Positions 1-32,733 of a stretch of DNA of 32,733 bases are shown here, in pieces (within the stretch, counting starts at the first letter, position 1; every line of letters starts with the position of its first letter). This DNA comes from Ruminococcus sp. (GTDB taxonomy: Bacteria; Bacillota; Clostridia; Oscillospirales; Ruminococcaceae), in contig JAFUAO010000096.1 in the NCBI GenBank assembly GCA_017460665.1, positions 1-32,733 of the forward strand, read 5' to 3'. The notes below the pieces were generated by a model. The model was not told where the DNA came from. It saw nothing but the letters and a program-made list of their open reading frames with translations, and ran no database searches. The position numbers and the translations under genes were made by a program.

Positions 1-165
1 CCTCTTCCAAAACAGTCCACTGGACTGTTTTGGAATTCACCCCTTGCAGATGCGCCTTCGTTTTTATTTCGCTTTTCTCTAAAAGCTGTGAAAAGCGAGC
101 AGAGGCTCCGCCTCTGGACTCCGGCAGGGAGCGAGCGGCTCCCTGCACCCCGCAATTATTTTTCC
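1..165 (+). repeat. Modular four-hairpin intergenic element, copy 1
   Basis: Four hairpins occur in order. A has 14-bp arms at 5-18/22-35 around AACAGTCC/GGACTGTT. A linker follows at 36-61. B is at 70-97 (CGCTTTTC/GAAAAGCG). C is at 100-116 (CAGAGGC/GCCTCTG). D is at 124-146 (GCAGGGAGC/GCTCCCTGC), followed by ACCCCGCAATTATT. A second copy lies on the minus strand at 5591-5747 with the same order, linker, D hairpin and tail, but with different B and C stems that are still self-complementary. No convincing gene is present: the open frame here is just the translated repeat. The element may continue left of the window. Confidence 0.8.
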
Positions 166-169
166 GTCG

Positions 170-265
170 CCGAAGGCGACCTCCCCTACATTTTTTCGTA
201 AGGCACGGACGGTGGGTGGCCGTCCCTACATAGCATCTGGGTCGATGTAGGCATCGACCCCTACG
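170..265. repeat. Short palindromic units (TGTAGGG-type), degenerate
   Basis: GTCGCC-GAA-GGCGAC is a small hairpin at 175-189. Two minus-oriented units follow, near 205-230 (GGACGG..CCGTCC then CTACA) and 239-265 (GGGTCGAT..ATCGACCC then CTACG). They match the better-preserved units at 8286-8542 and 32289-32572. Nothing else is seen between here and the recD2 promoter. Confidence 0.65.
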
Positions 266-317
266 ATCATCGCCTCCTACCCGAAAAGATCCCCAAAAAC
301 TATCAGCCGGGCCGCAC

Positions 318-346
318 TTGCAATTTCTCGTTACATATGTTATAAT
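318..346 (+). promoter_or_regulatory. Sigma-A promoter of the recD2 operon
   Basis: TTGCAA (318-323), a 17-bp spacer and TATAAT (341-346). The TTG of the -35 box is an in-frame alternative start of the recD2 frame, but it lies upstream of any transcript. The promoter core is nearly the same as the one at 8595-8623. Confidence 0.85.
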
Positions 347-380
347 GATAGGTAGATTAATTCACGGAAGGAGGCGGAGC

Positions 381-2597
381 ATGGCGGAAAGATCTATCCA
401 CATCGAAGGCACCGTTGAGAATATCGTTTTCAAGAGCCCTCGGGGCGGCTACATCGTCCTCGACCTGGACGCCGGCGGTGAAATGATCCCCGTCGTGGGC
501 GAGCTGGGTGACATCGAGGAGGGCGAGAGCCTGATCCTTGAAGGCAGATACGAGACCCACAAAAAATTCGGCACCCAATTTCGAGCGGAATACTGCGAGC
601 GCAAGCTGCCCTCATCTGCGGTGAACATCGAGAAATACCTGGCCTCCGGCGCTATCCGGGGGATCGGTCCTGCTCTTGCCACAAAGATCGTCCGGGTCTT
701 CGGGGCGGAGACCCTCGACATCATCGAGCACCAGACCTTCCGACTCAGCGAGATCAAGGGGATCTCTCCCAAAAAATGCGAGGAGATCGCCGGCGAGGCA
801 AAAAAGCTCTTCGCCCTTAGAACGATCATGGCCTTCCTCTCTCAGTTCGAGGTCAAGCCCATGTTCGCCATGAAGACCTTCCAGCGCTTCGGGCCGGATT
901 CCATGGACCTGATCCAAAACGACCCCTATATCCTCTGCGGAGAGGGCATAGAGCTGGACTTCCGCAAGGCCGACGAGATCGCCCGTGACCTGCGCCTTCC
1001 CAGGAATTCCAAGAAGAGGATCTCCGCAGGGATCCAGTATATCCTCCGGGCCAACACCTCTCTCGGCCACTCCTGCCTGCCGCTGGAGACCGTCAAGGAC
1101 AAGGCCTGTCTTGCGCTGAACGTCTCCGAGCCGGACTTCTATGAGGCCTACAACGCAGCCTGCGACGACAACGATCTGTTTGAATATGTCAAGCGCCAAA
1201 GGGAGTATGTCATGCTCCCGGACCTTTTCTACGCCGAGCGCTTCATCGCCGACCGCATACATATCCTCAAGGACTTCTCCTCGCCGGAGGACTTCAACTA
1301 TGACTCCCTCATCGACATCGAGGAGGAGGAAAAGGGCATCAAATACGAGGCCCTTCAGCGCCAGGCGATCACTACGGCCGTTTCACGGGGACTGATGATC
1401 CTCACCGGCGGCCCCGGTACAGGTAAGACCACTACCCTCAACGCTATCATCTCGATCTTTGAGAAAAGGGGCGAGCGTGTGCTGCTGACGGCTCCCACGG
1501 GAAGGGCAGCCAAGCGCATGAGCGACCTTACCGGCTATGAGTCCAAGACGATCCACAGGCTTTTGGAGGTGGTCTACGACGGCAGCGGGAAGCTGACCTT
1601 CGCCCACAACGAGAACTCCCCTCTGGAGTGCGATGTGCTGATCATCGACGAGATGTCCATGGTGGACGTGGTGCTCTTCGAGAAGCTGCTGAGGGCGTTG
1701 AAGCTCAACTGCCGGCTGATAATGGTGGGAGACTGCGACCAGCTCCCCTCAGTGGGGGCAGGGAACCTCCTCCGGGACCTCATCGACAGCAGGATCATCC
1801 CCGTCACCGAGCTGAAGGAGATCTTCCGCCAAGCCCAGCAGAGCGCTATCATCACCAACGCCCACAAGATCGTTGCCGGAGAGCTGCCGGACCTGACCAG
1901 AAAGGACAGCGACTTCTTCTTTTTCAAGCGCAGCGACTACGACAAGGCCGCCGCTCTCATCGCAGAGCTGGTCAAGACCCGGCTCCCGAGAGCCTATAGA
2001 TACTCCCCTACCGAGGATATACAGGTGCTTACGCCCTCAAGGAAGGGCAGTATGGGGACCGTGGAGCTCAACAAGCTCCTCCAGAACGAGCTCAATCCTC
2101 CCAAGGAGGGAAAGCCCGAGGTCAAGGGCTACATATACACCTACCGGGTGGGAGACAAGGTCATGCAGACCCGCAACAACTACGACCTGATCTGGTCCCG
2201 TGGTGAGGAGCAGGGCGCCGGGATCTTCAACGGCGACATCGGCGTCATAACCGAGATCAACTCCCGTGCTCAGACCGCCACCGCCGTTTTCGACGGCAGG
2301 AGGACAGTCTACACCTTCGATATACTCTCGCAGCTTGAGCTGGCCTACGCTATCACGGTGCATAAGAGCCAGGGCTGTGAGTTCGAGGCGGTGATCATGC
2401 CAGTAATGGGTGGCTTCGAGAAGCTCAGCTACCGCAGCCTGCTCTATACCGCCGTCACAAGAGCAAAAAAGCTGATGATCCTCATCGGCTCAGAGGAAAA
2501 GATACAGCAGATGACCGAGAACAACAGAAAAACTCTCCGGTACACCTGCCTGAGAGCTATGCTCACGGAAAACAGAAAGGATCAACAAAATGGCTAA
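381..2597 (+). CDS. recD2: RecD2-type ATP-dependent DNA helicase
   Basis: A 738-residue SF1B 5'-3' helicase of the RecD2 (RecD/TraA) family, which acts in DNA repair and replication-fork maintenance without RecBC. An N-terminal OB-like part and a helix-hairpin-helix stretch (IRGIGPALATKIV) precede the motor. Walker A GGPGTGKTT begins near residue 343. Walker B LIIDEMS is near 420-427. The late helicase motif with HKSQG is near 661, followed by YTAVTRAKK. The length is normal for RecD2. The start at 381 is chosen because GGAAGGAGG sits just upstream at 366-374. The longer frame would begin at a TTG inside the -35 box. The 3' end overlaps the mreB-like gene by 8 bp, so the two are probably translationally coupled. 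Family assignment is secure; the cellular role is inferred from the family. Confidence 0.95.
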   Translation: MAERSIHIEGTVENIVFKSPRGGYIVLDLDAGGEMIPVVGELGDIEEGESLILEGRYETHKKFGTQFRAEYCERKLPSSAVNIEKYLASGAIRGIGPALATKIVRVFGAETLDIIEHQTFRLSEIKGISPKKCEEIAGEAKKLFALRTIMAFLSQFEVKPMFAMKTFQRFGPDSMDLIQNDPYILCGEGIELDFRKADEIARDLRLPRNSKKRISAGIQYILRANTSLGHSCLPLETVKDKACLALNVSEPDFYEAYNAACDDNDLFEYVKRQREYVMLPDLFYAERFIADRIHILKDFSSPEDFNYDSLIDIEEEEKGIKYEALQRQAITTAVSRGLMILTGGPGTGKTTTLNAIISIFEKRGERVLLTAPTGRAAKRMSDLTGYESKTIHRLLEVVYDGSGKLTFAHNENSPLECDVLIIDEMSMVDVVLFEKLLRALKLNCRLIMVGDCDQLPSVGAGNLLRDLIDSRIIPVTELKEIFRQAQQSAIITNAHKIVAGELPDLTRKDSDFFFFKRSDYDKAAALIAELVKTRLPRAYRYSPTEDIQVLTPSRKGSMGTVELNKLLQNELNPPKEGKPEVKGYIYTYRVGDKVMQTRNNYDLIWSRGEEQGAGIFNGDIGVITEINSRAQTATAVFDGRRTVYTFDILSQLELAYAITVHKSQGCEFEAVIMPVMGGFEKLSYRSLLYTAVTRAKKLMILIGSEEKIQQMTENNRKTLRYTCLRAMLTENRKDQQNG

Positions 2598-3609
2598 CAC
2601 TGACATCGGTATCGACCTTGGTACCTCAAATATCGTTATGACAATGGGCAGCAAGGGCGTCGTGCTGAGCGAGCCCTCGGTGATCGCCTACAATACCCGC
2701 ACAGAAAGGGTCCTTGCAGTCGGCAGGGAGGCCTATGAGATGATCGGGCGAAATCCCGAGTATATCGCCGTTGCAAGACCTATCAGCGAGGGAGTCATCT
2801 CCGACGACGACCTGGCTCACAGCATGATCCGTGAGTTCATACTGAAGGTCACCGGCAGACAGCTCGTAAAGCCCAGGATCATCATCTGTATCCCCTCCTT
2901 CATCACCGACATCGAGAGCCGTGCAGTCGTGGACGCTGCAAAAAGCGCCGGATCACGGCAGGTATACCTGATCCAGGAGCCTATCGCTGCCATGATCGGC
3001 GCCGGGGTCAACATCACCAAGGCCAAGGGCCACATGATCGTTGACATCGGCGGAGGGACTACCGACGTGGCGATCGTTTCCATGAACGGCGTCGTCACCT
3101 CCCACACGATCAAGGTGGCCGGAAATTCCATCGACCGGTCGATCATCAAGTATATGCAGAACAAGTACAAGCTCCTTATCGGCGAGAGGACTGCCGAAAA
3201 GGTGAAGATCGAGCTGTGCAACCTCTACGACCCCAGCGACGAGATCACCTACACCGTCAAGGGCAGGAGCCTGCTCAAGGGCCTGCCGGCACAGGTGATG
3301 CTCAGCGAGTCGGAGCTCTTCACCGCTATCGAGGACGACACCTTCGCTATCATGGAGGCGGTCAGAAAGGTGCTGGAGGACGCTCCCCCGGAGCTGGTAG
3401 GCGATATTTACGACAACGGCCTGCTGCTCACCGGCGGCGGAGCTCTGCTGGGCGGCCTCACTCAGCTCATCAAGAGGACTCTCGGAATAAACTGCCGCAT
3501 AGCAAAGGACTCCATAAACTGCGTAGCTAAGGGCACAGGCATGGCCTTCGGCAAGATGACCACCCTGCTGGACGGCTTCGAGGCTGCCACGGTCTACAAA
3601 TACAGGTGA
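2590..3609 (+). CDS. MreB/Mbl-like actin homologue
   Basis: A 339-residue bacterial actin of the MreB family. Phosphate-1 loop DIGIDLGTSN is at the N-terminus, phosphate-2 loop VDIGGGTTDVAIVS is mid-protein, and the adenosine motif LTGGGALLGG is near residue 280. MreB proteins polymerise under the membrane and direct lateral wall synthesis. The start ATG lies inside the last codons of recD2, with AAAGGATC upstream. It is not next to mreC/mreD, so it may be an additional paralogue (Mbl/MreBH-like) rather than the main MreB. The following gene encodes a membrane-anchored protein only 4 nt downstream, which suggests a working partner. I cannot tell which MreB subgroup it belongs to by eye. Confidence 0.88.
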   Translation: MANTDIGIDLGTSNIVMTMGSKGVVLSEPSVIAYNTRTERVLAVGREAYEMIGRNPEYIAVARPISEGVISDDDLAHSMIREFILKVTGRQLVKPRIIICIPSFITDIESRAVVDAAKSAGSRQVYLIQEPIAAMIGAGVNITKAKGHMIVDIGGGTTDVAIVSMNGVVTSHTIKVAGNSIDRSIIKYMQNKYKLLIGERTAEKVKIELCNLYDPSDEITYTVKGRSLLKGLPAQVMLSESELFTAIEDDTFAIMEAVRKVLEDAPPELVGDIYDNGLLLTGGGALLGGLTQLIKRTLGINCRIAKDSINCVAKGTGMAFGKMTTLLDGFEAATVYKYR

Positions 3610-3613
3610 TGAC

Positions 3614-4633
3614 ATGAGATACGTTTCAACAAAGGAGCTAGACAAGTGCCTTGACAGGATCCAGCGGCGCAATGAGCTCCCGAACCGGATAATAAACATC
3701 GAGTTCAGGCTCCTGCTGCCGATAGTGGTCGTGGGGAGCATCGTCATGCTCCTGCTCTCAAAGGGCAGCTTCCTGAGGTTTGTCCTGCTCCAGGCTGCAA
3801 TGCTGGTGGTGTATCTGGCAGTCTCATTCCTGCTGGCCTTGATCGTCAGCATTGCCTCCACCAAGAGGCTATTGAGGAGGATCTCCGGCGGAAAGTCCCA
3901 GAACAAGGCGGGGCAGGCCTTCTACCAGAAGTACAAGGACTATTACCAGCTCCATAAGAACGACCTGTGCTCGGATAAGCTCCTGGAGGAGACCGAAAGG
4001 CTCCTCCAGGCCGAGACCGATCCGGCCTTGAGGTTCAGTCTGGACGAAAGCCTGCTGACGATCTGCGGCTACCGCCTCGAAAGGGAGAGGGTCAGCCAGT
4101 GCCTGGAGGACGCACGCCGGGACTACGACCCGGAAAAGAACTCAAGATTTGGCCTTCTGACTGCCGAGATCAACGCCGCTATCCTCACAGGGAACTCAAA
4201 GGCCGCCTATGACCTTTTAGAAAAGAACGAGGAGCTGACCGAATGGCAGATCTCGTTCCTCCCCGAGGGCGTGACGGACTATGCGATCTTCGCTTCGATC
4301 TGCAAGCGAGTCGAGGGCGATCTGGCCGCAGCGCTGGAGTACGCACAGGCCGCCAAGGCCCTCCACGAGCGTGGGCGGAACATACTCCCCCTCGGAGCAT
4401 CTCCCACACGGACCGAGCATGAGAACTACCGGAGAGCTGCGATCTCATTAGAGCTGGCAGGGCTCCTCTTCGCCAACGGCCGTGAGCAGGAGGCAAGGGC
4501 AGAGCTGGACGACTGCGACCTGATCATTGCTGACCTGAAATGCGAGGTGCCGCCGCTGTTCATCAAGGAGCACCAGGAGCTGATCGAAAGCATGGGACCG
4601 GCGCTCCCGGAGGATCAGGAGCAGGACTGTTGA
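3614..4633 (+). CDS. Membrane-anchored protein with long helical domain, unknown function
   Basis: 339 residues. Residues 1-28 are polar. Two hydrophobic helices follow, about 32-48 and 55-78. A soluble, charged, helix-rich region of about 250 residues then reads like TPR/SEL1-style repeats (many Leu/Ala/Glu, e.g. AALEYAQAAKALHERG). No catalytic motif is seen. It starts 4 nt after the mreB-like stop, with the ribosome site overlapping that stop, so it belongs to the recD2-mreB-like operon. The arrangement would suit a membrane adaptor for the actin-like filament; that is inference only. Its stop codon lies inside the -35 box of the next promoter. Confidence 0.75.
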   Translation: MRYVSTKELDKCLDRIQRRNELPNRIINIEFRLLLPIVVVGSIVMLLLSKGSFLRFVLLQAAMLVVYLAVSFLLALIVSIASTKRLLRRISGGKSQNKAGQAFYQKYKDYYQLHKNDLCSDKLLEETERLLQAETDPALRFSLDESLLTICGYRLERERVSQCLEDARRDYDPEKNSRFGLLTAEINAAILTGNSKAAYDLLEKNEELTEWQISFLPEGVTDYAIFASICKRVEGDLAAALEYAQAAKALHERGRNILPLGASPTRTEHENYRRAAISLELAGLLFANGREQEARAELDDCDLIIADLKCEVPPLFIKEHQELIESMGPALPEDQEQDC

Positions 4634-4658
4634 TTTTTTCACAGAAATGTGATATACT
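4630..4658 (+). promoter_or_regulatory. Sigma-A promoter of mrp
   Basis: TTGATT (4630-4635), 17-bp spacer, TATACT (4653-4658). The -35 box contains the TGA stop of the upstream gene. Confidence 0.8.
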
Positions 4659-4688
4659 ATCCTTATCATAACAAAAGGAGCATTGAAA

Positions 4689-5522
4689 ATGAGCGAAAAT
4701 TGTAAGCCTCAGGACTGTTCAGGCTGCCCCAGCGCAGGAAATTGCAGCAGCAAGCCCCAGTCCCTTTTAGAAGAACCCAATAAAATGAGCAGCATCGGCA
4801 AGGTGATCGGCGTCGTCAGCGGAAAGGGCGGCGTGGGCAAGACCATGATCTCCTCCCTGCTGGCAGTCTCCATGCAGCGTCTCGGCAAGAACGTGGGCAT
4901 AATGGACGCCGACATCACCGGTCCTTCGGTGCCTAAGGCCTTCGGTATCCACGGCAAGGCCGATGCCTGTGAGTTCGGGATCATCCCCACTAAGAGCAAA
5001 ATGGGCATCGACGTTATGTCGATAAACCTCCTCCTTGAGAACGAGAGCGATCCCGTTGTGTGGAGGGGACCCGTTATCGCAGGAGTGGTAAAGCAGTTCT
5101 GGACGGACGTTATCTGGAAGGACATCGACTACCTCTTCGTGGATATGCCTCCCGGAACAGGTGACGTTCCCCTGACAGTGTTCCAGTCCCTGCCTGTGGA
5201 CGGTATCGTGATCGTTACCTCCCCCCAGGAGCTGGTATCCATGATCGTGGAGAAGGCCGTTAAGATGGCCAAGCTGATGGATATACCGATCCTCGGTATC
5301 ATCGAGAACATGAGCTATTTTGAATGTCCCGACTGCGGCAAGCGCCATAAGATCTACGGTGACAGCCATATCGAGGACATCGCCAAGGAGTACGGTATCC
5401 CGGTGCTGGCCCAGATCCCGGTATGTCCGGACCTGGCCAAGCAGTGCGATCAGGGCACTATCGAGCTCTTCGAGGGCGACTGGCTGGACGCAGCCGTTGC
5501 ACAGATCGACGGGCAGAACTGA
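4689..5522 (+). CDS. mrp: Mrp/Nbp35-family Fe-S cluster carrier ATPase
   Basis: A 277-residue P-loop ATPase of the Mrp/Nbp35 family, which carries and delivers iron-sulfur clusters in the cytoplasm. The N-terminus has four cysteines spaced C-x4-C-x2-C-x5-C (C5, C10, C13, C19), resembling the Nbp35 N-terminal cluster site. The deviant Walker A SGKGGVGKT is at 44-52. DMPPGTGD lies mid-protein. The conserved bridging-cluster CxxC (C213-P-D-C216) is near the C-terminus. The ATG at 4689 is chosen over an upstream TTG (4683) because AAAAGGAG at 4672-4679 is well spaced from it. It is probably monocistronic: it has its own promoter and a hairpin terminator follows. Confidence 0.93.
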   Translation: MSENCKPQDCSGCPSAGNCSSKPQSLLEEPNKMSSIGKVIGVVSGKGGVGKTMISSLLAVSMQRLGKNVGIMDADITGPSVPKAFGIHGKADACEFGIIPTKSKMGIDVMSINLLLENESDPVVWRGPVIAGVVKQFWTDVIWKDIDYLFVDMPPGTGDVPLTVFQSLPVDGIVIVTSPQELVSMIVEKAVKMAKLMDIPILGIIENMSYFECPDCGKRHKIYGDSHIEDIAKEYGIPVLAQIPVCPDLAKQCDQGTIELFEGDWLDAAVAQIDGQN

Positions 5523-5534
5523 ATACGAGCATTT

Positions 5535-5564
5535 CCGGAGAGCGTGAGCGTTCTCCGGTTTTTG
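5535..5564 (+). terminator. Intrinsic terminator after mrp
   Basis: CCGGAGAGCG/CGTTCTCCGG stem with one G-T pair and a TGAG loop, followed by TTTTTG. Confidence 0.8.
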
Positions 5565-5590
5565 TTTGGGACTTGAAATGTTGGCTGAGC

Positions 5591-5747
5591 AAAATAATTA
5601 TTGCGGGGTGCAGGGAGCCGCTCGCTCCCTGCCGGGATCCAAGGGCAGTGCCCTTGGTCGCCCTCCGCAGAGGGCGAAACTCTTCTTACGAAGGCGCATC
5701 TGCAAGGGGTGAATTGAAAAACAGTCCGGCGGACTGTTTTTCAAGAG
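5591..5747 (-). repeat. Modular four-hairpin intergenic element, copy 2 (inverted)
   Basis: Read on the minus strand the order is: hairpin A (5744-5714, perfect 14-bp arms, loop of 3), the same linker as copy 1 (5714-5688), B (5676-5659, CGCCCTC/GAGGGCG), C (5657-5639, CCAAGGGC/GCCCTTGG), D (5632-5610, GCAGGGAGC/GCTCCCTGC) and the ACCCCGCAATAATT tail. Linkers, D and tail match copy 1 closely. B and C have different sequence but keep full base pairing. Confidence 0.85.
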
Positions 5748-5777
5748 GGGACGCTCTGCAAGTGAGAGCGTCCCCTC
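5745..5777. repeat. Perfect 13-bp inverted repeat
   Basis: GAGGGGACGCTCT (5745-5757) and AGAGCGTCCCCTC (5765-5777) are exact reverse complements around a 7-nt loop. It abuts hairpin A of the modular element. It has no T-run, so it is not a standard terminator. A smaller hairpin, TTGCC/GGCAA, follows near 5800-5816. Confidence 0.8.
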
Positions 5778-5837
5778 CCACCGGTCCATTAGGTGAGCCT
5801 TGCCGCTCAGTGGCAACGAGGTATGTGTCGTCGAAGG

Positions 5838-5965
5838 AGGCCGGGCGAACGATGTTCGCGCCTACAATTTGTTTCCGGATATCCGATCGATCGGCCGGGA
5901 CGTCGAGGACGCCGTCCCCTACGATCAAACAGGTCATGTGGACGGCCAATGGCCGTCCCTACAAA
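5838..5965 (-). repeat. Three TGTAGGG-type palindromic units
   Basis: On the minus strand the units are near 5867-5840 (TGTAGG then GCGAAC..GTTCGC), 5922-5896 (GTAGGGGACGGCGT..ACGTCCCG) and 5964-5939 (TGTAGGGACGGCCATTGGCC plus CGTCC). They belong to the same family as the blocks at 8286-8542 and 32289-32572. The open frames drawn through this stretch have no family similarity that I recognise. Confidence 0.7.
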
Positions 5966-5990
5966 GAGAAACAAAAAACAAAACTGTTAC

Positions 5991-6019
5991 TTGACACAAA
6001 CGGATCATTGTGTTATTAT
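5991..6019 (+). promoter_or_regulatory. Sigma-A promoter of dapF-dapL
   Basis: TTGACA (5991-5996), 17-bp spacer, TATTAT (6014-6019). This gives a leader of about 70 nt before dapF. Confidence 0.85.
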
Positions 6020-6032
6020 TGAATTGGCGGTG

Positions 6033-6089
6033 ATGCGTGTCAGCAGCGCAGTCCGCCGGCTGCTCTTTCTCCTGCATGAGTCACAGTAG
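6033..6089 (+). CDS. Candidate 18-residue leader peptide before dapF
   Basis: An ATG at 6033 opens a short frame, MRVSSAVRRLLFLLHESQ, ending with TAG at 6087-6089, 9 nt before the dapF ATG. It lies wholly within the transcribed leader. Only a weak purine stretch (GGCGG) precedes its start. The peptide is rich in Arg and Leu and has no Lys. Its stop falls at the dapF ribosome site, so translating it would open or occlude that site. Function is unproven. Confidence 0.3.
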   Translation: MRVSSAVRRLLFLLHESQ

Positions 6090-6094
6090 GAGAA
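6067..6094 (+). promoter_or_regulatory. Hairpin that would hide the dapF ribosome site
   Basis: TTCTCCT (6067-6073) is the exact reverse complement of AGGAGAA (6088-6094), which contains the dapF Shine-Dalgarno. The loop is 14 nt. Upstream in the same leader, GGCGG/CCGCC and AGCAG/CTGCT arms offer competing pairings. Confidence 0.45.
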
Positions 6095-6098
6095 TAAT

Positions 6099-6977
6099 AT
6101 GAGATTTACTAAAATGCACGGTATAGGCAACGACTATATCTATGTGAACTGCTTCGATCAGCAGGTCACTGAGCCGGAAAAGCTCTCCGTCGTGCTCAGC
6201 GATGTCCGCAAAGGCATCGGCTCCGACGGACTGGTCCTCATCATGCCCTCCGATAAGGCGGACTTCCGTATGAGGATCTTCAACGCTGACGGCTCTGAGG
6301 CCATGATGTGCGGCAACGCCACTCGCTGTATCGGAAAATATGTTTACGAAAAAGGCCTGACAGCTAAGACTGACATTGCTCTTGAGACAAATTCAGGCAT
6401 AAAGTACCTAAAGCTCTTTCTGAAGGACGATAAGGTGGAGCTGGTGAGGGTGGACATGGGAAAGGCCGTTCTTGAGCCGAAAAATATCCCTGTAAACAGC
6501 GATCTTGAGCGCTTTGTCGCTCAGCCCGTCACCGCCGGGGATCAGAATTGGTCCGTCACCTGCGTTTCCATGGGGAACCCCCACGCTGTCATTTTCGTGG
6601 AGGACGTGGACTCTCTGGACCTTGAAAAAATAGGCCCTCCAATGGAAGAACACGAGCTCTTCCCCAACAGGATCAACACCGAATTCATCCGTGTCATCGA
6701 CAGCCATACCCTACAGATGAGGGTCTGGGAGCGTGGCAGCGGCGAGACCTTCGCCTGCGGCACAGGAGCCTGCGCTTCGGCAGTTGCAGCCGTTCTGAAC
6801 GGATTCTGCTCACAGGACGACGAGATCCTGATCCACCTTCGTGGGGGAGATCTCCGCATCGTCTACAGGTCAGACGGGACGGTCCTGATGACCGGTCCTG
6901 CCGCATTTATCTGCGACGGAACGATAGATGACAGCTACATCGAAAAAGCAAAGGAGGGCGCTGTATGCCGAAGCTGA
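6099..6977 (+). CDS. dapF: Diaminopimelate epimerase
   Basis: A 292-residue cytoplasmic, cofactor-independent enzyme that interconverts LL- and meso-diaminopimelate for lysine and peptidoglycan. It shows the N-terminal motif KMHGIGNDY and both catalytic cysteines: C71 in MMCGNATRC and C220 in ACGTGACASA. The length is typical. AGGAG lies 7 nt before the ATG. The 3' end overlaps dapL by 13 bp, so the two consecutive pathway steps are translationally coupled. The leader has a possible short peptide and a hairpin over the ribosome site. I see no classical lysine riboswitch. Confidence 0.96.
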   Translation: MRFTKMHGIGNDYIYVNCFDQQVTEPEKLSVVLSDVRKGIGSDGLVLIMPSDKADFRMRIFNADGSEAMMCGNATRCIGKYVYEKGLTAKTDIALETNSGIKYLKLFLKDDKVELVRVDMGKAVLEPKNIPVNSDLERFVAQPVTAGDQNWSVTCVSMGNPHAVIFVEDVDSLDLEKIGPPMEEHELFPNRINTEFIRVIDSHTLQMRVWERGSGETFACGTGACASAVAAVLNGFCSQDDEILIHLRGGDLRIVYRSDGTVLMTGPAAFICDGTIDDSYIEKAKEGAVCRS

Positions 6978-8173
6978 ACGAAAATTTCCTGAAACTGGAA
7001 AAAAATTACCTTTTTATCAACATCGCAAAGAAGATAGCTGCCTTCAAGGAGGCTCGCCCCGACGCTGACATCATAAGGATGGGCATCGGTGACGTTACCC
7101 TGCCGATCGCTCCCGTGGTGATCGAGGCCATGAAGAAGGGCTGCGACGAAATGGGCGTCAAGGAGACCTTCAGGGGCTATGAGGACAGCGGCGCAGGCTA
7201 CGACTTCCTGCGTGAGGCCGTTTCCGGATATTATAAGAGCCTGGGAGCTGATGTTGCTCCCTCAGAGATCCGCATAAACGACGGCGCCAAGAGCGACTGC
7301 GGAAACATCGTTGACATCTTCGGCGACGACAACACGATCCTCGTCACCGATCCGGCCTACCCGGTGTATGTGGACTCTAACCTCATGAGCGGCAGAAGGA
7401 TCATCTACGCTGACTCCAACGAGGAGAACGGCTTCGCAGCCATGCCTGATGAGTCCGTCCACGCCGACATCATCTACCTCTGCTCGCCGAACAACCCCAC
7501 AGGCTCGGTCTACACGAAGGCCCAGCTCGAGCAGTGGATCGGCTACGCAAAGCGCAACAGCGCCGTGATCATCTACGATTCCGCATATGAGGCCTTCATC
7601 ACCGACCCCGACGTTCCCAGGAGCATTTTCTGCGTAGAGGGCGCCAAGGAGGTGGCGATCGAGATGTGCTCGCTGTCAAAGACCGCCGGCTTTACCGGTA
7701 TGCGCTGCGGCTACACAGTGATCCCGGAGGCTCTCAAGGTCAAGGCCAGCGACGGCACTGAGGTCTCTCTGGCTCAGCTTTGGGGAAGGCGTCAGGGCAG
7801 CAAGTTCAACGGTGTCTCCTACCCGGTACAGTGCGCTGCGGCGGCTGTTTTCACCGAGGAGGGGCTTTCTCAGATCCGTGAGAACATCGCCTATTATCAG
7901 GAGAACGCAAGGATCATCGCCGAGACCATGACCGAGCTCGGGGTGAAGTTCACAGGCGGGATCAACTCGCCGTACATCTGGTTCAAATGCCCCGGCGATA
8001 TGGGGAGCTGGGAATTTTTCGACCTGATGCTGGAGAAGATCGCAGTTGTGGGGACTCCCGGTGCAGGCTTCGGAAAGAACGGCGAGGGCTGGTTCAGACT
8101 GACGGCTTTCGGCGACAGGGACCGCACGGTCGAGGCTATGGAGCGTTTCCGCTCGCTGGTAAAAGAAATGTAA
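6965..8173 (+). CDS. dapL: LL-diaminopimelate aminotransferase
   Basis: A 402-residue fold-type I PLP aminotransferase of the DapL family. It converts tetrahydrodipicolinate directly to LL-diaminopimelate using glutamate, bypassing the acyl-blocked DapD/C/E route. Visible features are the N-terminal GIGDVTLPI, the substrate-side SPNNPTGSVYT, and the PLP lysine K239 in SLSKTAGFTGMR. GGAGGGC lies upstream inside dapF. The pairing with dapF, the next enzyme in the pathway, strongly supports the assignment. A terminator follows directly. Confidence 0.96.
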   Translation: MPKLNENFLKLEKNYLFINIAKKIAAFKEARPDADIIRMGIGDVTLPIAPVVIEAMKKGCDEMGVKETFRGYEDSGAGYDFLREAVSGYYKSLGADVAPSEIRINDGAKSDCGNIVDIFGDDNTILVTDPAYPVYVDSNLMSGRRIIYADSNEENGFAAMPDESVHADIIYLCSPNNPTGSVYTKAQLEQWIGYAKRNSAVIIYDSAYEAFITDPDVPRSIFCVEGAKEVAIEMCSLSKTAGFTGMRCGYTVIPEALKVKASDGTEVSLAQLWGRRQGSKFNGVSYPVQCAAAAVFTEEGLSQIRENIAYYQENARIIAETMTELGVKFTGGINSPYIWFKCPGDMGSWEFFDLMLEKIAVVGTPGAGFGKNGEGWFRLTAFGDRDRTVEAMERFRSLVKEM

Positions 8174-8177
8174 GGCA

Positions 8178-8209
8178 AGAGCCGCTCTTCGGAGCGGCTC
8201 TGTTGTTTC
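8178..8209 (+). terminator. Intrinsic terminator after dapL
   Basis: GAGCCGCTC-TTCG-GAGCGGCTC, a stable UUCG tetraloop stem, followed by TGTTGTTT. Confidence 0.8.
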
Positions 8210-8229
8210 TGGGAGTTCTGGGTTATTAA

Positions 8230-8260
8230 GTTGAGAGTTGAAAGTGGAGAGTTGAGAGTT
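8230..8260. repeat. Degenerate 7-bp tandem repeat
   Basis: GTTGAGA, GTTGAAA, GTGGAGA and GTTGAGA occur end to end, then GTT: four copies of a heptamer with one or two substitutions each. The block lies between the dapL terminator and the palindrome array. Confidence 0.75.
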
Positions 8261-8264
8261 ATTG

Positions 8265-8545
8265 TGTCGCCTTCGGCGACGTATTTGTAGGGGCGCACAG
8301 TGTGCGCCCGTGCCTCCCCAGAAAAATGTAGGGGTCGATCCCTAACCGGGACCCGTCCCCTCTGTCAGCTTCGCTGACATCTCCCCACACTGTGGGGAGT
8401 CACCCATATCGACCCACAATGTTTTACGATGTGTAGGGACGGCCATTGGCCGTCCGTGGGACCAGAAAACGTAGGGGAGGCCGCCATCGGCCTCCCGGCC
8501 ATGTGTGAAAAACCGCCGGGCGAACGGAATTCGCCCCTACAAGAT
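8265..8545. repeat. Array of TGTAGGG-flanked palindromes
   Basis: The GTCGCC-TTC-GGCGAC hairpin is followed by units at about 8286-8313 (GGGCGCACA..TGTGCGCCC), 8327-8415 (composite, listed separately), 8431-8458 (GGACGGCC..GGCCGTCC), 8470-8498 (GGGAGGCCG..CGGCCTCCC) and, inverted, 8515-8542 (GGGCGAA..TTCGCCC). Each unit has TGTAGGG (or GTAGGG) on one side and a different self-complementary core. The 400-bp gap between dapL and the MATE gene holds only this array, the heptamer repeat, a terminator and a promoter. Confidence 0.8.
8327..8415 (+). repeat. 89-bp composite palindromic unit, copy 1
   Basis: Outer arms GGGTCGAT/ATCGACCC enclose an interior of about 70 bp that is identical at 32438-32507. 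The interior holds two hairpins, TGTCAGC-TTC-GCTGACA and CTCCCCACA-C-TGTGGGGAG. The outer arms differ from copy 2 by a compensated base pair (T-A here, G-C there). Confidence 0.85.
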
Positions 8546-8594
8546 CTCCCAAGACCGCATTTCAAAAAACACCAGGCGCATGGCCCTCCGCCAC

Positions 8595-8623
8595 TTGCAA
8601 TTTCCTTTAACATATGCTATAAT
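8595..8623 (+). promoter_or_regulatory. Sigma-A promoter of the MATE-nudC operon
   Basis: TTGCAA (8595-8600), 17-bp spacer, TATAAT (8618-8623). The stretch CACTTGCAATTTC, then ACATATG in the spacer and TATAATGATA are shared with the recD2 promoter. Confidence 0.85.
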
Positions 8624-8656
8624 GATAAATTAGTAAAAATGTTAGAAGGTAAAAAA

Positions 8657-10045
8657 ATGGAAGAAACTAAAAAGCAAAATCCCCTCGGCAGCGCTCCCGT
8701 GGGCGGGCTCATGCTGAAATTCGCTATCCCCAGCATCATCGGTATGCTGGTGAGCGCCCTGTACAATATCGTCGATCAGCTCTTCATCGGCCAGGCCGTT
8801 GGTATGCTGGGCAACGCCGCCACCAACGTGGCTTTCCCATTCTCAACTGCCTGTATGGCAGTCGCTCTTCTCCTCGGCATAGGCGGAGCCTCCTGCTTCA
8901 ACCTGACCATGGGCCGGGGCGACACCAAGCGTGCCGGAGCCTTTGCCGGGAACGCCATAACTATGCTCATCGTCTGCGGAGTCCTGATCAGCACGGTCAC
9001 GCTGATCTTCCTGACTCCCCTGCTGAATATTTTCGGCTCGTCAAAGGACGTCCTGCCCTACGCTCAGGAATACGTCCGTGTGACAGCTCTGGGCTTCCCC
9101 TTCCTGATACTCACGACAGGCGGCGGACACATCATCCGTGCCGACGGCAGCCCTCAGATGACCATGGCCTGCAACCTGACCGGAGCCTTCATCAACACCG
9201 GCCTTGACGCTCTCTTCGTGCTGGTATTCAAATGGGGAATGACCGGCGCTGCGGCTGCCACGGTCATCGGCCAGCTCATCTCAGCGATCATGGTCATCGT
9301 TTATATGCGGAGATTTCGCACGGTAGAGCTGACCAGAAAGGACTATAAGCCTCATTTCCCGACAGTAAATCGCATCGCCTCTATCGGGATGGCCTCCTGC
9401 TTCAACCAGCTCGCTATCGCAGTGGTCCAGATCGTTCTCAACAACTCCCTCCGCCACTACGGAAAGCTCTCAGAATACGGCGACTCCGAGCCTCTTGCAG
9501 TTGCCGGGATCGTCATGAAGGTCAACATGATCGTGTTCTCGATCGTTATCGGCCTTGCTCAGGGGACCCAGCCCATCGAGAGCTTCAACTACGGCGCTAA
9601 GCAGTACGACCGTGTGAAGAAGGCCTACAGACTGGCTCTCACTGCCGGCGTCGGGATCTCAGCAGCCGCATTCATCGCCTTCCAGACGGTCCCCCGTCAG
9701 ATCCTCTCCCTCTTCGGCGAGGGCAGCGATACATATTTCAAGTTCGGCGCAAGGTTCTTCCGGATCTTCCTGTTCTTCACCTGGCTAAACGCTATCCAGC
9801 CCATAACCTCCACCTTTTTCACATCTATCGGAAAGCCGATCAAGGGAGTCTTCCTGTCCCTGACGAGACAGATCCTCTTCTTCATACCCTTCCTGCTTAT
9901 CCTTCCCCTTTTCATGGGGATCGACGGCATAGTTTTCACCGGCCCTATCGCAGACCTGCTCTCAGGGACAGTGGCTGTGATCATGGCGGTGCTGGAGTTC
10001 CGCTCGATGAACGAGCTCGCCAAAGAAACAAGTAAAAAGGAGTAA
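8657..10045 (+). CDS. MATE-family multidrug/cation efflux transporter
   Basis: A 462-residue, 12-helix inner-membrane antiporter of the MATE family (NorM/DinF/MepA-like), which exports drugs or metabolites using a Na+ or H+ gradient. The N-terminal MATE pattern is visible (FAIPSIIGMLVSALYNIVDQ, then GIGGASCFN). The second half repeats the pattern (GMASCFNQLAIAVVQ, GLAQGTQPIESFNYGA). The ATG at 8657 follows AGAAGGT and lies 34 nt after the -10 box. A longer frame from 8429 runs back through repeats and the promoter and is not the gene. nudC follows after 3 nt. The substrate cannot be read from sequence. Confidence 0.92.
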   Translation: MEETKKQNPLGSAPVGGLMLKFAIPSIIGMLVSALYNIVDQLFIGQAVGMLGNAATNVAFPFSTACMAVALLLGIGGASCFNLTMGRGDTKRAGAFAGNAITMLIVCGVLISTVTLIFLTPLLNIFGSSKDVLPYAQEYVRVTALGFPFLILTTGGGHIIRADGSPQMTMACNLTGAFINTGLDALFVLVFKWGMTGAAAATVIGQLISAIMVIVYMRRFRTVELTRKDYKPHFPTVNRIASIGMASCFNQLAIAVVQIVLNNSLRHYGKLSEYGDSEPLAVAGIVMKVNMIVFSIVIGLAQGTQPIESFNYGAKQYDRVKKAYRLALTAGVGISAAAFIAFQTVPRQILSLFGEGSDTYFKFGARFFRIFLFFTWLNAIQPITSTFFTSIGKPIKGVFLSLTRQILFFIPFLLILPLFMGIDGIVFTGPIADLLSGTVAVIMAVLEFRSMNELAKETSKKE

Positions 10046-10048
10046 GCC

Positions 10049-10882
10049 ATGCTTCAGGACATCTCTCCGCTGCGGCTGGACAACAGCTATTCCCCCGACC
10101 TAAAGCCGGAGGCCAGCGACCTCATCTTCCACTTTGAAAACGCCACGGTCCTCTCCTGCGCCGATGTGGAGCAGCCCTTCCCGGCACTTTCGCAGCTCGG
10201 CAGGGTCAAGAGCTCGATCTACCTCTTCACGATCGGAGAGCACAGGTACTTTCTCGCCCTCGATGAGAAGCTCCCCCCGGCGGAGGGCTTTAGGTACGTC
10301 AATGTGAAGAAGCTCCGCTACGCAGAGGGAGCTCTGAACGTCAATGTGATGGCTCTTTTCACAGCCTACCACCTTGCCGGCTGGTACAGGGACAACCGGT
10401 GCTGCGGCTCCTGCGGCAGCAAGACAGTTCCCGACGCCGCCGAGAGGGCGCTGCTGTGTACGGGCTGCTGTAGGATAATCTACCCCCGGATCAACCCGGC
10501 CGTGATAGTGGGAGTCACCAACGGAGACCGGCTCCTGATCACACGCTACGCCAAGAACAGAAATTTCGCCTACGACGCCTTAGTTGCCGGTTTTACCGAG
10601 ATCGGCGAGACCTTCGAGGAGACCGTTGCCCGTGAGGTCAGCGAGGAGGTTGGCCTAAGGGTGAAGAATATCCGCTATTACAAGTCTCAGCCCTGGGGAT
10701 ATTCCGGGAGTATCCTGGCAGGCTTTTTCTGCGATGTGGACGGGAGCGACAGCGTCTGTCTGGACGAGAGCGAGCTCTCCAGTGCGGTCTGGACAGAGCG
10801 CAGCGGCATCACCGGCCAGCCCGACGGCTTCAGCCTGACCAACGATATGATGATGGCCTTCAAGGAAGGGAAGAATGTCTGA
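10049..10882 (+). CDS. nudC: NADH pyrophosphatase / NAD-RNA decapping Nudix hydrolase
   Basis: A 277-residue protein of the NudC family, which splits NAD(H) into NMN(H) and AMP and removes NAD caps from RNA. A zinc ribbon has C119-x2-C122 and C137-x2-C140. The full Nudix box is at 181-203, starting GFTEIGETFEE and ending REVSEEVGL. The family-specific SQPW is at 213-216, although the usual proline-rich continuation is GYSGS here. AAGGAG inside the end of the MATE gene gives tight coupling. A strong terminator follows. NudC is assigned over generic Nudix because ribbon, box and SQPW occur in the right order. Confidence 0.92.
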   Translation: MLQDISPLRLDNSYSPDLKPEASDLIFHFENATVLSCADVEQPFPALSQLGRVKSSIYLFTIGEHRYFLALDEKLPPAEGFRYVNVKKLRYAEGALNVNVMALFTAYHLAGWYRDNRCCGSCGSKTVPDAAERALLCTGCCRIIYPRINPAVIVGVTNGDRLLITRYAKNRNFAYDALVAGFTEIGETFEETVAREVSEEVGLRVKNIRYYKSQPWGYSGSILAGFFCDVDGSDSVCLDESELSSAVWTERSGITGQPDGFSLTNDMMMAFKEGKNV

Positions 10883-10889
10883 ACAAAAG

Positions 10890-10918
10890 GCGCCGGGAGC
10901 TCCCGGCGCTGTTTTTTT
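10890..10918 (+). terminator. Intrinsic terminator after nudC
   Basis: Perfect 20-nt palindrome GCGCCGGGAGCTCCCGGCGC followed by TG and seven T. Confidence 0.92.
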
Positions 10919-10930
10919 CGTAAAAAGGCC

Positions 10931-10959
10931 TTGATTTACAGCCCGGATCGTGGTATAAT
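10931..10959 (+). promoter_or_regulatory. Sigma-A promoter of tRNA-Gln
   Basis: TTGATT (10931-10936), 17-bp spacer, TATAAT (10954-10959). It lies 11 nt upstream of the mature tRNA. Confidence 0.88.
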
Positions 10960-10970
10960 AGTATAGTTAC

Positions 10971-11046
10971 TGGGGCATAGCCAAGCGGTAAGGCAACAGA
11001 CTTTGACTCTGTCATTTCGTGGGTTCAAATCCCGCTGCCCCAACCA
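10971..11046 (+). tRNA. tRNA-Gln (anticodon UUG), CCA encoded
   Basis: A full cloverleaf of 76 nt. The acceptor TGGGGCA pairs with TGCCCCA (11036-11042). The discriminator A and CCA follow at 11043-11046. The anticodon arm is ACAGA-CTTTGAC-TCTGT with TTG at the anticodon. The T arm is GTGGG-TTCAAAT-CCCGC. U1-A72 is the usual Gln identity feature. A weak GCGCC/GGCGC hairpin with AATTTTT after it (11047-11077) may end the transcript. Confidence 0.96.
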
Positions 11047-11054
11047 GCGCCGAG

Positions 11055-11148
11055 CGGGCGCAGCGCAATTTTTCCGGCCATGGATAGGGCGTTAGCTGAC
11101 TTGCTAAGTCAGACTTGTCTTGTTATCTTACTTGCTTTGTCAAGTCAG
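11055..11148 (+). repeat. 95-bp direct repeat, copy 1, downstream of tRNA-Gln
   Basis: It is identical to 11238-11332 except for one missing A in the T/A run, with a period of about 183 bp. It contains CTGACTT-GCT-AAGTCAG and a second AAGTCAG at its end, so two hairpins compete for the same CTGACTT. The short string CGGCTAAGATC is also duplicated downstream of each copy (11183 and 11335). Confidence 0.9.
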
Positions 11149-11237
11149 CTCGACCACAATTACGCGCCGAAGCTGCCATAAACGGCTAAGATCACACCGC
11201 GATCGATACAGCTAATGGCCGCCGCTTTTTGATCAAT

Positions 11238-11332
11238 CGGGCGCAGCGCAATTATTTCCGGCCATGGATAGGGCGTTAGCTGACTTGCTAAGTCAGACTT
11301 GTCTTGTTATCTTACTTGCTTTGTCAAGTCAG
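11238..11332 (+). repeat. 95-bp direct repeat, copy 2
   Basis: Second copy of the element at 11055-11148, with the same alternative stems. It ends about 45 bp before the dCMP deaminase start. The 330-bp gap between the tRNA and the deaminase holds only these two copies and a weak promoter candidate. Confidence 0.9.
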
Positions 11333-11344
11333 GTCGGCTAAGAT
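11316..11344 (+). promoter_or_regulatory. Weak promoter candidate for dCMP deaminase
   Basis: TTGCTT (11316-11321), 17-bp spacer, TAAGAT (11339-11344). The -35 lies in the end of repeat copy 2. The match is only partial; read-through from the tRNA promoter is an alternative. Confidence 0.35.
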
Positions 11345-11378
11345 CTCACTATTTCAAACGAACAAGAGGTGTACTGTT

Positions 11379-11861
11379 ATGAAAAGGACCGATCACATCA
11401 GTTGGGACGAGTACTTCATGGGGATCGCCATGTTCTCCGCTCAAAGGAGCAAGGACAGCAATACTCAGGTGGGAGCCTGTATCGTAAACTCCCGGAAAAA
11501 GATCGTTGCCGTCGGCTATAACGGTATGCCTACAGGCTGCAATGACGACGATATGCCCTGGGAGCGCACCGGCGAGACTCCCCTTGACACGAAGTATCCC
11601 TTCGTATGCCACGCCGAGCTCAATGCCGTCCTCAACAGCAATTCCGCAGATCTTTACGGCTGCACGCTTTACGTCACCCTCTTCCCCTGCAACGAATGTG
11701 CAAAGGCACTGATCCAGGCCGGGATCAAGCGAGTGGTCTACCACAGCAACAAATACGCCGATACCGACAGTGTCAAGGCCTCTATGATCCTATTTGAGCG
11801 CTGCGGAGTGACCTTCCAGCAGTATGAGCCCAGCGGCAAGCAGATCCTCCTTGAACTATAA
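11379..11861 (+). CDS. dCMP deaminase family protein (ComEB-like)
   Basis: A 160-residue zinc-dependent deaminase that converts dCMP to dUMP for thymidylate synthesis. The zinc site is H78-A-E80 (CHAELNAVL) with P103-C-x2-C107 (PCNEC). The start region WDEYFMGIAMFSAQRSKD and GYNGMPTGC are typical of Firmicute dCMP deaminases/ComEB. The ATG at 11379 follows AGAGGTG. A longer frame from 11304 runs back through the repeat and is rejected. It converges on the PrsW-like gene, with a shared terminator between them. Confidence 0.93.
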   Translation: MKRTDHISWDEYFMGIAMFSAQRSKDSNTQVGACIVNSRKKIVAVGYNGMPTGCNDDDMPWERTGETPLDTKYPFVCHAELNAVLNSNSADLYGCTLYVTLFPCNECAKALIQAGIKRVVYHSNKYADTDSVKASMILFERCGVTFQQYEPSGKQILLEL

Positions 11862-11864
11862 AAC

Positions 11865-11897
11865 AAAGCCATAGTATCTCCGTACTATGGCTTTTTT
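11865..11897. terminator. Bidirectional terminator between dCMP deaminase and prsW-like gene
   Basis: Perfect 12-bp stem AAAGCCATAGTA/TACTATGGCTTT with a 6-nt loop. T-runs lie on both strands (CTTTTTT on plus, CTTTGTTTT on minus). Confidence 0.88.
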
Positions 11898-11902
11898 CAT
11901 GC

Positions 11903-12628
11903 TTAGATGTAGCTGTCCTTCTTGGACATCCTGCCCACAAGGAAATAGGAAACGATGAACAGCGCCCCGACGAAGCCTGCGAAATACCAGCCGCTGGGGA
12001 CGTTGTTCATGGTCGCTATGTAGTCGTAAGCGCCGTGGAGCAGCACCGGTACGATCACGCTCAGCCGCCTGAACAGCTTCTCGCCGGCAAGGTCCCCTCT
12101 GTTGGAGCACTTCTTTGCCAGCCCGTAGAAAACTCCCATGAAAACGCCGAAGCAGGCATGTCCGGGAACAGCCGTGACTGCACGGATAAGGGCCGCAGAA
12201 AACCCGAAGGAGGTGACATAGCTGATGTTCTCCCACAAGGCAAATCCCAGCGAAACGAAGACCGCATAGACCACTCCGTCATACTGGCAGTTGAACTCCT
12301 GGTGGGTCCAGGTGTGTCTTTTGAGCAGCAGGTATTTCGAGCTCTCCTCAGAGACAGCCACCACCACGAAGTAGAGGAGCACATCGTATAGCCGGGACTT
12401 CTCGCTGACGAAAAGGGACAGTATCCCTCCGCCGATCTTCTCCTCCACCAAGGCCAGCAGGGACGACAGGATCCCGGCGATCACAAGGGACCACAGCAGT
12501 CTCGGGCTCTCGCTCTCCAGCCTGTCCGAGCGGTAGACCTTGATCATAAGGAAGACCGCCGGTATGACTGCCGCAGCGATCAGTATGATATTGTAGATGC
12601 TAAGGGCACCTGCCATGAAATAAAACAC
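11903..12628 (-). CDS. PrsW-family intramembrane metalloprotease
   Basis: A 241-residue multi-helix membrane protein of the PrsW/CAAX-protease-like group. PrsW in Bacillus makes the first cut of the anti-sigma factor RsiW. Family motifs are E94-E-S-S-K98 after a membrane segment, GFALWEN (128-134), H157 in HACFGVFMG, and HGAYDY near 209. The GTG at 12628 is preferred because GGAGGAG is spaced 10 nt upstream. An in-frame ATG at 12616 would be 22 nt away. No sigma/anti-sigma pair is nearby, so the substrate is unknown. The protein probably lies downstream of the diguanylate cyclase gene's terminator as its own unit, but I see no clear promoter. Confidence 0.85.
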   Translation of the reverse strand: MFYFMAGALSIYNIILIAAAVIPAVFLMIKVYRSDRLESESPRLLWSLVIAGILSSLLALVEEKIGGGILSLFVSEKSRLYDVLLYFVVVAVSEESSKYLLLKRHTWTHQEFNCQYDGVVYAVFVSLGFALWENISYVTSFGFSAALIRAVTAVPGHACFGVFMGVFYGLAKKCSNRGDLAGEKLFRRLSVIVPVLLHGAYDYIATMNNVPSGWYFAGFVGALFIVSYFLVGRMSKKDSYI

Positions 12629-12661
12629 TCTCGTTCAACTCCTCCAAGAACTCTCTAAGTG

Positions 12662-12697
12662 AAAAAGGCAGACTCTCATGCGAGGTGTCTGCCTTTG
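12662..12697 (-). terminator. Terminator after the diguanylate cyclase gene
   Basis: AAAGGCAGAC (12664-12673) pairs with GTCTGCCTTT (12687-12696). On the minus strand the stem is followed by TTTTTC. Confidence 0.78.
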
Positions 12698-12702
12698 TTT
12701 TG

Positions 12703-14634
12703 TCAGCTTTTAAGGTAGCGTGAGAGCTTCTTCTTGCGCTTTTCGATGTACATCTTCTTGTCGGCAGCCGTCACGAAGTTGAACAGATCCTCGTCGGGCT
12801 CTGGGACAGCGATGACGTAGCCGGTGCTTGCGCTGAGCTCATAAGGGTTCACGCCGCTCTCGTTTATATCGTGGATAGCCTCCTCGATCTGGCTGGTGAG
12901 GCGCTTTGCCATAAGGTCGGTGCAGTCTGCGCTGAAGATGATGAACTCGTCCCCTCCGAACCGGCAGAAGATCTCGTCATTGACGCAGGTATCGCAGAGG
13001 ATCTCGGCAATATCGCTGATAGCGTTGTCGCCCACATTGTGTCCGAAGGTATCGTTGATGATCTTTAGGCCGTCAAGGTCGATGAACATGAGCATGATCT
13101 CACGCTTCTCCTCGGCACACTTCCGATAGAGCTCAGAGGTAGCCTCAACGAAGCCGTTGCGGTTATAGATCCCGGAGAAGGTGTCCCGGGTGTAGAGGCG
13201 GCTGAGCCTTCTAACGGCGAAGTCCATATTGATCAGCTTTCTGATATTCTCAAGGGAATTGCTTATGCTTATGCACCAGTTCTGGAAGACCGTATTGTGC
13301 AGCGGCACCTTGCAGTCCCTGATCGCCATATAGCCAAGGCACCTCTCGCCGAAGTGGAGAGGCACGAAGTAGTAGAACCTTCCGGCAGGCTCGTCCTCGC
13401 CGGAGAAGGGCAGGAGCTGTCTTGTGGGGAAGGTGCCTCCCTCCAAGAACTCTCCGTTCTTATAAGCGATAGCGGTAAGTACGTTCTCGGTGTAGGTATC
13501 GGGTGTCTTCAGATCCTCGCTGCCGGCGGCCTCCACCTCGGTCTCGTCGTCCCAGTCCTCACAGAGGCAGAAGTAGAACTCACCGGGGTCCATCTGCTTA
13601 ATGAAGCTCTTGAGGGAAGCTATGTACTCCCCGAAGGAATTACATCCCAACAGGTCGCAGGAGAGCCGGTTGAAATCCGACAGATAGAACTCAGACATCT
13701 CGAATTTCCGGTAGTTATTGTAGTTTAGCCGGCGGTAATCCTCGATGTCGTAGACAGTCCCCGAGGAACATCCGCAGCTCTCGGCGAAGCGCTCTGACAT
13801 ATCCAGCACCACGCTCCTGCCGCTGAGGGTCTTGCTGAAATAGTCCCTGAGCATCTTGCAGGCCAGTGAACCTGAAAGGCTCAACGGGCGGTCAACGGTA
13901 GTCAGCTCCACCTGATAATTATGTCTGCTGTAGGTATTGTCGAAGCCGGAAACAGCTATATCCTCCGGCACCTTATATCCGGCCTCTGCCAGGCGGTTGA
14001 TAGCAGTAGCAGCCATGACGTCGTTGGCGCAGATGATAGCCTGAGGCATCGTCTCACGGGCGGCAAGGAAATGCTCCACGGCGGCGGTACCGGCCGGAGC
14101 TCGGAAATCTCCGTAATAGATCCGGTCCTCCCCTGCCGAGAGACCGTGGGCCTCCATGACCTCAAGGAAAGCTCCAAGGCGGTCGGCGCTCTCCGGGTTA
14201 TCCGCAGGGCCTGAGATATAGCATATATCGGTAAAGCCGTGGACAGAGATGAAGTGCTCAGTGATGTTCCTCATGGCAGTGCGGTTGTCGATACCGATAT
14301 ACAGCATATCCGGTATGTCGTTATCTATGCACACCGCCGGGATCTGAGCCTCACGGATCCTTGTGATTATATCAGAGACCACCGGGGGATAGTCGATAGT
14401 ATTTGTAAGGAGAACGGCGCCGTCGAAGTCAGAGAAATTCGGCAGACGGAAGATGTTGAATTCGCCCTTATCGTGGCGGAGATTGCCCATAGTGCCGCTG
14501 AATGAAGCAAAAACTGAAATGTCTAGGCCGCAGCTCTCAGCAGAGGTCCTCATGCCCTCAAGGATAGCGCTCTGGTAACTCTGATCGATGCCAGCGACGA
14601 TAACGGCGACTCTGTGTTTAGTCAAAGCGGTCAC
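12703..14634 (-). CDS. Diguanylate cyclase with LacI-like ligand-binding sensor domain
   Basis: About 643 residues. The first ~280 look like the periplasmic-binding-protein fold of LacI/GalR repressors (VAVIVAGIDQSYQSAILEGM, IICANDVMAATAINRLAEAG, VSGFDNT) but lack the DNA-binding helix-turn-helix and any signal peptide, so this is a cytosolic ligand sensor. A linker/GAF-like region follows. The C-terminal GGDEF domain has FIDLDGLKIINDTFGH and RFGGDEF (GGDEF near residue 560), so it should make cyclic di-GMP from GTP. The inhibitory RxxD site before GGDEF reads CVND, so product inhibition is probably absent. The GTG at 14634 is chosen because the TTG at 14673 lies upstream of the predicted transcript start. 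A TTG at 14625 is also possible, since AAAGGAG is close to the GTG. Confidence 0.87.
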   Translation of the reverse strand: MTALTKHRVAVIVAGIDQSYQSAILEGMRTSAESCGLDISVFASFSGTMGNLRHDKGEFNIFRLPNFSDFDGAVLLTNTIDYPPVVSDIITRIREAQIPAVCIDNDIPDMLYIGIDNRTAMRNITEHFISVHGFTDICYISGPADNPESADRLGAFLEVMEAHGLSAGEDRIYYGDFRAPAGTAAVEHFLAARETMPQAIICANDVMAATAINRLAEAGYKVPEDIAVSGFDNTYSRHNYQVELTTVDRPLSLSGSLACKMLRDYFSKTLSGRSVVLDMSERFAESCGCSSGTVYDIEDYRRLNYNNYRKFEMSEFYLSDFNRLSCDLLGCNSFGEYIASLKSFIKQMDPGEFYFCLCEDWDDETEVEAAGSEDLKTPDTYTENVLTAIAYKNGEFLEGGTFPTRQLLPFSGEDEPAGRFYYFVPLHFGERCLGYMAIRDCKVPLHNTVFQNWCISISNSLENIRKLINMDFAVRRLSRLYTRDTFSGIYNRNGFVEATSELYRKCAEEKREIMLMFIDLDGLKIINDTFGHNVGDNAISDIAEILCDTCVNDEIFCRFGGDEFIIFSADCTDLMAKRLTSQIEEAIHDINESGVNPYELSASTGYVIAVPEPDEDLFNFVTAADKKMYIEKRKKKLSRYLKS

Positions 14635-14664
14635 ACGCTCCTTTCCATAATGTTGCTTATATAT

Positions 14665-14693
14665 ATTGTACAATATTCCGAAACAAAAATCAA
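14665..14693 (-). promoter_or_regulatory. Sigma-A promoter of the diguanylate cyclase gene
   Basis: On the minus strand TTGATT (14693-14688), 17-bp spacer, TACAAT (14670-14665). It predicts a leader of only about 25 nt. Confidence 0.75.
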
Positions 14694-14905
14694 TAGTTTT
14701 TTATAATAATTTTTCATTAGCAAAATTTACCTTTTATTCATACTTTTTCGTACTCTCTCCCCTCCCGGAAAGGCCTCCTGACAAGTGCCGTTCCTGCCGG
14801 TATATGGGGAGCTTTCCCCACTTTTCGCCTTTATGTTACTTAGACCGAAAAATTTTCTGCATATCGCTATAAATTATATCATATCGCCGAAAATCACCTC
14901 CCTTA
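14694..14905. other. AT-rich spacer between divergent promoters
   Basis: This lies in the ~400-bp gap between the divergent cyclase and pyrophosphatase genes. Apart from a short GGGGAGC-TTT-CCCC hairpin I see no gene, repeat or known RNA. It does not carry the palindrome arrays found in the other long gaps. Confidence 0.5.
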
Positions 14906-14933
14906 TTGACTTTTTGCGAAAAAATGGTATACT
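14906..14933 (+). promoter_or_regulatory. Sigma-A promoter of ppa-prs
   Basis: TTGACT (14906-14911), 16-bp spacer, TATACT (14928-14933). Confidence 0.78.
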
Positions 14934-14962
14934 ATTTATTAGGAAATACTAATTTTTATCGG

Positions 14963-15022
14963 CGGATATGCCTGTATCCGTCCGGACCGCTCCGGCAGGA
15001 TCTTTGCCGGAAGAACTTTTTT
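14963..15022 (+). promoter_or_regulatory. Leader hairpins with U-run upstream of ppa
   Basis: CGGATA/TATCCG (14963-14980) and TCCGGCA/TGCCGGA (14991-15011), then AGAAC and six T (15017-15022) directly before the ribosome site. The shape resembles an attenuator, but the T-run starts 5 nt after the stem, so termination may be weak. No known riboswitch is recognised. Confidence 0.35.
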
Positions 15023-15035
15023 GCGGAGGGTCATT

Positions 15036-15569
15036 ATGAGAAATATCTGGCATGACATAAGCCCAAAGCGTATCAGCCCCGACAGCTTCTACGCTGTTAT
15101 CGAGATCGAGAAGGGCAGCAAGATCAAGTACGAGCTGGATAAGGATACCGGCTTCATCCGTATGGACCGCATCCTCCACACCTCTACCCACTACCCTGCC
15201 AACTACGGCTTCATCCCCCGTACCTTCTCCGACAACAACGACCCGCTGGACGTGCTGGTGCTCTGCTCAGAAACGCTTATCCCCCTGACTTTAGTGAAGT
15301 GTTATCCCATCGGCGTCATCAGGATGCTGGATAACGGCCACAGAGATGACAAGATCATCGCTATCCCCTTCGACGATCCTAATTACAATATGTATATGGA
15401 CATCGAACAGCTTCCAAAGCACGTTTTTGACGAGATGACCCACTTCTTCACGGTCTATAAGGAGCTTGAAAACAAAACGACAGCCGTCAACGAGGTCGAT
15501 CACGCTGATACCGCCAAGGAGATAATCGCCGGCGATATCGAGAACTATATAGAGAATTTCTGTAAGTGA
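15036..15569 (+). CDS. ppa: Family I inorganic pyrophosphatase
   Basis: A 177-residue soluble enzyme that hydrolyses pyrophosphate to two phosphates. Family marks are EIEKGSKIKYELDK, YPANYGFIP, NDPLDVLV, D..RDDK (matching the D97/D102 pair of the E. coli enzyme) and VYKELE near the end. The segment SDNNDPLD aligns so that the metal-binding Asp65 of the E. coli enzyme is Asn. The other metal Asp residues are kept. The ATG at 15036 is chosen because GCGGAGGG lies 6 nt upstream; an in-frame TTG at 15021 overlaps that site. prs follows after 36 nt, pairing PPi removal with PRPP supply. Confidence 0.92.
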   Translation: MRNIWHDISPKRISPDSFYAVIEIEKGSKIKYELDKDTGFIRMDRILHTSTHYPANYGFIPRTFSDNNDPLDVLVLCSETLIPLTLVKCYPIGVIRMLDNGHRDDKIIAIPFDDPNYNMYMDIEQLPKHVFDEMTHFFTVYKELENKTTAVNEVDHADTAKEIIAGDIENYIENFCK

Positions 15570-15605
15570 ACGACCGAACTCTCCCGTATCTGAAAGGAAA
15601 AACTT

Positions 15606-16751
15606 ATGACTGCCTCAAGTGAAAATCTATTCGCAACCAGCTCAAGCGCCGCTCCCATCGGTATCATCGCCATGAACAGCATCACCGAGGTGGGCGAGAA
15701 GATCAACAACTACCTTGTTGACTGGGCCCGCAGAGCCGGACAGGACGTTGACACCTTCCTCATCGAGAGCGAGTGTCCCAGATTCTCCTCCGGCGACGGT
15801 AAGGGACTTATCAAGTCCACTGTCCGTGGAAAGGACCTGTTCATCATCATCGATGTGGGCAACTACAACGTGAAGTACGACTACTTCGGCTTCCAGAACG
15901 CTATGTCCCCCGACGATCATTTCCAGGACCTGAAGCGTATAATCCAGGCTGCAAGCGGAAAGGCTCACCGCATCAACGTGATCATGCCTATCCTCTACGG
16001 CGGCAGACAGCACAGAAGGAGCTACCGTGAGTCTCTGGACTGCGCCTGTGCTCTTCAGGAGCTGGAGGCTATGGGAGTTTCCAACATCGTCACCTTCGAC
16101 GCCCACGACCCCAGAGTGCAGAACGCTATCCCCCTCATGGGCTTCGATAACGTTATGCCTACCTATCAGGTGCTCAAGGCTATCCTCAAGAACGTTCAGG
16201 ACGTCACCTTCACAAAGGACAAGTTCATGATCGTTTCTCCCGACGAGGGCGCTCTCAACAGAAATATGTACTATGCTTCTGTTTTAGGCGTGGATATGGG
16301 AATGTTCTATAAGCGCCGTGACTACTCTCAGATCGTTAACGGCCGCAACCCCATCGTTGCTCATGAGTACCTTGGAAATCCCGTTGAGGGCAAGGACATC
16401 TTCGTGGCCGACGATATAATCTCCTCCGGTGAGTCGATGCTGGATCTGGCTTATAACCTCAAGAACAGGAATGCCGGAAGGATCTTCACCTACGCTACAT
16501 ACGCTATCTTCACCAACGGCCTGGACAAGTTCGACAAGGCCTATGAGGACGGCATAATCGACGGCGTTTTCGGAACTAACCTTACCTACAGGAGCCCTGA
16601 GCTGCTGAGCAGGCCTTGGTTCCACGAGGTAGACGTGTCGAAGTACATCTCCTACTTCATCGAGGCTATCAATCATGAGGTCTCTATCAGCAAGATCTTA
16701 GATCCTCACGAGAAGATCGAGGCTCTTCTGAAGAAGTACGGCATGAAATAA
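15606..16751 (+). CDS. prs: Ribose-phosphate pyrophosphokinase (PRPP synthetase)
   Basis: 381 residues. It makes PRPP from ribose-5-phosphate and ATP for nucleotide, histidine and tryptophan synthesis. Visible features are the ATP/catalytic region ILYGGRQHRRSYRE, the Mg-binding TFDAHDPRVQNAI, VSPDEGAL, and the PRPP loop VADDIISSGESM near 268-279. It is longer than the usual ~315 residues and the loop is SSGES rather than the standard DTAGT. It therefore belongs to a divergent branch of the family, which I believe occurs in Clostridia. AAAGGAAA precedes the start. It shares a transcript with ppa. The enzyme class is firm; the subgroup is inference. Confidence 0.88.
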   Translation: MTASSENLFATSSSAAPIGIIAMNSITEVGEKINNYLVDWARRAGQDVDTFLIESECPRFSSGDGKGLIKSTVRGKDLFIIIDVGNYNVKYDYFGFQNAMSPDDHFQDLKRIIQAASGKAHRINVIMPILYGGRQHRRSYRESLDCACALQELEAMGVSNIVTFDAHDPRVQNAIPLMGFDNVMPTYQVLKAILKNVQDVTFTKDKFMIVSPDEGALNRNMYYASVLGVDMGMFYKRRDYSQIVNGRNPIVAHEYLGNPVEGKDIFVADDIISSGESMLDLAYNLKNRNAGRIFTYATYAIFTNGLDKFDKAYEDGIIDGVFGTNLTYRSPELLSRPWFHEVDVSKYISYFIEAINHEVSISKILDPHEKIEALLKKYGMK

Positions 16752-16758
16752 AATACCG

Positions 16759-16792
16759 ACAGGGACGCTTTAGGGCGTCCCTGTAACTGTTT
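16759..16792 (+). terminator. Possible terminator after prs
   Basis: ACAGGGACGC and GCGTCCCTGT form a 10-bp stem at 16759-16784. Only a broken T-run follows (AACTGTTT), so efficiency is doubtful. Confidence 0.5.
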
Positions 16793-16834
16793 ACAGATCT
16801 AATGTGAAAAGATCGTGAAATATTGCCAAAAACA

Positions 16835-16863
16835 TTGACAGTTTTTCGTCAAAATGATATAAT
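16835..16863 (+). promoter_or_regulatory. Sigma-A promoter of the ABC transporter gene
   Basis: TTGACA (16835-16840), 17-bp spacer, TATAAT (16858-16863): a full consensus match. The leader is about 70 nt. Confidence 0.9.
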
Positions 16864-16942
16864 TGGCTTTGTAAACAATACGACCATGTTTTTTGTTAAT
16901 TGCATTGCCAAAATCGGCGGCTAACAAAGGAAAGGATGATCT

Positions 16943-19906
16943 ATGCTTCAGTTAAAGGACATCGTCAAGACCTACGGACAGGGCGATACTGCCGTGACTG
17001 CCTTGAATGGCGTCAGCATCACCTTCCGTGAGAGCGAGTTCGTCTCGATCCTCGGCCACTCAGGCTGCGGAAAGACCACCCTGCTCAATATCATCGGCGG
17101 CCTTGACCACTATACCTCAGGTGACCTTGTGATCAACGGAGTCTCCACCAAGGAGTACAAGGACAGGGACTGGGACGCCTACAGGAACCACTCGATCGGG
17201 TTCATCTTCCAGAGCTATAACCTGATCTCTCACCAGTCTGTGCTCTCAAACGTCGAGCTGGCCCTTACTATCTCGGGAGCCTCCAAGGCTGAGCGCAGGA
17301 AGCGTGCCAAGGAAGCCCTGGAAAAGGTGGGCCTGGCTGACCAGATCCACAAGCGCCCCAACCAGCTCTCCGGCGGACAGATGCAGCGTGTGGCTATCGC
17401 CCGTGCCCTGATCAATGACCCGGATATACTCCTTGCTGACGAGCCCACAGGCGCTCTGGACAGCGAGACCAGCATACAGGTGATGGAGCTCCTCAAGGAG
17501 ATCGCCAAGGATAAGCTGGTCATCATGGTAACTCACAACCCGGAGCTGGCCGAGAAGTATTCCACCCGTATCGTCCGCATAAAGGACGGCCAGCTCACCT
17601 CCGACAGCGATCCCTTCGTACCGGAGGTGACCGACAAGGAGAAGCCTGCCGAGAAGAAGAGGGTCTCTATGTCCTTCGGCACAGCCGTGGCCCTCTCACT
17701 GAACAACCTGCTGACCAAGAAGGGCAGGACGATCCTGACCGCCTTCGCAGGCTCGATCGGTATCATCGGCATCGCCCTGATCCTGGCCCTTTCCACCGGT
17801 ATCAACGACTATATCGACCAGGTCCAGGAGGAGACCCTTTCCTCCTATCCTCTGAGGATATACCGTGAGAACGCCGACACCGACAGCATGGTGAGGGCCC
17901 TTATCGACCAGCAGGACGAGTACAATAAGCGTGAGTTCAAGGACGACACCGTTTACGCAAATACGGCCGTTTACGATATGTTCAACTCCTTCAACTCCGC
18001 CGCTAAGCAGATAAACAACATGAAGGACTTCCAGACCTTCGTGGAGCTGGACGAGGACATCGCTGAAAATGCCAGCGCAGTTGCCTACAGCTATGACATA
18101 CAGATGCCCGTGTTCACCAAGTCCCCCGACGGCACCATAGTCAAGGTGGACTTCATGGATATGTACGGCAAGGCCCTGGGCATGAGCGACTCAGACTTCA
18201 TGGCCTCGGCTATGAACAACCCCATGGCCTCTATGGAGACCTCCATGTTCGGCCTGAACGTTATGGAGGAGCTCCTCCCCGGCGAGGACGGACAGCCGAT
18301 CAACGACCTGCTGAAGAACCAGTATGAGCTGGTCTACGGAGAGTGGCCCGACAGCTACGACGAGGCCGTGATCGTACTCACCGGCAACAACGAGCTCCCG
18401 GACATCATCGTGTATTCCCTCGGTCTAAAGGACCCTGAGATCTTCTCAAAGAACCTGAAGGCCGTCCTCAACAACGAGGTGATCGAGGATTACGGCGAGG
18501 TTGAGTGGTCCTTCGACGAGATCCTTGACAAGGAGTTCAAGCTGATCCTCCCCTGCGAGTATTACCAGACCACCGAGTCCGGAAAGGGCACTGTGGATCT
18601 GACTTCCACGGACACGGGTCTTGAGTACCTGTTCAATTCCTCCGACATCGGAACTGACATCAAGATCACAGGCTTCATACGCCCCGGCGAGGACGTGAAG
18701 GCTCCCATGATCACAGGCTATCTGGGCTACACGAACCTCCTGACCGAATACATCATCGAGACCACCAACGCCAGTGATCTGGTAAAGGCTCAGGTGGCCG
18801 ACAAGGAGAACGACCTGATCACAGGCACTAAGTTCCAGACAGAGGACTATACCGGCCCCAGCGAGGAGGAGATGGTCTCCACCGCTAAGGACTATATCAA
18901 GAACGCCGATACTAACAGGAAGGCCGATGTTTACAGATTTATCGCCTCTCAGCCCGACCCGGCACAGCTCCAGGCCCAGGTGGACGCCGCCCTCCAGGAC
19001 TTCGACAGGGAGCAGTTCATATCTCAGGTCTCAGAGATGTACTCTCAGGAGCTGGGCGTGGACAGCACTCAGGTGAGCGGCTATATACAGTCCCTCACCG
19101 ACGACGAGGTGTTCAGCTTCGCTCAGCAGGCCGTCACCGAGCAGATCTCTGCTCAGTACGCCGAGGCCGCTGCTCAGCAGCTCTCTGCAATGACAGCCGA
19201 CGAGCTGGCAGAGCTCCTTGACAAGTCTCCGATCACCAACGAGATGTACGTCAAGGTATTTGAGGAGTTCACCCCCGAGCAGATCTCCAGCTCCACCTAT
19301 GAGGACAATCTCAAGCTCTTAGGAGTCGCTGACAAGGACGATCCCTCAGAGATCAGGATCTACGCCAAGACCTTCGAGGACAAGGACACGATCTCAGACG
19401 CGATCGAGCGCTACAACGACGGCGCTGCGGAGGCAGATGTGATCCACTACACGGACTACGTCGCCCTGCTGATGTCCTCTATCACCGGGATCATCAGCGG
19501 TATCTCCTATCTGCTGATCGCCTTCGTAGGGATCTCGCTGGTGGTATCCTCGATCATGATCGGTATCATCACCTACATCTCAGTCCTCGAAAGGACCCGT
19601 GAGATCGGTATCCTGAGAGCCATAGGCGCCTCAAAGCACGATGTTTCCACCGTTTTCAATGCAGAGACCCTGCTGGTGGGACTTACAGCCGGACTTATCG
19701 GCATCGGAGTCTCGGTGCTGCTGACCATTCCCATAAACTACATCATACACCACGTCACCACACTCGACACTCTCCGGGCCCACCTTCCTTTGGCAGGAGC
19801 AGTGATCTTAGTGCTGATCAGCATGATCCTGACCCTTATCGCCGGAGTCATACCCTCCCGTGTGGCTGCTAAGAAGGATCCCGTCGAGGCCCTTAGAACA
19901 GAATAA
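16943..19906 (+). CDS. MacB/FtsX-type ABC transporter, ATPase fused to permease
   Basis: 987 residues. An N-terminal ABC ATPase has Walker [10 protein letters not shown] (38-46), signature LSGGQ (142-146), Walker [10 protein letters not shown] (162-170) and the H-loop histidine at 198. It is followed by one membrane helix (about 264-286), an extracytoplasmic region of about 560 residues, and a C-terminal FtsX block of three helices (about 850-987) with the typical [15 protein letters not shown] and VEALRTE ends. This is the type VII mechanotransmitter architecture of MacB/BceAB-like exporters. The large outer domain is acidic, with a Gln/Ala-rich helical stretch. AAAGGAAAGGA lies before the ATG. 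No two-component system is adjacent, so the substrate is open (peptide, lipid or lipoprotein). Confidence 0.93.
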
Positions 19907-19910
19907 AAGA

Positions 19911-19936
19911 AATGCTCCCCGAAGGGAGCATTTTTT
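19911..19936. terminator. Bidirectional terminator between ABC transporter and riboflavin operon
   Basis: AATGCTCCC/GGGAGCATT with a short loop. TTTTTT follows on plus, and TTTCTTTT on minus, where it would end the long operon that closes at 19951. Confidence 0.85.
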
Positions 19937-19950
19937 GTTCGGGAGAGCTC

Positions 19951-21591
19951 TCAGCCCTCCTCTCTTGAGATAAGTCCGTCTACTGTAGCAGCAAGGCCCT
20001 TGATGTAGTCCTCAGTGAGCACGTCGCTGAGCCCGCAGTCGCTGAGGGCAGCCTTGAAGGAGCAATCCGGCGAGAAGGCCTTCACATGGGCGATCTTCTC
20101 GTATTTTTCAAGAGCTCTGTCACGGTCGTCGTAGCAGTCGCTGATGATGTCCAGAGCTGCCAGCGCCGAAACGCCGTAGCTTATATAGTATCCCGGCTGC
20201 TCGAAGATGTGGGAAACGTAGTAGAAATGAGAGTCAGGGTAGTAGTCGTCCATGATCTCGTGGTAGCACTCCACTACCTCCTCGGGAGTGAGGCTGTCCC
20301 TGTTCTCCAGCACCTTGTACTCGAACTCCGCCATAAGACAGCCGCTTATCGCATAGTCAAGTATGTCGTTGAGCTTGTACAGACGCATGATGCTGCCGTT
20401 GTCCCCGAAGATCTCGTCATAGAACTGGAGGAAGAGCAGTTCCATGCCCTGAGACTGGATCTCAGCCACATCAAGGCAATTGGTCTGGTCATAGGCGCTG
20501 GTATCGTCGTAGTAGGAGGCGTAGAAATGGCCGAATTCATGTATTATGCCGATCATGTCTGTCACGAGCTCGTCCCGGTAGATGTAGATCACTGAGTCGC
20601 CGTCTGCCGGAAGGGTCGCCGTGAAGCTGCCGTTGTAGCTGTTCCTGCCCTCTGTTATGAAGCACAGGTCCTTGTCGGAGAGCCTCTTCGCCGCCTCGCC
20701 GATCTGAGGAGAGAGCCTTTCTGCGTACTTTTGCAGAGTCGGCAGCAGCTCATCGCCGGGAAAGTCCGCTCCGATCAGGTCCTCATAGCTGGGGTGGTCC
20801 ATGACAGCGTCAAGGCCGTGCTGAGACACCGGCACCAGCTCGCTGCGGACCATCTCACAGACCGGCATGATCTCCTCCGGGGTATAGTCTCTGCTGAAAT
20901 CGTCGTAGAAGGTCTCGGTATCGTAGCCCTCAAGGATCTGCAAATAGATCTTAGCGGCCTCCAGGTCCAGCTTGTCCTCGTCAGTTTCGCTGCCGTAGGC
21001 CACATCGTAGTACTCGTCAAGGTCGCTGTCGCCGGAGGCAAAGGCCTGACGGGTGTTCTTCTCGATACGCTCCAGCGTGACGCCGGGAGAGTTGTAATAG
21101 TCCAGCCAGTCGTCGTCGATATAGGGCCTTATCAGGTCAACGTACTCCGGATAGGCGCTCTGATAGGCCACATGGAAGGCGTAGCTTATGGCCTCGTAAG
21201 CAACTGAGGCCTCCTCTGTGCAGCCGTCGGCCTCCGCCTCAAGAGCGTCGCTGCCGAAATCCATATAGTATGCGATCTCAGAGAAGGTCTTGGCGTTGTA
21301 GCTCTTAGCAAGGGTGTCCAGCAGGCCGTCGATGTCGGCCTGAACGTCGTTGCCGGAGCTGTGTACATCGTCAAGGAACTTCTCGATGTCGCTGTTGAGC
21401 TTGTCGATGTCGATATTCTCGTACCGGTCAAGGATCCCGGAGGTATCGGCGGTCCGAGCCTCCTGACGAAGGCTCGCATTATTGCTCGCCTCCTTCTTGT
21501 CACGGTCGCTCTGATAGCCAAAGGTGCAGGAAATAAGGGAAAGCGGCATAACTGCAGCAGCCGCCAGAGCCGCCAGCTTTTTCAGTTCCAT
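19951..21591 (-). CDS. Lipoprotein with HExxH zinc-peptidase motif
   Basis: 546 residues. The signal peptide ends in lipobox LISC (Cys22), so it is a membrane-anchored lipoprotein facing outside. HEFGH at 351-355, within EFGHFYASYYD, is a zinc-metalloprotease signature. The surrounding helix-rich sequence and length resemble M3 oligoendopeptidases, but I cannot confirm the subfamily or the third zinc ligand. A downstream Tyr-rich segment (HFYYVSHIFEQPGYYISYGVSA) also fits M3-like enzymes. AAAGGAG precedes the ATG, 16 nt after the HAD gene, so it is the last gene of the riboflavin transcript. A role in riboflavin metabolism is not suggested by its sequence. Confidence 0.8.
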   Translation of the reverse strand: MELKKLAALAAAAVMPLSLISCTFGYQSDRDKKEASNNASLRQEARTADTSGILDRYENIDIDKLNSDIEKFLDDVHSSGNDVQADIDGLLDTLAKSYNAKTFSEIAYYMDFGSDALEAEADGCTEEASVAYEAISYAFHVAYQSAYPEYVDLIRPYIDDDWLDYYNSPGVTLERIEKNTRQAFASGDSDLDEYYDVAYGSETDEDKLDLEAAKIYLQILEGYDTETFYDDFSRDYTPEEIMPVCEMVRSELVPVSQHGLDAVMDHPSYEDLIGADFPGDELLPTLQKYAERLSPQIGEAAKRLSDKDLCFITEGRNSYNGSFTATLPADGDSVIYIYRDELVTDMIGIIHEFGHFYASYYDDTSAYDQTNCLDVAEIQSQGMELLFLQFYDEIFGDNGSIMRLYKLNDILDYAISGCLMAEFEYKVLENRDSLTPEEVVECYHEIMDDYYPDSHFYYVSHIFEQPGYYISYGVSALAALDIISDCYDDRDRALEKYEKIAHVKAFSPDCSFKAALSDCGLSDVLTEDYIKGLAATVDGLISREEG

Positions 21592-21607
21592 CGGGTATCT
21601 CCTTTCG

Positions 21608-22264
21608 TTAGCGGAGGAGCTCCTCCACCGCAGCGGGGAGCTGTTTGACGTCGTTTATGATGATGTCCGCAGCGGAGAGCTCGTCCTTCGTGCCGTAGCC
21701 GTAGCCGCAGCCCACTGACCTGAGGCCGTTCTTTGCAGCGGTCTCGATGTCGTGGAAGCGGTCGCCGATCACGATGAAGGGGCCGGGCAGCTCCGGGGCG
21801 AAGCGGCGGAAGATCTCATATTTCGGGATAAAGCCGAACTCCTCGCAGCAGTAGAAGCGGTGGAAGAACCGCTCCAGCCGGAAGGCTCGCCGGTGGCGCT
21901 CCATGTAGTGGATCCGGCAGTTGCTCAGGAAGATGAGGGTGTGTCCCTGCTCCCTGAGACCCAGCAGGACCTCCTCTGCGCCGGGATAGAGGGCGCCCTG
22001 TCCGGACTCTATCCGCTCGGCCATATCCTCCCCCAGCATGATCCGGGCCTTCTCCTTGATCTCAGGGTCCAGTCCCGGCATGAAGCTGTTCCACATATCG
22101 GTGGAGTTATACCCCAGCCAGTGCCCGATCTCCTCCGAAGAGATCTCCTTTGGCTGAGCGTAGCCGTTCTCCACCAGCCAGCCGTAGGTGTTCCGGAAGG
22201 CCGGCTCGTAGATCCTAAGGGTCTCGTGGACGGTGCCGTCGTAGTCGAAGATCAGATCCGCCAT
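21608..22264 (-). CDS. HAD-superfamily phosphatase, candidate riboflavin-pathway phosphatase
   Basis: 218 residues with all HAD motifs: D7-Y-D-G-T (I), LSNCR (II), the motif III lysine in PKYEIF, and IGDRFHDIETAAKNG (IV). It is a cytosolic small-molecule phosphatase with a helical C1 cap of the phosphoglycolate-phosphatase type. Its ATG overlaps the ribH stop (TGATG), so it is translationally coupled to lumazine synthase. Riboflavin synthesis needs a phosphatase for the ribitylamino-pyrimidine phosphate between RibD and RibH. In E. coli and B. subtilis this is done by scattered HAD enzymes (YigB/YbjI, YcsE). Position makes this protein a good candidate, but the exact substrate is inference. 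Confidence 0.85.
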   Translation of the reverse strand: MADLIFDYDGTVHETLRIYEPAFRNTYGWLVENGYAQPKEISSEEIGHWLGYNSTDMWNSFMPGLDPEIKEKARIMLGEDMAERIESGQGALYPGAEEVLLGLREQGHTLIFLSNCRIHYMERHRRAFRLERFFHRFYCCEEFGFIPKYEIFRRFAPELPGPFIVIGDRFHDIETAAKNGLRSVGCGYGYGTKDELSAADIIINDVKQLPAAVEELLR

Positions 22265-22731
22265 CAGTCCTCGATCTCTCTGATCAGGTTGATCATCTCG
22301 ATAGCGCCCTCAGCGCACTCGCTGCCCTTGTTGCCGGCCTTTGATCCGGCACGCTCGATAGCCTGCTCGATGTTCTCTGTAGTGATCACGCCGAACATCA
22401 CCGGGATCCCGCTCTTCAGCGATACCTGAGCGATGCCCTTTGCGGCCTCGTTGCAGACAAGGTCGTAGTGGGAGGTGCTGCCCCTGATGATCGCTCCAAG
22501 GCAGATCACTGCGTCGTACTTGCCGCAGGAAGCCATTTTCTGGGCGATGAGCGGGATCTCAAAGGCTCCCGGCACCCAAGCTACGTCGATAGAGTCCTCG
22601 GAAATATCGTGGCGCTTCAAGGTATCAAGAGCTCCGCCCAAGAGCTTGCTGGTGATGAACTCGTTGAAACGTGCCACGACGATGCCTATGCGAATGTCCT
22701 TCGGTATAAGATTTCCTTCGTAAGTTTTCAT
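22264..22731 (-). CDS. ribH: 6,7-dimethyl-8-ribityllumazine synthase
   Basis: 155 residues. It condenses the pyrimidine intermediate with dihydroxybutanone phosphate to give lumazine. Visible are [22 protein letters not shown], the catalytic-histidine segment GSTSHYDLV, and [15 protein letters not shown]. The ATG at 22731 is chosen because AAGGAG lies 7 nt upstream. A longer frame starts at 22749 on the ATG overlapping the preceding stop and would have no ribosome site. The length is standard. Confidence 0.96.
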
Positions 22732-22745
22732 TTTTTTACTCCTTG

Positions 22746-23243
22746 TCATATTTTCTTTATGTAATGCTCGGTGAGCATTTTTTCCAGTTTTGCGGCGTCC
22801 TTTGCCGAGAATTTGGCAGGCCTTTCGATGTCCTTGCGGTAGAGCCTGACCTTTTTGCCGTCCAGCTCATACTGCCAGTCCTCCGTGGGAACGAGACCCT
22901 TTTTGCCCATTGCTGTGATAACGCCGGCCGGGGTGAGATAGGCCTTCGTCCAAAAGCGGTACGTCAGCCAGAACAGCATAAAAACTGACCACGCCACTAT
23001 CACTATGATGTCGCCTGCCCGTTCATAGCCGGTGTCCTTTTTCAGCTCGTTCAGCTGGATCATGATCTGTCCCACAGAAAGTCCGATATAGATCAGCGGA
23101 AAAACTACCCCTAGATTTGTCAGCTCAACGCTTTCCGGATAGCCCTCGCTGAGCTCCTTCTTCTTGAAAACGTCCAGCAAACCGTAGATCATCAGCGCTG
23201 TGATGAATACCCCAAATACTATACCAAAGCAGAACGTAAACAT
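22746..23243 (-). CDS. Three-helix membrane protein inside the rib operon, unknown
   Basis: 165 residues. Hydrophobic helices lie near 1-25, 43-63 and 77-97. A basic soluble C-terminal domain of about 68 residues follows ([28 protein letters not shown]), reading like a small beta-strand domain with a final helix. I recognise no named family with confidence; some YcxB/DUF5673-like proteins have this layout. It starts 1 nt after the ribBA stop and ends 15 nt before ribH, so it is fixed within the riboflavin transcript. It does not resemble RibU-type flavin transporters (too few helices). Confidence 0.7.
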
Positions 23244-23244
23244 C

Positions 23245-24453
23245 TCAATCCTCCCCGTAGTTAAGGATATGCCCCATTTTTTCGGCCTTTGTCTTTAGGT
23301 AGAACAGGTCGAAGGCCGTGGCGTCCATCTGGATCGGCACACGCTCCTTGATCTCCATCCCGAAGCCTGACAGCCCATAGACCTTATCCGGGTTGTTGGT
23401 CAGCAGCCTCAGCGTCTTGCAGCCCAGGTCCCGGAGGATCTGTGCGCCGATGTAGTATTCCCTCATGTCGCCGGGAAAGCCCAGCGCAAGGTTGGCCTCA
23501 AGGGTGTCCATGCCCTGATCCTGGAGCTCATAGGCCCGGAGCTTGTTGATAAGGCCGATACCACGGCCCTCCTGCCTCATGTACAGCAGGACGCCTCGGC
23601 CCTCCTTCTCGATCTGGGTCATGGCGGCAGCGAACTGCTGGCCGCAGTCGCATTTCAGTGAACCGAAGGCGTCTCCGGTGAGACACTCGGAATGTACCCG
23701 GCAGAGTATGTCCTGCCCGTCGCCGATGTCGCCCTTCACCAGAGCGACGTGGTGCTCGCCGTTGAGCTTGTTGACATAGCCCAAGGCTCTGAACTGGCCG
23801 TATTTCGTGGGGAGCTTGGTGTTCGCCACCAGCTCCACCAGCTCATCGTGGCACTTTCGATAGTCCTTCAGCGCCTGGATCGTGATGAATTTCAGCCCCC
23901 ACTCCTTGGCCTTCTGCTGGAGCTCGCCGGACCTCATCATAGTACCGTCGTCACGCATGATCTCGCAGCACAGACCGCACTCCTCCAGCCCTGCCAGCCT
24001 CATAAGATCGACAGTGGCCTCGGTGTGGCCCTCACGCTCCAGCACGCCGTTCTTCCGGGCAGTCAGGGGGAACATATGTCCCGGCCTGCGGAAGTCCTCG
24101 GGCTTTGCATCGGGAGAAACGCACATCCTCGCCGTAAAGCCACGCTCCTCTGCGGAGATCCCGGTGGTGGTCTCCACATGGTCGATCGACACGGTGAAGG
24201 CGGTGGCGTGATTGTCGGTGTTGTTCTCCACCATTTGCCAAAGCCCCAGCTTCCGGCACAGCTCTATGCTCATAGGCATACAGATCAGGCCCTTTGCGTG
24301 GACCGCCATGAAATTGACGTTCTCGGTAGTTGCGAACTGAGCGGCGCAGATCATGTCGCCCTCGTTCTCTCTATCCTCATCGTCTGTAACGAGGATCACC
24401 TCGCCGTTTCGAAGGGCCTCGACGGCCTCCTCGACTGTGTTATACTCAAACAT
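23245..24453 (-). CDS. ribBA: Bifunctional DHBP synthase / GTP cyclohydrolase II
   Basis: 402 residues. The N-terminal half is 3,4-dihydroxy-2-butanone-4-phosphate synthase ([26 protein letters not shown]). The C-terminal half is GTP cyclohydrolase II, with the zinc cysteines in [20 protein letters not shown] and the RQEGRGIGL motif. It feeds both branches of riboflavin synthesis. Both domains are full length. GAGGG lies before the ATG, 9 nt after the lipoprotein stop. Confidence 0.97.
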
Positions 24454-24462
24454 ATCTATCCC

Positions 24463-25293
24463 TCATTTAACATTGATCTTTCCCACTTGTGCGCTGAGCT
24501 GGGCCTCTGCGCCGTTCCCCAAAGCAACAGTGCCGCTGCCGCCGGTCGCCGATCTTTCCACATTGTCTGTGAATTTTGCTCCGGAGGTATCCAGCGTCAC
24601 GTTCCCCACATTGGTCTTCAGCGAGACCGAGGCGTTTTTCTCCTCCTGACCTGACAGCGTCAGCAGAACGTTCCCCGTATCGGAGCTGGCCTCAAGGCTG
24701 CTCCCATCGGCGATCGGCTCAGAGAGCCCGACCCTTACGTTCCCCACATTGGTGACGAAGCGGCAGTCGCCGGTGAGCACGGTGCTCTCCGCAGCGACGT
24801 TCCCCACGTCGGCCTCAAGGTCGAAGGTGCCGGCGATGTCGGTGACATTGATATTCCCCACATCGCTGCTGAGGCTGAACTGGGTGAAGCTCTCCGGGAC
24901 GAACAGCTCCGCCTCCACTGACAGGGAACAGTTGGGGTGCTCCTCGTCCACCGCCTTCCAGATCGGCGTATCGGTGCCCTTCTTCACAAAGGACACACGG
25001 AAGTCTCCGTCCCTGCTCTCTGTGGAGATCTCCGCCTCGTCCAAGATCTCCTGCAAGACGCTCTCCTGCCAGCCACGGACCTTGTATGTGACCTGAGCGT
25101 GGAACTGCCCGTCGCTGCTGGGAGAGAGGCTGACCGAGGCCACCTCTCCGCCGAAAACGAAGGCCGTATCCGAAGTGCTCACGTCGTAGGTGCTGCTGGA
25201 CATAGCCTGGGCCTCGCTGCGGCTGTCAAAAACGCAGCCGCTGAGCCCTGCCGTCATGATGAATGCTGTAACGATCGCTGTTTTTCTTAGCAT
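24463..25293 (-). CDS. DUF4097-like beta-helix lipoprotein
   Basis: 276 residues. The signal peptide has lipobox LSGC (Cys20). From about residue 145 the sequence repeats a strand pattern with VGNV/TGNV at each turn (DVGNIN, DVGNVA, NVGNVR, DTGNVL, NVGNVT), typical of the right-handed beta-helix of DUF4097-type adhesin-like proteins. No enzyme motif is seen. AAGGAGG lies before the ATG, 9 nt after ribE. Its place between ribE and ribBA is not standard for Firmicute rib operons, which normally run ribD-ribE-ribBA-ribH. The function is unknown. Confidence 0.82.
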   Translation of the reverse strand: MLRKTAIVTAFIMTAGLSGCVFDSRSEAQAMSSSTYDVSTSDTAFVFGGEVASVSLSPSSDGQFHAQVTYKVRGWQESVLQEILDEAEISTESRDGDFRVSFVKKGTDTPIWKAVDEEHPNCSLSVEAELFVPESFTQFSLSSDVGNINVTDIAGTFDLEADVGNVAAESTVLTGDCRFVTNVGNVRVGLSEPIADGSSLEASSDTGNVLLTLSGQEEKNASVSLKTNVGNVTLDTSGAKFTDNVERSATGGSGTVALGNGAEAQLSAQVGKINVK

Positions 25294-25302
25294 GGTACCT
25301 CC

Positions 25303-25947
25303 TTAAATGAAGCCGTTTTCCGCCAAAAAGCCCATGCTCAGGCCGCCGGAGGAGCTCTCCGCCGGCTGCATCAGCTTCTCGACGTACTTGCCGATGATGT
25401 CGTTCTCGATGTTGATCTTATCCCCGGTCTTTCGCCGGGAAAGGGTAGTGACCGCCGCCGTGTGGGGGATCACCGACACGCTGAAGCTCTCCGCCGTGAC
25501 CCTTGCCACTGTAAGGCTGATCCCGTCCAGGGCAACGGAGCCTTTTTCCACGATATACCGCAGTATCTCGGGCTTTGCAGCGATAGTGTACCAAACCGCA
25601 ATGCCGTCGTTTTTTATGTCAGTGACCGTGCCTGTGCCGTCGATGTGGCCGGAGACTATGTGGCCTCCGAAACGCCCTCCCGCAGCCATGGCACGCTCCA
25701 AATTCACCGGATCACCGGGCTTTAGGCTGCCAAGGGAGGACCTTGAAAGGGTCTCGTTCATGACGTCGGCCTGGAACCAGCCGCTGCCCATTTCCGTTAC
25801 CGTCAGGCAGACTCCGCTGACGGCGATGCTGTCGCCGGTGACAGTGCCCTCCAGCACCTTTTCTGCCTCGATCCTGATGAAGGAGGAGGTCCCTCCACGC
25901 CGCAGGGAAACGACCCTGCCAGTCTCCTCGATCAGTCCTGTGAACAC
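25303..25947 (-). CDS. ribE: Riboflavin synthase, alpha chain
   Basis: 214 residues. It dismutates two lumazines to riboflavin and the pyrimidine precursor. It shows the two lumazine-binding repeats, starting MFTGLIEETG and, near residue 97, GGHIVSGHIDGTG. The length is typical. It overlaps ribD by 16 bp, so the two are coupled. Confidence 0.96.
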   Translation of the reverse strand: MFTGLIEETGRVVSLRRGGTSSFIRIEAEKVLEGTVTGDSIAVSGVCLTVTEMGSGWFQADVMNETLSRSSLGSLKPGDPVNLERAMAAGGRFGGHIVSGHIDGTGTVTDIKNDGIAVWYTIAAKPEILRYIVEKGSVALDGISLTVARVTAESFSVSVIPHTAAVTTLSRRKTGDKINIENDIIGKYVEKLMQPAESSSGGLSMGFLAENGFI

Positions 25948-27041
25948 TGCTTTTCCACCTTGCTTTCTATCAAAAAGTCCTGTCCGATCCGGACGATATT
26001 GCTTCCGCTCAGCATGAAGGCCAGATCCGGCTCCGGGACGCCCTCTCCCTCCACTGGAGACTTCCCGGCACCGCCAAAGATCTTGGGGGCGATGTAGGCC
26101 TGGACCTTAGAAACGATCCCGGCTCTCAGGGCGGACCAGTTGAGCGTGCCGCCTCCCTCCAGCAAAATGCTGTCGATCCTCATTTTGCCGAGCTGTTCCA
26201 TAAGGTCATCAAGGTCCAGCCTGCCGTCCTTTTCCTTAACGAAGAGGACCTTGCAGCCCTTTTCAGTATATGCGGAGCTGCGCTGTGCCTGCTCCTCCAA
26301 GGTCGCAATGATCGTGGGGACTTCCCTCGCAGTTCGGACGATATTGCTCTCCAGCGGAGCCCTCAAATGGGAGTCGCATACGATCCTCACCGGATCTCGT
26401 CCGCCCTCTATCCGGCAGGTCAGCATCGGGTCGTCCGCAAGGACCGTCCCCACGCCCACCATGATCCCCGTGTGGCGCAGGCGCTCCTGCTGGACACGCT
26501 GCCTTGCCTCCTCGCCGGTGATCCACTTGGAATTCCCCGTAAAACAGGCGATCTTGCCGTCCAGCGTCATGGCGAACTTCATGGTCACGAAGGGCCGGCC
26601 GGTGGTTATGTAGTGGAAGAAGATCTCGTTGATCCGGTCGCACTCCTCCCGAAGCAGATCCTCGACCACCTCAATGCCGTGGCTGCGAAGGATCTTAACG
26701 CCCTTTCCGGCCACAAGGGGGTTCGGATCCGCCGAGCCGATAAAGACTCGCCTTATGCCGTGAGAGATCACCGCATCCGTACAGGGCGGCTGCTTTCCGT
26801 GGTGACAGCAGGGCTCCAGCGTGACATACATATCCGCCCCGGTGCAGTCCTCGCCCCGAGCCTCGCAGTCCGCAAAGGCGTTCCTCTCGGCATGGAGGTC
26901 ACCGTAACGCTTATGCCAGCCCTCGCCGATGACCCGGCCGTCCTTGACGATGACGGCTCCCACCATAGGATTAGGGCTGACGAAGCCCATGCCCTTTTTG
27001 GCCAGCTCCAGCGCCAGCCTCATGTACTCGCTATGCTCCAT
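25932..27041 (-). CDS. ribD: Bifunctional pyrimidine deaminase / reductase
   Basis: 369 residues. The N-terminal zinc deaminase has H50-A-E52 and PCCHHGKQPPC (77-87). The C-terminal NADPH reductase starts near 150 (RPFVTMKFAMTLDGKIA, SKWITGEEAR, GVGTVLADDP, EGGGTLN). It carries out the second and third steps of the pyrimidine branch. It is the first gene after the FMN riboswitch attenuator. GGAGGT is only a few nt from the ATG. Confidence 0.97.
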   Translation of the reverse strand: MEHSEYMRLALELAKKGMGFVSPNPMVGAVIVKDGRVIGEGWHKRYGDLHAERNAFADCEARGEDCTGADMYVTLEPCCHHGKQPPCTDAVISHGIRRVFIGSADPNPLVAGKGVKILRSHGIEVVEDLLREECDRINEIFFHYITTGRPFVTMKFAMTLDGKIACFTGNSKWITGEEARQRVQQERLRHTGIMVGVGTVLADDPMLTCRIEGGRDPVRIVCDSHLRAPLESNIVRTAREVPTIIATLEEQAQRSSAYTEKGCKVLFVKEKDGRLDLDDLMEQLGKMRIDSILLEGGGTLNWSALRAGIVSKVQAYIAPKIFGGAGKSPVEGEGVPEPDLAFMLSGSNIVRIGQDFLIESKVEKQCSQD

Positions 27042-27055
27042 GATACCTCCAAACG

Positions 27056-27081
27056 CAAAAAAGCCCCGAAACTTCGGGGCT
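27056..27081 (-). terminator. Riboswitch-controlled attenuator terminator
   Basis: AGCCCCGAA/TTCGGGGCT stem followed by TTTTTTG on the minus strand, between the FMN aptamer and ribD. It should form when FMN is bound. Confidence 0.92.
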
Positions 27082-27105
27082 CGTCAGACTAATTGCATGA
27101 CATCT

Positions 27106-27218
27106 ATCTTCTCTCATCCGGACTTTTACCGTCGGCTCTGGAGTTCCACCAGATCGGCTCCCAATGGGAGTTCGTGGGCTATACCACCGGTCAGGAATCA
27201 CACCCTGCCCTGAAGATA
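27106..27218 (-). promoter_or_regulatory. FMN riboswitch (RFN element)
   Basis: Minus-strand matches to the RFN consensus occur in order: ATCTTCAGGGCAGGGTG, GACCGGTGGTATAGCCCACGA, a variable stem-loop, CCGATCTGGTG, AGCCGACGGT, AGTCCGGATG and closing GAGAAGAT, which pairs with the opening ATCTTC. It senses FMN and controls ribD and the rest of the operon through the downstream attenuator. Confidence 0.97.
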
Positions 27219-27223
27219 CATAT

Positions 27224-27252
27224 ATTATACCACACTAACTCTCTCATGTCAA
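27224..27252 (-). promoter_or_regulatory. Sigma-A promoter of the riboflavin operon
   Basis: Full-consensus TTGACA (27252-27247), 17-bp spacer, TATAAT (27229-27224). The -35 box is also the last two sense codons (TTG ACA, Leu-Thr) of the upstream polysaccharide dehydratase gene. Confidence 0.93.
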
Positions 27253-29121
27253 TAGGGCAGGAGCCTTTTCACCGCTGTGGCTGACGGTGATCGCCGGACG
27301 CTGGTCCTCCTCGTGGTATGTGACCACCATTTTCTTCACCATAGGACGGATCCGCTCCTCCTCGTTGTTGCTGGCGGCAGTCATCAGCTCCTCCAGTCTT
27401 ACCAGAAAATCGTCTGTATCGAAGGGTATCGGGCAGCCGATGTGGATCAGCTTGTTCTTGGTAGTTTTCAGGCCCTCCTCGGCCATGAGCTTCTCCTCAT
27501 AGAGCTTCTCGCCGGGGCGCAGGCCGGTGTACTCCACCTTTATATCCACGTCCGGACGGAAGCCGCTGAGCCGGATAAGGTTCCTTGCGAGAGTGTCGAT
27601 CTTGACGGGCGATCCCATATCCAGCACGAAGATCTCGCCGCCCTTTGCGTAGACGCCTGCAAGGAGCACCAGCGAGACAGCCTCCGGGATCGTCATGAAA
27701 TAGCGGATTATGTCAGGGTGAGTCACGGTAACAGGGCCGCCGGCCTCGATCTGTCTGCGGAACACAGGGATCACAGAGCCGTTGCTGCCAAGGACGTTGC
27801 CGAAGCGCACCGCCACGAACTCCGTACCGGAGCCCTCGAGAGTATTTCTGACGCTTTCCTGCCACTCGTCCAAATGGGTCCCCAGCACAGGCAGCTCAGA
27901 GGTCCTGCCCTGAGAGGCCTTCTCGTTGAAGCTCTGTATGATCATCTCGCACAGCCGCTTGGAGGCACCCATGATATTCGTGGGATTTACCGCCTTGTCG
28001 GTGGAGATCAGCACGAAGCGCTTACAGCCGTGGGTCATGGCGGCGTAGGCGGTCTTGTAGGTGCCGATAGCGTTGTTCTTTATTGCCTCACAGGGGCTGT
28101 CCTCCATAAGGGGAACGTGCTTGTGGGCCGCCGCATGATAGACTATATCCGGGCGGTATCTTGCGAAAACGTCGTTGATCTTGCGGTTGTCACGGACCGA
28201 CCCGATAAGGGTCACAAGGTCCAGCTTCGGGTACTTCTTTTTCAGCTCGAGCTGAATGTTATAGGCGTTGTTCTCGTAGATGTCGAAGATGATGAGCTGC
28301 TTGGGAGAGTGCCCTGCGATCTGTCGGCAGAGCTCGCTGCCGATAGAGCCGCCTCCTCCGGTGACGAGGATCACCTTCCCGGAGATCTGCTGAAAGACCT
28401 CAGACATATCGGCCTTTATGGGCTCTCTGCCAAGGAGGTCCTCCACGGTGACGTCACGCATGGTCTTGACGCTGATCTCACCGTTGACCAGCTGATAAAC
28501 GCCGGGGAGCTGCTTGAGCTCGCAGCCGGTCTCGCTGCAAATGCTCAGGATCTCACGCTTTTCCTCGGCCGTGGCGCTGGGTATAGCAAGGTAGATCTTG
28601 GTTATGCCGAACTTTTCCACGCCGCTGAGGATCTCGTCCTTTCCGCCGATAACAGGCACGCCGTCGATGTACCTGCCCCATTTGTTGGAGTTGTCGTCGA
28701 TCAGGCAAACGGGAGTACCGCTGATGTTCTCGGAGCTCCTAATGTCCCTCAGAAGGATCTGTCCGGCAGCGCCTGCTCCGATCAGCATCACCTTTTCAGA
28801 GGAGACTGCCCGGTCGGCCGAGGCCTTTCTCTGGAGCAGCACGAACCTGTAGGAGAAGCGCACTCCCAGAACAAGGATGAACTGGAAAACAGCTCCCCAA
28901 AGGTAATAGGAGACCGGCATACGCTGGACCAGCAGCGTTATCGCTATCGCATGGCAGACCGTGGTGATCAGCGTCGCACAGATCACCCATGTCAGCTCCG
29001 AGAAGCTGGCATAGCGCCAAATGCTGCGGTAGAGCTTGAAAGATCTGAACACCGTCACGCAGAAGACTGCATAAAACGGTATGAACACATAATAGCCCTC
29101 CAGATATTCATCCGGGATCAT
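27244..29121 (-). CDS. WbpM/CapD-type nucleotide-sugar 4,6-dehydratase, main fragment
   Basis: 625 residues. Membrane helices lie in the first ~95 residues and a first Rossmann region is near 110-180. The catalytic Rossmann domain has VTGGGGSIGSE (254-263), AAAHKHVPLMED, and the triad form S373-T-D-K376 with M384-G-A-S-K388. Met replaces the usual Tyr, as in WbpM/PglF/CapD UDP-GlcNAc 4,6-dehydratases, which start synthesis of 6-deoxy-sugars for surface glycans. It is the third gene of the exopolysaccharide operon. The ATG at 29121 has no ribosome site, and the expected first membrane helix is encoded just upstream in another frame (29249-29118). This is therefore probably the 3' part of a frameshifted gene. 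Confidence 0.88.
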   Translation of the reverse strand: MIPDEYLEGYYVFIPFYAVFCVTVFRSFKLYRSIWRYASFSELTWVICATLITTVCHAIAITLLVQRMPVSYYLWGAVFQFILVLGVRFSYRFVLLQRKASADRAVSSEKVMLIGAGAAGQILLRDIRSSENISGTPVCLIDDNSNKWGRYIDGVPVIGGKDEILSGVEKFGITKIYLAIPSATAEEKREILSICSETGCELKQLPGVYQLVNGEISVKTMRDVTVEDLLGREPIKADMSEVFQQISGKVILVTGGGGSIGSELCRQIAGHSPKQLIIFDIYENNAYNIQLELKKKYPKLDLVTLIGSVRDNRKINDVFARYRPDIVYHAAAHKHVPLMEDSPCEAIKNNAIGTYKTAYAAMTHGCKRFVLISTDKAVNPTNIMGASKRLCEMIIQSFNEKASQGRTSELPVLGTHLDEWQESVRNTLEGSGTEFVAVRFGNVLGSNGSVIPVFRRQIEAGGPVTVTHPDIIRYFMTIPEAVSLVLLAGVYAKGGEIFVLDMGSPVKIDTLARNLIRLSGFRPDVDIKVEYTGLRPGEKLYEEKLMAEEGLKTTKNKLIHIGCPIPFDTDDFLVRLEELMTAASNNEEERIRPMVKKMVVTYHEEDQRPAITVSHSGEKAPALLT

Positions 29122-29249
29122 GGAGGCCGGCAGTCAAATCTGAGCCAAAGTGCCAAAAAATAAGACAAGCATACGACCGCCACGTCATACACCACAAGAA
29201 AAGCCATAACGTAATGCGAATGCTGTATCTGTCTTCCGAATGATCTCAT
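29118..29249 (-). pseudogene. 5' part of the dehydratase gene, out of frame
   Basis: A 43-residue frame starts at an ATG with a strong GGAGGG ribosome site 6 nt upstream, 17 nt after the PHP phosphatase gene. It contains a hydrophobic helix and ends LALWLRFDCRPP. Family members have a first helix ending in L-R-F-D followed within a few residues by IPxEYL, which is exactly how the main frame begins (MIPDEYLEGY). The stop TGA overlaps the downstream ATG (ATGA). A single missing base at about 29122-29129 would explain the break. Translational coupling of two chains is the alternative. Confidence 0.75.
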
Positions 29250-29266
29250 ACTATTCCCTCCGAACT

Positions 29267-29941
29267 TTATCTTCTGAACTTGTTAGCCAAGCTGTCAGAA
29301 AACTCAGTCGTCCCCTTTTCTGTCTTTTTTCTCAGAACGTCCCAATTCGGACGCCTGTCTGTGATATTGTGGGCGTCGCTGCCAAAGGCCAGCTCCCTGC
29401 CCTCTTTCATAAGGCGCTTCACGAAGCGTCTTTCCTTGAACGTGGTGAAGGCCTCGTTGTTGATCTGAGGTATCACGTCAAGGCCAAGGACGAGCTCGAT
29501 CTCCTCCTTGCTGTAATAGCTGAGGTACCTATGGACGTGGGCGAGGATCACCTTGAGCCTGTATTCCGAGGAAACGGCCTCGATCTCGCCGGCCATCCAG
29601 CTCTCGAAGCCCCTGTAGGGCAGCTCCAGAAGGATCAGCCTCGTGCCCTCGAAGGCCAGCTTTTCGATGCCCGGGAGCTCTGAGATCCCGTGCTCGATAG
29701 CCACCTCCGCCCCTAAGATCACCGGCAGCGGAGAGCTCTCCGCCACCGACTCATAGGCAGCTCTTCTCTTTTCAAGGAACTCCCCCACGCTCTTCTCCCT
29801 GTGTGCGTAAAAGTGGGGAGTAGCCACGACCCGTTCGACGCCCTGCTCCTTCATCATACCCAGCATCTGCAAAGAGACCTCCCTGTCTCTTGCACCGTCG
29901 TCGATCCCCGGGAGTATGTGGCAGTGAAGGTCGGTGAGCAT
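29267..29941 (-). CDS. CpsB/CapC-type PHP tyrosine-protein phosphatase
   Basis: 224 residues of the PHP metal-dependent family: DLHCHILPGIDDGARD at the N-terminus, TPHFY, LGAEV, LAHVHRY and FGSDAHN. These are the clustered His/Asp metal ligands of CpsB/YwqE. Such enzymes dephosphorylate the tyrosine tail of the capsule BY-kinase and so tune polymer length and export. Its ATG overlaps the kinase stop (TAATG), giving a fixed kinase-phosphatase pair. The length is slightly below the ~240-255 of typical CpsB. Confidence 0.93.
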   Translation of the reverse strand: MLTDLHCHILPGIDDGARDREVSLQMLGMMKEQGVERVVATPHFYAHREKSVGEFLEKRRAAYESVAESSPLPVILGAEVAIEHGISELPGIEKLAFEGTRLILLELPYRGFESWMAGEIEAVSSEYRLKVILAHVHRYLSYYSKEEIELVLGLDVIPQINNEAFTTFKERRFVKRLMKEGRELAFGSDAHNITDRRPNWDVLRKKTEKGTTEFSDSLANKFRR

Positions 29942-31488
29942 TACTTGCCGCCCTTCTTCCCGGACTTCTCCTTAGGCTTCTCCTCAGACTTGTCCTTAGG
30001 ATCGTCCTTTGGCTTTTCCTCGGGCTTTTCATCAGTCTCCTCTATCTGAGGCTGATAACCGTAGCCATAGCCGTAGCCGTATTTTCCCTTATACTTGTAG
30101 TATTTGCCGTTCTTCTTGACCTTCACATCGTTCAGGACGAAGCCCAGCATATTCATGTTCGACTGCTCGATCTTCTTCATGGCAGAGTCCACGTCGTCAG
30201 TGGTGGTGGAGGCGTACCTCAGCACCATGATGATGCCTGCGGCCTTATCTGCCAGCTCCATGGCATCGGTGACTACGTTCACCGGCGGAGTGTCGATCAC
30301 GATATAGCTGTATTCCTGAGACAGCTTTTCGATGAGCTGCACCATGCTCTCCGAGCCCAGGAGCTCTGAGGGATTAGGCGGTATAGGTCCGGCAGTGAGC
30401 ACGTCCAGGTCCTCCATGACGTTCCTGCTGATACAGCTACCGATGTCGTCCATGCGGCTTATCGCCGTAGAGAGGCCCTTCTTGTTTTTCAGGCCGAAGA
30501 TCCGGTGCTGTACGGATTTACGCATATCTCCGTCGATGAGGAGCACCTTGCTGCCGCTCTGTGCTATAGCGATCGCTGCGTTTGCGGACACCGTGGATTT
30601 TCCCTCTCCGGGATTTGCGGAGGAAACTGCGAAGATCTTCCTCTCGGAAGTAGCAAGGGCGAAGTTCACATTGGTCCTGATCGACTTGTAGCTCTCCACC
30701 ACATTGAAGGGGACGCTGTCGTCAGTGAGCTTCACATGGTCGTCCTCAGTGACGCTGCGGCGCTTTTTCCCGGAGTGGTCCTGGATCTCGCCGATAATGG
30801 ACTTCTTGTACTTCTTGCGAAGGCCCTCTGTCTCCTTGACGGTGTTGTCGAAGAAATCGATCACCAGTATGATCAGCATGATCAGCATCAGCCCGGCGGC
30901 CACGCCGATAAGGGTGTTCTTCTTGATATTCGGGCCCACAGGGGAGCTGTAGACCTTGGCGGTGTCGATAGTATTGATCTGGCCGACGCCCACCGCATCG
31001 GAAAGATAGCCCGGCGATACCTTGGCGAGACTGTTGCAGACCGCCGCTGCGATATCAGGGTCAAGGGTGGTGGAGACCACCTTCAAGGCGCTGGTATCGG
31101 TAACAGAGGTGATGCTGAGAGTGTTCCTGATAGCGCCGGCAGAGATGTCCTCCGCAGCGCCGAAGCACTTCACCAGCTTGTCCGGGTCGCAGTTTTTCTC
31201 AAGCTGTTTCCCCACAGCGCCGATCACGGCATCGTCCTTAAGCACCTCGATATAGGTATTTATGAGCTGCTTGGAGTAGCTGATGTTGTTGTACTGCTGG
31301 TCAGGGTCCTCCGAAAACGTGGTATAGCTCTGTATATACATGGAGATATGCGAGGAATATTGCAGCGGCATGACGTATCTCGTGTAGAGGAACGCCGCAG
31401 CTCCGCCGATAACTCCAACTATGATGATCAGCCAGATCTTGCTCAGGAAAAGGCTGATAATGTCCTTGATATTGTACTCGTTATCCAT
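29941..31488 (-). CDS. Fused Wzz-type co-polymerase and BY-kinase
   Basis: 515 residues. Chain-length-determinant (Wzz) domain with membrane helices at 18-38 and 192-213 around an outer domain. The cytoplasmic bacterial tyrosine kinase has Walker A NPGEGKST (292-299), A' LLIDGDMRK (316-324) and B YIVIDTPP (395-402). Eight tyrosines lie at 463-478 (GKYYKYKGKYGYGYGYGY), the autophosphorylation cluster. A Lys/Glu/Pro-rich tail (484-515) follows the cluster. It controls polysaccharide polymerisation and export. In most Firmicutes the two halves are separate proteins (CpsC/CpsD, CapA/CapB), so the fusion is notable. AAGGGAG precedes the ATG. It is the first gene of the operon. Confidence 0.93.
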   Translation of the reverse strand: MDNEYNIKDIISLFLSKIWLIIIVGVIGGAAAFLYTRYVMPLQYSSHISMYIQSYTTFSEDPDQQYNNISYSKQLINTYIEVLKDDAVIGAVGKQLEKNCDPDKLVKCFGAAEDISAGAIRNTLSITSVTDTSALKVVSTTLDPDIAAAVCNSLAKVSPGYLSDAVGVGQINTIDTAKVYSSPVGPNIKKNTLIGVAAGLMLIMLIILVIDFFDNTVKETEGLRKKYKKSIIGEIQDHSGKKRRSVTEDDHVKLTDDSVPFNVVESYKSIRTNVNFALATSERKIFAVSSANPGEGKSTVSANAAIAIAQSGSKVLLIDGDMRKSVQHRIFGLKNKKGLSTAISRMDDIGSCISRNVMEDLDVLTAGPIPPNPSELLGSESMVQLIEKLSQEYSYIVIDTPPVNVVTDAMELADKAAGIIMVLRYASTTTDDVDSAMKKIEQSNMNMLGFVLNDVKVKKNGKYYKYKGKYGYGYGYGYQPQIEETDEKPEEKPKDDPKDKSEEKPKEKSGKKGGK

Positions 31489-31522
31489 ACTAGCTCCCTT
31501 CCGATAGTATTCCCTACTTTAT

Positions 31523-31551
31523 ATATTAACACATTCGACCCAAATCGTCAA
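31523..31551 (-). promoter_or_regulatory. Sigma-A promoter of the polysaccharide operon
   Basis: On the minus strand TTGACG (31551-31546), 17-bp spacer, TAATAT (31528-31523). Confidence 0.78.
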
Positions 31552-31657
31552 CCATGAAAAAGAACATTCTTTCATTTTTGGTGATCGGACACAAATTTGC
31601 AAAATGAGGAGAAGTATCTTTTATGGAATTGCCCTTATTTCGGGAAATTTCATGCAC

Positions 31658-31682
31658 AAAAAAAGCAGGGCCATGCCCTGCT
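31658..31682 (-). terminator. Terminator after the small hypothetical gene
   Basis: AGCAGGGC-ATG-GCCCTGCT on the minus strand followed by a run of seven T. Confidence 0.9.
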
Positions 31683-31696
31683 CATGCTCCATTCAG

Positions 31697-32143
31697 TCAG
31701 TCGTCATCGGGGAAGCTCTCCTCAAGGCGGCACATCTCCTCTGTGCGCCTGTTGAGGAAAACCGTGCTGTCTCCCGAGCCCTCATAGGCACGAAGATACC
31801 TTCCCAGCTCGGAGCAGATCCTGCGTCTTTCGTCGGAGCCGCCACTTAGCTCCTCCGGCACGCTGCCTCCCTGAGAAATGGCCTCTTTCAGCCTGTTGTA
31901 GGCGTAAAGGCACTCCTCCTCGTCACGGATACGCTCCTCGCCGCCGGCAGAGGCGCTGCTGTGGAGCTCCTTGATGAGGCGTTCTATGATCTTCCGGGAG
32001 GCCGGCTCCTCGGAGATAAACTGTTTTAGCCGCACATAGCCTGACTCTTCCTCAGTGCAGGCTGAAAAATAATAGCCGTAGCTTCCGTTCTGGCCGCTGA
32101 GCTCCGAGGAGCTGCCGCTGCCGCATCGTTCACGTCCTGACAT
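31697..32143 (-). CDS. Small acidic protein, unknown
   Basis: 148 residues, hydrophilic, no signal peptide or membrane helix. The first ~30 residues are Ser/Gly/Cys-rich. The rest is Glu/Arg-rich and probably helical (KIIERLIKELHSS, EECLYAYNRLKEAI, ELGRYLRAYEG). I recognise no family. It looks real: GGAGG is well spaced before the ATG, a TTGACA promoter lies upstream and a strong terminator follows, making a monocistronic unit. The four cysteines are scattered and form no obvious metal site. Confidence 0.7.
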   Translation of the reverse strand: MSGRERCGSGSSSELSGQNGSYGYYFSACTEEESGYVRLKQFISEEPASRKIIERLIKELHSSASAGGEERIRDEEECLYAYNRLKEAISQGGSVPEELSGGSDERRRICSELGRYLRAYEGSGDSTVFLNRRTEEMCRLEESFPDDD

Positions 32144-32217
32144 TTTCTTCCTCCAAGATACAAAGTGTGAGATCCTTCATATGGGAAAGCGGCAGAGAGA
32201 CTGCCTGTCCTGCTTTG

Positions 32218-32246
32218 AGCATAGCATATTTTCGCAGATTTGTCAA
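32218..32246 (-). promoter_or_regulatory. Sigma-A promoter of the small hypothetical gene
   Basis: On the minus strand TTGACA (32246-32241), 17-bp spacer, TATGCT (32223-32218). The leader of about 70 nt has a GGCAG/CTGCC hairpin. Confidence 0.75.
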
Positions 32247-32284
32247 GTGAGGGGCGGATCTCATTCGTCTGCGCCTCCCAGGAA

Positions 32285-32575
32285 CTCTGTAGGGGAGGCC
32301 GCCCTCGGCCTCCCGGCTGACCGATCAGATCTCCGGAAACAAATTGTAGGGGCGAATTACGTTCGCCCGTGCCTCCCCAGAAAAATGTAGGGGCGGCCAT
32401 TGGCCGTCCGTGCCTTTCCGAACATTTGTAGGGGGCGATCCCTAACCGGGACCCGTCCCCTCTGTCAGCTTCGCTGACATCTCCCCACACTGTGGGGAGT
32501 CACCCACATCGCCCCTGCCGATTGACCGGATCTCCCGAAACAAATTGTAGGGGCGAATTCCGTTCGCCCGGCCGC
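32285..32575 (+). repeat. Array of TGTAGGG-flanked palindromes
   Basis: Units lie at about 32289-32318 (GGGAGGCCG..CGGCCTCCC), 32346-32373 (GGGCGAA..TTCGCCC), 32387-32413 (GGCGGCC..GGCCGTCC), 32427-32515 (composite, listed separately) and 32547-32572 (GGGCGAA..TTCGCCC). They are separated by recurring linkers such as GTGCCTCCCCAGAAAAATG (also at 8310) and GAAACAAATTGTAGGGGCGA (two copies here, a relative near 5865). All run in the same direction. No gene is seen from 32247 to the end of the window. Confidence 0.85.
32427..32515 (+). repeat. 89-bp composite palindromic unit, copy 2
   Basis: Outer arms GGGGCGAT/ATCGCCCC enclose the same ~70-bp interior as 8338-8407, with TGTCAGC/GCTGACA and CTCCCCACA/TGTGGGGAG hairpins. 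Confidence 0.85.
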
Positions 32576-32625
32576 TTTTTCGTGTCTCTCGTTTCGTTGA
32601 ACGTTTTCATGTGCATAAGGTCCCA

Positions 32626-32727
32626 CCGCCCGGCTTTAGCCGGGCGGCACAGACGGGCAAAGAGGAACACCTCCGGAGGGGAGGGCTTTAACAAAAAACT
32701 AGTACAAAAGCCGTCGGCCCTCCCCTC
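32626..32727. repeat. Two inverted repeats at the window edge
   Basis: CCGCCCGGC/GCCGGGCGG (32626-32647) is a perfect 9-bp stem. GAGGGGAGGGC (32676-32686) and GCCCTCCCCTC (32717-32727) are perfect 11-bp inverted arms about 30 nt apart, enclosing an A-rich stretch with GGGCTTT/AAAAGCC. They could be a terminator pair or the start of another repeat; the window ends before this can be decided. Confidence 0.55.
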
Positions 32728-32733
32728 TCTTCG

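Follow-up and report, generated by a model that had tools for sequence, protein, structure and literature searches.

The window analysed here, a 32,733 nt stretch of Ruminococcus sp. DNA, is one entire contig (G000:C80) of a 2.87 Mb draft genome. It contains two copies of a hairpin element, at positions 1–165 on the forward strand and 5591–5747 on the reverse strand, as originally predicted, and a sequence check confirmed that every stem named in that prediction is perfectly self-complementary. Clusters of GTAG palindromes (e.g. TGTAGGGACGGCCATTGGCCGTCC) also occur in the window, in both inverted and direct arrangement, and a 36 nt promoter-like stretch (CACTTGCAATTTC...TATAATGATA) is present in two copies (315–350 and 8592–8627; 86% identical), each just 3' of hairpin clusters. 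Other features are a near-perfect (99%) 82 nt direct repeat (11071–11152 and 11255–11336) that adjoins a tRNA-Gln, and an FMN riboswitch (27102–27221) beside riboflavin-synthesis-like genes, which served as an RNA control. The parts of the two element copies, with the evidence for each, are as follows.

5–35, forward strand: copy 1 hairpin A, 14 bp stem and 3 nt loop (sequence, DNA folding)
36–50, forward strand: copy 1 TTCA (36–39) and putative third-strand segment CCCCTTGCAGA (40–50) (covariation; its own hairpin Z lies beyond the contig edge)
69–98, forward strand: copy 1 hairpin B, TCGCTTTTC/GAAAAGCGA (sequence, folding)
100–123, forward strand: copy 1 hairpin C (100–116) and tail ACTCCG (118–123), the tail mirroring the 3' arm except at its first base
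124–153, forward strand: copy 1 hairpin D (124–146) and tail ACCCCGC (147–153) (sequence, folding)
154–165, forward strand: copy 1 A/T-rich right end, AATTATTTTTCC (sequence)
5800–5816, reverse strand: copy 2 extra upstream hairpin, TTGCCACTGAGCGGCAA (sequence)
5745–5777, reverse strand: copy 2 hairpin Z, GAGGGGACGCTCT-CACTTGC-AGAGCGTCCCCTC, overlooked in the original prediction (sequence)
5714–5744, reverse strand: copy 2 hairpin A (sequence, folding)
5699–5713, reverse strand: copy 2 TTCA (5713–5710) and putative third-strand segment CCCCTTGCAGA (5709–5699) (letter comparison)
5658–5677, reverse strand: copy 2 hairpin B, TCGCCCTC/GAGGGCGA (sequence, folding)
5633–5657, reverse strand: copy 2 hairpin C (5639–5657) and tail ATCCCG (5638–5633), the tail changed together with the stem by comparison with copy 1
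5603–5632, reverse strand: copy 2 hairpin D (5610–5632) and tail ACCCCGC (sequence, folding)
5591–5602, reverse strand: copy 2 A/T-rich right end (sequence)

Side-by-side alignment of copies showed that the full core begins upstream of hairpin A with hairpin Z and runs in the order Z, A, TTCA plus linker, B, C and D; copy 1 begins at the contig edge and is therefore truncated there. The layout first proposed, of four hairpins, was right in that B and C differ between the two copies yet remain paired, but it lacked hairpin Z. Hairpin A, described as common to both copies, also differs between them by compensated pairs; and hairpin D, shared by these two copies, is not universal, as other hairpins occupy its place in other copies. 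Each of B, C and D can be one of several alternative hairpins, D being GCAGGGAGC...GCTCCCTGC or CAAGCCTTTGAAAAGGCTTG in this genome and often CCAAAGG...CCTTTGG elsewhere. A hairpin of the TTGCCACTGAGCGGCAA kind lies upstream of Z in 24 of the 30 own-genome copies listed. Folded as DNA, copies 1 and 2 each scored better than all 200 dinucleotide shuffles (z −6.96 and −8.07 respectively). Other hairpin elements were found nested in the core at several loci, within the Z loop (L002, L007, L014, L019 and L020) or in other loops or between modules (L102, L105 in the loop of C, L108, L121 and L132).

BLAST returned 50 matches in the own genome, which fall into at least 40 places after merging of split hits and of reverse hits caused by palindromes; this is a lower bound as 40 of 80 candidates were scored, and copies cut by contig ends may be counted twice. 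No further copy with unpaired arms was found. Matches were present in 25 of 60 genomes (own genome included), comprising 24 of 36 from the genus and one of 24 others. Among the matches listed, contigs with the A-linker pattern were nearly all labelled Ruminococcus, Oscillospiraceae, Clostridia, Clostridiales or Bacillota, and many were of rumen or gut origin by title; the exceptions were two Streptococcus macacae contigs and two from an Alistipes MAG. Two copies with a Z hairpin (L248 and L271) are on a contig labelled Alistipes, which may reflect either transfer or a mislabelled assembly.

The outer pairs of hairpin A adopt all four Watson-Crick forms with few exceptions across 83 copies; position 5, for example, is CG in 23, GC in 19, TA in 17 and AT in 15. 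Over positions 3–7 of this hairpin, 387 of 415 cells were Watson-Crick, with five GT, eight AC and 15 others. For all detected hairpins the figures were 3848 Watson-Crick, four GT, 11 AC and 10 others in 3873 pair cells, an absolute rate flattered by arms bounded with a mismatch-stopping score, which treats GT and AC alike. The original prediction read such compensated stems as selection on structure; paired arms alone are insufficient for this, as stem pairing alone could result from copying from one arm to the other. Selection on structure is instead supported by a third strand that tracks the stems.

The strand 3' of hairpin A is a mirror of the 3' arm of Z and changes with the Z base pairs as base triples; in copy 2, CCCCTTGCAGA matches the mirrored arm at all eight tracked positions by letter comparison. 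Mutual information (MI) calculated over 62 aligned copies, with no structure assumed, had some of its strongest signals at these triples. Z pair 4-26 with linker position 70 was G-C+C in 38 copies, A-T+T in 20 and A-T+A in four; pair 10-20 with position 76 was C-G+G in 42 and T-A+A in 20; and pair 9-21 with position 75 was C-G+G in 36 and T-A+A in 20, with six others. The three triples share a constant parallel offset of 66 and were followed in 58, 62 and 56 of the 62 copies, although the copies are related and such counts are not independent events.

Hairpin Z has a lower and an upper variable zone. In the 67 of 83 copies usable for this test, the two zones were weakly linked to each other (MI 0.17 bits), whereas each covaried with its respective linker part (MI 1.15 and 1.49; neither reached in 2000 within-genome permutations). 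Some cross-linkage remained, between the upper Z zone and the lower linker part (MI 0.31; reached by 0 of 2000 permutations) and between the two linker parts (MI 0.49; 2 of 2000). With each combination counted once per genome (33 rows), the main signals persisted in a less sharp form (10 and 0 of 2000).

In a first set of 72 copies the linker equalled the mirrored 3' arm in 509 of 568 comparisons covering positions 1–5 and 9–11, against a shuffled mean of 418.4 and a maximum of 445 in 5000 shuffles. By position, matches numbered 71, 67, 69, 64 and 61 of 72 at positions 1–5, 61 of 72 at position 9, 70 of 72 at position 10 and 46 of 64 at position 11, with exceptions at positions 4 (8/72), 5 (11/72), 9 (11/72) and 11 (18/64); positions 6–8 (CGC over TGC) break the mirror rule, with one, five and three matches of 72. 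A second set, of 80 loci from named contigs with 60 usable copies, gave 400 of 460 (shuffled mean 330.6, maximum 357 of 5000); it shares at least one locus with the first (L266, apparently contig G032:C16, both of 294359 bases) and brings new Z variants, in which GGAAAATCCC occurs with CCTTTTTCGG (L265, L267), GGGGGCGCCC with CCCCCTGCGG (L262) and GGGGCACTTTTT with CCCCTGAAAAAA (L212, L281). Exceptions to the rule in this set include L216, L239, L271 and L276. Length changes are shared as well: where Z is one base shorter the linker is one shorter (L056, L100, L101 and L241), and where Z is one longer so is the linker (L263 and L274); the exceptions are five copies with a shortened Z and full-length linker, and L251 with a short linker and full Z. 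At L230, L249, L263 and other loci the linker C-tract could also pair, antiparallel, with a downstream AAGGGG before B, a partner that the window's copies lack.

Hairpin C and its tail follow the mirror rule too. The window's copies are already in step, with CAGAGGC accompanied by ACTCCG in copy 1 and CCAAGGGC by ATCCCG in copy 2, so that this strand is not simply a conserved linker, as had been supposed. Across 90 hairpins, pair 4 was G-C+C in 71, A-T+T in nine, A-T+A in eight and G-C+T in two; pair 5 was A-T+T in 80, G-C+C in nine and A-T+A in one; and pair 7 was G-C+C in 65 and A-T+T in six, with G-C+T, an exception to the rule, in 19 of 90. In total, 389 of 425 positions in 85 distinct hairpins agreed, compared with a within-genome shuffled mean of 366.5 and a maximum of 381 (5000 shuffles). 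For 119 unique other hairpins with 3 nt loops, the bases that follow had a mean mirror score of 2.48, by comparison with 1.77 for shuffled followers (sd 0.11, maximum 2.09 of 500) and 0.71 for preceding bases.

A forecast of stem and tail combinations was then evaluated in 99 genomes of the class (own genome included). GGGAC stems occurred with CCCTG in 11 cases and with CCCCG in two, and GGGGC stems with CCCTG in seven and with CCCCG in 27; the forecast held (odds ratio 21, Fisher p 1e-4), although not all matches are independent: several from a single genome seem to be copies of the same repeat, certain own-genome matches fall inside copies of the element, and two in G048 overlap. Without the own genome the counts were 7, 2, 5 and 18 (p 0.006), and the reversed patterns, as a control, gave 1, 6, 0 and 7 matches.

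Arm-to-arm copying cannot write a mirror image, and the tails must therefore be matched by selection or by a three-strand constraint; selection on a three-stranded fold is the best reading. Z and C (and also B and D, for which the evidence is weaker) each have a later strand that repeats the 3' arm in mirror order and would lie in the hairpin's major groove as a third strand. For Z this strand comes after hairpin A and would run parallel to the Z 5' arm. The lower letters agree with the pyrimidine triplex code (C·G-C and T·A-T), in which the third strand is parallel to the purine-bearing arm; the letters at upper Z agree with the purine code read on the opposite strand (G·G-C and A·A-T), with an antiparallel orientation to the purine 3' arm. 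We take this two-part fold to be what is called an alternate-strand triplex. That the strands fold together, in which molecule and to what end, we infer from this pattern.

Parallel C·G-C triplets need protonated cytosine, and the fold on the strand described here would therefore be weak at neutral pH. The lower part of Z would become a purine motif on the complementary strand; this avoids the need for protonation for that half alone. Such a motif takes T as well as A over A-T, and the nine A-T+A exceptions of hairpin C on the strand described here fit it; these few cases hint that the complementary strand may be the folding one. The codes that the element's letters match are described in the available text of PMC4666352. 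For a designed sequence with alternating purine and pyrimidine tracts, triplex formation with a peptide is described in the available part of PMC3660596. Modules B and C carry just four to five triplets, against the six required by the published definition of such motifs.

The original prediction offered a transcribed RNA as one option, and the stems disfavour it. In the FMN riboswitch control from the same genus (21 of 35 matches by 31 predicted pairs, hand-counted from the pair table) there were 28 GU, three AC and 21 other cells; RNAalifold admits GU columns, and dropping the single GU-rich one left 19 GU against one AC. The difference in wobble pairing between element and control was significant (Fisher p 3e-5). 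As they have no G·U excess, unlike the control, the element stems do not evolve via the RNA-like G·U path. Placement relative to genes was assessed with a crude ORF rule in 81 copies with enough flank and both neighbours, in which the left and right gene strands were −− in 30, +− in 28, ++ in 18 and −+ in five; six copies seemingly lie inside an ORF of at least 150 codons. Divergent gaps are thus rare, in 58 of 81 copies the gene on the right is oriented towards the element, and the co-directional classes (18 versus 30, p 0.11) show no clear strand preference. Such placement at gene ends is more in keeping with a role at the DNA level, or with harmless insertion at terminators, than with a role as RNA.

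An RNA structure such as a 3'-end stabiliser, terminator or small RNA, with the third strand forming RNA base triples, would also account for the position at gene ends and the rarity of divergent gaps. Hairpin A resembles a bidirectional terminator by eye (A-tract, GC stem, T-tract), and copy 1 folded as RNA beats its shuffles (z −6.29 on the strand described here, −3.84 on the other). According to the available text of PMC4666352, which cites others, pyrimidine-type intrastrand triplexes are possible in RNA; by the same source the purine motif needed for upper Z on the strand described here is impossible in RNA. With co-directional genes flanking the element in either orientation, no match in Rfam 15 at the gathering score and the wobble counts above, we consider an RNA unlikely.

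Evidence for mobility came from relatives. In G024 the core lies within an element of 318–320 bp with 21 bp inverted ends (CAYGGCAACAGCATTTACTTT; type 1), flanked in seven of nine distinct copies by a 10 bp target duplication at least 9/10 identical; three are deletion derivatives. In type 2 (G032, with single copies in G007, G009 and G011) the core is enclosed or bordered by the ends TCAGNYTGTCRAAAAAGT or close variants of them, adjoining hairpins that are terminator-like by eye and are repeated at the opposite side (23/23 bp in L050, 23/26 in L153 and 15 bp in L041). TCAGNYTGTCRAAAAAGT ends also bound an autonomous insertion sequence (IS) encoding a 475-amino-acid transposase that matches NF033551, IS1182 family (399 and 403 bits; cut-off 270). 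Duplications of 28/28 bp (L182) and 38/38 bp (L184) flank IS1182-type elements; in L177 and L180, where both ends were likewise seen, no flanking duplication was found. The whole terminator-like palindrome is duplicated around the elements of L182 and L184, which suggests terminators as targets. The core was found in none of the 10 loci matched by the IS1182-type transposase, four of which show both ends; the own draft genome yielded no copy of this IS gene, and neither target duplications nor transposon ends of either type were found at the window's copies. In relatives, then, the hairpin core is common to two different transposon chassis; and the proposal of a hairpin substrate for a mobilising enzyme is not supported by the copies of definable ends, all in relatives, which have terminal inverted repeats and target duplications.

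We regard the element as probably a non-autonomous mobile repeat, with moderate confidence, whose cargo would be a chain of DNA hairpins with mirror third strands for the major groove. The molecule would be single-stranded DNA exposed in replication or transcription, and our best guess is that the chain would act as a polymerase-stalling or insulating knot near gene ends. An IS1182-type transposase and another transposase would move the element through its terminal inverted repeats.

The same covariation might instead have been left by a recognition code, whether or not a full triplex forms, in which a protein (a transposase or a factor of the host) recognises the stem together with the third strand, much as hairpin, guide and cleavage site are read by HUH transposases of the IS200/IS605 family. 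Recognition through guide sequences is established for IS608. Y1_Tnp matches occur in 24 of 60 genomes, with three such matches in the own genome, which has two REP-transposase-like genes (74.1 and 59.5 bits, under the NCBIfam cut-off of 80 in each case); however, G004, G008, G011, G015 and G018 have 13–31 element BLAST matches and no Y1_Tnp, a model that may miss REP transposases. As copies with precise ends show inverted repeats and target duplications, and the stem-tail rule is valid for several unrelated hairpins, reading by a protein seems to us a rather improbable explanation.

The element might also lack function: template switching from one arm to the other would keep the arms complementary, and the linked changes would mark a few old subfamilies that transposition and recombination have spread. 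Modules are plainly shuffled among copies, some linkage between zones persists, and variable pairs such as hairpin A position 5 show all four kinds with few intermediates, as concerted copying gives. This origin is nonetheless very unlikely in our view: a mirror image is beyond the reach of copying, the Z zones are linked far more weakly to each other than to their linker partners, length changes are common to all three strands, and the rule recurs in further hairpins as well as in other families of the class. Preferring a selected three-stranded fold, we extend it tentatively, at slightly less than an even chance, to a general stem-tail grammar of Clostridia, in which mobile three-stranded DNA modules would be under selection as a selfish or insulating class independent of the carrier transposon.

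A REP/BIME cluster of GTAG-tagged palindromes, mobilised by a REP-associated tyrosine transposase, is exceedingly improbable: GTAG-tagged hairpins do crowd the element in the window (200–260, 5840–5966, 8286–8542 and 32289–32580) and stand beside many copies, but by eye the GTAG (or CGTC) tag expected at the palindrome foot is missing from Z and A in most copies (a minority, e.g. L035, L209, L212 and L255, have GTAG before Z), the ends and target duplications of definable copies are of the miniature inverted-repeat type, and copy number does not track the presence of Y1_Tnp, a model that may miss RAYTs.

The REP-transposase-like genes have a feature of their own. In 12 of the 17 loci fetched (L072, L073, L074, L076, L077, L078, L080 and L082–L086) they contain in-frame GTAG-tagged hairpins in both orientations, which read VGANIVRP, VGADIIRP, VGANCVRP or VGAHSVRP, and GRTMCAPT or GRMISAPT in the inverted copy. 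The letters of these hairpins vary between genes with palindromy kept, and many of the genes adjoin thrS, gyrB or argJ-like genes by eye.

If true, the three-stranded fold would rest on covariation in natural sequences, which to our knowledge would be the first evidence of this sort for DNA triplexes, among them an alternate-strand one. Three-way covariation over many copies is a different kind of evidence, as used for RNA tertiary structure. The existence and relevance of intrastrand triplexes in living bacteria becomes a question testable with short oligonucleotides and compensatory mutants, and a hairpin with a mirror tail is a simple search rule for other genomes. In the available text of PMC4666352 the in vivo case for triplexes rests on motif counts, biophysics, footprinting and genome comparison, and the string 'covaria' has no occurrence in its main text. 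The literature found agrees, as far as its available text extends, with the earlier statement that no named family has this layout, although the modules resemble known potential intrastrand triplexes; in that same text we did not meet an alternate-strand stem, an interposed hairpin, chaining, transposon cargo or natural three-way covariation.

Like bacterial MITEs, the copies in relatives are approximately 230–320 bp, gene-free and multicopy, with inverted repeats and target duplications, and it is in relatives alone that these repeats and duplications were found. They differ in that one internal hairpin chain lies between two sets of ends, so that the cargo is not tied to a single transposon. 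With IS1182-family elements the type-2 copies alone share the TCAGNYTGTCRAAAAAGT ends, which match those of an autonomous IS, and the position next to terminator-like hairpins, duplicated in some copies; by contrast, the interior is not derived from the IS, the hairpin core being in none of the 10 transposase-matched loci. Resemblance to the GTAG REPs and their RAYTs, as described in the available part of PMC3733652, lies in being palindromic, intergenic and mostly between unidirectional or convergent genes; stem GT pairing, cited there for transcription, is absent in the element, most copies lack the GTAG tag by eye, and a third strand does not appear in those REP descriptions.

Bacterial intrastrand triplex motifs are already known (BoxC, PIT and TM_ECO), and the kind is therefore known. 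These potential intrastrand triplex repeats, as set out in the available text of PMC4666352 (Holder et al., 2015), are the closest known system, being likewise intergenic and multicopy, with a hairpin and a third segment on the same strand that mirrors one arm. Modules C and B match in layout class III of that work (purine, pyrimidine, 3' Hoogsteen) and, on the other strand, class I. The element departs from its search settings, a homopurine/homopyrimidine stem of at least six triplets with loops of 1–6 nt, and by letter reading the window's copies do not show the BoxC/TM_ECO pattern CCCTCNCCC N3-6 GGGNGAGGG N3 GGGNGAGGG. TM_ECO is class II, homopurine, with loops of 3–6 nt, and was not found near mobile elements by the authors, according to the same available text. 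In the element, by comparison with TM_ECO, the Z stem switches from purine to pyrimidine half-way, in an alternate-strand code; approximately 37 nt, hairpin A included, separate stem and third strand; and several modules are chained, with the chain carried as transposon cargo in relatives.
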